Source: Myxococcales bacterium
GTDB lineage: Bacteria > Myxococcota_A > Polyangia > Polyangiales > Polyangiaceae
Length of the DNA: 64,000 nt
Assembly (NCBI GenBank): GCA_012514535.1
Contig: JAAZAA010000016.1
Span: 1-64,000, forward strand
Reading direction: 5' to 3'
Both the position numbers and the translations under genes were made by a program. Position 1 is the first letter of the stretch; each line of letters begins with the position of its first letter. A model generated the notes under the pieces. The model was given only the letters and a program-made list of their open reading frames with translations. It did not search any database and was not told where the DNA came from. Shown here piece after piece: positions 1 to 64,000 of this stretch.

Positions 1-326
1 GTTGGGGTATCGTCGGGCGGAGCGTCGTCGGGCTCGGGGGGCGGCTCCGCTCGAGGTTCCGGTGGGGGCTCGACGGGGGGAGGTTCGGGAGGCGGCTCGG
101 GGGGAGCGACCTCTTCGAGCGGCGGTGCTGGCTCGACGGGCGGCTCCGGGGGCGCTGGCTCCTCGGGGGCCAACATCTCGATGGCCAGGACCTCGAGGGC
201 CGGGGGCGGAGCCGACGCGGCGAGCCCGGTGACCGCCCAGGTGAGCGCTCCGTGGATCACGCCGCTCGCGAGCACCGCGAAGGTGCTGCGCCCGGAAAGT
301 AGGGTGGAGTTGCTGCGCGTGGTCAT
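1..326 (-). CDS. tonB: TonB energy transducer (C-terminus outside window)
   Basis: This is the N-terminal 108 residues of a TonB-type protein, which carries proton-motive energy from ExbB/ExbD across the periplasm to outer-membrane receptors. A short basic start is followed by one membrane segment (about residues 13-37) and then a long run of Pro-Glu and Pro-Pro-Glu repeats, the usual periplasm-spanning arm. The C-terminal receptor-binding domain lies beyond base 1. The ATG at 326 lies 18 bases downstream of the exbD stop, so it is the last visible gene of the receptor-lipoprotein-exbB-exbD-tonB operon. The identification rests on context and the proline-rich arm. Confidence 0.85.
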   Translation of the reverse strand, partial: MTTRSNSTLLSGRSTFAVLASGVIHGALTWAVTGLAASAPPPALEVLAIEMLAPEEPAPPEPPVEPAPPLEEVAPPEPPPEPPPVEPPPEPRAEPPPEPDDAPPDDTP

Positions 327-344
327 CGGGTGGTCGTCACTTGG

Positions 345-755
345 TCATCGATCTCGGGGACTCACCTGGAACGCCAGGCGGCTGATGCCGCCGCTGCGCA
401 GCGTGTCGAGCACCTCCACGACGCGCTCGTGACGGGCGGCGCCGTCGGCGGCGATGGCGGCACGCGCGTCGCCGCCCTGGGCCGTGGCCCGCTCGGCGGC
501 ATGGCGCACGGTGGCGAGGTCGGCGAGCTGCCCGTCCACCGAGAGGGATCCGTCGGCGGCGATGCCGATGCGCAGCAGCGACGACTCGGTGCTGCTCCCC
601 GTGCTGGCCGAGGGGAGATCGAGGGGCAGCGCCTCGCTGATCGCGCCGCTGGCGGCGACCATCAAGACGACCAGGAGCACCAACACGACGTCGACGAGGG
701 GCGTCACGTTGATGCTCGTGACGGGTTCGTTCTCGGGTCCTGCGTCGAAGGCCAT
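345..755 (-). CDS. exbD: ExbD/TolR family proton-channel subunit
   Basis: A 136-residue biopolymer transport protein that forms the inner-membrane proton channel with ExbB. It has a short cytoplasmic N-terminus, a single membrane helix (about residues 19-42) and a periplasmic domain. The motif NVTPLVDVVLVLL is typical of the family, and Asp22 in it is the expected proton-carrying residue. The ATG at 755 lies one base after the exbB stop, so the two are surely co-transcribed. Length is normal for ExbD (about 130-145). TolR is the alternative, but the TonB gene and receptor in the same operon favour ExbD. Confidence 0.93.
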   Translation of the reverse strand: MAFDAGPENEPVTSINVTPLVDVVLVLLVVLMVAASGAISEALPLDLPSASTGSSTESSLLRIGIAADGSLSVDGQLADLATVRHAAERATAQGGDARAAIAADGAARHERVVEVLDTLRSGGISRLAFQVSPRDR

Positions 756-756
756 G

Positions 757-1485
757 TCAGCGCGCTCCTCCGTGCTCAGCCAGTTCGGCGTCGTCCGTCC
801 CGCGCGGAGTGGTGGCTCCGGCGATGGCTTCGAGGCGGCTCGCCCAGTGGGTCAGCGTCTCCCGAGCGAACGCCTCGCCCCGGGTGATGCGCACCTGGAT
901 GACGCGCTGTAAGCCGTTGAAGGCGGCGAGGGCGGGCAACGCGACGAGGAGGCCGACCGCGGTCGCCACCAGCGCCTCTCCGATTTCGCTCATGAGCGCT
1001 CCCGTGAGCCGTCCCTGGGAGAGGGCGAGCTGGTGGAAGGCCGCAACGATGCCGATGACGGTGCCCAGGAGCCCCACGAAGGGAGCCGCCGCGGCGAGGG
1101 TTCCCAGAAAGGCGACGCCTCGTTCCAGGCGCAGGCGCTCCTCCGCCCGGGCCGCGCCGAGTCGCTCCAGGGCGCGGCGCGGAAACCCCGGATCCCGCGC
1201 CGCCGCGGGCCGCGCGTCCCTGAGGGCGGCCGCGGCCAGCCGCGCCTCACTCGAGGGGCGCTCGTCCAGCCGTTGCAGGGCGCGGTTCAGCCCCTGGCGA
1301 TCGAGCAGCTGCTGGACCTCCCTCTTCAAGGAGCCCACGTCCTCTCGCGTCGCCGCGAGGAAGACGATGCGCTCGATGATGACGGACAGCGCCGCCACGC
1401 TCAGGCCCACGAGCATCCAGAGCACCCAACGTGCGCCGAGCTCGACGAATGCTGACAGAGTCGTCGTGATGTCCATGTGTGTCAT
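757..1485 (-). CDS. exbB: MotA/TolQ/ExbB proton-channel family protein
   Basis: A 242-residue inner-membrane protein of the ExbB/TolQ family, the scaffold of the TonB-powering proton channel. Membrane segments are visible near residues 17-40, 145-168 and 185-208, with the large cytoplasmic loop between the first and second. The third region carries the family-like run with GEALVATAVGLLVALPA. An alternative ATG three codons downstream (1476) gives almost the same protein. It is followed after one base by exbD and then tonB, and preceded by a lipoprotein and a TonB-dependent receptor on the same strand. The 129-base gap upstream contains several copies of TCGGTGC and could hold a secondary promoter. 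Confidence 0.92.
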   Translation of the reverse strand: MTHMDITTTLSAFVELGARWVLWMLVGLSVAALSVIIERIVFLAATREDVGSLKREVQQLLDRQGLNRALQRLDERPSSEARLAAAALRDARPAAARDPGFPRRALERLGAARAEERLRLERGVAFLGTLAAAAPFVGLLGTVIGIVAAFHQLALSQGRLTGALMSEIGEALVATAVGLLVALPALAAFNGLQRVIQVRITRGEAFARETLTHWASRLEAIAGATTPRGTDDAELAEHGGAR

Positions 1486-1614
1486 CTCCCGTTCGTTCGA
1501 GTTTCTTCATGCGCCGTCCGTGGCGCCGCGGGCCTTTGGGGCCGATTCAGGTCGAAGCCATGCAGGTCGGTGCGATTCGGTGCAGTCCGATCGGTTCGGT
1601 GCGGCGCCGCGCGG

Positions 1615-2469
1615 TCACTCGACGCACACGCGCCGCTGGAGCCAGCTGACGCCACCCCGCAGATCCCGCACGACGAGGTAGACGTGGGCCGTCGTGGCCC
1701 TGTCCGGGGCCTCCCACTCGACGAAGACGTCGAGGTCCTCCGTGTCGCCGCCGAGCACCGAGAAGGGGCGCTCGAACTTCCCGTCCGTCGAGAGGTGGGA
1801 CACCTGGAGCGTCTCCCAGGGGCCCGCGGGATCTTCGGGGGGTCGCGCGTCGCGGGCCTCCGGACGCAGCGCGAGGTCGACGGCCACGCGCGCCCCCCGC
1901 CGGACGCAGGGGATGTCGTCCTCCGCCCAAGGGGCGCCCTCCAGCCGCAGGGTGGCGTCCTGGAGGTCCGGGTGACGGTGGGGTTCGTTCGTCGGCCCCG
2001 CCAAGGAGATTTCGTAGCTCGCCAGCACCTGGGCGGCGTCGGAGGCGACGCAGCGGCTCGTCTCCGCGTCGGGCCCGAGCTCGACGTCCCCCGCGCTGCA
2101 GAAGGCGCCCGCGGTGAGCAAGCGCGCGCCCTCGGGGACCTCGAGCTGCAGCGCGGGCTCCGACGCCGAACCAGAGGCCTCGGCGACAGGTGGGGCCGCG
2201 CACTGGGGCACGCCTCGGGCGCTCTCCAACGCGGCGCAGGCGAAGAGCCCGAAGCCCACCTCCGTGGGACCCTCCGGGGAGGCGACGAGCCAGCGGATCG
2301 TGCCGGATTCACCCGCGAGCGGTGTGGCCCGGTCCGGATCGGCGTCGGCTTCGTAGCGAGCCCCCAGCACGCGCAGCCCGGTGATCGTCTGGCGCTCCAC
2401 CAAGGGCTCGCCGCAACCGCTCGAGGCCAGCACGAGGAGGGGGGCCACGAGCTTCACGTTCTTCATCAC
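1615..2469 (-). CDS. Predicted outer-membrane or periplasmic lipoprotein, receptor partner
   Basis: A 284-residue protein with a short basic start, a hydrophobic stretch and a lipobox ending at Cys19 (LASSGC), so it should be exported and lipidated. The mature part is beta-rich in composition and has several Cys residues (for example FCSAGD and the C-terminal RRVCVE) that could form disulfides. No enzyme motif is visible. The start overlaps the stop of the TonB-dependent receptor by 4 bases (ATGA), which indicates translational coupling, and exbB-exbD-tonB follow. A role as a surface or periplasmic partner of the receptor is inferred from context only. Confidence 0.8.
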   Translation of the reverse strand: MMKNVKLVAPLLVLASSGCGEPLVERQTITGLRVLGARYEADADPDRATPLAGESGTIRWLVASPEGPTEVGFGLFACAALESARGVPQCAAPPVAEASGSASEPALQLEVPEGARLLTAGAFCSAGDVELGPDAETSRCVASDAAQVLASYEISLAGPTNEPHRHPDLQDATLRLEGAPWAEDDIPCVRRGARVAVDLALRPEARDARPPEDPAGPWETLQVSHLSTDGKFERPFSVLGGDTEDLDVFVEWEAPDRATTAHVYLVVRDLRGGVSWLQRRVCVE

Positions 2470-4508
2470 AGTTCACCTCGCAATCCGAGATTCGGGAACA
2501 GGGGGAGGCCCGTGACCGGCTCCGAAGTGGCGTAGTCGTAGGAGTAGGCCACGCCCTCTTCGTTCTGGGCGTTGTAGGCGTTGAGCACCTCCAGGTACGT
2601 CGTCAGGGCCACCGGGCCGAGCTCCCACCGTTTGTCGATGCGCACGTCGAGCTGGTGAAAGGCGGGGAGGCGGCGGGATCCGAAGGCGCCGTGGATCGGG
2701 CGGTGTTGGTCGAGCTCCGCCGCGTACACGGATCCGACGATGGGGGTGTCCGGGTTGCCCGTGACGTAGCGGAAGCGGCCACCGAGCTGCCAACCGGCGC
2801 CGAGATCGTAGGTGGCGACGAGCGACAGGTTGTGGGTCTGATCGCCTTCGTAGATGCGCCAGCCTGCGCCGTCGTCCCGTCGGCTGCGCGAGAGGGTGTA
2901 AGCGGCGAGGGTCCTGAGATCGGGCAGCGGTTGGGCGCGCACCAGGATCTCGAATCCGTGGGCGCGTCCGAGGCCCGCGTTCTCGAACCGCGGCGGGGCG
3001 CCTCCCGGCGTCGAGACGATGCGGTTGCGCCAGTCCTTGGCGAAGACGTCGACGTCGATGTGCAGGCGCGGATCCGGGTCGGCTTCGAAGCCCACGCTGC
3101 CTTGCACCGTGCGCTCGGGGGCGACGCGCGGATTGCCGATCTCCGGCAGCAACAAGTAGTAATCGACCGGGCGCGTGAACGCGCCGACGGCGGCCTTCGC
3201 GACGAACTGGGGCGTCGCTTGCCAGCGCGCCGCGAGCCGCGGATCGACGCTCCAGCGCTCGGCTTCGTACTGGAAGTCCGTGCGCACCCCAGGCACGAGC
3301 AGGACGTCGTCGTGAGGCCGGTAGGACAGCTCCACGTAGCCGCCCGGGCGGACGAGCTCGAGGCTCCCGGTGACGGTCGCCATCTCGAGGGTGCCCAGGG
3401 GTCCTTCGTTGTCGAGATCGCCGTCGACGCTGGGCATCGGGCCGCTGTACGTGCCCGAGAAGAACTCCGTCTCCACGTCGAGCCCGACGTCGACCCTCAG
3501 CCGCTCGTGGGTGTGGACCGACCAATCGGCGCGACCGTACAGATCCACGGAGTCCATACGGGCCCGCAGATCGCCGAGCTTCTGCAGCAAGACCCGCGGT
3601 CCGCCGGACACGGTCAGGCGCTGCTGCACGTCGGCGCCGAGGTCGCTGTCCACGTGCGCTTGGAGTCGGTGGAACTCGAGCCGCCCTTCCATCGCGCCGT
3701 GGAGCGCGGGATCGTCCTGGTTCGGATCCGCGAACAACAGCTTCATGTGATCACGGCTGCCGTAGCCGAGGACGCGGACCTGCGTGCTGCGTGACCAGCG
3801 GTGACGGACGAGGGCTTGGTAGTCGTAGTAGACGGGGGCGACCGTCGCGGAGAGGGTGTCCTCCGGGACCAGGGAGGAGAAGACGAGGTCGATGTTGCTA
3901 CGCCGGGCCGCCAACGCGATGCTCGTCTCCGAGCCGAGCGGCGCCTCGAGCCACGCCTGGTTGTCGAGGAGGCTGAGCTCGAGGGCGGCGCGCAGCTCGT
4001 CGGGGTGCTGCGTGCGGACGTGGGCGTCGACGATGCCCGCGGAGGAGCGGCCGAAGCGGCTCGAGTGGTTGCCCGGGAGGAGCTCCACGCTCTCGAGCAG
4101 GTGGGAGTTGAAGAAGCTCGTGAGGCCCCCGAAGTGATAGAGGAGGGGGACGGGCACCCCGTCGAGGAGCACGCGGCTATCGAAGCCCGCGCTCCCGCGC
4201 AGGGGGGGAGGTCCCTCGCTGCTCGCGAAGGGCACGCGCGCCACGCCCGGGAGGACCTCGATGGCGCGCAGGGCGTCGCCCCGGGTGCCTGGCATGGTGG
4301 TGAGCTCTTCCTCTTCGAGCTCGCGTCGGGTGGCCTCCACGGGAGGGCGCTCGACCTCGGCCGTGGCGGCCTCCACGGGGCCCTCGAACAGGGCCTCCAG
4401 GTCGACCTCGTCGAGGCTGGAGTCGTCTGCCGCCGCAGGCGGTGACCACAGGTGAAGACCGCCGGACAACAGCCCGACGAAGAACGGTGCTCGACTCGAG
4501 ACGCGCAC
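2466..4508 (-). CDS. TonB-dependent outer-membrane receptor
   Basis: A 680-residue receptor with a signal peptide (about residues 1-27, ending PAAA), an acidic linker and a plug domain (about 55-165) with motifs such as ELTTMPGTRGDALRAIEVLPG and RGSAGFDSRVLLDGVPV, followed by a long beta-barrel region. The ending LRGEL lacks the terminal aromatic residue usual for many barrels. It heads an operon with a lipoprotein, exbB, exbD and tonB, so this receptor has its own energy module. The substrate cannot be read from sequence. No carboxypeptidase-like extension and no sigma-regulator signalling domain is visible at the N-terminus. Confidence 0.93.
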   Translation of the reverse strand: MRVSSRAPFFVGLLSGGLHLWSPPAAADDSSLDEVDLEALFEGPVEAATAEVERPPVEATRRELEEEELTTMPGTRGDALRAIEVLPGVARVPFASSEGPPPLRGSAGFDSRVLLDGVPVPLLYHFGGLTSFFNSHLLESVELLPGNHSSRFGRSSAGIVDAHVRTQHPDELRAALELSLLDNQAWLEAPLGSETSIALAARRSNIDLVFSSLVPEDTLSATVAPVYYDYQALVRHRWSRSTQVRVLGYGSRDHMKLLFADPNQDDPALHGAMEGRLEFHRLQAHVDSDLGADVQQRLTVSGGPRVLLQKLGDLRARMDSVDLYGRADWSVHTHERLRVDVGLDVETEFFSGTYSGPMPSVDGDLDNEGPLGTLEMATVTGSLELVRPGGYVELSYRPHDDVLLVPGVRTDFQYEAERWSVDPRLAARWQATPQFVAKAAVGAFTRPVDYYLLLPEIGNPRVAPERTVQGSVGFEADPDPRLHIDVDVFAKDWRNRIVSTPGGAPPRFENAGLGRAHGFEILVRAQPLPDLRTLAAYTLSRSRRDDGAGWRIYEGDQTHNLSLVATYDLGAGWQLGGRFRYVTGNPDTPIVGSVYAAELDQHRPIHGAFGSRRLPAFHQLDVRIDKRWELGPVALTTYLEVLNAYNAQNEEGVAYSYDYATSEPVTGLPLFPNLGLRGEL

Positions 4509-4691
4509 TTGACCTCCTGCGTCCGCCCGGAGGCGACGCCCGCAGCTCGGGTGAACAGCTCACCCGTCCCAGGACCAGCGAGGCTCGAGCGCCTCGTTGG
4601 TCTGGACTCCGTGCCCGCCCGAGAGGGAAGTGTTCACGGATTTTCGTCGGCGCGAGTGGGGCCGAGTCGACGCAGCTTGTACCCTCGCCCC

Positions 4692-6248
4692 ATGGCGACG
4701 CGCCGGGAGCACGGGACGCGGCGCGGTGACGTCGGGCGCGGCCTGGCCGTCACCGCGCGGGAGCGTCGGGTCCTCGACCAGTACCTCGAACGGTACGCGG
4801 AGCCGGAAGCCGCCTACGCGGAGGAGCTCACGGAACGCTATCGAGCGGCGATCGTGGCCCCCCTCTGCGGGGAGTCGCCTGGAACGCTCGAAGACTGGCA
4901 GGGCGCGCTTCTGGCGGACGAGCGCGCTGCCACGGAGCCCGTCCTCTGGATCGCGGTGGTCAACGGCCGAGAGGACGCCGCCGACGACGTGCTCCGTGCC
5001 AATGACGAGCTGTTGGAGACCTGGAGGCGCTCGAGCCGCGTCGTGAGACGGCTCTCGCTCCCGCAGCGGTACTTGGCGTCAGCTGCCTCAGCTGCGGAGG
5101 CGTCAGCTGCGGAGGCGCCCGCGCGGACGTCGACGCGCGCGCCCGCGGCGGCGGAGCTGCTGGTGCGCGGGGAAGGGGCTCATCACGTCTTGCTCATCGA
5201 CGCGTCGAGCGCGGGGCATCGCTTTCCCCGCAAGCAGGGGGTGGGGCTGGCCCGTCGCATCGGCTGCGACGTGGCGGTGGCGTTGGCGCGGCGGGGGCTC
5301 CTCCAGGCTCGCTACGTGGGCGCCGCCGACGGAGACGCCACGTTGCTGTCCGGCTACGTACGAGCCCTGGAGCGACCGCCCGGGAGCACTGCCGCGTTGT
5401 TCCCCTTCGAGCACGTGAGCGGGGGCGACGAGCGCGTGCTCGAAGCGACGCGGCTGGTGGAGTGCTCCTGGCGTCATTACGTGCTGGGTCTCGCCTGGGC
5501 CGGGTCGCCCTTCGCCTTCCAGACGGTGGGGAGCTGCCTGGCTCCGGAGATCGTCGCCTACTCCCAGGCGCGCGGGTTCCCTCGACGCGAGGCAGGGGAG
5601 GACTTTCACCTGCTCGCCAAGCTGGCGAAGCTCGGGGAGGTGGAGTGCCTGGCGGAGCCCGTGGTCCGGCTCACGGCGCGGGTCTCCTCGCGGGTGCCCT
5701 TCGGCACCGGGCCTGCCGTGCAGCGGGCGCTGGCCGACCCGGACGGGGTGGCGCATCGGTGCGGACCCGCGCGGCCCGGGGAGCGAGCGCGACTTCACGA
5801 TCCGCGGGTGTTCGTGGCGCTCAGGCGGTTGGTGGAGTCCCTCTCCGCCCTCGCCGATCCCGCCGCCGCGTCCTCTCCCGACGAACCCGGAGACCTGCCG
5901 GAAGCGGTGGCGGCCCTCGTGAGGGAGCAGGTCCGGTCGTGGTCCCAGCGCCTCGCTCCCCGCTTGGCGGCCTGTCCGACGGCCGCGCACCGACGACGTC
6001 GCGTGTTCGAAGCCTTCGACGCCCTCGCGACGTTGCAGGCGATCCACGCGTTTCGCGACGCGGGGCTGCCGCCGATCCCCTGGCGTGACGCGCTGCGAGA
6101 AGCTCCCTTTCTGGAAGCTCCCCTCGACGGATCCGTGACGCAGATCCTCGAGTCGATGCGCGCAGCGGAGGGCCGTCTGCGGGCGCGTCGCGGCCTCGCA
6201 CTCCCCCGCACCTCGGGTCCAGATCTGGACGATTGTCGCCTGCCGTAG
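4692..6248 (+). CDS. GT2-like glycosyltransferase family protein
   Basis: A 518-residue soluble protein. The region about 165-320 has the pattern of a GT-A (GT2-like) glycosyltransferase: a strand and Asp near VLLIDASSAG, then RKQGVGLARRIGCDVA, then GAADGDATLLSGY in the place of the DxD-type acidic motif, and later GEDFHLLAKLAKLG near residue 303, like the Glu-Asp acceptor-side motif. The N-terminal 150 residues are helical and carry a short Ala-Ser-Glu repeat near 140-150. The ATG at 4692 follows an upstream stretch that looks non-coding; no strong ribosome site is seen. The sugar and acceptor are unknown. It diverges from the receptor operon. Confidence 0.6.
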   Translation: MATRREHGTRRGDVGRGLAVTARERRVLDQYLERYAEPEAAYAEELTERYRAAIVAPLCGESPGTLEDWQGALLADERAATEPVLWIAVVNGREDAADDVLRANDELLETWRRSSRVVRRLSLPQRYLASAASAAEASAAEAPARTSTRAPAAAELLVRGEGAHHVLLIDASSAGHRFPRKQGVGLARRIGCDVAVALARRGLLQARYVGAADGDATLLSGYVRALERPPGSTAALFPFEHVSGGDERVLEATRLVECSWRHYVLGLAWAGSPFAFQTVGSCLAPEIVAYSQARGFPRREAGEDFHLLAKLAKLGEVECLAEPVVRLTARVSSRVPFGTGPAVQRALADPDGVAHRCGPARPGERARLHDPRVFVALRRLVESLSALADPAAASSPDEPGDLPEAVAALVREQVRSWSQRLAPRLAACPTAAHRRRRVFEAFDALATLQAIHAFRDAGLPPIPWRDALREAPFLEAPLDGSVTQILESMRAAEGRLRARRGLALPRTSGPDLDDCRLP

Positions 6249-6313
6249 TTCCAGGCTTGTGAAAATGCCGGAGAGCGTGTTTCACTGTCCTTGGACCGCA
6301 AACGCGGTCGCCC

Positions 6314-8059
6314 GTGATGCGAAAGCTGCAGTTTTACGGCCTCCCGCGATCTCTCCAGGACCGCTTCATCGAGTCGTCCCTGGGAGCGGCTGCGCCAGTG
6401 CCCCTGCTGGTACGGAGGTTCCGGAGCCAGGCGCACGCGCGCTGGTTCGCGGGGGGAGCGCTCGCGCTGGTGGGGTGGGGCGTCTTCGTCGCCTACGGCT
6501 TCGGGGAGTTGAGCCACCCTCTGGCCCTCGCGGGGCCGCAGATGCTGGCGGTCCACGCGGCCTTCGCGGCGGTGGCGATCGCGTGCTTCCTGCGGGGGCA
6601 GGCCCTGCGCTGGGAGGCGCTGCGCGTCCCTTACCCGGAGGGCACCTATCTGTTCCCGGCGGTGGTCATCGACGCGCGGCGCGGCCACCTGGTCGAGCGC
6701 GACGTGGGCAGCCTCCGGGCGGTGACGGTCCGCGGGGGGCGCCTGCAGGTGGAGTTCGACGACAAGGCGAGCTTCACCTTCGACGCGGGCAGCGCGGAGC
6801 TCGCGGAGAAGGCGAAGGCGGCCGTCGAAGCCACCCGTGAGCAGTGGGGGCGCCTCCAGACGGAGGATGCGCGCCTGGAGCGAGCTCGGCTGAACCCCCT
6901 CGTGGAGAGCGGGGTCCCCAACCCGTTGGCGTCGACGATCCCGCTGTCGGGTCAGCGGTTCCTCAAGCCCGCGACCTACGTGCTCATCACCGTGATCAGC
7001 GCCGCGATGCTCGGTTGGGCCGTCTGGTGGTGGCGCAACACCCTGAGCGAGAAGGCGCTCTATGCGAGCGCGACGGCGCGCAACGACGTCGAGGCCTATC
7101 ACGAATATCTCACGCGAGGCGGGCGCCGCGCGGACGTGGTGGAGGTGCTGCTGCCGCGGGCTCGCCTGAACGCCGCCCGCGCCGCCGGGAGCGTCGACGC
7201 GATTCGCCAGTACATCGCCGCCAACCCCGAGACGCGGATCGCGGCGGAGGTCCAGGACGCGCTGCGCACCGCGCTGCTGGACGCCCTGGAGGGGGCCAAG
7301 GCGCAGGGGACCATCACGGCCCTGGCGGAGTACGAGAAGAAGCACCCGGAGCACTCCCTCGTGGCCGCGGAGCTCGCCGCCGCCCGTAGCGCCGTGTATC
7401 GCAACGTCGTGGCCGCCTTCGCGAAGGAGGCGGCGCCGGAGACGTCGCAGATCGTGCCCTTCGTCGAGCGGCTCGTGAAGTACGTCGAGAAGCACGGCCC
7501 CCGCGTCGACGTGCGCGTGGCGCACCAGTTCCCCCAGCGGACCGAGACCCTCGACGACATCCTGTCGAAGTCCAGGAAGTACTACATGGGGCAGCGCAGC
7601 TTGCCGACCCAGTACTTCCTCGGGGAGCACGCGGCCCGTCGGCAGACGGCCCTGGCGGAGCGCTTGATCGAGCGGCTGCAGCGGAGCTTCCCCAAGGACG
7701 TGCTGGAGTTCCGCTTCCTGGGGCCCGCCGAGGACGTCAACGAGACGCTCCCCGAGATCGAGGTGCCGACCCTCACCCTCACCCACGCCGAGCGGCTCTC
7801 CGGCGGCTTCGTGGGCGGGAAGCCGAAGACGATGTTTCTCGGCGCCAGCATCAGCGTCAGCGCGAGCTTCGAGATCCCCGGGCAGGGAGAGCCCTTCGTG
7901 TTCAAGTGGGGCAAGTGGACCCCTCCGAACGTGCGCAAGGCGGACGAGTCGGAGAAGAGCGTCCCGGCGGTCATCCCGGACGTGTACGAGGACATGGTGG
8001 GGGGCGCCTTCGAGACCTTCGGCACGCAGTTCCTGAAGGCCTGGTACGCCGAGCCCTGA
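6314..8059 (+). CDS. Membrane protein of unknown function
   Basis: A 581-residue protein that I do not recognise. Two membrane segments lie close together near residues 50-70 and 78-95, then a soluble stretch containing a PH-like patch (around YLFPAVVIDARRGHLVERD), then a third segment near 222-240 ending in WAVWWW. The remaining 340 residues look mainly helical and end in a domain with a conserved-looking beta pattern (LTLTHAERLSGGFVGGKPK). The start is GTG 6314 or the adjacent ATG 6317. A small hairpin (6295-6308) lies just upstream. It converges with the lipoprotein gene at 8133. No function is proposed. Confidence 0.75.
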   Translation: MMRKLQFYGLPRSLQDRFIESSLGAAAPVPLLVRRFRSQAHARWFAGGALALVGWGVFVAYGFGELSHPLALAGPQMLAVHAAFAAVAIACFLRGQALRWEALRVPYPEGTYLFPAVVIDARRGHLVERDVGSLRAVTVRGGRLQVEFDDKASFTFDAGSAELAEKAKAAVEATREQWGRLQTEDARLERARLNPLVESGVPNPLASTIPLSGQRFLKPATYVLITVISAAMLGWAVWWWRNTLSEKALYASATARNDVEAYHEYLTRGGRRADVVEVLLPRARLNAARAAGSVDAIRQYIAANPETRIAAEVQDALRTALLDALEGAKAQGTITALAEYEKKHPEHSLVAAELAAARSAVYRNVVAAFAKEAAPETSQIVPFVERLVKYVEKHGPRVDVRVAHQFPQRTETLDDILSKSRKYYMGQRSLPTQYFLGEHAARRQTALAERLIERLQRSFPKDVLEFRFLGPAEDVNETLPEIEVPTLTLTHAERLSGGFVGGKPKTMFLGASISVSASFEIPGQGEPFVFKWGKWTPPNVRKADESEKSVPAVIPDVYEDMVGGAFETFGTQFLKAWYAEP

Positions 8060-8132
8060 GGGGCAGAGCCGTCGGTCGCGAGGCGCTTGGCGGTCGCCTG
8101 CGCGTGGGAACGCGGTGGCGGGCGGTCTTTTC

Positions 8133-9116
8133 TCAGAGCAGGTCGCGCTGGGCGCCGTTCGCGACTCCCCAGTGCTTGATCCAGTAGCGCCGCTTCGGGA
8201 TCTCCGCCCGCAGGAGCAGGTGCAACTGACCGGACATGGCCGGCACCTGCCGCGCGTCGAGATCGAAGAGATCGAGTCCCTCGACCTCTTCGTGGGTGAG
8301 CAGGGACCAACGGGGGCGGAAGGAGATCGGGACGTGGCCGATCCAGGCGCCGCTCTCCGCGTCGAAGACGGCGATGCCCGTCTTGGTGTGGTTGGTCGCC
8401 AGGTAGAGCTTTCCGCTCTCGGAGATGGCCCCTCCTTGGATCTGGGGCACGCTCCCGCGCAGGCCGTCGACCTTGTCGTCGTTGGAGTAGCGGAGCGCCA
8501 GATCGCGCTCGTGGACCAGGGCGAAGCGATCGGAGGTGATCTCGACGCGGAACACGTGCACGCGGTTCGTATGGAAGTTCGAGGTGTACAGGCGCCCGGT
8601 GACCGGGTGCACCGCGCACCAGGAGGCGTGCTCGACCCCGTGCAGGACCTGGATGCCGAGGGGCGTGAGATCCGGGCGCAGGGCGCCGATGGCCGGAGGC
8701 CCACCGAGTCGATCGCCCTCGAGAGGGACGAAGAGCGTCCCTCGGGAGAAGTCGGCGTCGCCCAGGTGGGTGTAGCGTCCTTCGAAGGGCACGACGGACG
8801 GCGCCTGGCTCGCGCGCGCCAAGGGCACGTCGAGGGGCACCTTCCAGATGCGGTGGGTGGAGATCAGGTACCAGTGGGTGTCGTCGTGGGCGAGCCCCTG
8901 CATCCCGTCCGTGGCCCAGGGGCTCGAGGCGTATCGGGGATAGTCGGGGCGCCCGCGCAGATCCGGCATGACGCCGTCACAGCCTCCCGGAGCCAGCGCG
9001 CAGTGGTCACCAGGCATGTGGAACGTCAGGGTCGCGCAGCCGGCGAAGGCGGTCCACCCGACGAGCAGCACGCGCGCCCACGAGGGGAAGCGTCTTGCGG
9101 GGGGAGCCGAGCCCAT
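8133..9116 (-). CDS. Predicted lipoprotein, beta-propeller-like
   Basis: A 327-residue exported protein. The ATG at 9116 gives a signal peptide with lipobox FAGC (Cys about 26); an upstream in-frame ATG at 9176 would add 20 residues before the signal and is less likely. The mature part has repeated blade-like segments (for example HWYLISTHRIWKVPLD, GRLYTSNFHTNRVHVFRV and GKLYLATNHTKTGIAVFD), consistent with a six- or seven-bladed propeller. No catalytic residues can be named. It is divergent from a HAD phosphatase gene 76 bases away and convergent with the membrane-protein gene. Function is unknown. Confidence 0.75.
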   Translation of the reverse strand: MGSAPPARRFPSWARVLLVGWTAFAGCATLTFHMPGDHCALAPGGCDGVMPDLRGRPDYPRYASSPWATDGMQGLAHDDTHWYLISTHRIWKVPLDVPLARASQAPSVVPFEGRYTHLGDADFSRGTLFVPLEGDRLGGPPAIGALRPDLTPLGIQVLHGVEHASWCAVHPVTGRLYTSNFHTNRVHVFRVEITSDRFALVHERDLALRYSNDDKVDGLRGSVPQIQGGAISESGKLYLATNHTKTGIAVFDAESGAWIGHVPISFRPRWSLLTHEEVEGLDLFDLDARQVPAMSGQLHLLLRAEIPKRRYWIKHWGVANGAQRDLL

Positions 9117-9192
9117 CTCCGGCGAGCCTAACCCAGGATGCCGAGGGGCGCAGGGCGTCGCCCGAAGCGCGGGCACGGGCTATGTGGGGTTC

Positions 9193-9900
9193 ATGGAGAC
9201 GCGAGCCGCAGGACCGAGCGGGGACAGGAGCGGGAACGGCAGGTGGAGCTGGAGTGACGTCGCGGGCGACGTCGAGGCGGTGATCTTCGACATGGACGGC
9301 GTCCTGCTGGACACGGAGAAGCTCTACACCGAGGCCACGCTCCGGGTCCTCGAGCCGTACGGCAAGCAATTCGACTGGTCCATCAAGTCGCGCATGATGG
9401 GGCGCGCGCCGCTCGTGAGCGCGCAGGTGCTGATCGAGGCGCTCGACCTGCCCCTGACCCCCGAGGAGTTCCTCGAGGCCAAGCGCCCGTGGCTCGAGCG
9501 CCTCTTCCCCACCTGTGAGCCCATGGCGGGGGCGGTGGAGCTCGTGGAGCGCCTGTCCGCGCGGGGCCTCCCCTTGGCGGTGGCGACGAGCTCCGAGCGG
9601 ACCTACTTCGAGCGCAAGACCCAGAACCACCCGTGGTTCGCCCGGTTCCACGCCGTGATCTGCGGGAGCGATCCCGAGGTCGAGCGCCACAAGCCGGCCC
9701 CGGACATTTTCTTGGCCGCGGCGCGCCGTCTGGGGATGAAGCCCGAGGCCTGCCTCGTCTTCGAGGACTCCGTGGCGGGGGTCGAGGGTGCTCTGGCGGC
9801 GGGCGCGAAGGTCGTCGCCATCCCGGCGCCCCAGGCCGATCGCGCGCTGTTCCGAGGGGCGCACTGGGTGGTCGAGAGCTTGCGCGACGTCGTGCTCTGA
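9193..9900 (+). CDS. HAD-superfamily phosphatase, pseudouridine-5'-phosphatase-like
   Basis: A 235-residue HAD subfamily IA hydrolase. Motif I is FDMDGVLLDTE (nucleophile and general-acid Asp), motif II is the Ser-Ser in VATSSERTYFERK, motif III is the Lys in ERHKPAPDIFL, and motif IV is VFEDSVAGVEGA. The cap region (KSRMMGRAP) and the KTQNHPWFARFHAVICGSDPEV stretch resemble the HDHD1/pseudouridine-5'-phosphatase and sugar-phosphatase branch. Substrate is a small phosphorylated metabolite, not resolvable from sequence. The ATG at 9193 lies after a non-coding-looking leader. A 15-bp tandem repeat follows the stop. Confidence 0.88.
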   Translation: METRAAGPSGDRSGNGRWSWSDVAGDVEAVIFDMDGVLLDTEKLYTEATLRVLEPYGKQFDWSIKSRMMGRAPLVSAQVLIEALDLPLTPEEFLEAKRPWLERLFPTCEPMAGAVELVERLSARGLPLAVATSSERTYFERKTQNHPWFARFHAVICGSDPEVERHKPAPDIFLAAARRLGMKPEACLVFEDSVAGVEGALAAGAKVVAIPAPQADRALFRGAHWVVESLRDVVL

Positions 9901-9914
9901 GGTGGTGCACTGCC

Positions 9915-9967
9915 GCCGCGCCCTGAGCTGCCGCGCCCTGAGCCGCCGCGCCCTGAGTCGCCGCGCC
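9915..9967. repeat. 15-bp tandem repeat, three copies plus a partial
   Basis: The unit GCCGCGCCCTGAGYY is repeated three times with only the last two bases varying, followed by a partial copy. It fills the gap between two convergent genes. It is too short and too regular for CRISPR and looks like a small minisatellite. Confidence 0.85.
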
Positions 9968-10004
9968 GAGGTGAGGCGGCGCTGCGCAGTGCGCAGGGGA
10001 CTGC

Positions 10005-11606
<1,602 letters not shown>

Positions 11607-11649
11607 CGGCGGTACTTTACAGAAATGCGCGCGGGGGGACGATACGAGG

Positions 11650-12849
11650 ATGATCACCGCCGCCGAGGTCCGCGCCGCCGCCGAGAGGATCGCAGGGCGC
11701 GTTCGGAAGACGCCCTGCGCGCCGGCTCCCCTCCTGAGCGAGGTGGTCGGGACCCACATCGTCTGCAAGCAGGAGCACCTCCAGGCGGTGGGGACCTTCA
11801 AGGAGCGGGGCGCCTGCAACCGATTGCTCACCTTGAGCCAGGAGCAGCGGAGCCGAGGTGTGGTGGCCGCCTCCGCGGGCAACCACGCGCTCGGGTTGTC
11901 CTTCCACGGGCAGCGGCTGGGCGTGAAGGTCACGGTGGTCATGCCCCGGCTGGCGCCGCTGGTGAAGGTGGTGCGGTGCCGAGCCCTCGGTGCGGAGGTG
12001 GTGCTCTGGGGCGACAGCTACGCCGATTGTGAGAGCCGCGCCCTCGAGCTCGCCGCGCGGGACGGCCTCACCTTCGTCCATGGCTTCGACGATCCCGACG
12101 TGATCGCCGGACAAGGCACCTTGGCGCTGGAGCTCCTCGAGCAGGCGCCGGAGGTGGACACGGTGATGGTGCCCGTCGGCGGGGGCGGACTTCTGGCGGG
12201 CCTCGTCGCGGCGTTGCGGACGCTGGCCCCGGGGGTGCAGCTGATCGGCGTGGAGCCGGAGCACGCGCCCACGTTGACCCGAGCGCTGGCCGCCGGGCGC
12301 GTCGAGCGGGTCGAGACGGAGCCCACCCTGGCGGATGGTCTCCAGGTGGCGCAGCTCGGGCAGCGCTGCTTCGACTTGATCCGCGGCAACGTCGAGCGGG
12401 TGGAGCTGGTCAGCGAGGCGGCGATCGCGACGGCGATCGTGCGGCTCATGGAGTCCGAGAAGACGGTCGTGGAGGGCGCTGGCGCGGTCGGCTTGGCGGC
12501 GCTGTTAGAGCGACCGGAGCGCTACGCGGGGCGCCGGGTGGCCTTGCTCCTGAGCGGCGGGAACATCGACCTGAGCACGATCTCTCGCATCATCGAGCGA
12601 GGCCTCGCGGCGCAGGGGCGGCTGTGTCGCCTCACCGTCGAGCTCCAGGATCACCCGGGCACCCTGGCGGAGCTGACGAAGCTCGTCGCCCGCACGGGCG
12701 CCAACGTGCAGCAGATCGACCATGACCGGAACTTCGGTCCCGCGGACGTCTCTCTGGTGCGCGTGGCGCTCGTGCTCGAGACCCGGGATCGAGAGCACAT
12801 CCACGAGGTGGAGGCGGCCCTCGACGCGGCGGGGATCCGCTGGTTTTGA
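11650..12849 (+). CDS. Threonine ammonia-lyase (PLP, with C-terminal ACT domain)
   Basis: A 399-residue biodegradative-type threonine/serine dehydratase that converts threonine to 2-oxobutanoate and ammonia. The PLP lysine lies in GTFKERGACN (family pattern SFKxRGA), with substrate motif ASAGNHALG and the phosphate loop VPVGGGGLLAG. The C-terminal 75 residues (from about CRLTVELQDHPGTLAELTKL) form an ACT domain, which in this family binds amino acids for allosteric control. Length matches the 400-residue TdcB/IlvA-like class with one ACT domain. The ATG at 11650 follows GGACGATACGAGG. It could feed isoleucine synthesis; no ilv genes are adjacent, so catabolic or biosynthetic use is open. Confidence 0.92.
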   Translation: MITAAEVRAAAERIAGRVRKTPCAPAPLLSEVVGTHIVCKQEHLQAVGTFKERGACNRLLTLSQEQRSRGVVAASAGNHALGLSFHGQRLGVKVTVVMPRLAPLVKVVRCRALGAEVVLWGDSYADCESRALELAARDGLTFVHGFDDPDVIAGQGTLALELLEQAPEVDTVMVPVGGGGLLAGLVAALRTLAPGVQLIGVEPEHAPTLTRALAAGRVERVETEPTLADGLQVAQLGQRCFDLIRGNVERVELVSEAAIATAIVRLMESEKTVVEGAGAVGLAALLERPERYAGRRVALLLSGGNIDLSTISRIIERGLAAQGRLCRLTVELQDHPGTLAELTKLVARTGANVQQIDHDRNFGPADVSLVRVALVLETRDREHIHEVEAALDAAGIRWF

Positions 12850-13031
12850 GGCGAGGGATTGCAGGACTGCTGGATTCAGGGGCGTGGGAGCGAGCGGCGC
12901 GCGGGCCGGATCCTCTCTGGTGCGCTAAATTGGGAAGAGAGGAGAGAGGGGGAGGCTTGCCACAATCGGGGTGCCTCCCTATGTTCAGCCCGGATTTCGG
13001 CCAAGGGGCCACCCTAGTTCGAAGAGGCAAC

Positions 13032-13646
13032 GTGCTCAGAGCAACACCCGAATCTCCGCGCATGTTCGAGAGCGACTTCGTCGATCTCTTCTCTCGAACC
13101 CACTGGGCCGTGGTGCCCATCCTGTTCGTGCCGCCCAGCGTGGCGATGCTGTGGTGGGGCGTGGCCAAGGCCGGTGTCGGGATCCTCACCTCCGCGGGGC
13201 TGTTCGTGGCGGGCTTTCTCGCCTGGACGCTCAGCGAGTACTGGCTGCATCGGACGTTCTTCCACTGGCAGCCGCCGGGAAAGTGGGGAGAGCGGATGCA
13301 CTTCCTGGTCCATGGGGTGCACCACACCTGGCCCAAGGACAAGTACCGCCTCGTGATGCCGCCTGCGGTCAGCATCACGCTGTTTTTCGTCTTCCTGGGG
13401 ATCTGGTGGGCGGTCTTCGGTGAGCGCTACGTGTGGCCGTGGCACGCCGGGTACGTGATCGGATACGTCTTCTACGACGTCACCCACTACTACATCCATC
13501 ACAACAACCCGAAGACGGCGTACGGGCGGCGGCTCAAGAAGAACCACATGCTCCACCACTTCAAGGATCCCGACAGCCGCTACTGCGTCTCGAACCTGAT
13601 CTGGGATCGGGTGTTCGGCACCGTCGGCGACCGGGTGGTGCGCTGA
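13032..13646 (+). CDS. Fatty acid hydroxylase/sterol desaturase family protein
   Basis: A membrane di-iron oxygenase of about 204 residues. Histidine clusters are visible in order: HRTFFHW, HFLVHGVHH, HYYIHH and HMLHHF, the metal-binding boxes of the fatty acid hydroxylase family (Scs7-like 2-hydroxylases). Membrane helices lie between them, and it acts on membrane lipid acyl chains by family knowledge. I place the start at GTG 13032, which has an AGAGG four bases upstream and keeps the conserved-looking SPRMFESDF start; ATG 13062 and ATG 12981 are alternatives. The 180-base gap before it has a purine-rich run but no clear promoter. Confidence 0.88.
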   Translation: MLRATPESPRMFESDFVDLFSRTHWAVVPILFVPPSVAMLWWGVAKAGVGILTSAGLFVAGFLAWTLSEYWLHRTFFHWQPPGKWGERMHFLVHGVHHTWPKDKYRLVMPPAVSITLFFVFLGIWWAVFGERYVWPWHAGYVIGYVFYDVTHYYIHHNNPKTAYGRRLKKNHMLHHFKDPDSRYCVSNLIWDRVFGTVGDRVVR

Positions 13647-13902
13647 GTTCGCGCCCTCGCCGCGCACCGTGGCATGCGCGGTGCCAACCTGCTGGCGTGA
13701 GCCTGCTCGCGTGAACGGAGCTGCTCCCGGGTGGCGCCCCTGCCGAGGGCCGGTCGCCCTCGAGCTGCCGCCCTGGAGGCTGTCGTGCCTCGAGCCGAAG
13801 CCCCGCGCGGCTTGCCGGGCGCTGACGTCGTCACGTGGCGACGCTCGTCCCCGGGGGAGACTTCCCGCGTTGAGCGGAGCCCCGAAGCCGTTCCAGGCCG
13901 TC

Positions 13903-14553
13903 GTGGGGACCACCGTGTGGCTGGTGACCAACGGCAGACGGGTGGCGGGTCCCGTCTCCACCGGAGCGCTCCTGCGCGCCATCGGGCGCGGCCTGCTCGA
14001 CGCGGACTCCCTGGTGCGGCAGCCCACCTGGGCCGCCTGGCGTCCGCTGTCGCAGGTCCGAGAGGCCGAGGCCTGGTTCGGTGGCGCCGCGAGCTCGTCG
14101 TCCGTGGAGGAGTGGTTGGACCGTGCCAGCGACCGGGGGGAAATCGTCCACTTCGCGCTGGTCGCGGCGCAGCTCGCGACGGGGGCGTCCTGGGGGATGG
14201 CCCACGTGCGTCGCGGCGGCTCCTTCGTGACCTCCTGCGTCGCGGGTGATCTCTCCGTGGCCGATCATCTGGGGAGGGTCGTGGAGCCGCGGGACCCCCT
14301 GGTGCAGGTCGCGCGCGCCGGCAAGGTGTACGTCGGAGAGGTGCGGCGGGGTGATCCGGAGCCGGAGGCGCTGACGGTGGCTCGGCGCCTGGGGGACGCC
14401 CCCGAGCTCGTCGGCGTCGCCATGGTCCCGTTGCTCGGCCACCGACGGCTGCTGGGCATGGTCGAGGTGGGCCGCCGTGAGCACCCCTTTCGCGCCGAGG
14501 ATCGGGCGCTGCTCGAGCGCCTCGCCTGGGGAGTGCGGATCCGGGTTCGCTGA
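13903..14553 (+). CDS. GYF_2-like plus GAF-like domain protein
   Basis: A roughly 216-residue cytoplasmic protein. The first 60 residues (VWLVTNGRRVAGPVS to RPLSQVREAEAWF) match the pattern of the short GYF_2/DUF4339 domain: strand, Gly-Pro turn, helix, and a tryptophan-containing end. The remaining 150 residues resemble a GAF domain, with a typical ending (VAMVPLLGHRRLLGMVEVGRREHPF, then a helix). The start is uncertain: GTG 13903 fits the domain edge, but TTG 13870 and a GTG far upstream at 13669 are in frame. A sensory or adaptor role is inference. It converges with the alpha/beta hydrolase gene. Confidence 0.65.
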   Translation: MGTTVWLVTNGRRVAGPVSTGALLRAIGRGLLDADSLVRQPTWAAWRPLSQVREAEAWFGGAASSSSVEEWLDRASDRGEIVHFALVAAQLATGASWGMAHVRRGGSFVTSCVAGDLSVADHLGRVVEPRDPLVQVARAGKVYVGEVRRGDPEPEALTVARRLGDAPELVGVAMVPLLGHRRLLGMVEVGRREHPFRAEDRALLERLAWGVRIRVR

Positions 14554-14596
14554 GGGGCGGTCGCGGAGCGCCGTCTCGCGGAGTCGTCGTCGAGCG

Positions 14597-15247
14597 TCAG
14601 CGGTCGGCGGCGCCGGCGTCGAGGTGACGTGCGAGGAAGCTCCGGATGCTCCCCAGGGCAGCCCGATCCAGGGTCTCCTGGGTGATCCCCTGCGCGGCCA
14701 GGTGCGTCTTGGTCGCGATGAGCGAGTGATCCCCCGTCGGCACGACGTGCAGCTCGTGGGGAGCTCGCATGCGCGCGCTCGTCCGTTCGAGCTCCTCGAG
14801 GGGGCACAGGGGGTCGCGGGTCCCCTGCACGAACAGGATCGGGGTCGTGAGCTCGAGGAGCACCCGATCGCGCAGGGGAGGCGGAGGTCGTCCTTGCGCC
14901 TGCGCGCGTCGTGCGCTGGGCGAGACGAGTGGATAGCCGAGGCACACGATCGCTCCCACCGATCGTTCCAGAGCCAGGTGACAGCCCACCCGACCTCCCA
15001 GGCTCTTGCCGACGAGGACCGGTGCACCCCTTCTGCTCGTTCGAGCTTCTTCGAGGGCGCGCGCGTGCGCCTCGAGCAGACGGGGTAAGGGGTCGGGGCG
15101 GCGCCGACCGGCTTGCACGTAGGGGTAGTCGAAGACCACCACCTCACCCAAGGTCTCGAGGTACCCGCGCCAGCGGACCATCCAGGCGGAGTCGGAGCCC
15201 GCGCCCGCGCCGTGGGCCAGCAGAAACCAAGGGGCGATCGACGTCAC
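14597..15247 (-). CDS. Alpha/beta-hydrolase, KANL3/Tex30-like
   Basis: A 216-residue soluble alpha/beta hydrolase. The oxyanion strand AHGAGAGSDSAWM, the nucleophile elbow GKSLGGRVG (Gly-x-Ser-x-Gly), the acid loop LFVQGTRDPLC and the catalytic His in TGDHSL are all present and correctly spaced. The GAGAGSDS start and KSLGGR elbow are typical of the KANL3/Tex30 (dienelactone-hydrolase-related) group. The substrate is unknown. ATG 15247 follows directly after the long gap that holds the poly-G hairpins, so those lie in its upstream region on the opposite strand. Confidence 0.85.
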   Translation of the reverse strand: MTSIAPWFLLAHGAGAGSDSAWMVRWRGYLETLGEVVVFDYPYVQAGRRRPDPLPRLLEAHARALEEARTSRRGAPVLVGKSLGGRVGCHLALERSVGAIVCLGYPLVSPSARRAQAQGRPPPPLRDRVLLELTTPILFVQGTRDPLCPLEELERTSARMRAPHELHVVPTGDHSLIATKTHLAAQGITQETLDRAALGSIRSFLARHLDAGAADR

Positions 15248-15299
15248 CGGGTCAGCCTACCGCGACCGCCGGGTGCGTCGCGACGGCACACAAAAGGTG

Positions 15300-15394
15300 G
15301 GCCGCCGGCCTCGGCGGAGGGGGGGGGAGACGCCGAGGCCAGGCCCGTAGGGGGGCGGCCGCCCTGGCGGAGGGGGGGGGGAACGCCAGGGTGC
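15300..15394. other. Twin hairpins with matching poly-G loops
   Basis: Hairpin 1 pairs 15307-15316 with 15331-15340 (10 perfect base pairs), with an outer 7-bp stem 15300-15306 to 15354-15360. Hairpin 2 pairs 15362-15369 with 15384-15391 (8 perfect pairs, plus a wobble). The stems have different sequences, but both loops are 14 bases, begin GA, hold a run of 9 or 10 G, and end in a purine trinucleotide. Read from the minus strand the loops are C-rich. The pattern suggests an RNA element or a slippage-prone control site; the coding strand is not known. Confidence 0.6.
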
Positions 15395-15404
15395 TGCCCG
15401 CGCG

Positions 15405-15443
15405 GCAATTAATTGCAATCTCCGTGCCTGGGGTCAGGTCAAT
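15405..15443. repeat. Palindrome plus GGGGTCAGGTC motif, possible mobile-element remnant
   Basis: A perfect 12-base palindrome (GCAATTAATTGC, 15405-15416) overlaps a second one (ATTGCAAT, 15412-15419) and is followed by CTCCGTGCCTGGGGTCAGGTC. From memory this arrangement resembles sequence next to REP-associated or IS200-like transposases, but no transposase frame is present. It could be an end left behind, or simply a regulator site. Confidence 0.3.
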
Positions 15444-15745
15444 GATTTCAGTGGCTTGGCGTGGTGTGGGGGTGGTGTGTTTCGAGGTTGCAATTTTCGA
15501 TTGCGCAAACGCGATGCCGAGCGCGCGGGGTGGAAGGTTTTTGTCCCGTGCGTCCCTGGGGAGCGCGAGTGGGGCGCGCTCCGGCCCGGCGCTGCGCTCG
15601 ACGCAGAGGTCGGGGAGAAAAGATCGTGGACGCTCACGCGAGGAGAGACATGACTCAGTGAGATCAGCGCGCCGGACGGGGTCCGCGGTGACGGCTCCCT
15701 CGCTTGGTCTCGGCGCGTGCTTGCAGCAAGATAGGCGAACCTTCC

Positions 15746-16288
15746 ATGCGTGATCCGAAGATCCCTGTGGCTGACGCGGACGACGACGACGAGGTCGTGG
15801 TCGCCCTGGAGACCGCGCGTACGGAGCTCGAGCGGGGCTCGCGTGACAGCGCGATCCGGTGGTTGCGGCGCGCCGTACGGGCCGCGCAGGAGCAGGGACG
15901 CGCGGGGCGCGCGGCTGCCTTCGAGGCGGTGCTGGTGGAGCTCGGTGGTGGGACCTTCAGCGCGCTGGAGGAGGGCGACGCGGTGTTGTCCGACGTCGAC
16001 GACTTCACGGACGAGACCATCGTGGACGAGGCGCCGAAGCTCCCCCTCCCGGGGAGCTCGCGGCCGCGCGGTGCGCCGGTGACGAAGATCGCGACGGCAC
16101 CGACCCCCGTGGCGCGACCGCCCCGACCCTCCAAGGGGCCGCCGACCTACGGCGCGGTGCGGGTGTCCGTGAAGCGAGCGCTCGGCGGCAAATGGGAGGT
16201 GCGCCCTCTGGGGGAGCGGGAGTCCGCGCCCGCTGGCGAGGAGGAGGCGTTGCTCGTGCCCCTCAAGCCTGGCGTGAAGTTCGGCTGA
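15746..16288 (+). CDS. Hypothetical protein, acidic N-terminus
   Basis: A 180-residue protein I do not recognise. It starts with an Asp-rich segment (DADDDDEVVV), then a helical region that looks like a single TPR-type helix pair (SAIRWLRRAVRAAQEQGRAGRAAAF), then a low-complexity Pro-rich linker (around 100-135), and ends in a short beta-rich part (YGAVRVSVKRALGGKWEVRPL). There is no signal peptide or membrane segment. The ATG at 15746 follows the long structured gap. It converges with gluQ, with only 3 bases between the stops. Similar layouts are seen in myxobacterial regulatory or adaptor proteins, but this is a guess. Confidence 0.65.
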   Translation: MRDPKIPVADADDDDEVVVALETARTELERGSRDSAIRWLRRAVRAAQEQGRAGRAAAFEAVLVELGGGTFSALEEGDAVLSDVDDFTDETIVDEAPKLPLPGSSRPRGAPVTKIATAPTPVARPPRPSKGPPTYGAVRVSVKRALGGKWEVRPLGERESAPAGEEEALLVPLKPGVKFG

Positions 16289-16291
16289 GGT

Positions 16292-17335
16292 TCAGCGTGC
16301 GGCGCGGATGCGCTCCACGTCCTCGGGGTGCAGACGCACGGGGGCGCGCGGGACCGCTTCCATCCTGAACACGTCGAGCAAATCGGTGGCGCGGGGGCGC
16401 TCCACGTCCGGAAAACCCGAGCAGCGCGCGGCCCACTCGACGACCGCTCGTCCGTCGACCCCCGCCTCCCGGAGCTCCCGCAGGCTGAGATCCTTCTCCC
16501 GCTTCGCGAGGCGTCGACCGTCGGCGTCGCAGACCAGGGGGACGTGAAAGTACGTGGGCGGCGCGGCCCCGAACGCCTCGAGGAGTAGCATCTGGCGCGC
16601 GGCGCTGTGGAGCAGATCGTCGCCGCGGACGACCTCGGTCACCCCGCCGAGCAGGTCGTCCACGACGACGGCGAGCTGATACGCCGGGCTCCCGTCCCGG
16701 CGCGTGATCAGGAAATCCCCCACCTCGCGCTCCGGATCGCAGCGAAACGGCCCGACGAAGGCGTCCGGCACGATGCGCTCGCCCGGGGGGACGACGAAGC
16801 GCAGCCCCGGCTGACGTCCGCTCTCGCGCTGAGCGCTCTCCAAGGACCCAAAGCGGCCGCGGCAGGTCCCGGGATAACGGATCTCGCCCAGGAGGCCGTG
16901 GGGCGCGGACTGGGCGGTGCGGATGTCTCCGCGGGTGCACACGCACGGATAGGCGAGCCCGCGCCGGTGGAGCTCGCGGGCGTGTTCCATGAGGCGCTCG
17001 ACGCCCTCCGATTGCAGCGTGGGGGAGCCGTCCCAGTCGATCCCGAGCCACTCGAGATCCCGCTGCGCGTCGACGACGTGGCTCGGATCGGCGCGCTCGA
17101 CGTCCAGATCCTCGAACCGGAGCAGGAGCTGCGCGCCTCGGGAGCGCGCGTGCCACCAGGCCAGGAGGAAGCTGCGCGCGTGCCCCAAGTGGAGGTGCCC
17201 CGTCGGGCTCGGCGCGAGCCGACCGACGGCGGGCCGCGGTCCGGGGGCGCCACCGGAGGGCGAGGGGATGCCACCGGGGGGCGCGCCTCCCGGCGGCGAA
17301 GTGCTCGGCGGATCGGTCGGATCGGGAGGCCGCAC
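16292..17335 (-). CDS. gluQ: Glutamyl-Q tRNA(Asp) synthetase
   Basis: A 347-residue paralogue of glutamyl-tRNA synthetase that lacks the anticodon-binding half. By family knowledge it attaches glutamate to queuosine at position 34 of tRNA-Asp. The class I signature appears as GHLHLGHAR, the zinc site as CVCTR with a later YPGTC, and the KMSKS-like loop as RLAKREKD. The first 35 residues are a Pro/Gly-rich tail before the catalytic fold. The start is GTG 17335. No dksA lies next to it, unlike many gamma-proteobacteria. The methyltransferase gene upstream ends 10 bases before it, so they are probably co-transcribed. Confidence 0.9.
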   Translation of the reverse strand: MRPPDPTDPPSTSPPGGAPPGGIPSPSGGAPGPRPAVGRLAPSPTGHLHLGHARSFLLAWWHARSRGAQLLLRFEDLDVERADPSHVVDAQRDLEWLGIDWDGSPTLQSEGVERLMEHARELHRRGLAYPCVCTRGDIRTAQSAPHGLLGEIRYPGTCRGRFGSLESAQRESGRQPGLRFVVPPGERIVPDAFVGPFRCDPEREVGDFLITRRDGSPAYQLAVVVDDLLGGVTEVVRGDDLLHSAARQMLLLEAFGAAPPTYFHVPLVCDADGRRLAKREKDLSLRELREAGVDGRAVVEWAARCSGFPDVERPRATDLLDVFRMEAVPRAPVRLHPEDVERIRAAR

Positions 17336-17345
17336 CCTCGCGAGC

Positions 17346-18323
17346 TTAGCGCTTCTTCTTCGGGGGCGCGCCGACGGAGGCGACCAGGTAAGCGAGCCAC
17401 CCGGGCTGGTTCTCGGCGCGGGTGCGGGGACGATACTTCTCCACCTCGTCGTCGGGGCTCGTGTCCCAGTACACGCGCACGTCGTCGAAGCCCGCCTCCC
17501 GCAACAGCTCCTGGAGCTCCGGCAGCGTCCAGTAGCGCCACTCGTAGGTGAACGCCCGCTCGAGCTTGGTCCCGTCCTTGAACTCGAAATGGATGTGGTT
17601 GACGATCTCGTGACCGATGGGATCGAAGCTGTCCTGATCCCAGACGTAGGTGAAGCCCGCGGCGATGGGGCGGCTCTCGAGCATCGGCTCCTGTGAATCC
17701 CAGCCGCCGTACGCGTCGAGGAAGAAGGCCCCCTGAGCGCCCAGGGACTTGCGCACCGTGGTGAAGTAGTGGCGCATCTCGTCGCGGGTGCGGAAGACCC
17801 AGTAGCTGAAGTTCATCGCGTTGATGACGTCGAACTTTCCGGGCCGCCGCTGCCGGACGTCCTCCTGGAGCAGGGTGACCCGCTCCGCCGCCGCTCCCAG
17901 GGGCGCGATGTTGTGCTCGCGTCCCCAGGCGAGGGTGTCTCCGCAGATGTCGACGCCCGTGGCGACGCGATCCTTCGCGCTCTTGACCCACGCGCTGCAC
18001 AGCAGGGCGGTGCCGCAGAAATCCTCGCGCAAGCTGAGCGGGTTTTTCCCGAAGAGCGCCCGGTAGGTGCGGCGCATGAAGTCGATCTCGTTGTCCGGCG
18101 CCTGCACGCTCAGCTGGTAGAGCTCGTGCTTGTCCGCGGTCGCGGCGGTGTAGCGCGGGCGGCGGGTCCCGGCCTTGCGCGAGACCTTCTTGCGAGGCGT
18201 CTTGGCGCCCGAGCTCTTGGCGCCCGAGGTCTTGGCGCCGGAGGCCTTGGTGCCGACGTCGCCGGAGCGGCGCCGGGCGATCTGGGTCTTGCTGCTGCGT
18301 GCGGATGAGTCGTTCTTCGCCAC
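17346..18323 (-). CDS. Class I SAM-dependent methyltransferase with Lys-rich N-terminal tail
   Basis: A 325-residue protein. The first 55 residues are a disordered, basic tail with repeats of the form SGAKT/SGAKS followed by PRKKVSRK. The catalytic part (about 60-300) has the SAM motif region REDFCGTALLCSAWVKS and ATGVDICGDTLAWGREHNI, then LQEDVR and INAMNFSYWVF, which fit a Rossmann-fold methyltransferase. The tail resembles the lysine-alanine tails of DNA-binding proteins, so binding to nucleic acid is possible but unproven. The substrate is unknown. It precedes gluQ by 10 bases; a link to tRNA modification is only a thought from context. Confidence 0.82.
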   Translation of the reverse strand: MAKNDSSARSSKTQIARRRSGDVGTKASGAKTSGAKSSGAKTPRKKVSRKAGTRRPRYTAATADKHELYQLSVQAPDNEIDFMRRTYRALFGKNPLSLREDFCGTALLCSAWVKSAKDRVATGVDICGDTLAWGREHNIAPLGAAAERVTLLQEDVRQRRPGKFDVINAMNFSYWVFRTRDEMRHYFTTVRKSLGAQGAFFLDAYGGWDSQEPMLESRPIAAGFTYVWDQDSFDPIGHEIVNHIHFEFKDGTKLERAFTYEWRYWTLPELQELLREAGFDDVRVYWDTSPDDEVEKYRPRTRAENQPGWLAYLVASVGAPPKKKR

Positions 18324-18458
18324 GGTGGCTCCTGGACAGGGGAAAGCTGGGCCGTCCTCTACCCCCCCCGCGTCGCACCGTAAACCCGAGGGGCTGGAGC
18401 CCGCCTTCGCGGAGGCTCACAGGGGGCTCCTCAGGGCCGGGCTCTCAGGGCCCCGCTC

Positions 18459-19763
18459 TCACGGCCCCGCCGGAGCCGTCGGGCAGCGCAGGGTCGCGGC
18501 CCAGGTGTGGCGATCCGCCGTCCACACCAGCAGCGCGCCTCCGGGACGGCTTGCCACGGAGATGTCGTTGAAGGCGCGAGCCTGGGCGAGGGTCTCGGCG
18601 CCCTCGATGGCGTCGCCCCGGATCCGGGCCACCCGTAGCTCTTGGGGAGAGCGCGGGCGGGCGCTGCTCGGCAGGGCGAAGAAGACGTAGTGTCCCCCGC
18701 ACAAGGGCGCCGCGGTGACGGGCGCGGGGTCGATCCCGTTCGGGTAGAGCATCCAGTGGGTGTCGTCGACGGGCGCGAGCGCGTCGTCGATCGCGAAGCG
18801 AGCCAGGCCGAACTCGGTGATCGATCGCGCCGCGGCGACGAGGCCGAGGACCTGCTTGGGGCCCGTGCTCACCGCTTCGATCTCCGTGAGCGGGTGGGAG
18901 CCCGGGCCGACCCACACCACGCGATCCTCGCCGAGGCTCACGCGTCGCGCCGCGACGCGGACGGGGCGGGCGTGGACGGGGGACATCCCCGTGCGTCCCT
19001 CGTGGGTCAACACGAGCGCGCCCTGACCCAGGGGGACGAGGGCCACGCTCGTGGCCGACGAGCCTTCGGGGCTCACCCGCAGCACCTCGCCGCTGCTGCT
19101 CCAGAGCATGCTGGTGGGCTCGTCGTCGACCAGGGCCACGAAGGCGACGAGCTCGCGCTCGCCTCGGCTCAGCGCCGCGACCCGCGTGCCCGCGCGGGCC
19201 GACGCGTGGAGGGGTTCCACCTTGCTGGGGTCCCGCAGCGGCGCGCGCAGCAGGCGCCCCTCGAGGTCGATCCAGTAGGCGAAGCGGTCGGTGATTCCGG
19301 GGCCGCGACCGTACCGGGCGAAGCGCTCTGGAGGCGCGTCCGACGCCTCGAACTGCTCGTTCCGATCCAAGGGCACCAGCAGGAGCTGGCTCTGTTTGTC
19401 GACCAGCGCCACGCCGCGCGGCCAGGCGCTCGCGGGTCCGGCGGGGCCGACGGCCTGGAGCTCTCCGACGCCCCAGGTCAGGGGTGCTGCGCGGGTCGCC
19501 TCCTGCGGGGGCGAGGGGTCGGCCTCGGAGGGACGTTCCTCCGGGGCGTCGGGGGCCGCCTCGGCGGGCGGCTCAGGGGGCGGCTGGGTTGGCGGTTCGG
19601 GGCGGGAGGAGGAGGTCGTCGCGGAGGGAGCGGTCGCGCCCGTCGTTCCCACACCAGCGCCGCCGTCCCCCGGGCGCTTGTCTCGGGAGCAAGAGACGGT
19701 TACCCCGAGAGTGCCGATGAGAGACGCGAGCAGCCAGAAAAAGCGCACGGCATGGTTTGCCAC
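18459..19763 (-). CDS. Predicted lipoprotein of unknown function
   Basis: A protein of about 434 residues. GTG 19763 gives a basic start, a hydrophobic core (FFWLLASLIGTLGVTVS) and a Cys that would be lipidated; an in-frame upstream start at 19826 would overlap the divergent gene. After the Cys comes a Ser/Thr- and Pro/Glu-rich linker of about 90 residues, then a long domain with regularly spaced beta-strand pairs (for example SQLLLVPLDRN and GHYVFFALPSS), suggesting a beta-propeller. No catalytic motif is recognised. It is divergent from the 19783 gene with only 19 bases between the starts. Confidence 0.72.
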   Translation of the reverse strand: MANHAVRFFWLLASLIGTLGVTVSCSRDKRPGDGGAGVGTTGATAPSATTSSSRPEPPTQPPPEPPAEAAPDAPEERPSEADPSPPQEATRAAPLTWGVGELQAVGPAGPASAWPRGVALVDKQSQLLLVPLDRNEQFEASDAPPERFARYGRGPGITDRFAYWIDLEGRLLRAPLRDPSKVEPLHASARAGTRVAALSRGERELVAFVALVDDEPTSMLWSSSGEVLRVSPEGSSATSVALVPLGQGALVLTHEGRTGMSPVHARPVRVAARRVSLGEDRVVWVGPGSHPLTEIEAVSTGPKQVLGLVAAARSITEFGLARFAIDDALAPVDDTHWMLYPNGIDPAPVTAAPLCGGHYVFFALPSSARPRSPQELRVARIRGDAIEGAETLAQARAFNDISVASRPGGALLVWTADRHTWAATLRCPTAPAGP

Positions 19764-19782
19764 AGTTTCGGCCCGGCTGGCG

Positions 19783-20373
19783 ATGGTGCGCCGCTCCGTG
19801 CGGTCTGCGGCGGCCTGCGCGCTCACGGGCGCTGGCCTCCTGGGGTCCGTCGCATGCGCGGGCTCCGCTCCTGGGCGGACACCCGCAGTGCACCCGGGGG
19901 ACGACTCCGTTCGGGGAGGCCCTCACGAGCACGCTGCGGGCGGGGTCCCGCTGGCGGAGCGCCCCGCTCCCGTGGATGGCCGCGAGCCCGATCCGGCGCG
20001 AGGGCTGCCCGAGATCAGCATCCGGCACATCGGGTTGCACGTCGGCGGCGGCCCCAATGACGACGCCACCCGTCAGCCGATCCTGCGGGCGTTCGAGCAA
20101 CGGACGCAGGAGTTCCTCTGGTGCTACCGGCAGGTGGAGCGCCCGCTCCGGGGCGGCGTGTACGGGGTCGACCTCTACGTGCCCGCGGCGGGGGGCAACC
20201 CCGAGGTGCGCGCCACGCGGCAGCGCTTGGGCCCCCCCGAGTTCCAGGAGTGCATGGGGAAGGCTTTCCAAGGGGTGAACCTGCCGCGTCCGCCCCGGGC
20301 GACCGTGGTGAGCTATTCCCTGCGGTTCGACGTCGCCGATCCCACCGCGCCTCCGCAGCCCGCCGAGCCCTGA
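19783..20373 (+). CDS. Exported protein with AgmX/PglI-like C-terminal domain
   Basis: A 196-residue protein with a signal peptide and probable lipobox (SVAC, Cys about 25). A Pro/His-rich linker leads to a C-terminal domain of about 110 residues with LWCYRQVERPLRGGVYGVDLYV, then PPEFQECMGKAFQGVNLPRPP and a final beta-strand. The two spaced cysteines (in LWCY and QECM) and the overall strand order fit the AgmX/PglI C-terminal domain found in myxobacterial gliding and TonB-like proteins. Here it stands alone as a secreted or lipidated module. The ATG at 19783 is close to the divergent lipoprotein start. Confidence 0.7.
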   Translation: MVRRSVRSAAACALTGAGLLGSVACAGSAPGRTPAVHPGDDSVRGGPHEHAAGGVPLAERPAPVDGREPDPARGLPEISIRHIGLHVGGGPNDDATRQPILRAFEQRTQEFLWCYRQVERPLRGGVYGVDLYVPAAGGNPEVRATRQRLGPPEFQECMGKAFQGVNLPRPPRATVVSYSLRFDVADPTAPPQPAEP

Positions 20374-20431
20374 GCGCCGCGCGCTGGGCCAGACCCCTGG
20401 CGGCCGCGTTCCCGTTCGACGAGGACGCGGT

Positions 20432-21535
20432 TTACGGGGACGGGACCTCGGGGCGGGACGAGCGCCCGAAGAACGCGCGGAAGGGCACGCTCACCGGCGC
20501 GTCGTCCAGCGCGACCGCCGCCATGTGACGGAGCAACGGGAGCTCGTCCTCCTGGAGGACTCCGGCGCGCTCCCAGCTCGCGATCGCGCTCCGCATCACC
20601 TCGAGCACGTGGAGGCACTCCAACGTGGCCCCCTGCATGGCGGCGATGGCCTTGTCACGGCCGATCCCACGCCCGAGGTGCGCGCCGAAGCGCCCCGTGC
20701 GCCCGCCGTTCGTCGTGACGTCCAGATCACCGACGCCCGGGAGCCACGTCGCGCTCGCGGGGTCGCCCCCGAGGAGGCGACAGATCTGCTGCATCTCGTA
20801 GATGCTCTGGGCGAAGACGGCGGACTCGTAGTTGTGCCGCGCGATGCTCCCCGGCTGCCCCCCGGCGGCGGAGTGCGCTCCCGCCGCGAAGGCCACGCCC
20901 ATGGCATAGGCGTTCTTGAGGGCCGCGCAGGCCTCCACCCCGAGCACGTCGTCGTCGATGAAGACGTGATAGTACTCGTTTTCGAGCAGGGCGCGGCAGC
21001 GCTCCATCGCCCCGCGATCGCGACCGGTCAGCACCACGGAGGTCTCCACGCGCCGCGCCAGCTCGCCCGCGATGCACGGCCCCGCGACGGCCACGGGCTG
21101 CAGGATCTCCGCGAGGGGGGCCGGCAGGGCCCCGTGGAACGCGTCGGGCAGGGTGATCAGCCCGCTCGGCTCGAACTCGAGGCCCTTGGTGATGGAGAAG
21201 AGCGCGAAGGAACCGGGGAGCGCGCCCCTCTGCAGGCGCCGGGACAGAAGGGGCGCCAGGGTCTCCGCCGCCCAGCGCACGCCCGGAGAGCTGACGCCGA
21301 GCCCGACGAACTCCACGCCGTCCAGGGCCTCGTCCAGCTCTTCGAGAGCGTAGGGACGGATCGAGCGGGGGAGCTCCAGGGCGAGCGTCGGGTGCCAGCT
21401 CGACGCCTTCAGGCTGGCGATGATCGCGCCGTCGAGGTGGGTGCCGACGAGCCGAACCTCGTGCCCGCGATCGACCAGCGGGACGCAGATGGCGCTGCCC
21501 ATCATGCCCGCGCCCAGGACCGTGACGATGGCCAT
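20432..21535 (-). CDS. gpsA: NAD(P)-dependent glycerol-3-phosphate dehydrogenase
   Basis: A 367-residue dehydrogenase that would reduce dihydroxyacetone phosphate to sn-glycerol 3-phosphate for phospholipid synthesis. The N-terminal dinucleotide motif is VTVLGAGMMGSAI. Further family marks are VAGPCIAGELARR, LKNAYAMGVAFAAG (with the catalytic Lys) and NGGRTGRFG. The size is slightly longer than typical GpsA (about 330-340). I use ATG 21535; an in-frame start 13 codons upstream would give a poorer N-terminus. It is divergent from greB with 69 bases between. The substitution GAGMMGSA for the usual GxGxWG/A is tolerable. The subfamily resembles a non-enterobacterial GPD branch. Confidence 0.88.
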   Translation of the reverse strand: MAIVTVLGAGMMGSAICVPLVDRGHEVRLVGTHLDGAIIASLKASSWHPTLALELPRSIRPYALEELDEALDGVEFVGLGVSSPGVRWAAETLAPLLSRRLQRGALPGSFALFSITKGLEFEPSGLITLPDAFHGALPAPLAEILQPVAVAGPCIAGELARRVETSVVLTGRDRGAMERCRALLENEYYHVFIDDDVLGVEACAALKNAYAMGVAFAAGAHSAAGGQPGSIARHNYESAVFAQSIYEMQQICRLLGGDPASATWLPGVGDLDVTTNGGRTGRFGAHLGRGIGRDKAIAAMQGATLECLHVLEVMRSAIASWERAGVLQEDELPLLRHMAAVALDDAPVSVPFRAFFGRSSRPEVPSP

Positions 21536-21604
21536 TGGTCCTGGTTTGCTAGACCTCGCGCCGGATGGTGGCAAGGCCTCCGAGCTTGTATGCCTCCGGG
21601 CGCG

Positions 21605-22078
21605 ATGTCCGAACCGAACTATCTCACCCCGGCCGGAGCGAAGAAGCTCCAGGACGAGCTTCGCCAGTTGGCGTCCGTCGAGCGCCCCAAGGTCGTCCAG
21701 GAGGTCGCCGACGCCGCCGCTCAGGGCGACCGCTCGGAGAACGCGGAGTACATCTACGGCAAGAAGCGCTTGCGCGAGATCGATCGGAGGATCCGGTTTT
21801 TGACCAAGCGCCTCGAGGCCGCCGTGATCGTCCGTCCCGACGAGGTCAAGGAGGGCGAGGTGCGCTTCGGGGCCACGGTGGACCTCGAAGACGAGGAGGG
21901 CGAGCGCAAGACCTACACCCTCGTGGGCCCCGACGAGTCGGATCCGTCCGCGGGGAAGCTGAGCTTCAAGTCCCCCCTGGGGCGCGCCTTGATGAAGCGG
22001 AAGGTGGGGGACGTGGTGACGGTGCAGCGGCCCGCGGGGGAAATCGAGCTCGAGATCCTCGCCATCCGCTACGAGTGA
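21605..22078 (+). CDS. greB: Transcription elongation factor GreB
   Basis: A 157-residue Gre factor, which makes backtracked RNA polymerase cut its transcript and resume. The N-terminal coiled coil (residues 1-75) has the tip residues in GDRSENAEY (acidic pair for catalysis) and then YIYGKKRLREIDRRIRFL, which is the GreB rather than GreA form. The C-terminal FKBP-like domain contains VDLEDEEGERKTYTLVGPDE and SPLGRALMKRKVGDVV. ATG 21605 is used; ATG 21590 lies five codons upstream in frame. It ends 78 bases before the convergent ATP-grasp gene, with a strong hairpin between. Confidence 0.94.
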   Translation: MSEPNYLTPAGAKKLQDELRQLASVERPKVVQEVADAAAQGDRSENAEYIYGKKRLREIDRRIRFLTKRLEAAVIVRPDEVKEGEVRFGATVDLEDEEGERKTYTLVGPDESDPSAGKLSFKSPLGRALMKRKVGDVVTVQRPAGEIELEILAIRYE

Positions 22079-22109
22079 CGCAGCGGGCTTCGGGGCACAC
22101 CGAGCAGGA

Positions 22110-22147
22110 GACGTCGATCGCGCCCCGGCGTGGGGCGGTTCGACGTC
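22110..22147. terminator. Strong hairpin between convergent genes
   Basis: Arms GACGTCGA (22110-22117) and TCGACGTC (22140-22147) enclose a second paired part CGCCCC (22121-22126) with GGGGCG (22132-22137). It lies between the greB stop and the ATP-grasp stop, where both genes need an end. There is no T-run, so it may work with Rho or as a 3'-end stabiliser. Confidence 0.55.
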
Positions 22148-22155
22148 CCGCCCGC

Positions 22156-23124
22156 TCAGCGCGGTCCTGGATCCGTGCGGTCGAGCAGCACCGCCAAGGC
22201 GGCTTCGCGCCTCCGAGCCATGCCCGTCGACCAGCCCATCGTGAAGCGCCCGTTGAGGTCGCCCACCAGGTGGACCCCTGGCCGCCCCCGCCAGAGAAAG
22301 ATCCGGGAGTCGACGCCGAAGGGGCCGAAATAGCCGACCTCGCGCAGCGCCAGGCCCACGACGCGCGCCGTGTCCTGCGTGGTCTCGTACACGGGGTGGG
22401 GGAGGGCCTCGGGGTCCACCCGCTCGACGCTGAGGGGCGCGCCGAAGGCGTCACACAGCTGTCGGCAGGGGGCGCCGACGATCAGCTGCCCCTCGGTGAC
22501 GAGCCCATGGGTGGACACCTCGAGCTGGAGATCGACGTCGGGTTCGAGCAAGAAGCCGCCGCCGCTCACGGCGCCCCGGAGCCAGCGCTCCGTGTCCTGA
22601 TCCGGCGTCCGCAGGGGCCACTCCTCCACGCGCCGCTGCCCCTTCCCCGCGAAGCCATAGCGGCGCTTGAGGCGGACGGGACCCGCGAGGGCGCCATCGG
22701 CGTTTTCGGTGCCCGTAGCGCAGAACCGGCGGCTCGCCTCGAACTCGGCCGAGGCGGGGAACGACGACTCGAGGCGCTCCACCAGCGCGCGCAGGGGCGC
22801 GCTCCGCGCGAGCTCCCAGGCGAAGCGCCGATCGTTCACCCGCTGGAGCACCGCCAGGGTCGGAGCCTTTGGAGGGCGGTAGCCAGCGGCGCACGCTGCG
22901 CGGAGAGCCCCCGGGGTCGGACACCAGATCAGCAACGGTCCCGGCGCGCCAGCGCATCGCTGCCGACAGTCGGGGAGAACATAGGGATCGTCCCGGCAGA
23001 GCGACGGGGCGAAGTGGCGCGCCCGCGCCGCGATTTGCTCCAAGAGGCGCGCAGGGGTGGCTCGCGCGCTGGGCTCGGCGAGCTCCCGCTCGGCGTCCAG
23101 GTTGAGCCACCAGGTCCTCGTCAT
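22156..23124 (-). CDS. ATP-grasp family protein
   Basis: A 322-residue protein with ATP-grasp marks: a Lys- and Gly-rich loop KRRYGFAGKGQRRV (about residues 175-188) for ATP, and near the C-terminus GYFGPFGVDSRIF followed by VGDLNGRFTMGW, whose Asp-x-Asn-x-Arg fits the metal-binding strand. The family joins a carboxylate to an amine or thiol by an acyl-phosphate step. The substrate is unknown. The ATG at 23124 overlaps the stop of the DUF455 gene (ATGA), so translation is coupled. The N-terminal 90 residues are Cys- and Trp-containing (DCRQRCAG) and do not match a named domain. Confidence 0.72.
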   Translation of the reverse strand: MTRTWWLNLDAERELAEPSARATPARLLEQIAARARHFAPSLCRDDPYVLPDCRQRCAGAPGPLLIWCPTPGALRAACAAGYRPPKAPTLAVLQRVNDRRFAWELARSAPLRALVERLESSFPASAEFEASRRFCATGTENADGALAGPVRLKRRYGFAGKGQRRVEEWPLRTPDQDTERWLRGAVSGGGFLLEPDVDLQLEVSTHGLVTEGQLIVGAPCRQLCDAFGAPLSVERVDPEALPHPVYETTQDTARVVGLALREVGYFGPFGVDSRIFLWRGRPGVHLVGDLNGRFTMGWSTGMARRREAALAVLLDRTDPGPR

Positions 23125-24023
23125 GGGCTGGGCCGCCACGCTTCGAGGCGATCGATGAACGCCGCGTCCATCCCGGCCAGGAGCCTGCGCTCACGCTGGA
23201 TGGTCTTGCCGCGCAGCAGCAGGGGCGTCAGCGGGGGCGGCAGCGACGCGCACCAGGTGTCGAAGTCGCCGCCGTTGGTCCAGCGCCGGAACCAGCGGGT
23301 CGCGAACCGCACGTGCCCCACCTCCTCGCGCCCGACGCGCTCCTGGAGCACGGCGCCCGCCTCGTCTCCCACGGCGCGGAACCAGGTCGCGAAGCGCGGG
23401 GTGTGCTCGAGGTTGGCGGCCTCGAAGCCCATGCCCAGCAGCGCCACGAACTGCACGGGGGTCTCACAGGTGGGCACCCGCTCCCAAAACCAGTCCCGCA
23501 CGGGAAAGGCGCCGACCCGGTACCCGAGCGCCTCGATGTGCCGCTGATACAGCCCCATGTGGCGGATCTCGTCGCGGCAGATGCGGACGAGGCCCCGGCG
23601 AAACTCCGGCTCCGTGTCGGGGAAGCGCAGCAGCGCCCAGCACATGAGCTCGGCGGCCTGCAGCTCGTGATGCCAGAACTTGTGCAGCAGACGAGCGCGC
23701 GCCTCAGGGGCGCGGAGGGCGCCGAGCTTCACGGAGCGCGGCTTCGCCAAAGAGACGCGCAGCTCGGGGGGACGCCCCGGGCGTGGATCGCAAGGGGAGG
23801 GCGCCTCCGCCCAGCGCAGCGGCGCGGGAGGTGGGGTGCATTTGTGAGCGAGGGAGGTGGACTCCACATAGGCGCGGGCCCACTCCTCCACGGTTTCCCC
23901 CGTGGTGGCTCCCACGGTGTCTCCGGTGTCCACCCGGTCCTCCTCCACGCCGCTCGTGCGGCCCAGGGTCGTGTCGGACACGGCGTCGCGCGGGAGCTCG
24001 GAGGGCGCTTCGAAGGCGACCAT
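23121..24023 (-). CDS. DUF455 family ferritin-like protein
   Basis: A 300-residue protein with a helical ferritin-like core. Possible di-iron ligands appear in HHELQAAELM, CRDEIRHMGLYQRH and GREEVGHVRF, the Glu and Glu-x-x-His pattern of ferritin-like oxidases such as MiaE. The first 75 residues are acidic and Thr-rich and probably disordered. The ATG at 24023 is preferred to an in-frame upstream start because the upstream part consists of the 13-bp repeat. It overlaps the ATP-grasp gene and so forms a two-gene operon. By fold it could be an oxygenase or oxidase; the substrate is unknown. Confidence 0.78.
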   Translation of the reverse strand: MVAFEAPSELPRDAVSDTTLGRTSGVEEDRVDTGDTVGATTGETVEEWARAYVESTSLAHKCTPPPAPLRWAEAPSPCDPRPGRPPELRVSLAKPRSVKLGALRAPEARARLLHKFWHHELQAAELMCWALLRFPDTEPEFRRGLVRICRDEIRHMGLYQRHIEALGYRVGAFPVRDWFWERVPTCETPVQFVALLGMGFEAANLEHTPRFATWFRAVGDEAGAVLQERVGREEVGHVRFATRWFRRWTNGGDFDTWCASLPPPLTPLLLRGKTIQRERRLLAGMDAAFIDRLEAWRPSP

Positions 24024-24062
24024 GGACGCAAGCCTACCGGGGCGTCGGGAGGGCGCCACCCT

Positions 24063-24100
24063 GCACGAGGACCCCGCACGAGGACCCCGCACGACGACCC
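24063..24100. repeat. 13-bp tandem repeat, three copies
   Basis: The unit GCACGAGGACCCC occurs twice exactly and a third time with two changes. It lies in the 233-base gap between the divergent DUF455 and acnA genes, upstream of the likely DUF455 start. Confidence 0.8.
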
Positions 24101-24256
24101 TGGCAATGAGGAGCGCGCGGTGAGGGGCCTGTGGCGGGGAGGCCGGGAGAATGGGCCAGGATCCCTGGGCAACGGGCCAGGTTGCTTCCGAGCCGCCCTG
24201 GGGTGACCTTTGAGGCAGAGGGCGCGCGCGGGTGGCGGGTGCTCAAGGAGGTCCAG

Positions 24257-27057
<2,801 letters not shown>

Positions 27058-27061
<4 letters not shown>

Positions 27062-28206
27062 GCCAGACCGTCGAAGCCCCTCCCATGCAGCTCATCGATG
27101 AACCGGGCGGCCTCCAACGGGTCGCCCAAACCCTGCGCGGCTCCTCGCGCCTCTATCTGGACACGGAGTTCGAGTCGAACCGCTCGGGGACGCGCATCTG
27201 CCTGCTGCAGCTCAGCGGCGGAGGCGAGATCTTCCTGGTGGACTCCCTGCGCTTGCGCTCCCTCGAGCCCCTGCGGGAGGTGCTGGCCGCCCCCGAGACG
27301 GAGTGGGTCCTCCACGCGGGGCTCCAGGACGTGCAGCTCCTCATCGAGGAGCTGCGCATCGAGCCGCCGAAGCTCCTGTTCGACACGCAGATCGCCTGGG
27401 GCCTGTTGACGGCGGAGAGCTCCGTCTCCCTCGGTTACCTGCAGTACAAGGTCCTCGGCGAGCGCAGCAACAAGGCGCACCAGGCCGATGACTGGACGCG
27501 CCGTCCGCTGCCCGCCTCACAGCTCGCTTATGCGGCGGCGGACGTCGCTCACCTGCCGGCGCTCCGCGAGCACCTCGGCGAGCGCGCCCGCCAGCTGGGG
27601 CGAGAGGCGATCGTCCACAGGGCGTCCTTGGAGCTGCTCCAGCCCACGCGGGAGCCCCTGCCGCCCCTCGCCCTCGAGTCGTTCCGCAACGCCTGGCAGC
27701 TGGAGCCACGCCAGCAAGCGGGCCTGCGCTACGTGATTTCGTGGTACAATGGACTTTCGGCCGCCCAGCGCGAGGGAGCCCCCGAGACCAAGACGCTGCT
27801 GTCGATCGCGAGCCGCTTGCCCGACTCCGTCGAGGCCCTGGGGCGGATCAAAGGGGTGTCGCCGCGCTTCGTGCAGCGGGCGGGCAAGGAGCTCGTCGCG
27901 GGCCTGCGGCGCGCGGCGAGCCAGGCGCGCGCCGAGGATTTCGTCCCCATCGAGCCGGCGCCCTACGCCACCTTCGAAGACATCCGCCTCGACGCCTGGC
28001 TGACCGTCGCGCGCGCGGAGGTGTGCGCGACCTTGCAAGCGTCGCCGGAGCTGATCCTGCCGGGAAGGCTCCTGAAGTCGATGCGGGCCGCGGCGCTCGC
28101 GGGGCGCGCGGGCGCGGCCGCGTTGGCGGGCATTTCGGGCTGGCGGCGCGAGCTCGTCGAGGAGGCGTTCCTGCGGTTTTGCCAGGATCATCCCGCTCCG
28201 CTATGA
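27058..28206 (+). CDS. rnd: Ribonuclease D
   Basis: A 382-residue 3'-5' exoribonuclease of the DEDD family, which trims tRNA and other structured RNA 3' ends. The catalytic acidic residues lie in LYLDTEFES (motif I), [12 protein letters not shown] (motif II) and YAAADVAHL (motif III, with the Tyr of the DEDDy type). An HRDC domain covers about residues 205-290 (with [19 protein letters not shown]), and a second, weaker helical domain ends the protein. The GTG at 27058 overlaps the acnA stop (GTGA) and the rnd stop overlaps apaG (ATGA), so the three genes form one coupled operon. Confidence 0.93.
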
Positions 28207-28640
28207 GCAGGAACCGCGAGGTCGTCGTGTCGGAAGAGCCCTTCATCACCCAGTCGGAAGCCGTCACTCGTGGGGTGCGTGTCCGGGTGCGAGCCCGCTA
28301 CGCCGCGGAGCACTCGGAGCCCCAGAAGCCGCTCTGGTTCTTCCTCTACACGATCACGATCAGCAACGAAGGCAACGAGACCGTACGTCTCCTGAATCGC
28401 CACTGGGTGATCACCGACGCCCACGGGGAGACGGAGCAGGTGCGCGGTCCGGGCGTCGTCGGCGAGCAGCCGCTGCTCGAGCCCGGCCAGAGCTTCGAGT
28501 ACACTTCCGGTTGCCCGCTCTCCACCGAGTTCGGGTCGATGCACGGGAGCTACGACATGGTGGTGGTGGCGACCGGTGAGCACTTCGACGCGGAGGTCGC
28601 CGGCTTCGCCCTGCGCAAGAGCCCCGCGCAGGTGAACTGA
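28203..28640 (+). CDS. apaG: ApaG protein (Co2+/Mg2+ efflux associated)
   Basis: A 145-residue single-domain beta-sandwich protein. The family marks are WFFLYTITISNEGNETVRLLNRHWVITDAHG, then VRGPGVVGEQPLLEPGQSFEYTSGCPL and the final GSMHGSYDMV. ApaG proteins bind small ligands through an immunoglobulin-like fold and are linked to magnesium and cobalt handling in enterics; the precise role here is unknown. It overlaps rnd by 4 bases and ends 13 bases before the convergent kinase-like gene. Length and start are normal for the family (125-150 residues). Confidence 0.94.
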   Translation: MSRNREVVVSEEPFITQSEAVTRGVRVRVRARYAAEHSEPQKPLWFFLYTITISNEGNETVRLLNRHWVITDAHGETEQVRGPGVVGEQPLLEPGQSFEYTSGCPLSTEFGSMHGSYDMVVVATGEHFDAEVAGFALRKSPAQVN

Positions 28641-28653
28641 AGGCACTGCGCCC

Positions 28654-29550
28654 TCAGGGCACGTAGGGAGCCAGAGCTCCCGCGACCGACGGGACGTAAC
28701 CGCTCCCGAACAGGTTCACGTGCACGAGCAGCGGGTAGAGCTGCCACAAACGAACGCGCTCCTCATGCCCTGGGGCGAGGGGGAAGGCCTCGGCGTAGGC
28801 GCGGAAGGTGCGCTCCGTGAAGCCGCCAAAGAGCCGCATCATGGCCAGATCCATCTCGCGGTGGCCTCCGTAGACGGCGGGATCGATCAAGGCCGGGGTG
28901 CCGCGGGGGCTCACGTGCAGGTTGCCGCCCCACAGATCGCCATGGAGCCGCGCTGGTGGCTCCTCCTCGCCGACCCAGCGCTCCAGGGCGTCGAGCAGCC
29001 GATCGAAGCGGCGACGCACGTCTCCCGCGAGCAGGCGTCGGGCGTTTGGCATGCTCAGCTGGGGGAGGAGCCGCTCGCTCCGGTAGAACTCCGCCCAGGT
29101 TGCGGCGGGACGGTTCGATTGGGGCAGGGGACCGATGAAGTTGTCCTGCTCGAAGCCGAACCGGGGTGCTCCCGCGCGATGGAGCCGCGCGAGCCCGCGC
29201 CCGAGGTGCTCGTCGAAATCCGGAGCCCGCCGTCCGGGCTCCAGGAGCTCGAGGACGAGGAAGGCGCGCGTCGGGCTCGGGCCGACCGCCAACACGCGCG
29301 GGATCGTCAACGCCGTGGCGGCGTCTCCGTCTTCGAAGGCGCTGCGGAGCCACTCGAGCCCCCGGGCCTCCGCCTCGAACATGCCTTCGGGGGCGTCTCG
29401 TCGTGTCTTTGCGAAGACGCGGCGCCCATCGGCGAGCTCCAGGACGTAAGCCTCGCTGACGTCACCTCCTGCGACGCCGCGCGCCGCGCGGATCTTTGCC
29501 CCGAGGATCGTCCCGATGGCCTCGCGCTCGGCCCCGTCCATGGAGCTCAC
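28654..29550 (-). CDS. Fructosamine-3-kinase family protein
   Basis: A 298-residue protein of the fructosamine kinase and APH-like kinase fold. It has a Gly-rich start (GGDVSEAYVLEL), the ATP lysine in RVFAKTR, a Glu in the C-helix (FEAEARGLEWL), the catalytic loop LHGDLWGGNLHV and a metal-binding Asp in LIDPAVYGGHREMDLAM. Such enzymes phosphorylate sugar-lysine adducts and start their breakdown (protein deglycation). Start is GTG 29550 or ATG 29541. It lies 26 bases downstream of the phosphatase gene on the same strand. Confidence 0.9.
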   Translation of the reverse strand: MSSMDGAEREAIGTILGAKIRAARGVAGGDVSEAYVLELADGRRVFAKTRRDAPEGMFEAEARGLEWLRSAFEDGDAATALTIPRVLAVGPSPTRAFLVLELLEPGRRAPDFDEHLGRGLARLHRAGAPRFGFEQDNFIGPLPQSNRPAATWAEFYRSERLLPQLSMPNARRLLAGDVRRRFDRLLDALERWVGEEEPPARLHGDLWGGNLHVSPRGTPALIDPAVYGGHREMDLAMMRLFGGFTERTFRAYAEAFPLAPGHEERVRLWQLYPLLVHVNLFGSGYVPSVAGALAPYVP

Positions 29551-29576
29551 CGTACCACCCCTCCCGCCGCCCGCGA

Positions 29577-30065
29577 TCAGGACGTTTGCTGCAGCCCGTG
29601 CTCACGCTTCAGGTGATCGAGCAAGCCGCGGCAAGCGGCCTCGCAGAGGTCGAGCACCTCGTCGAACCCCTCCGCCCCACCGTAGTAAGGATCGGGCACC
29701 GGAGCGCCCGGCGGAGAGGCGGGATCGAAGGAGCGGAGCAGGCGCAGCTTCTGCTTCGCTTCCGGAGGCGCGTGCGCGATCAGATCCTCGTAGTTGCTGC
29801 TATCCATCGCGAGCACGTAGTCGAAGCGCTCCCAGTCGGCTGGAGTGAACTGGCGCGCCTGGCCACCGATGACGATGCCTCGGGCGGCCGCGGCCTGCCG
29901 AGAACGGTGATCGGGGCCTTTGCCGATGTGGTAGGCGGCGGTGCCGGCGCTGTCGATCTCCACGTGGGCCGACAGCCCCGCCGCCTCGACCAGGTGGCGC
30001 ATGACGCCCTCGGCGGTCGGCGAGCGACAGATGTTCCCCAAACAGACGAAGCAGATGCGGACCAT
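29577..30065 (-). CDS. Low-molecular-weight protein-tyrosine-phosphatase
   Basis: A 162-residue phosphatase. The active-site loop FVCLGNICRSPTAEG (Cys and Arg of the C(X)5R motif) is at residues 6-20, and the general-acid Asp lies in VPDPYYGGAEGF near the C-terminus. This class removes phosphate from tyrosine residues, or acts on small molecules and arsenate in some bacteria. ATG 30065 is preferred, with ATG 30074 three codons upstream also possible. It is followed on the same strand by the fructosamine-kinase-like gene, and preceded by the AAA ATPase 41 bases away, so all three may be co-transcribed. Confidence 0.93.
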   Translation of the reverse strand: MVRICFVCLGNICRSPTAEGVMRHLVEAAGLSAHVEIDSAGTAAYHIGKGPDHRSRQAAAARGIVIGGQARQFTPADWERFDYVLAMDSSNYEDLIAHAPPEAKQKLRLLRSFDPASPPGAPVPDPYYGGAEGFDEVLDLCEAACRGLLDHLKREHGLQQTS

Positions 30066-30106
30066 GGCGCCCATTGAAGCAGACTGAGGGGCCGGCCGAA
30101 ACCGGC

Positions 30107-31615
30107 TCAGTCCGCGGGCACCGTGCGCTGCGCCGCCCAGCGTCGGAGCTCGGCGATGCGCTCCGCCATGGTGACGGCGAGGGGGCGCGTACCGCGGATC
30201 TCTTCGAGCAGGAGCTCCGTGGTGAGCTCGCGATCCGCGGAGAAGGCGCTGTAGAGGCCCGCGACGATCGCCTGCTCGATCTCCGCCCCGCTGAAGCCGT
30301 CCGTCTCCGCCGCCAGCTGGGCGAGGTCGAAGGCGGTTGGATCGCGGTGCCGGCGCGTGAGGTGGACGGCGAAGATCTCCTGACGCACCGCGAGGCTCGG
30401 CAAGTCGACGAAGAAGATCTCGTCGAAGCGGCCCTTGCGCAGCAGCTCGGGGGGGAGACGCGAGATGTCGTTGGCCGTGGCGAGCACGAAGACGGCGTGT
30501 CGCTTCTCCTGCAGCCAGTGCAAGAAGGTGCCGAAGATGCGCCGGGAGGTGCCGCCGTCCCCTTCGCCGTCTCCGCCGAAGGCCTTCTCGATTTCGTCGA
30601 TCCACAGCACGACGGGAGCCACCGACTCCGCGGTGCGGATGGCCCGGTGGAGGTTCTGTTCGCTCTCTCCGAAGTATCTGCGGTAGAGGCTGGAGGGATC
30701 CAGGCGGACGAGGGGGAGCTGCCAGCTCGAAGCGATGGCGCGCGCACACAGGCTCTTGCCGCAGCCTTGAACTCCGGTGAGCAAGAGCCCGCGCGGCGGT
30801 GAGAGGCCCATGGCGCGCGCGCCTTCGGGATCCCGGAAGGCGCGTCGCCGTTTGTCGAGCCAGCTCCTCAGCCGCGTGAGGCCCGCGATCTCCGCCTCCT
30901 CCCGCGGCGCGGGGATGTACTCGAGCAACCCCGTGCGTTGGATGGTGCGTCGCTTTGCGTCGATGACGGCGACGATACTCTTCCGGTCCAAACACCCCCC
31001 CTGCTCGACCACGCAGCGGGTCACGATCTTCCGCACCTCGTAGAAGGGCAGGCCCCTGAGGTGATCGAGCAGCTCCGCGACGTCCGCCCCCGACAGGTCG
31101 ACGCGCACGGGCATGCGCGTTCTCAGGTTGGCCAAAACCGTGGACACGTAGCGGTGGTAGGCCTCGCTGCTGGGGACCTCGAGGCGCACGAGCGTGAAGA
31201 AGCGCGCGAGCTTGGGGGGCAGGTCCGCGGGGCTCCCTTTCAGGACGACGGCGCCGCGGTGCCCCGCGAGCACGTCGTGCAGTTCGCGGATGCGTGACGT
31301 CACGGGGCGCTCGTCCAGGTGTTGAGCGAAGCCGCTGAGATACGTGATCACCTCCGCGTTCGCGGAAATCAGGTGGGCGAGGCACTGCTCCGGGGCCTCG
31401 GTCTTGTACACGGCCGTCTTGTCGCCATCGACGCGGGCCAGGCCGCGGTGAGCGCTCCAGCGGAGCAGCGGCAGCCCGAGGCGCTGGGCGAGGACCTCCA
31501 GGATCGCGACCACCCGCCCCTCGTCCGGCTCATCGATCAAGATCAAGGGGTGAAAGGAGCGGATGAGGAGCTCCAGATCGCGAATGTCCTCGTCCGTCAC
31601 GGGCAAGCCGGGCAC
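30107..31615 (-). CDS. Ycf46-like AAA+ ATPase
   Basis: A 502-residue AAA+ ATPase. The N-terminal half (to about 250) is a regulatory domain with [23 protein letters not shown] and [16 protein letters not shown], resembling the Ycf46 layout found in cyanobacteria and plastids. The AAA module has Walker A GVQGCGKS, Walker [11 protein letters not shown], sensor 1 [15 protein letters not shown] and Arg finger region [11 protein letters not shown]. These proteins remodel other proteins and in cyanobacteria influence carbon uptake. It starts with GTG 31615, 23 bases from the divergent dehydrogenase gene. A role with the neighbouring phosphatase is not known. Confidence 0.87.
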
Positions 31616-31638
31616 GACCGGAGTATAGCAACGGCAAG

Positions 31639-32460
31639 ATGGCCACCCTCAAAGACAAAGTACTCTTCATCACGGGCGCGACCCGAGGCATCGGGCTCGC
31701 GATCGCGGAGCGGGCGGCCCGGGACGGCGCGCGCGTGGCCGTCGTGGGCAAGACCGAGGAGCCCCACCCGAAGCTGCCGGGGACGGTCTACACGGCGTGT
31801 GAAGCCATCGAGCGGGCGGGGGGACGAGCGCTGCCCTGCATCTGCGACATCCGCTTCGAAGATCAGGTGAGCGCAGCCGTGGAAGCCACCGTCGCGGCGT
31901 TCGGCGGCATCGACATCCTGGTCAACAACGCCTCGGCGATCTTCCTCGCGGGGACCCGAGAGACTCCGATGAAGCGCTTCGACTTGATGCATCAGGTGAA
32001 CGCGCGGGGAACCTTCCTCTGCTCCCAGGCGTGCCTCCCGTGGCTGGAGAAGGCGGACAACCCCCACATCCTCACACTCTCACCGCCACTCGACCTGAAG
32101 CCCCACTACTTCGCGCCCCACCTGGCGTACAGCCTCGCCAAGTTCGGCATGAGCCTGTGTGTGCTCGGGCTCGCGGAGGAGCTGCGCCCCCGCAGCATCG
32201 CGGTGAACGCCCTGTGGCCGCGGACCGTGATCGCCACGTCGGCCGTCCAGAACTTGCTCGGCGGTGAGGCGGTAGCCTCCCGGGGGCGCCTGCCGACGAT
32301 CGTGGCGGACGCCGCTCACTGGATCCTCACGCAACCGTCGAAGGAGGTGACCGGGCGCTTCCTCATCGACGAGGACGTGCTGCGGGGGGCGGGGGTCACC
32401 GATCTGGAGAAATACTCCGTGACCCCCGGCGCCGAGCTCCTCCCGGATCTGTTCGTCTGA
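31639..32460 (+). CDS. Short-chain dehydrogenase, HSDL2-like
   Basis: A 273-residue SDR oxidoreductase. The cofactor motif is TGATRGIGLAI, the NNAS motif is DILVNNASAIFL, and the catalytic Tyr and Lys are in YSLAKFGMS; the usual catalytic Ser is at LTLSPP. The sequence around CICDIRFEDQVSAAVE and GTFLCSQACLPWLEKADNPHIL resembles the hydroxysteroid-dehydrogenase-like 2 branch, linked to lipid metabolism in animals. There is no C-terminal sterol carrier domain. The ATG at 31639 faces the AAA ATPase start closely. The physiological substrate is unknown. Confidence 0.9.
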   Translation: MATLKDKVLFITGATRGIGLAIAERAARDGARVAVVGKTEEPHPKLPGTVYTACEAIERAGGRALPCICDIRFEDQVSAAVEATVAAFGGIDILVNNASAIFLAGTRETPMKRFDLMHQVNARGTFLCSQACLPWLEKADNPHILTLSPPLDLKPHYFAPHLAYSLAKFGMSLCVLGLAEELRPRSIAVNALWPRTVIATSAVQNLLGGEAVASRGRLPTIVADAAHWILTQPSKEVTGRFLIDEDVLRGAGVTDLEKYSVTPGAELLPDLFV

Positions 32461-32588
32461 CGCCTCCGGGCATCGCCGCTATCCGAGGTGCGAGCGCGCG
32501 GCGGGCGTCCTGGTCCGTCGAGATCCCGGCGATGCTCCTTCGGGAGGCTCGCCGCGAGGCGCCGGGCGTCTTCGTGATGCGGCTCCGA

Positions 32589-33650
32589 TCAGTTCTCGCG
32601 AGGGCGCCCCGGCCAGGGCAGGACGTCCCGGAGGCTCTGCTGCACCGCTCGTCGGAGGGCGGTCTGGGTGACCTCGGCGACCGCGGCGAGGATGCTCCCG
32701 GCTGGATCGGTCAGGGTCACCTCGATGGGCACACGGACCTTCACGTCGCGCATGCGCTGCTCACCGAGGTGGGGCTTCGCCAGCTCGCGGGCGCGCTCCC
32801 AGAGTTTGCCCGCCAAATCTCCCTCCGCGCGCCCGATGTCGGTCGCGTCGAGCCCGCGCAGGTGAGCGCGGCCGATCCCGCGGGCGCGGCCGCGGGAGGC
32901 GCTCAGATCGGCGTCCAAGGAAATGGTGCCCTCCTCGGGGCGAAATCCGGCGCTGGAGGGGATCAGGGCGGTGGCGTCCTTCAGCTCGAGCTCCTCGAGC
33001 TCGAGCTCCAGATCGAAGGTCGGCGTCTTCGCGGACGGGTTGGCGCGCCCCTCGAAGGAGAGCTGCCCGCTCCCGAGCGCCACGGCGGAGCCCTCGAAGC
33101 GCGTGAACAGGTTCTCGGCGAGGTCCGCGCTGTTGGTGAGGTTGCGCGCGACGAGATCCACGTCAGTCAGGGTGAGTGGGGCGCTCCGGGCGGACTTGCG
33201 ATAGCTGATGCGACCGTCGTGCAGGGTGAGTCGATCGATGCGGAAGGGGGTCACCTCGGTCAGCGCCTCCTGCCACGTCTTCTCGGACTTCTTCGCGTCC
33301 GCGCGGGGGACGTAGTCGAGCACGGGGTCGTGGACGTCGATCTCCGCGACGAAGGAGCCGCTCAAGAGGGCGCGGCCGTCCAGGGACAGATCGATGGCGG
33401 ATGCGGTGAGGAAGGGCTCCTTCGGCGCTCGCCGTGACCGGAGCTCGAGCTCCTCCGCGCGATAAGCCCCCTTCAGGAGATGGAACGAGACCCGCTCGAC
33501 CTCACCGGTGTAGTCCTCGAGCTGGGAGAGTTTGCGGTTCACGTAGCTCGTGGCCAGGGCCGGGAGCGCGACCCAGAGGACGGCCACGACCAACAGGACG
33601 CCGAGCAGCACGGCGAAGGTCCTCGAACGCAACACTCCTCGAACGGACAT
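32589..33650 (-). CDS. AsmA/DUF748-like envelope protein
   Basis: A 353-residue protein with an N-terminal membrane anchor (about residues 9-34) and a periplasmic part. The stretch SYVNRKLSQLEDYTGEVERVSFHLLKGAYRAEELELR and later VHDPVLDYVP, PFRIDRLTLHDGRISYR are typical of the repeated strand units of AsmA-like and DUF748 proteins, which resemble lipid-conveying bridge proteins. The C-terminal part is helical (QTALRRAVQQSLRDVLP). The ATG at 33650 gives a clean basic start. Two further proteins of this general kind occur at 46622 and 56658. Function in outer-membrane lipid balance is inferred from the family. Confidence 0.75.
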   Translation of the reverse strand: MSVRGVLRSRTFAVLLGVLLVVAVLWVALPALATSYVNRKLSQLEDYTGEVERVSFHLLKGAYRAEELELRSRRAPKEPFLTASAIDLSLDGRALLSGSFVAEIDVHDPVLDYVPRADAKKSEKTWQEALTEVTPFRIDRLTLHDGRISYRKSARSAPLTLTDVDLVARNLTNSADLAENLFTRFEGSAVALGSGQLSFEGRANPSAKTPTFDLELELEELELKDATALIPSSAGFRPEEGTISLDADLSASRGRARGIGRAHLRGLDATDIGRAEGDLAGKLWERARELAKPHLGEQRMRDVKVRVPIEVTLTDPAGSILAAVAEVTQTALRRAVQQSLRDVLPWPGRPREN

Positions 33651-33880
33651 GCGAAGCTCCCCTTCCTCGCTTGTGATCAGGCTCGCTCGATCAGGATCGT
33701 GGCTCGATCGGGAATGAGCCTGCGCCGAACTCACGAACTCACGGGGCGATCCGCCTCGAGCCTGGCTCTCAACGGGTTCCCGTCGGCGGTCTCGCTCCGT
33801 AGAGCTTAGCACGGGCGATCAGCGGGGATCGGAGGTCGCTCGGTTGCGTCCGCGGCCCCTTCGGAGCACTCCTCCTGGGT

Positions 33881-34783
33881 ATGCCAGATTCGCGAACTCA
33901 CCGGGGCCCGCACCCGCGCGACCCAGCGTCGTTCGCGCCGCGGCACGTGCCCGCGCTGCGCGCGGCCACGGAGGACCTCAGCTGGCTCCTCTCCCGGGGC
34001 TACAACACGACGTCCGCGCTCGCGCTGACCGGGGATCGCTACGGGCTGACGGCGCGTCAGCGCATGGCCGTGTCTCGTGCGGCCTGCTCGGAAGAGGCGC
34101 GCCGGCGCCGTGAGGCGTCACGTATCGAGACGCTCACGGTTCGGGGGACGTCGGCGGCAGACGGTGACGAGCTGTGGGTCGACGGCTTCAACGTGCTCCT
34201 CACCCTCGAGGTGGCGCTCGGCGGTGGTCCGGTGTTCGTGGCACGGGACGGCTGCCTGCGGGACATCGCCAGCGTGCACGGCACGTACCGCAAGGTCCAC
34301 GAGACCGCGCCCGCCGTGCGGCTCCTGACGGACGAGCTCCAGGGCTTGGGCGCGCGTCGGGTGACCGTGCTGCTCGACGCGCCCGTGTCCAACAGCGGGC
34401 GCCTCGCGTCGGTGATCCGCGGCGAGTGGGCGGCGCGGGGCCTGTGCCGTCTGGAGGACGGGGGCCCTGCGGACGTGCGGGTCCCTGCGAACGGAGAGCC
34501 TGCGGACGCGCGTGGGCCCGCGGACGTGCGGGGGGCTGCGGGGTGGCGCGTGCTCTTGGTCAACGACCCCGACGCGGAGCTCGTGCGCGAGGGGCGGATC
34601 GTGGCCTCCGCGGACGGGGCTGTGCTGGACGGCGCCGCCGCCTGGATCAACCTGGCCCGGCGCATCGTCGACGCGCGCGTCCCTGGCGCCTTTCGTGTGG
34701 ATCTGAGCGACGAGGCCGCGCCGGGCGGGGGCGCGGAGGGGATCCGGCGCGGCGGAGATCAGAGGATCGAGCCGGGCGCGTAG
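33881..34783 (+). CDS. DUF434-type (with DUF5616-like region) protein
   Basis: A 300-residue protein. Residues 28-68 (DLSWLLSRGYNTTSALALTG, followed by YGLTARQRMAVSRAACSE) match the DUF434 pattern. The next part, ELWVDGFNVLLTLEVALGG with LRDIASVHGTYRKV and RRVTVLLDAPVSNSGRLA, has the look of a NYN/PIN-like nuclease fold, with an Asp in each of several strands. A low-complexity insert near residues 195-222 repeats Pro-Ala-Asp units. Its stop lies inside the convergent purB end (25-base overlap). Function is unknown; a nuclease or RNA-processing role is only inference from the fold. Confidence 0.72.
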   Translation: MPDSRTHRGPHPRDPASFAPRHVPALRAATEDLSWLLSRGYNTTSALALTGDRYGLTARQRMAVSRAACSEEARRRREASRIETLTVRGTSAADGDELWVDGFNVLLTLEVALGGGPVFVARDGCLRDIASVHGTYRKVHETAPAVRLLTDELQGLGARRVTVLLDAPVSNSGRLASVIRGEWAARGLCRLEDGGPADVRVPANGEPADARGPADVRGAAGWRVLLVNDPDAELVREGRIVASADGAVLDGAAAWINLARRIVDARVPGAFRVDLSDEAAPGGGAEGIRRGGDQRIEPGA

Positions 34784-36210
34784 GTGGCGGCCTCCGGGTG
34801 TCGGGCGACGACGCGCTCGACGCTGGCCGCGAAGGCGCGCGCCTGGGTAGGAGCGGCCCCCACGAACTCGATGGGTCGGGACAGGAGATCGCCCAGGGCG
34901 CTGCGATCGAGGGGCAAGCGCGGATCCGCGGCGAGGCGGTCCAACAGATCGTTGTCCGTGCGTCCGCGCTCCCGCATCTCGAGGGCCACGGCCACGGCGT
35001 GCTCCTTGATGGCCTCGTGGGCAGCTTCGCGCCCGACGCCAGCGCGCACCGCGCTCATCAGGACCTTGGTGGTGGCGAGGAACGGCAGGTAGCGGCCGAG
35101 CTCCCGCTCGATGACCGCCGGGTAGAAGCCCGCGTCGTCGAGGACCGTCAAGAAGGTCTCGAACATGCCGTCCGTGGCGAAGAAGGCGTCCGGGAGCATC
35201 ACGCGGCGCACCACCGAGCAGCTCACGTCTCCTTCGTTCCACTGATCGCCCGCGAGGGCTGCCGCCATGGAGAGGTAGCCCCCGAGGAGGACCGCGAAGC
35301 CGTTGACGCGCTCGCAGGAGCGGGAGTTCATTTTGTGGGGCATGGCGCTCGAGCCGACCTGGCCCGGCTTGAACCCTTCGGTGGCGAGCTCCGCGCCGGC
35401 CATCAAGCGCAGGGTCTTGGCGAGGCTGGCGGGGCCTGCGGCCACCTGGACGAGGGCGCTCACCACGTCCAGGTCGAGGGAGCGGGGGTACACCTGACCG
35501 ACGTTGTCGAGCACGCGCTCGAAGCCGAGGTGACGCGCGACGCTCTGCTCGAGCTGGCGTAGCTTGTCCGTGTCGCCGCCGAGGAGATCGAGCATGTCCT
35601 GCTGGGTGCCGACGGGGCCCTTGATCCCGCGCAGGGGATAACGGGCGAGCAGGTCTTCGACGCGGTGGTAGGCCTGCAGGAGCTCTTCGCCGCTGTTGGC
35701 GATGCGCTTGCCCACGGTGGTGGCCTGAGCAGGCACGTTGTGGCTGCGTCCGGCGAGGACGAGCTCCGCGTGCTCCAGGCTGAGCTTGGCGAGGCGCGCG
35801 AGGGCCGCCACGATGCGATCCCGCACGAGCTCGAGGGCGGAGCGCACCTGCATCTGCTCGACGTTCTCCGTGAGGTCGCGGCTGGTCATGCCCTTGTGGA
35901 TGTGCTCGTGACCCGCCAGGGCGCAGAACTCCTCGATGCGGGCCTTGACGTCGTGCCGCGTGACGCGCTCCCGGGCGTCGATCGATCCCAGATCGACCAC
36001 GTCGAGTTGGGCGCGGTAGGCGTCGACGACGCCGTCGGGCACCGGCACGCCGAGCTCTCGCTGGGCCTCGAGCACGGCCAACCAGAGCTGCCGCTCGAGC
36101 ACGATCTTGTTCTCGGGAGACCAGAGGGCGGCCATGGCGCGGCTCGCGTAGCGGGCGGCGAGCACGTTGGGGATCGGGGCGCGGGGCGTCGATGAGTTCG
36201 AGGCGGTCAC
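34759..36210 (-). CDS. purB: Adenylosuccinate lyase
   Basis: A 483-residue lyase that acts twice in purine synthesis, releasing fumarate from SAICAR and from adenylosuccinate. The fumarase-superfamily signature is VGSSAMPHKMN (residues about 300-310), with other marks in HKGMTSRDLTENVEQMQ and LRGIKGPVGTQQDMLDLLGG. The size fits the longer, eukaryote-like type. The start is GTG 36210; the frame is open further upstream into the tandem repeat, but that part is not protein-like. It converges with the DUF434 gene, overlapping it by 25 bases. Confidence 0.93.
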   Translation of the reverse strand: MTASNSSTPRAPIPNVLAARYASRAMAALWSPENKIVLERQLWLAVLEAQRELGVPVPDGVVDAYRAQLDVVDLGSIDARERVTRHDVKARIEEFCALAGHEHIHKGMTSRDLTENVEQMQVRSALELVRDRIVAALARLAKLSLEHAELVLAGRSHNVPAQATTVGKRIANSGEELLQAYHRVEDLLARYPLRGIKGPVGTQQDMLDLLGGDTDKLRQLEQSVARHLGFERVLDNVGQVYPRSLDLDVVSALVQVAAGPASLAKTLRLMAGAELATEGFKPGQVGSSAMPHKMNSRSCERVNGFAVLLGGYLSMAAALAGDQWNEGDVSCSVVRRVMLPDAFFATDGMFETFLTVLDDAGFYPAVIERELGRYLPFLATTKVLMSAVRAGVGREAAHEAIKEHAVAVALEMRERGRTDNDLLDRLAADPRLPLDRSALGDLLSRPIEFVGAAPTQARAFAASVERVVARHPEAATYAPGSIL

Positions 36211-36538
36211 GGGCCGAGGCTTAGCGACAAAGGCGCGAGCCGTCGACCGCCGAGTCTGCGCGAGAAGCGCCCCTTGCTCCGGGACATCCGGGCTCCACCC
36301 GGGGGCTTGGATCGTGCCCGAACGGCCGCCGCGGGACCTAGCCGGTGCTCCCGTCCGAGCTCCGGTCGGCGGACGCCGTCGTCGGCCCTGCAGCTCCTGC
36401 TCCTTCCGTCGGCCCGCGTCTCCGTCGGCTCGCGTCTCCGTCGGCCCGCGTCTCCGTCGGCCCGCGTCTCCGTCGGCCCGCACACGTCGTCGGGGCGGCC
36501 CGTCCCACGGCCCCACCACGGGGTGGTACCATGAGGTG
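36211..36538. other. Intergenic region with tandem repeat
   Basis: A gap of about 328 bases between the divergent purB and the hotdog thioesterase genes. It holds the 16-bp repeat at 36405-36480 and otherwise shows GC-rich sequence without a clear promoter or protein-like frame. The thioesterase ribosome site lies just before 36539 (GAGGTG). Confidence 0.7.
36405..36480. repeat. 16-bp tandem repeat, four copies plus a partial
   Basis: The unit TCCGTCGGCCCGCGTC is present four times (36405-36468; the second copy has one change) with a fifth partial copy to 36480. It sits in the promoter gap between purB and the thioesterase gene, so a change in copy number would alter promoter spacing. Confidence 0.88.
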
Positions 36539-37000
36539 ATGACCAAGAGCCTCCAGGACACCTACGCCCCGCGGAACAAGTGCTTCGGTTGCGGGCCCGC
36601 CAACGAGAAGGGGCTCCGTATCAAGAGCTTCGTCGAGGGGGAGGAGGTCGTCGCGACGTTTCGCCCGGAGGACCACCACCAGGCCTTCGAGGGTATGGTC
36701 AACGGGGGCATCGTGGGCGCGCTCCTCGATTGTCACAGCAACTGGACCGCGGCCTGGGCGCTGATGCGACAGACAGGGGTGTCCGTACCGCCATGCACGG
36801 TCACCGCGGAGTTCCACGTCAAGCTCCGGGCGCCGACACCGCTGGGGGAGAGGCTGCACTTGAGGGCGCGTCCCGTCGCGATCGAGGGGGCCAAGGTGAC
36901 CGTCGAGGCCGAGCTCGGGACGGCCGAGAAGGTGACCGCCACCTGTCGCGGCGTGTTCGTCGCGGTCCGTGAGGGGCACCCCGCCTATCACCGCTGGTGA
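36539..37000 (+). CDS. PaaI/THEM4-like hotdog thioesterase
   Basis: A 153-residue protein of the hotdog fold, which would hydrolyse acyl-CoA thioesters. The family segment FEGMVNGGIVGALLDCHSNWTAAW (the HGG-like helix-start, here NGG) and the strand TAEFHVKLRAPTPLGERLHL are present. The N-terminus has CFGCGPANEKGLRIKSF, a motif seen in many PaaI-like proteins. The ATG at 36539 overlaps a GAGGTG sequence that can serve as ribosome site. Substrate chain length is not readable. Tandem repeats flank the gene on both sides. Confidence 0.88.
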   Translation: MTKSLQDTYAPRNKCFGCGPANEKGLRIKSFVEGEEVVATFRPEDHHQAFEGMVNGGIVGALLDCHSNWTAAWALMRQTGVSVPPCTVTAEFHVKLRAPTPLGERLHLRARPVAIEGAKVTVEAELGTAEKVTATCRGVFVAVREGHPAYHRW

Positions 37001-37043
37001 TCCGCGCCGCATGGAGCGCGGAGCTCGTCGCGGGCGAGCTCTA

Positions 37044-37111
37044 GCCTTCCCGGGCTGTCAGCCTTTCGGGGCTGTCAGCCTTTCGGGGCTGTCAGCCTTT
37101 CGGGGCTGCCA
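37044..37111. repeat. 17-bp tandem repeat, four copies, each a small stem-loop
   Basis: The unit GCCTTTCGGGGCTGTCA is repeated (37061-37077, 37078-37094, 37095-37111 with one change) with a more diverged first copy at 37044-37060. Across unit borders the bases CAGCC and GGCTG pair around TTTCGG, so the array can form a row of small hairpins. It follows the thioesterase gene and precedes the esterase-like gene. Confidence 0.85.
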
Positions 37112-37175
37112 GCCTCGTCGGAACGGCGGTCTCTTGAACGGGGGGCGCCGCGGCGCACACTGGTGAGGGGGGAGC

Positions 37176-38567
37176 ATGGGGAGAGAAGGAACGCTCGAGG
37201 TTCTGCGGGGCGCGGCGCGCCCGCTGCCCGATGAGGGCCTACGCGAGGGGTCGGGCCGGAGCTCCGGTTACGACGAGCTGGTGCGGAGGGCCGGCGACGC
37301 CCGGGTGGTGCTCATCGGGGAGGCCACCCATGGCACCCTGGAGTTCTACAGGGAGCGCGCCGCCATCACGCGGCGCTTGATCGAAGAGCACCGGTTCGGC
37401 GCCGTCGCCATCGAGGGGGACTGGCCCGACGCGCATCGGGTGCACCGCTTCGTCCGCGGCGACAGTGACGAAGACGCTGACGCCCGCGCCGCCGACGCCC
37501 TGCGCGGCTTCCGCAGATTTCCCGCCTGGATGTGGCGGAACGAGGAGGTGAAGGACTTCGTGTCCTGGCTGCGCCGGCGGGCGGTGCGCGGCTCACCCCC
37601 CGTCGGCTTTCACGGGCTCGACCTCTACAGCCTCTACAGCTCCGCCGACGCCGTGATCCGCTACCTGGACCGGCTCGACCCGAGGGCGGCCGCGCGGGCT
37701 CGCCACCGTTACGGCTGTTTCGAGCACTTCAACGACGACACGCTGGCTTACGGTTACGCCGCGAGCTTCGATCTCGAGAGCTCCTGCGAGAACCTGGTCG
37801 TCGCGCAGCTGCACGAGATGCGGGACCGCTACGCGACCTCCATCTGCAGGAAGAGCCGCGGAGGCACGGACGCCAAACGGGCCGCCGACGAGCTGTTCTT
37901 CGCGGAGCGCAACGCGCAGGTGGTGCGCACGGCAGAGGAGTACTACCGGACGATGTTTCGGGACCGCGTCGCCTCCTGGAACCTCCGGGATCGACACATG
38001 ATGGAGACCCTCGAGGCCCTGCTGGAGCACATGGAACGGCGCGACGGTGAGCCCTCGAAGGTCGTGGTGTGGGCCCACAACTCCCACGTCGGCGACGCGC
38101 GCGCCACGGAGCTCGGCCGTCGCGGGGAGTGGAGCCTGGGGCAGCTCGCTCGCGAGCGCTACGGAGCGGGCTGTTATTCCATCGGCTTCTCGACCCACAC
38201 GGGGACCGTCACCGCCGCCTCGCGCTGGGGCGGCGTGGCGAAGCGCGCGCGGGTCCGCCCCTCGCGCCCGGACAGTTACGAGTGGCTCTTCCACGAGCTC
38301 TCGCTCGCCACCGGGTGGCGCCGCTTCCTGGTCTATCCGCCGGATCCCGAGCTCGCCGACGTCTTGGGGCCGCCCCGGCTGCAGCGGGCCATCGGCGTCG
38401 TGTATCGCCCCGCCTCGGAGCGGGTGAGCCACTACTTCGAGGCGCGCCTCGCCCGGCAGTTCGACGCCATGATCCACATCGACGAGACCCACGCGGTCGA
38501 GCCTCTCGAGCGTCCCGGCGCGTGGCACGGAGGTGAGGTCCCCGAGACCTTCCCTTCCGCATTGTGA
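37176..38567 (+). CDS. Erythromycin esterase-like protein
   Basis: A 463-residue member of the erythromycin-esterase superfamily (EreA/EreB and related proteins). Key segments are VLIGEATHGTLEFY (Glu and His), AIEGDWPDAHRV, GFHGLDLYSLYSSADAV and VVWAHNSHVGDARATEL. The family includes macrolide esterases, but also many proteins of unknown substrate; the sequence alone does not show resistance. There is no signal peptide, so it acts in the cytoplasm. The ATG at 37176 has GGGGAG just upstream (GGGGAGC). A stem-loop follows the stop. Confidence 0.87.
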   Translation: MGREGTLEVLRGAARPLPDEGLREGSGRSSGYDELVRRAGDARVVLIGEATHGTLEFYRERAAITRRLIEEHRFGAVAIEGDWPDAHRVHRFVRGDSDEDADARAADALRGFRRFPAWMWRNEEVKDFVSWLRRRAVRGSPPVGFHGLDLYSLYSSADAVIRYLDRLDPRAAARARHRYGCFEHFNDDTLAYGYAASFDLESSCENLVVAQLHEMRDRYATSICRKSRGGTDAKRAADELFFAERNAQVVRTAEEYYRTMFRDRVASWNLRDRHMMETLEALLEHMERRDGEPSKVVVWAHNSHVGDARATELGRRGEWSLGQLARERYGAGCYSIGFSTHTGTVTAASRWGGVAKRARVRPSRPDSYEWLFHELSLATGWRRFLVYPPDPELADVLGPPRLQRAIGVVYRPASERVSHYFEARLARQFDAMIHIDETHAVEPLERPGAWHGGEVPETFPSAL

Positions 38568-38637
38568 GGGTTTCGTGGACGCCTCTCCTCGGATCGGCCG
38601 CGCCGTCGTGGGCGCGTCGCGACGGGGCGCCGTTCAC

Positions 38638-38664
38638 TCACGGGCCCATTCAGCGGGCCCGTGA
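38638..38664. terminator. 10-bp stem-loop between convergent genes
   Basis: TCACGGGCCC (38638-38647) pairs perfectly with GGGCCCGTGA (38655-38664) around a 7-base loop. It lies between the stops of the esterase-like gene and of the ABC_sub_bind lipoprotein gene, and could end both transcripts. No T-run is present. Confidence 0.6.
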
Positions 38665-38692
38665 ACGAAGGCAGGGGCAGGGCCGGAGGGCG

Positions 38693-39715
38693 TCAGTTCA
38701 CGATGCGGTCGACCTGGCTGAGCGCCGTCGGGGCGAGCTTGAAGTCGCGCTCGGCCTGGCGCAGGTTGATCACCGTCTTGGTCGACAGGGGCGGCTGGAT
38801 CTCCGGACGCGTGATCGTCCAGTCGTCATCGGCGAGCTTGAAGATGAGCGCGCCCACCTGCATGCCGAGCGCCCCGTGGTCCGGCAGCATGGCGAAGGTC
38901 CCGAAATCGAACTTCGCGCTCACGAGGGAGGCGGCGCCCACCACGAGCGGCACGCGCCGCCCCGTCTCGTTCAGGGGCATCCAGGCGCGCTGGATCAGCT
39001 CCGGAGTGAGCAGGCCGTTGTCGTTGAGGACCCAGAGGGCGTGGGCGCCGCGCTCGGTCCGTAGGGTCTCGAGGGCGCGCCGCACGTCGCGCACGCTCGG
39101 GTGCTGGGGCACGGCCACGCCGATGAGCTCGATCGCTTCCCGCTTCGCGAGCTCTCGCTGACGATCGATGTAGCCGCGGAAGGCGGGACGGTACACGACC
39201 CCCACCTTCTCCACGGGCGAGACGAGGATGGTGCGCAGGTGCGTGAAGAGGGTCAGCGCCGGCACCTCGTAGGCGATGCCCGTCGCGTTCTTGACGAGCC
39301 TGTAGTGCTCTTCGAGGAACGACGCCATCACCACGACGGCCGGTGGAAAGGTAACGCTCGGCCGCGCCAGCTGGAGCTCGCGGTACGCCTTCACCGTCGG
39401 GTTGTCCATGAGCACGACGCAGCGCGGTTGGAGCTCCGCGAGCATCGCCTCGATCTCCTCGGCGGACAGGTCGCGATCCACCGGGCGGACGAGCACATCG
39501 AGCTCGTCCCCGACCTCGTCCCGGATCCCCAGCAGGACCGCCCGCGTGTGCTCCGTGTCCGGCATGAGGACCAGGACCGCGTCGTGGTCCGGGCGTCGGA
39601 CAGGATCCTGGAAGAAAGCTTCCGCGTGGCGAGCGTCACCGCTGCTCCGGCTGCAGGCAGCCAGGCCGAGCGAAAGCAGACCGAGACAAAATCCGAGCCT
39701 CGATGTCAACGCCAT
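38693..39715 (-). CDS. ABC_sub_bind-type periplasmic binding lipoprotein
   Basis: A 340-residue lipoprotein with lipobox LAAC (Cys21). It resembles the ABC-transporter substrate-binding family of the TrpX/DUF534 kind: two Rossmann-like lobes, with VVVMASFLEEHYRLVKNATGIAYEVP between and VEKVGVVYRPAFRGYIDRQRELAKREAIELIGVAVPQ typical of the second lobe. No permease or ATPase gene is nearby. The start overlaps the stop of the Tat-secreted protein by 10 bases. It is the last gene of the receptor-receiver-kinase-binding protein run, so a sensing rather than transport role is likely; this is inference. Confidence 0.82.
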   Translation of the reverse strand: MALTSRLGFCLGLLSLGLAACSRSSGDARHAEAFFQDPVRRPDHDAVLVLMPDTEHTRAVLLGIRDEVGDELDVLVRPVDRDLSAEEIEAMLAELQPRCVVLMDNPTVKAYRELQLARPSVTFPPAVVVMASFLEEHYRLVKNATGIAYEVPALTLFTHLRTILVSPVEKVGVVYRPAFRGYIDRQRELAKREAIELIGVAVPQHPSVRDVRRALETLRTERGAHALWVLNDNGLLTPELIQRAWMPLNETGRRVPLVVGAASLVSAKFDFGTFAMLPDHGALGMQVGALIFKLADDDWTITRPEIQPPLSTKTVINLRQAERDFKLAPTALSQVDRIVN

Positions 39716-40431
39716 GACTCCACTCCAAGCTCCGACTTCACGGACGTAGGGATCTTCTTCAACCGATCGGCGATCGTGTTGCCGGCGGGGGTCAATACCG
39801 CCAGCGCGGGCAAGCTCACCTCGTTGGGGGCGCGAGAGGATTCGAGGGTGAGCTCGCTCTTCTTTCGCATCAGGGGGACGATCCTCTGGGGGAGCAGGAT
39901 CGCGTCCGCCATCTCGAACTGGAGCAGGCGCAGCATGTCCTCCAGCTTCGTGACCCGCTCCACCTCCACGTTGGTCTGGAGGACCTCGTGGACGAAGGTC
40001 GACGTCCCCTTGCGGCCCAGCAGGTCGACCGCGCCCACCCGCTGCACCTGCCCCGTCGAGACGCGCATCCCCCCGAGGAGCGCGTAGGGCTCGGTGTCGC
40101 GCCCGCCCGCCAGCCCCGTCACCGTGGGGCGCGCCCCCAAGGACGCGAGCACCGGCCCCAAGGCGAGCAGGGCGCTGGCCCCCGAGGCGATCTGGCGCTG
40201 GAGATCGCCGTAGCGGGCGACCGCCGTGACCTCGATCCCGTCGAGGGCCGAGGAGAGCATCTCCTGCAACGCCCGCTGCTTCATGTCGAGGTGCAGGTAC
40301 ACGACCAGGCTCGGCGCTGCGGCGAGGGCGATGCTCGGCTCGAGCAGAGGAGTCAACCCCGCAGCGCCTGCCCCCGCCAGCACCGTTCGTCGGCTGATGT
40401 TCGTCGTCTTTTCGGGAATGGTTCGTGCCAT
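39706..40431 (-). CDS. Tat-secreted binding-protein-like protein
   Basis: A 241-residue protein with a Tat signal (SRRTVLAGAGAAGLTPLL, then ALAAA). The mature part (about 200 residues) has the lobed look of a small periplasmic binding protein: SLVVYLHLDMKQRALQEML, then LQRQIASGASALLALGPVLASLG, and a C-terminal lobe with FVHEVLQTNVEVERVTKLEDMLRLLQFEMADAILL, as in bacterial solute-binding family 3 or phosphonate-binding folds. It starts five bases after the kinase stop and overlaps the lipoprotein gene by 10 bases. Export by Tat suggests it folds or binds a cofactor before export. Confidence 0.75.
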   Translation of the reverse strand: MARTIPEKTTNISRRTVLAGAGAAGLTPLLEPSIALAAAPSLVVYLHLDMKQRALQEMLSSALDGIEVTAVARYGDLQRQIASGASALLALGPVLASLGARPTVTGLAGGRDTEPYALLGGMRVSTGQVQRVGAVDLLGRKGTSTFVHEVLQTNVEVERVTKLEDMLRLLQFEMADAILLPQRIVPLMRKKSELTLESSRAPNEVSLPALAVLTPAGNTIADRLKKIPTSVKSELGVESWR

Positions 40432-40435
40432 GGCC

Positions 40436-43318
40436 TCAACCCCCTGCTGGTGGCGGCATCGTCGAGTTGCGCCGTGCGTAGACGTGGGCTTCGATCATCG
40501 CGCTCTCCGCCGCCGGGAGCTCGCTGTCGAGCAGCGCCACGACGCGCTCGAAGTGGGTGCGCAGGCGCGCGACGCTCTCCTCGGCGCCGTCGAGATCTTT
40601 GTTCTCGGCGCGCACCTGCAGCGCTTCGGCCTCGTGAGCCATCGCGTCCGCGCCGAGCGCCAGGGCGCTGCCCTTCAGTTTGTGGGCTCGCTCCCGGACG
40701 ACGCGCGCGTCACCCGCCGCCACCGCCGCGCCGAGCTCGTCGAGGTTCTCGGGGACGCGCGTCAGGAAGAGGCTGACCAGTCGTGGAGAGCGCTCGATGG
40801 TCATGTCCAGCTCTACGACCGCCGATCCAGTGTCCTCCCCCTCGGCGCTGGGAGGCGCGGCGGCTTCGGGCGTGACTTGCGCCGTGTCTTGGACGTAGCG
40901 CTCCAGCATGCGCTCGAGGGAGTTCGTCCGCAGGGGCTTCGACAGGTAGTCGTCCATGCCAGCGGCGATCACCTTGTCGCGCTCGCCCGCCATGGCGTGC
41001 GCCGTGAGCGCGATGATCGGCACGTGCCGCTTGCCGGCCTCCCACTCGCGGATCTCGCGCGCCGCCGTGTAGCCGTCCATCACCGGCATCTGGCAGTCCA
41101 TGAGCACGACGGCGTAGTCGTTGGCTTTCACCTTGGCGACGGCCTCGGCGCCGTTCGAGGCCACATCCACCTCGTAGCCGGCGAGCTGCGCCTGCTCGGT
41201 GGCGACGAACTGGTTGATCTCGTTGTCGTCGACGATGAGGATCCGCGCGTCCGTGCGCCGCCTGGATTTCTGCGGCAGGCGGGGATCCGGGCGCGGCTCC
41301 GTGCTCCTGGTCCCGGGCCGCTGAAAGGTGCCCAGGATGCACTCGTAGAGCTCGGACAGGCGCAGGGGTTTGCTCACCTGGGCGGTGATTTCGTTCTCGA
41401 TCTCCGACAGCGTCGCCGAGGCGCCGAGCTGGGTGAGGACGATCAGCGGGAGCTTGCGGGTGGCGGAGTGGGCGCGCAGCTCCTTCACGAAAGCCTCGGC
41501 GCCGATGTCCCTGAGCTGCGCGCCCACGATGGCGAGGTCGTAGCGAGAGTCGGGGTGACGGAGGCGCTCGAGCGCGGGCCGGCCGTCCTGGAACACGTCG
41601 CACTCCAGGCCCCAGGCCACGACGTGCTCCTCGATGATCCGGCACCAGCGGCGGCTCGCCTCCACCACGACGACACGCTTGTTCTCCGGGAACTGCAGCG
41701 GCTCGGAGCGCACGGGCGCCTTCGAGTGTCCGACCTTGATGGTGAACCAGAAGCTGCTGCCCACGCCGCGCTCGCTGACCACGCCGATCTGCCCGCCCAT
41801 CATCTCGGCGAGGCGCTTCGAGATGGCGAGGCCGAGCCCCGTGCCACCGAAGCGGCGCACCATCGAGCCGTCCACCTGGGAGAAGGCCTGGAACAGCGCA
41901 CCCTGGTCTTCTTGGCTGATGCCGATGCCCGAGTCGGTGACCACCGTGCGCAGCACGAAGCCGTCCTCGTCCGCGCTGTCGAGGGTCAGCTCCACGAAGA
42001 TCTCGCCGTGCTCGGTGAACTTGATGGCGTTCCCGACGAGGTTGTTCAGGACCTGCCGGTAGCGATCCGGGTCGCCGGTGACGATCTGCGGCACCTCGGG
42101 CGCGCGCCTGTAGACGATCTCGATGCCCTTCTCCAGGGCGCGGTTGGTGAGCAGCTCGGTCACCTCCTGGAGGATGACCCCGGGATCGTAGGGGACCGTC
42201 TGCAGCGTGTACTTGCCGGCCTCCATCTTGGAGAAGTCCAGCACGTCGTTGATGATGGTCAGCAGCGCGGCCGCGGAGGCGTCGATGGTCTCCGCGTAGC
42301 GGCGCGTCTTGCCGTCCAGCGGCATGCGGAGCAAGAGCCGGTTCATGCCGATGATCCCGTTCATCGGCGTGCGGATCTCGTGGCTCATGTTGGCGAGGAA
42401 CTCGCTCTTGAGCCGGGACGCCTCGAGCGCCGCCGCCATGGCGTCGCTCAGCTTCTGCATGGCGTCCTCGTTCGCCTCTTGCATGTGGTTGAAGGCGTGG
42501 GCGAGCACGTCGAGCTCGTCGTCGCTGTGGACGCTCACCCGCACCCCCTTCTCACCCGAGGCGATGGCCTCCGCCGCGGAGGTGAGGCTGCTCAAGGGCT
42601 CGGCGATCCGCCTCGCCTGTCGGCTGATCCACAGAAAACCCACGAGCGTGCTCAGAGCCACCGCCACCGCGAGGCCGATGAGCATCGTGCGAAGCGTCTC
42701 CTGCGACTCCCAGCGAGCGCGCTCCAGCGCAGCTTGCAGCGAGGCCGTGCTGAAGCCGTAGCGCAAGGTGCCGAGCACCTGCCCCTCGTCCACGACGGGG
42801 CGCGCGACCTCGAAGATGTTTTGCCCAAACTGGGTCACGTAGCGCTGGGTGGGCTCGGCCGCCGCCCAGCTGCCGTGCGGGATCGACAGCTCCTCGGTCC
42901 TGGCCAGGATCGCCGTGTAGTCCTCGGGGTCGAGGTCGGCGGTGGACGGGGACGCGTAGGCCCAGGGCTTGCCGTCTGCGGCGATGAAGACGCCGTAGAT
43001 GAGGCCGCTGTCCTCGGTGACGGCGCGGTGCACGAGCTCGTGCACGTTGGTGAAGGCGTTCTCCGCGACCAAGGGACGCAGCCCGAGGACGTGGGCCTCG
43101 ACGAGCACCCGCGCCTTCGTCACGATGTCCGCGCTGACCTGCTCCTCCACGTCCACCAGGCGCTGTCGTTCCATGCGCAGGTTGACCCACGAGACGCTGC
43201 CGATGGTGGCGATGCCCACCAGGAGCAGGACGCCCAGAATGATCCGGACGAGCTTGCCGTGCAGGGTCTGTCGAGGGCGGAGCTGGGGCATGCGGGGGCT
43301 CGTGGGCGCGGGCTTCAT
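40436..43318 (-). CDS. Hybrid sensor histidine kinase, BarA-like layout
   Basis: A 960-residue kinase. Membrane segments at about 25-46 and 211-233 enclose a periplasmic sensing domain of about 165 residues (a single Cache-like fold is likely, with [17 protein letters not shown]). Then come HAMP (about 235-288), HisKA with His313 in [12 protein letters not shown], and the ATPase domain (about 415-530, with [13 protein letters not shown]). A first receiver (547-662) has Gly599 in place of the phosphoacceptor Asp and lacks the acidic pair; a second receiver (692-808) is intact with Asp741 and Lys794. An Hpt domain ends the protein, with His879 in RAHKLKG. It starts inside the end of the receiver gene (ATGA overlap). 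Confidence 0.93.
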
Positions 43319-43701
43319 GCGTGGCGGCTCGGCTTGCGGCGCGCCTCGTGGGCTCGCGCGACCGCGGCGGGCAAGAGGGCGCGGATCTCCCGCTTGGTCA
43401 CCACCGCGTCCGCGCTCACGGAGGCGGCGAGCACCTGGAGGTCCTCCGTGGATTGGCTGGACACCAGTACGATCCCGAGGTGCGGCCCCTTCGCGTTTTG
43501 TCGCAAGACCCGGGCGAGCTTGTCGCCGCTGATGTCAGGGAGCATCACGTCGACGACCACCGCGTCGACGTGTTCGGCATAGATCACCCGGGTCGCCCCG
43601 ATTGCGGAGGGCAGCTCGAAGACCTGGTGACCGGCGCGCTCGAGGGTGCTGACCAACAGCTCCCGCGCAATGTCGTCGTCGTCAATCACCAATACCTTCA
43701 T
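43315..43701 (-). CDS. Single-domain response regulator
   Basis: A 128-residue stand-alone receiver protein with the acidic cluster IDDDD (residues 6-10), phosphoacceptor Asp51 in [12 protein letters not shown], and the Lys in VVTKRE. There is no output domain, so it must act by passing phosphate or by protein contact. ATG 43701 has GAGG four bases upstream; ATG 43713 is an alternative. It overlaps the kinase by 4 bases and is 24 bases from the receptor gene stop. In a phosphorelay with the kinase it could receive phosphate from the Hpt domain; this is inference. Confidence 0.9.
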
Positions 43702-43725
43702 TGTGCCTCGCATGGATAACCAAGT

Positions 43726-46380
43726 CTAGAATCGCTTGGTGGCGCTCGCGTAGAAATAGCGCAATTCGGACGTGTAGAGCTCGCGCTGCGCGGGCTCCGC
43801 CATCTGCTGCCAGCGGATGGCCGCCCGGCTCCCCCGTGCCTCACCGAGAATGTTGTTGACGAAGATGGACAACGTCAGCTCACTGGGTAGGTCGAAGTGT
43901 GCGCTCGCATTCCAGCGTATCATGGGGGAGCTGTCTGCCCCCAAATAGTTGTCGCCAAACATGCGACGATCGTCGTCATAGAGCCCACGTCGGCCCTGCA
44001 GTCCCCAGTGGATGCGACTGTTGGTGTGCAGCTTCAGCCACGGGAGGACAGTGTAGGTGACATAGAACTTGCTGCTGTTCGTGGCCAGGTTGAGGAAGTT
44101 CTTGCCGTCGACGGTGATCGAGTCTCGCACCGCGTTGACGCTCACCACGTCCGGCGGCTGGTCCTCCAGCACGACGAGGTCGTAGGTGCCGTCGCCATTG
44201 TCGACCAGCTCGGTGGCCGGGATGGTGAAGCGCGTGCTCTCGCCGGTGTCGGTGAATACCGGACGCTGGAATACATGGGATACACCGGCGAGGACCGGCT
44301 CGGCGTCGTACTGCACGTCGCCCTCCAGGGAGAGCACGTTGTAGGAGCCCGCGTTCACCACGCGGAACAGCTCCTGGTTCCAGGCGAACAGGTTCGAGAT
44401 GTTCGAGAGGGACGCGGACGTCATCAGGGTCAGATCGTCCACCCGGTGGAAGGAGGCGATCTCGTAGGACACCACCTTCTCGGGGCGGAGCTGGTGGAGG
44501 ACGTCCAGCTCGGTGCTCGGGATCCTCGGGGAGGCGACGTCACCGGGGCGCTCGAGGCGGGGCTCGGTGGCGACGGAGCCGTCGGCGTTGAAGTGACGCC
44601 AGTTGTGCTCGTAGTTGTCCGCGCTTCCGTAGTTGGCGGACGTCTGGAAAATGAACTTGAGCGCGTGGTCCTCGTTGAAGGCCAACACGGTGGCGAGCTT
44701 GGGAGACAGCACGAGCCCCGTGCGCGTGTGATAATCGGCGCGGACACCGCCGTGCAGCTCCACCAAGCCGAGGTCGTACTGGTTCTCGGTGAACAGCGCG
44801 ACGTTGTGGTAGGTGACGTCGCTGATGCTCTTGTGGCGCGCGTTGCCGCCGTGCATGTTGAAGCCGTGTAGATCCTTGCCGAGGTCGTCCCAGCGCAGCT
44901 GCGTGCCGACGACGGAGGTCAGGCGATCCACCTGGTTCATGCGGTAGCGGGCGCCGAGGAAGTAGCGGCGCTCGCCCATCGAGTTGTCCACCATTCCGCC
45001 CGGCTGCTCCGCGCCCGCGACCTGGTACTTGTCGCGGATCTCGTACTCGGTGCGGTTGGTGACCCCCATGACGGCCGCGTCGAGCCAGAGCCGATCCGTG
45101 TCGAGGGGGATCTCGTAGGTCCCATGGACGTGGAAGGCGTCGACCACGTACGAGCGCCGGTTCGTCCCGAAGCTCTCGGTGCCGGCCATGGGGTGATCGG
45201 AGCCGATGACGCGGCCGTCGTAGTTCGCCGTGGCGTCGTCGGGGACGTCGACCCCATACTGAGGGAAGGGGTCGTGGAGGAAGTAGCCGCCGGCGGGTTG
45301 CTGACGTCGGGTGAAGCGGGAGTAGAGCCGGAAGTTGCCGTTGGTGTAGTCGGCGCTCACGCGGGTGTTGCCGGGGGTGCGCCAGGGCGAGCCGTCGGCG
45401 AGCTCACCCTGGGGGCTGCCGACTCCATCGGTGGGCCAGGAGGCGTTGCCGTAGATGCGGCTGTAGCCGTCGCCGGGGCCGTCGGAGCGTCGATGGCCGG
45501 CGGAGAGCGTCAGCCACTCGTCGTCGCCGAGCTCCGTGAAGCTCATGACCTCGGCGCCCATGCTGTTCCAGGAGCCGTAGCCGACGGTCGCCTCGGCGCC
45601 AGACTCTTTGGGTTTGCGCGTCACGACGTTGACCACGCCGGCGATGGCGCCGGAGCCGTAGACGAGCCCCGCCGGACCGCGGAGCACCTCGATGCGCTCG
45701 ATGTCGCCCAGCAGCCCGAGGGTCGTCTCGGTGAAGGCGCCGTCGCGGCTCTCCGTGTTCAGGCGCAAGCCGTTGATGAGGTAGATGACCTTCGTGTTGC
45801 GGTCCGCGGCGACACCGCGCATGCCCCAGATGTCGCCGTTCCACTTGTTCACCATCAGCTGGAAGCCGGGCACGTAGATCTCGAGCAGCTCGCCCAGGTG
45901 GCGCGCGCCCGAGACGCGGATCTTCTCGCGGTCGATCACCGTCATGCTCATCGGCGAGTGGGCGAGATCGAGCTCGAGAAAGCTGCCGGTCGTCAGCTTG
46001 ATGTCGAGGACGTTGGTGAGTGAGAGCTCGTTGAAGGCCTCCGCTTCGGCGAAGCTCTCGGAGGTCCCGAGGCTCGGGTCGGGGAGGGAGCGTTCGACGG
46101 GGCGCTCTGCGGAGCGCTCTGCTGGTGTGGTGTCCGCGGGGGCCGAACGTCGTTCAGGTGGTGCCGCTGTCTCCTCCGGTCGCTCCTGCTCCGCCGCTGG
46201 GGGAGCGTCCGCGTCGGGAGAGCCCTCCGCATCCGCGGGCGGGCCGTCCGCGGCGCTCTCGTCGGGCGCCTCGGCGTCTGCTGCAGGCGGTGACTCCGCC
46301 TCGTTCTCCTGGGCGTGGGCGGCAGAAGCCATCAAGAGGGCTACGAGGGAGAAATAGCAGGTAGCGCGGAACTTTTTCAT
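43726..46380 (-). CDS. TonB-dependent outer-membrane receptor with acidic N-terminal region
   Basis: An 884-residue receptor. It has a signal peptide (1-23, ending AHA), then an unusual 85-residue acidic Ala/Pro/Glu/Asp-rich segment, then a plug (about 110-250) with SPMSMTVIDREKIRVSGARHL and VLRGPAGLVYGSGAIAGVVNVVTR, and the barrel with the terminal Phe in SATKRF. The gene is first in a same-strand run with a receiver, a hybrid kinase and two binding-protein-like genes. The base composition just upstream is lower in GC, with an inverted repeat. The substrate is unknown. The acidic segment could reach or bind a partner in the periplasm. Confidence 0.92.
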   Translation of the reverse strand: MKKFRATCYFSLVALLMASAAHAQENEAESPPAADAEAPDESAADGPPADAEGSPDADAPPAAEQERPEETAAPPERRSAPADTTPAERSAERPVERSLPDPSLGTSESFAEAEAFNELSLTNVLDIKLTTGSFLELDLAHSPMSMTVIDREKIRVSGARHLGELLEIYVPGFQLMVNKWNGDIWGMRGVAADRNTKVIYLINGLRLNTESRDGAFTETTLGLLGDIERIEVLRGPAGLVYGSGAIAGVVNVVTRKPKESGAEATVGYGSWNSMGAEVMSFTELGDDEWLTLSAGHRRSDGPGDGYSRIYGNASWPTDGVGSPQGELADGSPWRTPGNTRVSADYTNGNFRLYSRFTRRQQPAGGYFLHDPFPQYGVDVPDDATANYDGRVIGSDHPMAGTESFGTNRRSYVVDAFHVHGTYEIPLDTDRLWLDAAVMGVTNRTEYEIRDKYQVAGAEQPGGMVDNSMGERRYFLGARYRMNQVDRLTSVVGTQLRWDDLGKDLHGFNMHGGNARHKSISDVTYHNVALFTENQYDLGLVELHGGVRADYHTRTGLVLSPKLATVLAFNEDHALKFIFQTSANYGSADNYEHNWRHFNADGSVATEPRLERPGDVASPRIPSTELDVLHQLRPEKVVSYEIASFHRVDDLTLMTSASLSNISNLFAWNQELFRVVNAGSYNVLSLEGDVQYDAEPVLAGVSHVFQRPVFTDTGESTRFTIPATELVDNGDGTYDLVVLEDQPPDVVSVNAVRDSITVDGKNFLNLATNSSKFYVTYTVLPWLKLHTNSRIHWGLQGRRGLYDDDRRMFGDNYLGADSSPMIRWNASAHFDLPSELTLSIFVNNILGEARGSRAAIRWQQMAEPAQRELYTSELRYFYASATKRF

Positions 46381-46418
46381 ATGACCATAAGCAGCCTAAC
46401 AGGAAACATTCAGGAAAA

Positions 46419-46475
46419 GCGGACAAATTAACAAATGTCATGAAATCGGTGCGTCCGCCTACGCAGTTTGTCCGC
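46419..46475 (-). promoter_or_regulatory. Inverted repeat upstream of receptor operon, candidate operator
   Basis: GCGGACAAA (46419-46427) and its exact reverse complement TTTGTCCGC (46467-46475) flank 39 bases, inside an AT-richer stretch just upstream of the receptor start at 46380. A third related half, GCGTCCGCC, lies at 46451-46459. The spacing suits a dimeric regulator or a looped operator. No clear -35/-10 pair can be named. Confidence 0.4.
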
Positions 46476-46621
46476 CGCCGCGCACATGGGCGTACACCGG
46501 TGCTCATGAAACGCTCATGGGCGTGAGCGGAGGGTGAGCGTCCACTCCGTAGCCCTTGCTCGGCGCTCCCCCTCGCCTGCTGGGCCGGCGGGGGTGTCGT
46601 GCGCGGGCGGCGGGGCGCCCT

Positions 46622-48262
46622 TTACTCGGCAGTCCCGGGCCCAGCGGCCGACTCCGGCGTCGCTGGAGGGGTGGCGCTCGCGCCTTCCGGCGCGCCGCTC
46701 CCGGTCGTGTCGGGGGCCGTCGTCTCGTCTGCGGCTCTCTCCGACGGGACGAGTTGTGAGCTCTCGGGGGTGCGGGAGGGCGCCCCGGGGAGCCGCGGGA
46801 GGGGGAGAGACGAGGGAAGCGCCGGGAGCACCGTCGGCAGCGGTGGCAGGTTCGAGGGGAGCGGCGGCATGCGCAGCCCGTCCCCGGAGTTCCCCGCGGT
46901 GTTCAGGCCAGGGGGGAGCTGGGGGAGCTCCGCGAGGAGCCCCGGGAGCCGGGCGGAGAGCGCCTCGAGCTCCTCCGCGGTCGGGGGGCGCAGGGGCTGC
47001 AGCCCGCAGCCCACGCCGATGCTCTGAATGACCTTGGCCGCCCCGAGATCCCGGGTGTCGGCGTCGACCCGCACCTGCACGGTGACGGAGCCCTGCATGT
47101 ACTTCTGCAGCAGGTGCTTCGTCAGGCTCGCCCAGTGCTTGCCGAGCCGGGTGTCCGCGGCGGCCCCCGCCAGCTTGACGCAGGGGAGGGCCTCGGCGAA
47201 GCGCAGGTGCACCAGCGCGTGGTCTTCGGCGCGGCGCACGACGCCATCGCCTTCGAGCACGAACGCGCCGGCGGCCACCTTCGCGTCCGTGAGCTGGACG
47301 GTCGTCTGATCCGCGGACACCTCGAAGCGCGTCGTGAAGGTGGTGCGATCCCCGGAGACGATCCCCTGGAGCTCCGGCGGGTGGGGGGGCACGAAGCCGA
47401 GCAGGTTCACCTCGAGGTGTCCGCGCACGGGTGTGGGGGCGAGGGAGGGGGGCAGGAGGATCTCGCCCCTGGCGTCGACCTCGATGCGTTCGCGGGCGCT
47501 GTCGGCGAGGGGCAGGGTGATGCCGAGGGCGCCGGTGAGCGTGTCGAGGGGCGTCTGGCGGAGCTCCACGCGGGCGACGGGCTCGGGGACGTCGAGGAGC
47601 AGCTCGAGCCGCACGGGCGCGGTCTCGGGATCGGGCTCTCCGAACCCCAGGAGGATGCGCCCGTCCTGCTTCGACCAGCTGCTCCCCACCGGTCCCACGC
47701 GCTTGTCGAGGACGCTCGCGGTCGCGGCCTCGAAGGTGCCGCCGTGGGCTTGCCGTGCCACCTCACCGCCCGTGACGAGCAGCCACGGCGCCCGTTCGGC
47801 CGCTGCGCGCCAGGCGAGGACCACGTGGCTGGCGCGCGCGGGCAGATCGTAGGCGGCGGGGTAGTGGTCGCTCCACCGGCTCAGCTCGAGGGCGAGGGCG
47901 GGGGCGGAGCCGAGCACGTGGACGTCCGCGCCGTCGACCGCCACGCCCGTGAGGGTGACGTCTTTGGCGCCGCCCCACAGGGCGCTCCAGCCCAGGCCCG
48001 ACACCTCCAGGGTCACCTCGTCCAGACGCGCCACGAGCCCGCGGACCCCGAGGGGGCGCACCGTGGCGCGGACGAGCACGACGCGCTCGGGGCTCAAGGA
48101 GAAATCCTCGAGTTCGAGCTCGAAGCCCCGCGCGCGGGCCTCGGCGACGATGCGCTCGTGGAGCGCCGGACGCGCCATGCGCCAGAGCGTCCAGAGACCC
48201 CCGGCGCCCGCTGCCAGGACGCCCAAGGAGAGGAGGAGTGGGATCCAGATGCGCCGCGTCAC
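46622..48262 (-). CDS. AsmA-like periplasmic protein with membrane anchor
   Basis: A 546-residue protein with an N-terminal anchor (about residues 6-30) and a long periplasmic part. The unit HERIVAEARARGFELELEDFSLSPERVVLVRATVRPLGV and later DGADVHVLGSAP and RGHLEVNLLGFVPPHPPELQG look like the strand repeats of AsmA and DUF748 proteins. A helical region (residues about 350-380) leads to a Pro/Leu-rich tail of nearly 100 residues, ending Ala/Pro/Thr-rich and probably disordered. The function is unknown, but a role in lipid or outer-membrane homeostasis is plausible. It lies 241 bases from the receptor start and reads the same way. Confidence 0.72.
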   Translation of the reverse strand: MTRRIWIPLLLSLGVLAAGAGGLWTLWRMARPALHERIVAEARARGFELELEDFSLSPERVVLVRATVRPLGVRGLVARLDEVTLEVSGLGWSALWGGAKDVTLTGVAVDGADVHVLGSAPALALELSRWSDHYPAAYDLPARASHVVLAWRAAAERAPWLLVTGGEVARQAHGGTFEAATASVLDKRVGPVGSSWSKQDGRILLGFGEPDPETAPVRLELLLDVPEPVARVELRQTPLDTLTGALGITLPLADSARERIEVDARGEILLPPSLAPTPVRGHLEVNLLGFVPPHPPELQGIVSGDRTTFTTRFEVSADQTTVQLTDAKVAAGAFVLEGDGVVRRAEDHALVHLRFAEALPCVKLAGAAADTRLGKHWASLTKHLLQKYMQGSVTVQVRVDADTRDLGAAKVIQSIGVGCGLQPLRPPTAEELEALSARLPGLLAELPQLPPGLNTAGNSGDGLRMPPLPSNLPPLPTVLPALPSSLPLPRLPGAPSRTPESSQLVPSERAADETTAPDTTGSGAPEGASATPPATPESAAGPGTAE

Positions 48263-48409
48263 AGGGTGCCCAGAGTACCGCGCTTCCCGCGCTCCGGCCT
48301 AGAGCGCCGGGCCGCCGAGGAGCCCGGCGCCGAGGGGCGGCGGCCCGGGGTGCCGAAGGGGGGCCCAGGCTGGCCAGGTGGGGGTCCCGCCCCTACAATC
48401 CGCGCCCCC

Positions 48410-49078
48410 GTGCCTGCCAGCTATTTCGACGTCGACGGTACCCTCGTGCGGACCAACCTGGTCCATCCGACCATGTACTACCTGCTGAACCAGGGAACGC
48501 CCGTGAAGACGGCGCGGCACCTGGGCAAGGCGCTCCTCCGTGCGCCGGCGATGGCCCTGGCGGAGTTCCAGGATCGGCGCCTCTTCAACGAGCTGCTCTA
48601 CAGCTCCTACTCGGGCGTGAGCGAGGACCGGCTCGAGCTGCTCGCGGAGGAGGTCTTCGTCAACGTGATGCGGCCCTCTCTGTACCCCTTTGCGCGGGAC
48701 CTGGTGCAGAAGTCGAAGAGCGCGGGGCACCGGGTGGTGCTCGTCTCCGGGGCCCTGGACTGCGTCCTGCGGCACGTCGCCGACCATTTGGGCGCCGACG
48801 AGATCATCGGCAACCGCCTGGAGATCAAGGACGGGATCGCCACGGGCAAGATCCTGAAGCCGGTGGTGGCGGGCCCGGAGAAGGCGCGGCTCATCCGCGA
48901 ACACGCCCGGGTCCACGGCTTCGACCTGGACGACTGCTTCGCCTTCAGCGACAGCTACTCGGACGTGCCGATGCTCAGCGTCGTCGGTCACCCCGCTGCC
49001 GTGAACCCGGACCGGCGCCTGTCGCTCCTCGCCAAGGCCTATGACTGGCCCCAGTTCGACCTGACCGCGGCCCCGTGA
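48410..49078 (+). CDS. HAD-IB family phosphatase
   Basis: A 222-residue HAD hydrolase of the SerB-related IB class. Motif I is YFDVDGTLVRTN, motif II the Ser in VVLVSGALDCVLRHV, motif III the Lys in GPEKARLI, and motif IV FAFSDSYSDVPML. The segment NRLEIKDGIATGKI is typical of the group that includes phosphoserine phosphatase-like and lysophospholipid-type phosphatases. The start is GTG 48410. It lies 87 bases before the LarA homologue and reads the same way, so the two may be co-expressed. Confidence 0.9.
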   Translation: MPASYFDVDGTLVRTNLVHPTMYYLLNQGTPVKTARHLGKALLRAPAMALAEFQDRRLFNELLYSSYSGVSEDRLELLAEEVFVNVMRPSLYPFARDLVQKSKSAGHRVVLVSGALDCVLRHVADHLGADEIIGNRLEIKDGIATGKILKPVVAGPEKARLIREHARVHGFDLDDCFAFSDSYSDVPMLSVVGHPAAVNPDRRLSLLAKAYDWPQFDLTAAP

Positions 49079-49165
49079 CGCCGCACGTGCCGAGCTCGGC
49101 CGGGCGCGCCGCACCCTGGGCTGCCGCCCCCGAGCCGGACAGAACCTCAGCAAAGTGAATCGAGC

Positions 49166-50746
49166 ATGAACCATCCCTGTGTCGTCACCCTGGAGCGGGA
49201 CAGTGCTCCCCGCGTGCTGTTCGCCGGAGACCGCCTGATCGAAGTCGACCTGCCCGCCGGGACGCGCTGCATCTACCCGAAGCCGCCGCTGGAGCCGCTC
49301 AGGGACGTCGACGCCGCCATCCGGTACGCGATCAACCACCCGGAGGAGTCGGAGCCGCTGTACGCGAAGCTGCGGCCCGGCATGAAGGTGACGATCGCCA
49401 TCGACGACATCTCCCTGCCGCTGCCTCCCATGAAGCGTCCGGACGTGCGGGAGCGGGTGCTCACCATCGTCCTCGAGCTCTTGGCGGATCACGGCGTCGA
49501 CGACGTGGAGATGATCATCGCCACGGGCGTGCATCGGCGGATGAAGCCCCACGAGATCCGGCACATGGTGGGCGACAAGATCTTCGACGCCTACTACCCG
49601 GATCGGCTCTACAACCACGACGCCGAGGACGCGGCCAACATGGTCGTGATCGGTGAGACGCCCCACGGCGAGGAGCTCGAGCTCAACCGCCGCGCCGCGG
49701 AGAGCGATCTCATCATCTACGTGAACCTGAACTTCGTCCCGATGAACGGGGGCTACAAGTCCGTCGCCGTGGGGCTCACGGGCTACAAGAGCCTGCGTCA
49801 TCACCACAACCCGAAGACGATCCGCGCCTCGGACAGCTACATGGACCCGGCCAAGAGCCAGCTGGCGACGGACATCGGGCGCATGGGGCGGCTCGTCCAC
49901 CGCAAGCTCAACATCTTCAACATCGAGACGACGGTGAACAATCGGATGTTCGACCGCCCCCTCGAGTTCCTGACGAAGAACGAGGACGACCTCACGGGGC
50001 GGGAGCGCACCATGCTCAAGGCCCTGGTCGCGACGACGGCGAAGCTCCCCCAGCCCTTGCGCCACACGGTGTTCGACAAGTTCCCGGCGCCCTACGGGGT
50101 CACCGGCGTGTGGGCGGGCAACGTCGAGGCAGTGCACAAGAAGGTCGTCGAGCGCTCCTTCGAGCAGTACCTCGTCCCCATCGAGGGCCAGGCGGACGTC
50201 CTCATCTGCCCGATCCCCTTCATCAGCCCCTACAACGTGCACGCGTTCTTGAACCCGCTGCTCGTGCAGGTGTTGGCGCAGGGTTATCTGTTCAACATGT
50301 ATCGCGGGGCGCCGCTGGTGAAGAAGGGGGGCACCCTGATCATCACGCACCCGATGACGGACAAGTTCGATCACGAGCAGCACGCGCCGTACATCGACTT
50401 CGTCCACCGGCTGCTCCCGGAGACGCGGGACGCGAACGAGCTCCGGACCCGCTACGAGGAGCAGTTCGCCCGGGATCCGGCGTATCTGCAGATGTTCCGC
50501 TCGGGGTACGCCTACCACCCGAGTCACCCCTTCTTCATGTGGTACTGGGGCGAGAACGGGCGTCAGCACCTCGGCCGCGTCATCGTCGTCGGCGCGGACA
50601 ACGAGTACATCCCGAAGCTGTTCGGGTACGAGACCGCCCCCACGATGGACGACGCGCTGTACCGCGCCAAGGCGGGCCAGGCGCGCTCCCTGGACATCAC
50701 GTGTCTGCACGTGCCGCCCATCGTCATGGGCGACGTGACCGTCTGA
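49166..50746 (+). CDS. LarA-type (nickel-pincer racemase-like) protein
   Basis: A 526-residue protein of the LarA family, whose founder is a lactate racemase that uses a nickel-pincer nucleotide. The N-terminal domain has VTIAIDDISLPLPPMKRPDVRE, IIATGVHRRMKPHEI (metal-binding His) and MNGGYKSVAVGLTGYKSL, containing the Lys at the cofactor site. The second half is longer than in LarA (about 425 residues) and contains HSHPFF-like and GENGRQHLGRVI segments. No larB, larC or larE is adjacent. Substrate may be another 2-hydroxy acid. A strong hairpin follows the stop. Confidence 0.82.
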   Translation: MNHPCVVTLERDSAPRVLFAGDRLIEVDLPAGTRCIYPKPPLEPLRDVDAAIRYAINHPEESEPLYAKLRPGMKVTIAIDDISLPLPPMKRPDVRERVLTIVLELLADHGVDDVEMIIATGVHRRMKPHEIRHMVGDKIFDAYYPDRLYNHDAEDAANMVVIGETPHGEELELNRRAAESDLIIYVNLNFVPMNGGYKSVAVGLTGYKSLRHHHNPKTIRASDSYMDPAKSQLATDIGRMGRLVHRKLNIFNIETTVNNRMFDRPLEFLTKNEDDLTGRERTMLKALVATTAKLPQPLRHTVFDKFPAPYGVTGVWAGNVEAVHKKVVERSFEQYLVPIEGQADVLICPIPFISPYNVHAFLNPLLVQVLAQGYLFNMYRGAPLVKKGGTLIITHPMTDKFDHEQHAPYIDFVHRLLPETRDANELRTRYEEQFARDPAYLQMFRSGYAYHPSHPFFMWYWGENGRQHLGRVIVVGADNEYIPKLFGYETAPTMDDALYRAKAGQARSLDITCLHVPPIVMGDVTV

Positions 50747-50823
50747 ACCGTACCGAGCGCCGCGCGCCCGAGAGGGCGCCGCGGGCCGCCACGACTCCGC
50801 CCCCACTCCGCCCCCGAAATGAC

Positions 50824-50859
50824 GAAACGGAGCGCCGGCAAGTGCCGACGCTCCGTTTC
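50824..50859. terminator. Bidirectional terminator hairpin
   Basis: GAAACGGAGCG (50824-50834) pairs perfectly with CGCTCCGTTTC (50849-50859); inside it, CGGCA and TGCCG pair around a short loop. It lies between the LarA-type gene and the convergent phosphofructokinase gene. A GC-rich long stem of this kind is a good end for both. Confidence 0.75.
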
Positions 50860-50878
50860 CGATGGCGCTGCGCCTCCT

Positions 50879-52129
50879 TCAGCCCGCCGAGGACGACTGC
50901 GGGTAGGGGACGGACAGGGGGGCGCCCTTCGGCTGCCGGATGTCGTTCAGGAGCTCGCCGAACCAAGGCTCGGAGATGTCGAAGGGCTTGCCGCCCTTGA
51001 TGCGCTCGAACTCGATGGCGCGCAGGCGACCGCCGCGCTCCTCGTCGTGCCCGATCACGCCGGGCTCGCCGCGCAGACCGCACTCGACGCCGTGGTCGAC
51101 CATGCTCTTGATGAGGCGCAGATCGTCGGGGTTCGCGGGCGCAGAGCGCGCGAAGTAGCCGGACTTCTGCACGAGGGTCTTCTCGGCGCCGAGCAGCTTG
51201 GCGAACTGCTTGGAGAACCACTGGCCCACGTTCACCGCGTCGAGCTTGTAGTGGTCGAAGGCGTCGCGGGGCACCTGCTCGCCGCGGCTCTCCATCTCCG
51301 CCACGATCTGGGCCACGCAGGCACCCTCGGACACGAAGATGTTCACGCAGTCCTGCTCATCCATGACGGCGCGCAGGCGCTCCGCCTCGGCCTCGAGATC
51401 GAACTCCATCTCCGGGACGTAGACGGCGTCGATGTCCTTGTGGGAGTGGGCCAGGTTGAGCTCGGGGAGGAAGTCCGGGTGGCTGAGGCGCTTGCGGTAG
51501 AAGCGGGCCGTGCAGGCCGTGAGCCAACCGCAGTTGCGGCCCATCACCTCGTGGATGATGAGCATCCGCGGGTTCGCGGAGTGCTCGTTCACGATGTTCT
51601 CGAAGTAGCGGGCGCCTTCCTCGGCGGCGGTCCAGGCGCCGAGGGACTGACGGATCGGGTAGACGTCGTTGTCGATCGTCTTGGGCAGCCCGACGACGGT
51701 GAGATCGTAGCCGTTCGTCTTCAGGTAGGCGGCCAGATCCGCGGCGGTGGTGTTGGTGTCGTCGCCGCCGATGGTGTGCAGGATGGTCACGCCGTCGGCC
51801 GTCAGCTGGCGGGCCGCCACCTCGAGGGGGGATTCGCCTTCCTTGACGAGCCCGCGCTTCACGCAGTCCTTCACGTTGGTGAGCTTGACGCGGCTGTTCT
51901 GGATCGGGCTGCCGCCGTGCTTGTGGAGGACGTGGGCATTGTCCCGGACCTGCTGCGTCACGCGCACGTGGTGACCGCGGAGGAGGCCCTTGTAGCCGCC
52001 GATGTAGCCGATGATTTCGACTTCGGGGGCGAGCTCGGTGTAGCGCTCGATGAGGCCACCGACGGCGGACGAGAGACAGGGGGCGAGGCCGCCTGCGGTG
52101 AGGAGGGCGACTTTTTGCTGCTTGCTCAT
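50879..52129 (-). CDS. Pyrophosphate-type 6-phosphofructokinase
   Basis: A 416-residue phosphofructokinase that would interconvert fructose 6-phosphate and fructose 1,6-bisphosphate. The motif GGDDTNTTAADLAAYL has Asp-Asp instead of the ATP-binding Gly-Gly-Asp-Gly, which is the mark of PPi-dependent enzymes. The catalytic loop is GLPKTIDNDVYPI and MGRNCGWLTAC. Length matches the compact PPi type. The ATG at 52129 has no clear ribosome site. It lies divergent from the VKOR gene by 261 bases, and the Asp-Asp means the reaction is expected to be reversible. Confidence 0.9.
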   Translation of the reverse strand: MSKQQKVALLTAGGLAPCLSSAVGGLIERYTELAPEVEIIGYIGGYKGLLRGHHVRVTQQVRDNAHVLHKHGGSPIQNSRVKLTNVKDCVKRGLVKEGESPLEVAARQLTADGVTILHTIGGDDTNTTAADLAAYLKTNGYDLTVVGLPKTIDNDVYPIRQSLGAWTAAEEGARYFENIVNEHSANPRMLIIHEVMGRNCGWLTACTARFYRKRLSHPDFLPELNLAHSHKDIDAVYVPEMEFDLEAEAERLRAVMDEQDCVNIFVSEGACVAQIVAEMESRGEQVPRDAFDHYKLDAVNVGQWFSKQFAKLLGAEKTLVQKSGYFARSAPANPDDLRLIKSMVDHGVECGLRGEPGVIGHDEERGGRLRAIEFERIKGGKPFDISEPWFGELLNDIRQPKGAPLSVPYPQSSSAG

Positions 52130-52390
52130 GTGAGTTCGGAGGGGGGTAAGAACGACGGAGCCGTCGAAGGGTCCGTTGGGTAGCACTTTCCCCCACTGAG
52201 GCGCAGTGTGCACCCCTGGAAAAGTGAGCAGGTGGGGCGGCTCCCATGGAAGCGGCGAATCGGGCCGCAGCCGCGTGCGCTGCTGCTCGCCTGATCGGAG
52301 CGAGGGCGGGCGCGCCGCTCCCACATCCTCCGCGCGCGGCCCGCTCCGTGCTCTTGCCATCCGCTGCGGGGGGCCGCAGAGTCGTCGTCG

Positions 52391-53599
52391 ATGGTGCGCC
52401 GCTCACCTCGGGGGCCGGCGGTTCTGGCGCTCGCCGGTGCCGTCCTGGGGATCACGTTCTCCGCGTATTCCACCGCGGACTATGCGGAGCACCTCGACCG
52501 GCGCGTCCACGATTTGCACTGCAGCTTCGTCCCGGGGGCGCAGGCCACCGCGGAGGCCGAGGCGTGTCGCTCGGCGATGTACAGCCCCTACTCGGCCCTG
52601 TTCAAAGAGGACCTCTGGGGCGGCGTGCCGATTTCCCTGTTCGGGCTCGGCGCCTTCGTCTTCCTCGCGACCTTCGCGCTGTACCTCGTCCTGGCGGGAT
52701 CGCGAGCGCCCCGGCGCGCCGTGAGCTTCTACGGCTGGGTGGGGATCACGCCCCTGCTGGTGAGCGTGGCGATGTTCACGATCTCCATCACGCGGGTGGG
52801 AGCCCTCTGCAAGACCTGCGTGGGCATCTATGCGGCCAGCGTCGTCGTGGCCGTGGGCGCCCTCTGGGGCGTCACCCGGGCGGGCCAAGGGGGCGGGGCC
52901 GTCCGTCCGTCCGGGGCGCTGGGGTGGCTCCTTCCCCTGGTCTGGCTCGCGGCGATGGGGATCGTCACGACGCTGCCGGCGTGGGTCTACGCCCAGGGCG
53001 TGCCCGATCACCGCCCCTACTTGACGGGCTGCGGGCAGCTCGAGCACCCGAAGGAGCCCCACGACGCCCTCGTCCGGATCCGGGGCGCGAACGCGATCCA
53101 GCCGAGCATCCTGTTCGAGGATCCGCTGTGTCCCACCTGCAAGGCCTTTCACGACCGGTTGAGCGCCGAGGGGGCCCTGGAGCGCCTGGACATCCAGCTC
53201 GCCCTGTTCCCCCTGGACAGCGAGTGCAACTGGATGCTCGATCGCCCGCTGCACCCGGGGGCCTGCACGGTCAGCAAGCTGATCCTCTGCGCGCAGAACC
53301 CCCTGACGGCGCTGGAGTGGGCCTTCGACAACCAGGAGGAGCTCACGCGCCTCGGAGCCGAGGGAGAGCCTGCGCTGCGGGAGTATCTGTCGCGGCGCTT
53401 CGGCGCGGCGATGCTCGCCTGCGTCGACGCCCGCGAGACGAAGGTGCGGCTCAACCGCCACCTGCACTTCGCGGCGGACAACTCCGTGCCCGTGTCGACG
53501 CCCCAGGTCTACCTGGGCGATCTGCGGCTGTGCGACGAGGACACGGACATCGGCCTCCGTTACGCCCTCAAGCAGCTCGCCCCGGAGGTGTTGCGATGA
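52391..53599 (+). CDS. VKOR domain fused to thioredoxin-like domain
   Basis: A 402-residue membrane protein. The first half has four or five membrane segments and the vitamin K epoxide reductase cysteines: Cys44 in HDLHCSF, Cys59 in AEACRSA and the CxxC in GALCKTCVG. The second half is a periplasmic thioredoxin-like domain with CxxC in DPLCPTCKAF and the cis-Pro region VSTPQVYLGD. Such fusions oxidise and perhaps isomerise disulfides in exported proteins, passing electrons to quinone. It overlaps the following OmpA-like gene by 4 bases (ATGA). Start ATG 52391 has a weak ribosome site. Confidence 0.9.
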   Translation: MVRRSPRGPAVLALAGAVLGITFSAYSTADYAEHLDRRVHDLHCSFVPGAQATAEAEACRSAMYSPYSALFKEDLWGGVPISLFGLGAFVFLATFALYLVLAGSRAPRRAVSFYGWVGITPLLVSVAMFTISITRVGALCKTCVGIYAASVVVAVGALWGVTRAGQGGGAVRPSGALGWLLPLVWLAAMGIVTTLPAWVYAQGVPDHRPYLTGCGQLEHPKEPHDALVRIRGANAIQPSILFEDPLCPTCKAFHDRLSAEGALERLDIQLALFPLDSECNWMLDRPLHPGACTVSKLILCAQNPLTALEWAFDNQEELTRLGAEGEPALREYLSRRFGAAMLACVDARETKVRLNRHLHFAADNSVPVSTPQVYLGDLRLCDEDTDIGLRYALKQLAPEVLR

Positions 53600-54378
53600 C
53601 CGGGCACCACATCGGGGACACGCAGCCGCTGGAGGCGAGGGCGCGGCCGCCCGGGAGCGACCCCGGGGCGGGCCGGACCTCGGCGCCGGGCCTCATCGCT
53701 GGGGCCGTGGGGATTCTGCTCACGGCCGCGGTGTGCTTCTCCGTCTCCAGCAAGGTGGACGCCGCGAAGGAGCGCCTGATGATGCCGGAGGCGGAGAGCG
53801 CGTCCCAGGTGGCCGTCGCGGCGGAGGCGGAGGTCGGCTACTGCACGCCGCGCTTCAAGGAGGTGCTCGAGCGGGTGCTGCACTCCTGCGGGCTCTCCGG
53901 GGGCGAGACGCGGCGCGGCTGCAAGCCCGCGGACGTGAAGACCTTCGCCTCCATCAGCGACGAGGACTTCAACGAGCTCTTCACCCCACTGCAAGAGCGC
54001 GGCGCGGTGCTCCGCTTCGACAGCGGATCCCACGAGCTGGACGCGGGCGCGAAGAAGATGCTCGAGGAGAAATGGTTCGAGCGCCGCGGCGCGCGCTACT
54101 TCTTCGTGGTCGCTCGCGCGTCGAAGACGGGCACGCCGGCGCAGAACCGCGCCCTGTCCCACCGCCGCGCCAACTCCGTCCTGTTCCACCTCGCGGAGAT
54201 CTCCGGTGAGCCCCAGGCGGAGCTGGAGCGGAAGGTCGGCCTGCTGTGGCTCGGCAACGAGTACGCGCAGCTCTCGAAGGACTACTGTGAATGGCCGAGC
54301 TCGAGGCCGGACGACAAGTGTGGCGAGGAGCCGATCAACCGCAGCGCGTTCGTCTCTTGGGTGGATTGCAGGCTTTGA
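53596..54378 (+). CDS. OmpA-like domain protein, membrane-anchored
   Basis: A 260-residue protein with a membrane segment near residues 30-52 and a periplasmic part. The C-terminal half (AVLRFDSGSHELDAGAKKMLEE to NRALSHRRANSVLFHL) has the OmpA/MotB peptidoglycan-binding pattern, where the Asn and Arg of NRALSHRRA match the family. Between are Cys-rich segments (YCTPRFKEVLERVLHSCGLSG and RRGCKPADV, plus three near the end) that could be disulfide-bonded substrates of the VKOR-thioredoxin protein with which it overlaps. That link is inference. Confidence 0.75.
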   Translation: MTGHHIGDTQPLEARARPPGSDPGAGRTSAPGLIAGAVGILLTAAVCFSVSSKVDAAKERLMMPEAESASQVAVAAEAEVGYCTPRFKEVLERVLHSCGLSGGETRRGCKPADVKTFASISDEDFNELFTPLQERGAVLRFDSGSHELDAGAKKMLEEKWFERRGARYFFVVARASKTGTPAQNRALSHRRANSVLFHLAEISGEPQAELERKVGLLWLGNEYAQLSKDYCEWPSSRPDDKCGEEPINRSAFVSWVDCRL

Positions 54379-54386
54379 GGACGTTC

Positions 54387-55187
54387 ATGGATGCTCGCCG
54401 ACACCGACACCCCGAGCCTGGAGCGCGCCCGCGCGACGGGCGCCCCGATCCGTCGAGGGACCGGCGCTGGCGCGAGCGCGCCGTGTCGTGGGCGCCGTTC
54501 CTGCTCGCGCCGTCGTTGCTCGGCGGTTGTGACGACGGGGAGAAGCCGGCGACGACGGCGCCCCGGGCTCGGAGCCAGGCGGTGGTCGTCGCGGCGGGGT
54601 CTGCGGACAGCCCTGCGACAGCGAGCCCTGCGACAGCGAGCCCTGGCACGGCGAAGGCCCAGGCGCCGTCGGAGGGGAAGCCCCCGCGCTCCCTGTGCGA
54701 GCCCCTGCAAGCCTCGGCTCGCAAGCCCTTGCCGCAAGAGGTGTCTCGCGCCGCGGCGCAGGGGGCGGTTCCCCTCGAGGCGCGGCTCGCCGTGGGCGGT
54801 GGGCGGGTGACCTGGGTCAACTTTTGGGCGGCCTGGTGTGTGCCGTGCAAGGAGGAGATCCCGCGGCTCCTCGCCTGGGAGAAGGAGCTCGCCGCCGCGG
54901 GGATCCCCTTCACGGTGCAGTTCGTGTCTTTGGACGACGACCCCCGGCAGCTCCAGGCGTTCCTGGACGCTCAGCCCGGCGAGGGTCTGCGGCGCACCTA
55001 CTGGCTGCGCGAAGGCAGTCAGCGAGAAGAGTGGCTCGCGCAGGTGGGGCTGGACGTCGATCCGCGCCTCCCCCTGCACCTCGTGGTGGGCGGAGACGGC
55101 AAGTCCCACTGCGTCGTCGATGGCGCCGTGGAGGACGGTGACCGCGCGGAGGTGGAGCGGATCGCCCGGGCGGCGTTGGGGAACTGA
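54387..55187 (+). CDS. TlpA/thioredoxin-like lipoprotein
   Basis: A 266-residue exported protein. It has a long basic start (about 37 residues), then a hydrophobic core with lipobox SLLGGC (Cys about 48), an Ala/Ser/Pro/Thr-rich linker (ADSPATASPATASPGTA) and a thioredoxin domain with active site WAAWCVPCKEEIPRL, matching TlpA/ResA reductases. It would reduce or exchange disulfides in the periplasm, for example for cytochrome assembly. It starts 8 bases after the OmpA-like gene, with GAGG six bases before ATG 54387, so it is likely part of the same operon. Confidence 0.87.
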   Translation: MDARRHRHPEPGARPRDGRPDPSRDRRWRERAVSWAPFLLAPSLLGGCDDGEKPATTAPRARSQAVVVAAGSADSPATASPATASPGTAKAQAPSEGKPPRSLCEPLQASARKPLPQEVSRAAAQGAVPLEARLAVGGGRVTWVNFWAAWCVPCKEEIPRLLAWEKELAAAGIPFTVQFVSLDDDPRQLQAFLDAQPGEGLRRTYWLREGSQREEWLAQVGLDVDPRLPLHLVVGGDGKSHCVVDGAVEDGDRAEVERIARAALGN

Positions 55188-55210
55188 AGGCCGCGAGCGA
55201 GGAGGCAGGG

Positions 55211-56632
55211 ATGTCGGGGGAAAGAGGGAGGCGGCGTCTCGCGACGTTCGCCGAGACGGCGATGCACATCGGCAGGGCAGCGGTCAGCGGCGCGCCGCTC
55301 GTCGAAGGGGCCGTGTCCGTCGACAGGGCAGCGTCCGGGGGGAGGGCAGCGTCCGGGGGCACGGTCCTGTCCGTCGGTGTGGCGGTGCTCCTGGCCGGGG
55401 CGGCGCTTTTCGGCTCCGTGGGGTGCAGCCGCTGCGCGTCGAACGATCCCGCGGCGCGCGACCCGGTGCCGCTGGCGCCCCGCGCGGAGGAGCCGGCGCT
55501 CGGCAAGGAGGCGCCCGAGGAGCCCCAGCCCTCGGAGGGACGCCGCCGCTGCGACGGCTCCGCGCCGGGGAGCTTGCGGCTCACTCCGGTGGCGCAGGGG
55601 CTCTCCTTGCCGCTCTACGTCCTGAGCGAGCCCGGGTCCGCCCAGCGGCTCTACGTGCTCGAGAAGGGCGGCCGCGTGAAGCGCGTCGTCGACAAGGGCG
55701 CTCCGGAGACCATCCTCACCTTGTCGGTGAAGACCGCCGTCGAGATGGGGCTCTTGGGCATGGCGTTCCATCCCCGCTTCGGCGACGAGGAGCGGCGCGT
55801 CTATCTCTCGTACGTCGACGCCGACGGCTGGAGCCGCCTCTCCGTCTTTCGGATGGGCGAGGAGCGCATCGACCCGGACTCGGAGCAGGTGCTCCTGCAC
55901 GTCGAGCAACCGGCGCCCAACCACAACGGCGGCATGGTCGCCTTCGGACCCGACGGTCTGCTCTACCTGGGTCTCGGAGACGGCGGCGGGCGTGACGACC
56001 AGTACGGCAACGGGCAGAACCTGGCCACGCCCCTGGGCACGATCCTCCGCTTCGATCCGGAGCGCCCCGACGTGCCCCCAGCGGGCAACCGGAGCGGGGA
56101 GGGCGAAGACCGCCGCATCTTCCACTACGGGCTGCGCAACCCCTGGCGTTTCAGCTTCGACGCCGTCACGGGCGACCTGTTCATCGGCGACGTGGGGCAG
56201 AACCACTGGGAGGAGATCGACGCCTTGCCGCGGGGGGCACCCGGCACGAACTTCGGCTGGCCCACCTTCGAAGGCACGCACCGCTGTCCCGGCTGCGACA
56301 CGAACGTGCCGGAGCCGTCCCCCGACATGGTGCCGCCCATCCACGAGTACCCGCGCGGCTCCGCCGCCTCGGTGACCGGCGGGTACGTCTACCGGGGCAA
56401 GAAGATCCCGTCGCTGTACGGGCGCTACGTGTACGCCGACTTCGTGCACGGCTGGGTGCGCGCCCTCACCTGGGATGGGCAGCGCGCCTGCGACCACTAC
56501 GATCTGACGGAGTCCCTCGACCCCGACGGTCGCCTGCTCAGCGTGGCGTCCCTCGGCGAGGACAGCGAGCGGGAGCTCTACGTCGTGAGTTTCTCCGGTG
56601 GCGAGGTGTTCCGGATCGATCCCGGGCAGTAG
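55211..56632 (+). CDS. PQQ-type sugar dehydrogenase lipoprotein
   Basis: A 473-residue exported protein. After a long N-terminal leader with repeat DRAASGGRAASGG, the lipobox GSVGC places Cys about 72. The rest is a six-bladed propeller of the soluble glucose/sorbosone dehydrogenase family: GLLGMAFHPRFGD, NHNGGMVAFGPDGLLYLGLGDGGGRDD, YGLRNPWRFSFDAVTGDLFIGDVGQN, and GGYVYRG. By family it oxidises a sugar with bound PQQ, passing electrons to the respiratory chain. The ATG at 55211 has GGAGGCAGG just upstream. It is 23 bases downstream of the TlpA-like gene. Confidence 0.9.
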   Translation: MSGERGRRRLATFAETAMHIGRAAVSGAPLVEGAVSVDRAASGGRAASGGTVLSVGVAVLLAGAALFGSVGCSRCASNDPAARDPVPLAPRAEEPALGKEAPEEPQPSEGRRRCDGSAPGSLRLTPVAQGLSLPLYVLSEPGSAQRLYVLEKGGRVKRVVDKGAPETILTLSVKTAVEMGLLGMAFHPRFGDEERRVYLSYVDADGWSRLSVFRMGEERIDPDSEQVLLHVEQPAPNHNGGMVAFGPDGLLYLGLGDGGGRDDQYGNGQNLATPLGTILRFDPERPDVPPAGNRSGEGEDRRIFHYGLRNPWRFSFDAVTGDLFIGDVGQNHWEEIDALPRGAPGTNFGWPTFEGTHRCPGCDTNVPEPSPDMVPPIHEYPRGSAASVTGGYVYRGKKIPSLYGRYVYADFVHGWVRALTWDGQRACDHYDLTESLDPDGRLLSVASLGEDSERELYVVSFSGGEVFRIDPGQ

Positions 56633-56657
56633 GCCGCGGCTTCTGCGAGGGGACCGC

Positions 56658-58190
56658 TCAGGGCGTGGGGGGGAGCTTCTTCAGCTCCTTCTCGAGCCAG
56701 CCGTCGCCGGCGAGCAGATGCACGCCGTTGTCGTCGGGCCCCGTGAACACGCCGACGGACAGGGGAGAGGCGGTGAGGAGGATGGCCGCGTAGGAGGCGT
56801 CCTCCACGCGCACCCAGCGTCCCCGCACGTCGATGGTGTCGCTGTGCGCCCGATCGATGTCGAGCCTCTGGAGCGCGCCGGTGACGAACAGGCGCCCGCG
56901 GACGCCGAGATCCGGGAGGGTCAGGAAGTGCTCCAGCGGCGGCGGGAACTCGCTGATGCCGAGCATGCGGACGACGGGGCGCGCGTCGTCCGCGGAGGCG
57001 TAGAAGGGGCCTTGCGCCACGGTGGGCGCCGCGTCGAAGCGGAGTTTCGGAAAATCGAGGCGAAAGGCCCAGCCATCCACCGTGAAGTCCGCGTGCTGGA
57101 ACGAGGCGACGGCGACGTCGGCGACCCCGTCCTCGAGGGTCCCCGCGGGGAATCCCGAGGCCGCCCCGCTCCACGTGCCCGACAGGACGACCTGCGCGAG
57201 CCAGGTGTCGAGGGACTCGCTGTGGATCCAGGCCTCGTCCCAGGCCGTGCGCACACGCGCCCCCAGCGCGTCCCGCTCGAGGGTCACCTCGAACTCCGCG
57301 TCGAGGGCTCCGCGCTGGAGGCGCGGCCCGCTGGGGCTCCCGAAGAACCAGCGCAGAAAGCCCGCGTCCTTCACCTTCGCGTCGACGCGCGCCTCGAGCT
57401 CGATGTCCTCCCAGGGAGGCGGGCGGTCGAAGTGCGTCTTCGGCACGTGCACCCGGGCGCGCACGTCCCAGGGCTCCGCGATGGTGCGCTCCTGCCCGAA
57501 GCGCAGCTCCCCGGAGAGGCGCACGTCGCTCGGATCGATCGCGAGGGATCGCAGCGGGCTGATGGCGAAGCCGCCGCGGACGTGAGCGAACCCCACATGG
57601 CGGAACTCCGAGATCCAGATCTCGTCGAGTTCGATGTCGAGGCCGTGGAGGGCGTGGCTCCACAGGTCGTCCGGAGAGGTCTCCTTTTCGATGAGGGGAT
57701 CGTACTTGTCGGGGAGATCCGGGAGGGCGGCGCGTCGCTCCTCGTCGAGGTCGTCGTACTTGGGGCGGAGGCGCACCACGAGCCCGCGTCCCTCGAGGTG
57801 GCTCGTCTGGAAGGTGGAGCTCAAGAGCCGATCGCCGCGGATCTGCACCTGCCCCCGCGGCACCTCGATCTCCAGGTGCAGGCTGCCGTCCATCACGCTC
57901 AGGTGCAGGTCCCGGAGCTCCACCCGGAAGGGCCAGAGGGAGAAGCTGCGTCCACACTCGAGCCGCAAGACCGGCGCCAGCTCGTGCAGCAGCCAGGCCA
58001 GGCCGCCGCTGAAGAGGAGGGTGTTCACGAGCGCGACGTAGAGGACGTACAGCGCCAGGGCGGGGAGCAGGAGCCAGCGCAGAAACCAGCGCGGCGCGCG
58101 GCGGAGCCTGCGCGCCCAGGGCCCCCCGCCGTGCGCTCCCCCGGTGGCCGGGCTCGGGAGTCCACCGCGCTCCGCGGCGCCCTCTCTCAA
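56658..58190 (-). CDS. AsmA/DUF748-like membrane-anchored protein
   Basis: A protein of about 510 residues with a membrane anchor near residues 33-58 (preceded by basic residues) and a long periplasmic strand-repeat part. Features include LRLECGRSFSLWPFRVELRDLHLSVMDGSLHLEIE, LDIELDEIWISEFRHVGF, and ASPLSVGVFTGPDDNGVHLL near the end. The assigned TTG 58190 has no good ribosome site, so the true start may lie within the first 25 codons. Convergent with the sugar dehydrogenase, 25 bases apart. The function is unknown; it is the third protein of this kind in the window. Confidence 0.72.
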   Translation of the reverse strand: MREGAAERGGLPSPATGGAHGGGPWARRLRRAPRWFLRWLLLPALALYVLYVALVNTLLFSGGLAWLLHELAPVLRLECGRSFSLWPFRVELRDLHLSVMDGSLHLEIEVPRGQVQIRGDRLLSSTFQTSHLEGRGLVVRLRPKYDDLDEERRAALPDLPDKYDPLIEKETSPDDLWSHALHGLDIELDEIWISEFRHVGFAHVRGGFAISPLRSLAIDPSDVRLSGELRFGQERTIAEPWDVRARVHVPKTHFDRPPPWEDIELEARVDAKVKDAGFLRWFFGSPSGPRLQRGALDAEFEVTLERDALGARVRTAWDEAWIHSESLDTWLAQVVLSGTWSGAASGFPAGTLEDGVADVAVASFQHADFTVDGWAFRLDFPKLRFDAAPTVAQGPFYASADDARPVVRMLGISEFPPPLEHFLTLPDLGVRGRLFVTGALQRLDIDRAHSDTIDVRGRWVRVEDASYAAILLTASPLSVGVFTGPDDNGVHLLAGDGWLEKELKKLPPTP

Positions 58191-58393
58191 GGGGAGACGA
58201 TCCTCGCCGGCCTCCGCGGCCGCCCACCGGGGTCGCGGAAGGGCGCGCCGCAGCCGGGCGGTCGGCGTGGGGAGCTGCGCCCTGGGCCCGTGCTGTGAGA
58301 GCTCGTCCGCGTCATCCGTCTCTCATCCTCGTCCGCGCGGTCGAAGGCTCGACCACGTCCCGATGTACGTCTCGGCGCCGCGCTCCGAATAGA

Positions 58394-58666
58394 TCACACC
58401 TCCGGGATCGGGATCGGATCGACGCGCTCGCTCACCGCCCGGGCCCCCTTGCCGTTCATGCCCCGCGGTGCGGGCCGACGTCTCATCGTCACGACGAGAG
58501 CCCTGGGATCCGTCGGCGCGTACCCCTTCTGAGCCCTGTCCAGCGCGAGGAGAGCATGGAGCCGTGCGAAGAGAGCCTGCGTCCCGAGACGAGCCACCGG
58601 CCGTCCCGCCTCGGATCCGCCTGCGCAGACCACGAGGGCCGGCCGCGCCGCGAAGCGCGGGGCCAC
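58394..58666 (-). CDS. Small hypothetical protein (uncertain)
   Basis: A 90-residue open frame with GTG start 58666, divergent from the polyketide synthase gene 47 bases away. It contains ALVVCAGGSEAGRPVARLG and a helical, Arg-rich middle. There is no recognised domain. Codon use is typical of the region, but the Arg-rich composition means it may be a chance frame. The gap 58191-58713 otherwise shows nothing convincing. Confidence 0.35.
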   Translation of the reverse strand: MAPRFAARPALVVCAGGSEAGRPVARLGTQALFARLHALLALDRAQKGYAPTDPRALVVTMRRRPAPRGMNGKGARAVSERVDPIPIPEV

Positions 58667-58713
58667 TGCGCGGCTCGCAGCCGGCCGTGCTCCGAGCCGC
58701 GCGGAGGTGAACC

Positions 58714-59799
58714 GTGAAGCGCCGCTCTACGGCCCGGGTGGGCCTCCTCTCCGTCACCAGCGGCGCCCCCGAGCACGAGCTGCCTCAGGAGCGGGCGCGC
58801 GAGTTCGCGCAGGGGTTCTTCGCGGACGACTTCGGTGACTCCGTCGAGCTCGCGCAGCTGTTGGGGGCCTTCGAGAACGCGGGCATCCAGACCCGACAGC
58901 TGGCGGCCCCGCCGGAGTGGTTCATGACGCGGCGGACCTTCGCAGAGAAGAACGCTCTCTACGTGGAGTCGGCCGTGAGCCTGTCTCGGGCCGTGGCCGA
59001 GCAGGCGATCATGGCCGCGGGGGTGCGGCGCAGTGAGCTCGGGGCGGTGGTGTTCGTGTCGAGCACGGGGATCGCGACGCCGAGCCTGGACGCTCGGCTC
59101 GTGCAAGAGCTCGATCTGCCCCGGGACATCGCGCGGTTGCCCCTGTGGGGTCTCGGGTGCGCGGGGGGCAGCGCGGGGCTGTGTCGATCCCTGGCGCTGG
59201 CGCGAGGGTTGGGGCGGCCGGTGTTGCTCGTCGCCTGCGAGCTGTGCTCGCTCACCTTCGTGCACGGGGATCGGCGCAAGGCGAACGTCATCGCCGTGGC
59301 CCTCTTCGGTGATGGCGCCGCCGCCTGCGTCGTGGCACCGGAGCCCTGGTGGATCCCCGCCGCTGGCCCGGAGCTCCTGGCGAGCCACGCACACCTCCTG
59401 GACGACAGCGCGCACCTGATGGGGTGGGACCTCGAGGAGCAGGGGCTGCGCGTGCGCTTCGCGCCGACCATCCCGGGGGTCGTCCGGGAGTCGACGGCGG
59501 AGATCGTGCACGGGGCGCGGCGCGCCGCGGGGATGAGCGCGTCCGAGCTCATCGAGCACTGGGTGGTGCACCCGGGCGGGAGCAAGGTGCTCGACGCTTA
59601 TGAAGCCGCCCTGGGCCTGCCCCCGGAGGTGCTGCGCCACGCCCGCGACGTGCTGCGCGATCACGGCAACATGTCGAGCCCCACGGCGCTGTTCGTGCTC
59701 GAGCGCTTCCTCGGGGAGACCCCCGCGCGGGGGGCGCTGGGGCTCGTGATGGGCCTCGGTCCCGGCTTCTGCGCCGAGACGGCGGTGTTCCGGTGGTAG
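58714..59799 (+). CDS. Type III polyketide synthase (chalcone/stilbene synthase family)
   Basis: A 361-residue thiolase-fold synthase that extends an acyl-CoA starter with malonyl-CoA. The catalytic triad is visible: Cys149 in LWGLGCAGGSAG, His286 in WVVHPGGSKVLDA and Asn319 in RDHGNMSSP. The N-terminus follows the pattern of bacterial alkylpyrone and alkylresorcinol synthases. The start is GTG 58714 with GGAGG six bases before it. It overlaps the ICMT-type methyltransferase by 7 bases, the arrangement known for bpsAB in Bacillus and srsAB in Streptomyces, so the product is probably a methylated alkylpyrone or phenolic lipid for the membrane. Confidence 0.92.
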   Translation: MKRRSTARVGLLSVTSGAPEHELPQERAREFAQGFFADDFGDSVELAQLLGAFENAGIQTRQLAAPPEWFMTRRTFAEKNALYVESAVSLSRAVAEQAIMAAGVRRSELGAVVFVSSTGIATPSLDARLVQELDLPRDIARLPLWGLGCAGGSAGLCRSLALARGLGRPVLLVACELCSLTFVHGDRRKANVIAVALFGDGAAACVVAPEPWWIPAAGPELLASHAHLLDDSAHLMGWDLEEQGLRVRFAPTIPGVVRESTAEIVHGARRAAGMSASELIEHWVVHPGGSKVLDAYEAALGLPPEVLRHARDVLRDHGNMSSPTALFVLERFLGETPARGALGLVMGLGPGFCAETAVFRW

Positions 59800-60461
59800 G
59801 GGGCGCGTTCGCCGGCGGCGACGTGGCCGCGGCGTCCCTGCTCCTGGGGCTCGTGCTCGTCGTCGTCGTCCAGCGGCTCCTGGAGCTGTGCCTCGCTCGG
59901 TCCAACGAGCGCTGGGCTCGGGCCCGCGGCGCGAGGGAGGTGGGGCGCCGTCACTATCCCGCGTTCTTCGTGCTCCACGGCGCGTGGCTCGTGGGGTGGG
60001 TCGTCGAGAGCGTCTGGGGCGGCGTGGCCCTCGCGTCGCTCTGGTTCGTCTGGCTCGGCGTCTTCGCCGGAGCGGAGCTCCTCCGCTCCTGGGCGATCCG
60101 CAGCCTGGGGCGCCGCTGGAACACGCGGATCCTCGTGTTCGACGGGGTCGCGCCCGTGGCGCGCGGCCCCTATCGCATCCTGGCGCACCCGAACTACGTC
60201 GCCGTCGCCCTGGAGCTGGTGGCGTTGCCGCTGGTGTTCGGCGCCGTCGTCACGGCGGCCGTCGCCAGCGTTCTGAACACGGCGCTTCTGCTCGGCGTGC
60301 GCATCCCCGCCGAGCAGCGCGCCCTCGAGCTCGCGCAGCGCGCCCCGCGCGCTCGGCTCTCCGACGACCGCGGCCTCCCCTCCGCGGAGCTCGACACCAT
60401 CGACGTCGCCCGCGCCGACGTCGATGGCGGCGACATCGATCGCGCCGACGTCAGCCGTTGA
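59793..60461 (+). CDS. ICMT-type membrane methyltransferase
   Basis: A 222-residue integral membrane methyltransferase of the isoprenylcysteine methyltransferase family. Membrane helices are at about 12-30, 60-75, 78-95 and 150-172. The SAM-binding region is NTRILVFDGVAPVARGPYRILAHPNYVAVALE, with the typical GPYRxxRHPNY-like motif. It probably methylates the product of the type III synthase it overlaps (start GTG 59793). The C-terminal 25 residues are unusual, repeating Asp-Val/Ile-Ala/Asp-Arg-Ala-Asp units. The end overlaps the convergent SDR gene by 11 bases. Confidence 0.88.
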   Translation: MVGGAFAGGDVAAASLLLGLVLVVVVQRLLELCLARSNERWARARGAREVGRRHYPAFFVLHGAWLVGWVVESVWGGVALASLWFVWLGVFAGAELLRSWAIRSLGRRWNTRILVFDGVAPVARGPYRILAHPNYVAVALELVALPLVFGAVVTAAVASVLNTALLLGVRIPAEQRALELAQRAPRARLSDDRGLPSAELDTIDVARADVDGGDIDRADVSR

Positions 60462-61302
60462 CGACCACACCCCCGTTGGGGTGCAGCACCTGTCCCGTCA
60501 TGTAGGAGGCGTCGTCGCTCGCCAAGAACACGAAGCAGGGTGCGACCTCGTTCGGCTGCCCTTCGCGCCCCATCGGGACGCTCGCGCCGTGCTGCTCGAC
60601 CTTCTCCGCCGGGAAGCTCGCCGGGATCAGCGGGGTCCAGATCGGCCCCGCGGCGACGCCGTTCACCCGGATCCCCCGGTCCACGAGGGACTGGGCCAGC
60701 GATCGGGTGAAGGCCACGATGGCGCCGCGGGTGGCCGCATAGTCCATCAGCTGTGGGTGCCCCTGGTAGGCGGTGATGGACGTCGTGTTGATGATCGACG
60801 AGCCCTCACGGAGGTGGGGCAGGGCGGCCTTCGTCAGCGCGAAGTAGCCGAACACGTTCGTCCGGAAGGTGCGCTCCAGCTGCGCGTACTCGATCTCCTC
60901 GAGGGAGGTCTTCAGGTGCTGCTCCGCGGCGTTGTTGACCAGGATGTCGAGGCCGCCGAGCTCCTCGATCGTGCGCGCGACGGCCCGCCGACAGAAGTCC
61001 TCGTCACCGATGTCCCCTCGGATCGAGATCCCCCGGGACCCCTCTCGCTCGATGTAGCGGAGCGTCTCCGCCGCGTCCTCGTCCTCCTCCAGGTAAATGA
61101 ACGCGACCCGGGCCCCCTCCCGCGCGAAGGCGATGGCGGTCGCCCGACCGATGCCGCTGTCTCCGCCGGAGATGAGCGCGACCTTGCCTTTCAGCCGACC
61201 GACCCCCGGGTAGCGAGGCATGAACTCCGGTCGCGGGTGCATCGCGTGTTCCCTGCCCGGCTGCCGCGGCTGAGTCTGCGGCGGTGGTGTCTGCATCGTC
61301 AT
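60451..61302 (-). CDS. SDR family oxidoreductase, YhdF/YghA-like
   Basis: A 283-residue short-chain dehydrogenase. A Pro/Gln-rich N-terminal tail (about 45 residues) precedes the cofactor motif SGGDSGIGRATAIAFA; NNAAEQH is the NAG-like motif, and the catalytic Ser and Tyr lie in NTTSITAYQGHPQLMDYAATR. The tail and the ISGGDSGIGRA form are usual for the YhdF/YghA/GsiB-linked group, found in stress-response settings. In that group the catalytic Lys would be after YAAT; here the pattern is YAATRGA, so Arg stands where Lys is expected. ATG 61302 has GGAGGAGGGGG upstream. Substrate unknown. Confidence 0.88.
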   Translation of the reverse strand: MTMQTPPPQTQPRQPGREHAMHPRPEFMPRYPGVGRLKGKVALISGGDSGIGRATAIAFAREGARVAFIYLEEDEDAAETLRYIEREGSRGISIRGDIGDEDFCRRAVARTIEELGGLDILVNNAAEQHLKTSLEEIEYAQLERTFRTNVFGYFALTKAALPHLREGSSIINTTSITAYQGHPQLMDYAATRGAIVAFTRSLAQSLVDRGIRVNGVAAGPIWTPLIPASFPAEKVEQHGASVPMGREGQPNEVAPCFVFLASDDASYMTGQVLHPNGGVVVNG

Positions 61303-61492
61303 TCGTCCCCCTCCTCCCATCACGGACGATGTTCGTCCCCCCATTTGCGGCAGGCCTCGAACGGCTCTGCTATAGGCAGTGTGCGAGCCCCCTTCACGGC
61401 TTTCAAACGTCGTCCGCGACGACGGGCAGGGAAGTGACACTTCGGGACACTTCCGAAGGGAGCCACACATCCGAACATCGGGAGGTGGAAGA

Positions 61493-62113
61493 ATGCGACG
61501 AGGATTGAGCTGGCTGCTGTGCGGGGGCGCGCTCGTGCTCTCGGGGTGTGCGTCGGGGGGGAGCTCGGCTCAGGAGCCCGCGACGAGCGCGGAGCCCGGG
61601 ACGGGCATGGAGTCCGAGGCGGAGACGGAGTCCGCAACCGAGGGGCAAGCGGGCGCGGAACGAGCGACCGTCGCCCTGCAACCCACGGAGGGACATCAGA
61701 CCTCCGGGCAGCTGCAGATCGAGGTGGACGGCGACGGCGTGCGGGTGACCGGGACCGTGGAGGGCCTCACGCCCGGCGGGAAGCACGGGTTCCACATCCA
61801 CGCGGTGGGGGATTGCAGCGCGCCGGACGCGTCGAGCGCGGGCCCTCACTACACGGTGGGTGAAGAACCCCACGGGCACCCCGGACACGGGGAGCATCAC
61901 CTGGGCGACATGAAGAACCTCGAGGCGGACGACACCGGCCGGGCGACGGTGGACCAGAAGGTGGCGGGCGCGACCCTCGGCGGCGGTTCACCCGGGGACA
62001 TCCTCGGGAAGGCGGTCGTGGTGCACCAGGCGGAGGACGACTACGCGACGCAGCCCGCGGGCGCCTCCGGGGCGCGCATCGCCTGCGGCGTGATCCAGCC
62101 TGCCCAGGGCTGA
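61493..62113 (+). CDS. sodC: Cu/Zn superoxide dismutase lipoprotein
   Basis: A 206-residue exported superoxide dismutase, which turns superoxide into oxygen and peroxide. Lipobox LVLSGC (Cys19) is followed by a Glu/Ala-rich linker, then the Greek-key barrel. Copper ligands lie in GKHGFHIHAVGDC and GEHHLGDMKNLE, zinc ligands in that and in HGHPGHGEHH; the disulfide partners are GDC and ARIACGVI. ATG 61493 has GGAGGTGG upstream. The histidine-rich insert is typical of bacterial SodC. A terminator-like hairpin follows. It protects the envelope from external or respiratory superoxide. Confidence 0.93.
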   Translation: MRRGLSWLLCGGALVLSGCASGGSSAQEPATSAEPGTGMESEAETESATEGQAGAERATVALQPTEGHQTSGQLQIEVDGDGVRVTGTVEGLTPGGKHGFHIHAVGDCSAPDASSAGPHYTVGEEPHGHPGHGEHHLGDMKNLEADDTGRATVDQKVAGATLGGGSPGDILGKAVVVHQAEDDYATQPAGASGARIACGVIQPAQG

Positions 62114-62148
62114 CGGGGGATCTCCGACCCGGGGGGCGCGACGCCGTC

Positions 62149-62180
62149 ACGCTCCGGCGACGAGGAGGGCGCCGGAGCGT
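62149..62180 (+). terminator. Terminator-like hairpin after sodC
   Basis: ACGCTCCGGCG (62149-62159) pairs perfectly with CGCCGGAGCGT (62170-62180), an 11-bp stem with a 10-base loop. It starts 35 bases after the sodC stop. No T-run follows. Confidence 0.6.
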
Positions 62181-62200
62181 CGACCCGCTCGGGTGAGCCG

Positions 62201-62233
62201 CGGTGGGGCAGCTCGGTGGGGCAGCTCGGTGGG
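62201..62233. repeat. 13-bp tandem repeat, two copies plus a partial
   Basis: The unit CGGTGGGGCAGCT is present twice exactly and a third time in its first eight bases. It lies just after the sodC hairpin and resembles the other short minisatellites of the window in size. Confidence 0.75.
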
Positions 62234-62468
62234 GGCGGCCCTGCGGGGAGAGCGAGCCCTTGGGCCGGCGACGTCGAGAGGGGGCGACGTCGGGGCGACG
62301 CCGAAGGAGGCCCAATGCGGGGGCCCCCAGGAGACCTCATCGGCAGTTTTTGCGCGTCGGTCCTCGGCGGCGCAAACTGTGCGCGTCGTGCACCTCCTGC
62401 GCGGACAGGTCGCGCGTTCTGCGCCTCGGTTCGGGGCGATTTTGCGCGACTTGGGGGCGCAGAGTGCC

Positions 62469-62485
62469 TTGGCATGGCGGCTGCA
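62469..62485 (+). promoter_or_regulatory. Sigma-54 type -24/-12 promoter
   Basis: The sequence TTGGCATGGCGGCTGCA has GG at -24 and GC at -12 with ten bases between, and matches the consensus TGGCACG-N4-TTGCA at all but two core bases. The predicted transcript start is near 62496, 54 bases before the universal stress protein start. The next gene but one is a sigma-54 activator, which supports the call. Confidence 0.7.
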
Positions 62486-62549
62486 AAGGCGTTCTCTAGT
62501 CCACTGTAGCCTCCCTCGCGGAGCTGCCTCTACGAGAAAGCCCCCCATC

Positions 62550-63200
62550 ATGACCCAATCAGCGAAGATCTACCGCATCGTCGTCGGTATCGACTATTCG
62601 AGCACGTCGGAACTGGCGCTCCGAACCGCTTTCGAGCTGGCCGCGAAGGAGGAGCGCGCCGAGGTGCACGCGGTGAACGTCGTGTCGGCCGCCGCTGAGT
62701 TCACCTACACCGAGCTCCCGGCGACGGGCGCGGGCCTCTCGATCCGGCAGGCGCACGAGGAGCTCGAGGCCTACATCAACAAGGAGCTCGCCGCCTGGCA
62801 GGAGGCCACGGGCAAGTCCTTCTCGCGCTGCGTGGGGCACGTGCGGACGGAGTTTCCCGCGGAGGAGATCGCCCAGCTCGGCTCGGATCTGGAGGCGGAC
62901 CTGATCGTCGTCGGCACCCACGGGCGCCGCGGTGTCCGGCGCCTGGTGCTCGGCTCCGTCGCGGAGGGCGTCGTGCGCATGGCTCGCGGCCCCGTGCTCG
63001 TCGTGCGGCCGCGCGAGATCAAGAAGGACGTCCCCGAGATCGAGCCGCCGTGCCCACGCTGCGTCGAGACCCGGGAGGCCACAGGTGGCGCGGAGCTCTG
63101 GTGCGAGCAGCACCGTGAACGCCATGGCCAGCGTCACACCTACCGCTACGACGCGCGTCCCCTGCAGCCGACCGACTTCACGTTGGTGAAGCGTATGTGA
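62550..63200 (+). CDS. Universal stress protein with C-terminal zinc-ribbon-like tail
   Basis: A 216-residue universal stress protein. The Usp fold covers about residues 9-152: VVGIDYSSTSELALRTAFEL at the start and the ATP-binding motif VVGTHGRRGVRRLVLGSVAEGVVR near the end. Unlike simple Usp proteins it continues for about 60 residues with PPCPRCVETREATGG and LWCEQHRERH, a CxxC...CxxH arrangement that could bind zinc. ATG 62550 follows the sigma-54 promoter. It is followed after 36 bases by the response regulator, so they are likely one operon. Confidence 0.9.
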   Translation: MTQSAKIYRIVVGIDYSSTSELALRTAFELAAKEERAEVHAVNVVSAAAEFTYTELPATGAGLSIRQAHEELEAYINKELAAWQEATGKSFSRCVGHVRTEFPAEEIAQLGSDLEADLIVVGTHGRRGVRRLVLGSVAEGVVRMARGPVLVVRPREIKKDVPEIEPPCPRCVETREATGGAELWCEQHRERHGQRHTYRYDARPLQPTDFTLVKRM

Positions 63201-63236
63201 GATGCGAGCGTCACGGAGCAGCACGGGAGTATCGAG

Positions 63237-64000
63237 ATGACGAAGGGCCGCATCCTGGTGGTCGATGACGAGGCGAGCGCGCGCAACGCGCTCGCGGAGA
63301 TCCTCTCCGACGAGGGGTACTCCGTCTTGGCCGCACCGGACGGGTTCAAGGCGCTGGCCTTGGCGGGAGAACACGCTCCGGAGATCGTGCTCACGGACGT
63401 CAAGATGCCCGGTATGGACGGGCTCAGGTTGTTGGAGGAGCTGCGCGAGCGCTTCCCCGAGACCGCCGTGGTGCTGATGACCGCCTTCGGCGCCGTGGAG
63501 ACCGCGGTGCGGGCGATGCGCCAGGGGGCGTCGGACTACCTGGTGAAGCCCCTGAACAGCGACGAGCTGCTGGTGGTGATCGAGCGGTCCCTGGAGCAGG
63601 TGCGCCTGCGCCAGGAGGCCGCCCGCTTGCGACAGCAGGTGAGCGAGCGTTATCGCTTCGAGAACATCGTCGGCTCGTCGCCGGGGATGCAGCAGCTCTT
63701 CAAGAGCGTCGCGCAGATCGCCCCGAGCAAGGCCACCGTGCTCATCACGGGGGAGTCCGGGACGGGGAAGGAGCTCATCGCGGCGGCCATCCACCAGCGC
63801 TCGGGGCGCGCGGACAAGCCGTTCATCAAGCTCCACTGCGCAGCGCTGGCGGAGAGCCTGCTGGAGAGCGAGCTGTTCGGGCACGAGCGCGGGGCCTTCA
63901 CGGGCGCCGAGCGCCGCCGCATCGGGCGTTTCGAGCAGGCGGACGGCGGCACGCTCTTCCTCGACGAGATCGGGGAGATCAGCCCCGCGACGCAGGTGAA
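63237..64000 (+). CDS. Sigma-54-dependent response regulator, NtrC family (C-terminus outside window)
   Basis: The first 254 residues of an NtrC-type regulator. The receiver (1-120) has [12 protein letters not shown], phosphoacceptor Asp in [12 protein letters not shown] and the Lys in [13 protein letters not shown] linker helix leads to the AAA+ domain: [15 protein letters not shown], Walker [14 protein letters not shown] and the GAFTGA loop that contacts sigma-54 (in [15 protein letters not shown]), then Walker [10 protein letters not shown]. The DNA-binding end is cut off. ATG 63237 has GGGAG upstream. It probably acts on a sigma-54 promoter such as the one before its operon (auto-control), but the partner kinase is outside the window. 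Confidence 0.95.

Follow-up and report, generated by a model that had tools for sequence, protein, structure and literature searches.

Read on the minus strand, the pair of G-loop hairpins at 15300–15394 of the window (the whole 64-kb stretch of DNA analysed) very probably belongs to a stand-alone, Pxr-like sRNA of a multi-copy family, which would be controlled by sigma54 and a PxrR-type activator and act in trans via its C-rich loops. This reading is built on the hairpins, the promoter motif, the T-run, the family with its rebuilt stems, the dyad and the activator ortholog, each of which is visible in the sequence itself.

The initial annotation had described two hairpins with stems of 10 and 8 bp and 14-base poly-G loops, and both are present as described. 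Hairpin 1 pairs 15307–15316 with 15331–15340 (10 bp) around the loop GAGGGGGGGGGAGA (15317–15330), and hairpin 2 pairs 15362–15369 with 15384–15391 (8 bp) around the loop GAGGGGGGGGGGAA (15370–15383); as this is a draft genome, the homopolymer lengths may be off by one. The accompanying statement that the stems share no sequence is not correct, since both have four identical loop-proximal pairs (GGCG/CGCC), and an extra outer helix of hairpin 1, GGGCC/GGCCC, had been missed. The unit repeated in the two hairpins is GGCG-GA(G9-10)-purines-CGCC, with the difference confined to the outer stem. The two loops are the only sites of G9 or longer in the window; a dinucleotide shuffle of the window yields three G9 matches, so the number of G-runs is in itself unremarkable. 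Folding of the hairpin region gave z = -3.4 on either strand, with none of 200 shuffles equally good, and we take the existence of a hairpin family in related genomes as the decisive argument against a chance origin of the pair.

The predicted sRNA, about 115 nt long with two C-loop hairpins, occupies 15289–15403 of the minus strand, as judged from its fold and from a match to covariance model R1 (described below). A sigma54 −24/−12 promoter motif, AGGCAC-GGAGA-TTGCA (15414–15429, minus strand), aligns with the family promoters TGGCNC-N5-TTGCW, and transcription is predicted to start near 15403. The 5′ hairpin, CCCTGGCG-TTCCCCCCCCCCTC-CGCCAGGG (15362–15391, minus strand), has the loop TTC10TC. 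The 3′ hairpin, GGGCC..GGCCTCGGCG-TCTCCCCCCCCCTC-CGCCGAGGCC..GGCCC (15299–15346, minus strand), has the loop TCTC9TC and doubles as the stem of a predicted intrinsic terminator, whose T-run side, ACCTTTTG, lies at 15291–15298 of the minus strand, with the T-run itself at 15295–15292; relatives have T4 to T8 at the equivalent place. In the window copy, the terminator directly follows the C-loop hairpin and its T-run is short. Upstream on the same strand are the AAG box CCAAGCCACTGAAATC (15444–15459), a conserved element 28–29 nt upstream of the −24, and the dyad TTGCAACCTCGAAA (15480–15493), which lies 64 nt upstream of the −24 and matches 9 of the 10 fixed positions of the consensus TTKCANNNNTGMAA. 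Ordinary intrinsic terminators likewise have a GC-rich stem followed by a T-run, but in the window element a dedicated sigma54 promoter precedes the first hairpin by less than 40 nt, the C-run loop and the upstream dyad are conserved, and the element is not at a gene end. Compared with the commonest form of the family, the window copy has a −24 that starts with AGG instead of TGG, a T-run of only 4, one mismatch in the dyad and two C-loop hairpins instead of one. Because the C-loop is present in both of its hairpins, the window RNA looks intermediate between Pxr, in which the terminator is separate from the C-loop hairpin, and the common family form, in which the terminator itself contains the C-loop.

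The suggestion that C-rich loops on the other strand resemble those of sRNAs was thus the right lead, as it is the minus strand that carries the promoter, the terminator and the enhancer sites alike. The plus strand has the long G-runs, and the C-run length varies among members, which would be in line with a protein site, a G-quadruplex or a length-variable switch acting on the divergent gene at 15704. We find such a role on the plus strand, which had in part been put forward at first, hardly credible: in the family, the C strand has the promoter, the terminator and the enhancer sites, the members adjoin unrelated genes, and no conserved plus-strand signal was found among them. The related proposal, that slippage of the G-runs switches a flanking gene, is poorly supported because the neighbour gene is not conserved beside the element; the C-run length does differ among family members (about 6 to 11), but within the RNA loop.

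Beyond the window, the same genome contains a second copy. There are nine GAGGGGGGGGG sites in the 5.77-Mb genome, and three of them are within a GGCG..CGCC hairpin, namely the two window hairpins and one on contig C217 (12819–12839), which is the only other G-run hairpin of this kind in the genome. On its C strand, the C217 copy reads TGGCCC-ACCGA-TTGCT, followed by a C9-loop hairpin and then by T8. It is flanked by an unrelated membrane-type gene and an L,D-transpeptidase-like gene, both named only from reading their translations.

In the window, the predicted sRNA gene sits between a minus-strand alpha/beta hydrolase gene (14597–15247; Pfam PF20408, E 5e-37), whose start at 15247 is about 42 nt past the predicted RNA end, and the divergent gene at 15704. 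The element could act in cis on the hydrolase gene, as its 5′ leader or attenuator, since both are on the same strand with the T-run ending this close to the start codon, and the C217 copy likewise ends about 100 nt ahead of a gene. This is unlikely, however, given that R1 has no match alongside the orthologs of the hydrolase gene in 11 other genomes, that the C217 copy precedes an unrelated gene, that tandem copies are common, and that strong members carry their own terminator. The hydrolase gene is judged to lie outside the sRNA system.

A pattern search for a sigma54 promoter, C6 and TTTT over 184 genomes of the order recovered this architecture in about a dozen related species, besides chance hits, compared with 1 of 184 genomes for the reversed control. 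The pattern GGCG..C8..CCGCC by itself gave mostly chance matches in GC-rich genomes. Covariance model R1, trained on 16 family members with the window left out, matched the window at 15344–15459 of the minus strand at 39.6 bits, the E-value being 9.3e-10 for the window and 8.4e-8 for the genome. A covariance-model search of relatives had been proposed in the initial annotation, and similar hairpins were indeed found: 97 of the 108 genomes of the taxonomic family had a match at E<=0.05, in many cases below 1e-7, and genomes of 11 to 15 Mb had as many as 15 matches each. When 379 genomes of the phylum were searched, matches below about 1e-6 were restricted to this taxonomic family and a small number of further families in its order, with one genome outside the order (G461) having a match near that level (1.9e-6); genomes of the same genus had weak matches only (3.2e-4 and 0.018). 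The genome sizes, which reach 16 Mb, and the presence of PxrR orthologs (see below) suggest that the group belongs to Myxococcota, probably to Polyangiales. Weak matches across the phylum (E above 1e-5) were excluded from the claimed membership. Two loci from another family (L065 in G181 and L066 in G038) have a sigma54-like site, a perfect CCCCCCCGTGGAGC..GCTCCACGGGGGG hairpin and a T-run, and are not members because the C-run is in the stem instead of the loop. No published report of this C-loop sRNA family was found in a search of literature outside subscription journals, and the large family is apparently undescribed so far.

Copies of the family are often in tandem about 300 nt apart, and others are dispersed. 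At L158, L152, L154, L161, L163 and L164, sRNA copies neighbour each other with spacings between a few hundred bases and about 2 kb, comparable to the tandem pxr paralogs of Cystobacter. One copy each (L206, L207 and L208) is found about 21 kb into the chromosome record of G170, G171 and G172, and the nearly equal coordinates suggest an orthologous position in these three complete genomes of one genus. With as many as 15 matches in a genome, both dispersed and tandem, the element might be a small mobile element or a repeat scattered over the genome, with no regulatory function for its promoter-like and hairpin parts. We regard this as very unlikely, as a decaying or copying repeat is expected to keep or lose all its parts together, whereas here the stems are fully rebuilt with pairing preserved, and the loop, the −24/−12, the box and the dyad spacing are preserved separately; in addition, the dyad is common to pxr, which is itself no repeat.

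The stems are wholly different between groups, e.g. GAGCGCCTGCTC/GAGTAGGCGCTC, CAGCGGCAGCC/GGCTGCCGCTG and GGCGCCGCGTTG/..CGCGGCGCC, and the loop retains 6 to 11 C. RNAalifold found no consensus hairpin in the family sequence alignment, since the different stem classes are not in register there. In the same alignment, a column-wise count gave 65.5% of cells as paired, with slid controls overlapping on some measures; as the alignment is out of structural register, such counts are uninformative, and an arm-swap test was therefore used instead. Among 21 hairpins with dissimilar left arms, pairing with the own partner gave −32.0 kcal/mol on average and pairing with others' partners −17.7 kcal/mol, and for 16 of the 21 no swapped arm was as good as the own partner. 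The initial view that a changed stem with a kept loop indicates a functional RNA is thus strongly supported by sequence comparison: across 21 dissimilar stems, a hairpin's own arms pair and the C-loop persists.

The control sites upstream of the promoter are conserved as well. In 17 of 20 members, the box AA[GC]N4-6GA precedes the −24 by 28–29 nt (shuffles had it in 0.9 on average and in 4 at most), and the dyad TTKCANNNNTGMAA, at 9 or 10 of its 10 fixed positions, is found in 18 of the 20 (0.24 expected from shuffles), the shuffles being single-letter shuffles in both cases. Neither site was used in the first pattern search, and the dyad falls outside model R1. The dyad consensus was derived from the first members and M. 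xanthus; therefore, the independent tests are only the 32 further members found with R1, 21 of which have the dyad (0.2 expected), and the other pxr loci. Upstream of the pxr promoter, the dyad occurs in two to three copies at 11 of 11 loci from Myxococcus, Pyxidicoccus and Hyalangium, and at pxr loci a CAAGTGCTTGAG-like box also precedes the −24 by about 41 nt. Of nine sigma54-like chance sites outside the family, none had the AAG box or the dyad. Among members, the distance of the dyad from the −24 is mostly 55–58 or 64–68 nt, about one helical turn apart, which is the expectation for an activator that needs to face the polymerase. The dyad, including that of the window, is presumed to be the binding site of a PxrR-type sigma54 activator.

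A clear PxrR ortholog was found in every one of 15 related genomes, among them the window's own, where it is encoded at G000:C107:23653-24987 (471 bits, compared with 387 for the next match). The orthologs and M. xanthus PxrR form one clade (support 100/98), separate from 15 paralogs, and the members of this clade have in common the recognition helix TTLWRKMKRL or TTLWRKMTRL, which the paralogs lack where that end aligned. The own-genome ortholog agrees with M. xanthus PxrR in its domains (receiver, sigma54-interaction and Fis-type helix-turn-helix); PxrK was not found adjoining the own-genome ortholog. Directly downstream of 5 of the 15 orthologs there is a dyad with a sigma54 promoter, and a sixth has the dyad alone; in M. 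xanthus, the dyad and sigma54 promoter downstream of pxrR precede pxr. This arrangement supports, but does not prove, binding of the dyad by PxrR. No strong R1 match was found beside any of the 15 orthologs. At L136, L137, L138, L140, L141 and L143, in several large genomes, a stand-alone receiver-domain gene follows the pxrR ortholog in the place that pxr has in Myxococcus, with the dyad and usually a sigma54 promoter in front of it. The window itself ends in another sigma54 response-regulator activator gene (63237–64000, continuing on contig C437 to 64610), a PxrR paralog with 46% identity that groups with the other paralogs, apart from PxrR.

From these features, we infer how the window sRNA most likely works. 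The phosphorylated PxrR-type protein (the ortholog at G000:C107:23653-24987) would bind the dyad at 15480–15493 and open the sigma54 polymerase, which would then transcribe the RNA of about 115 nt from the promoter at 15429–15414. The transcript would terminate at the intrinsic terminator near 15291 and expose two stretches of 9–10 C, flanked by UCC, in its hairpin loops, and these C-loops would pair in trans with G-rich ribosome-binding regions of mRNAs. Any developmental role would likewise be putative. In the own genome, GGAGGGGG-N4-10-ATG occurs at 56 sites, compared with 24 for the reversed pattern, which shows that ribosome-site-like G-runs exist but is not proof that they are targets. 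Anti-Shine-Dalgarno sRNAs with C-rich loops are familiar from other bacteria, e.g. Staphylococcus RsaE and the rhizobial ar-type RNAs, which resemble the window RNA in their intrinsic terminator and in exposing loops, C-rich or CUCC, that are complementary to ribosome-binding sites. No sequence or promoter relation of the window RNA to these sRNAs was found, and a hint of Rfam ar7 was due to chance (11.6 bits against a cut-off of 60). To our knowledge, RsaE and the ar-type sRNAs have no sigma54/PxrR-type promoter.

The closest known system is Pxr, which blocks fruiting-body development of M. xanthus while nutrients are abundant; pxr has a predicted sigma54 promoter and is preceded by pxrR (nla19), which encodes an NtrC-like regulator, and the activity of Pxr depends on its SL1 loop (PMC5684412, PMC5568312). 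The origin of Pxr has been described as recent, within Cystobacterineae, and its direct targets as unknown (PMC5568312, PMC11928866). Pxr (RF01812) and the C-loop family are both intergenic RNAs, of about 110 nt, with a terminator hairpin at the end and a C-rich loop in the first hairpin, the latter found in the window RNA too. The first hairpin of pxr carries GGTTCCCCCCCACC, with seven C before ACC, and its loop, GGUUCCCCCCCACC, is almost the same as that of family member L047, GGTTCCCCCCCCACC. The sigma54 −24/−12 promoter of pxr, TGGCACGGCGACTGCT, has its counterpart in the window (AGGCAC-N5-TTGCA), a likeness in motif only and not in expression. The dyad and the AAG box are likewise upstream in the C-loop family, the PxrR ortholog is present, and tandem paralogs are known in both.

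In contrast, Pxr has three stem-loops, of which SL2 and SL3 form a conserved core, whereas the window RNA has two hairpins and no SL2, and most family members have a single hairpin that serves as both C-loop and terminator. In addition, pxr is directly downstream of pxrR, which the family members are not (the own PxrR ortholog is on contig C107), the C-loop family often has many copies per genome, and the box and dyads are farther from the −24 in pxr. RF01812, with a gathering score of 80 bits, gave M. xanthus pxr 129 bits but had no match on the window or on the family members tested, and R1 had no match in the M. xanthus genome. Across the phylum, four weak RF01812 matches lie over plain terminators or coding sequence and look like chance. 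Membership of the window RNA in Rfam Pxr is ruled out by the silence of RF01812, the missing SL2 and the position away from pxrR.

The RNA part is rebuilt while the control sites and the C-loop stay, and we therefore lean, with some reserve, towards seeing Pxr as one branch of a more ancient system rather than as a recent invention. A PxrR-type activator, the TTKCANNNNTGMAA enhancer, sigma54 and a C-loop sRNA would then make up an old circuit common to most of the taxonomic family and Myxococcus, in which the RNA was rebuilt and multiplied (up to about 15 copies) with the control sites and the C-loop kept. If this is true, the presence of Pxr control sites in a family outside Cystobacterineae moves the origin of the circuit back, and the dyad would be the probable binding site for PxrR. 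The family would also offer dozens of natural variants from which the pairing rule could be read, and an example of an sRNA that swaps all its stems yet retains its loop and its switch.

Finally, a scan of the genome collection recovered pxr loci from Myxococcus, Pyxidicoccus and Hyalangium. The pxr locus in a further record, titled Comamonas sp. KCTC 72670 (L102), is nearly the same as the Myxococcus one, suggesting that this record is mislabelled or contaminated.
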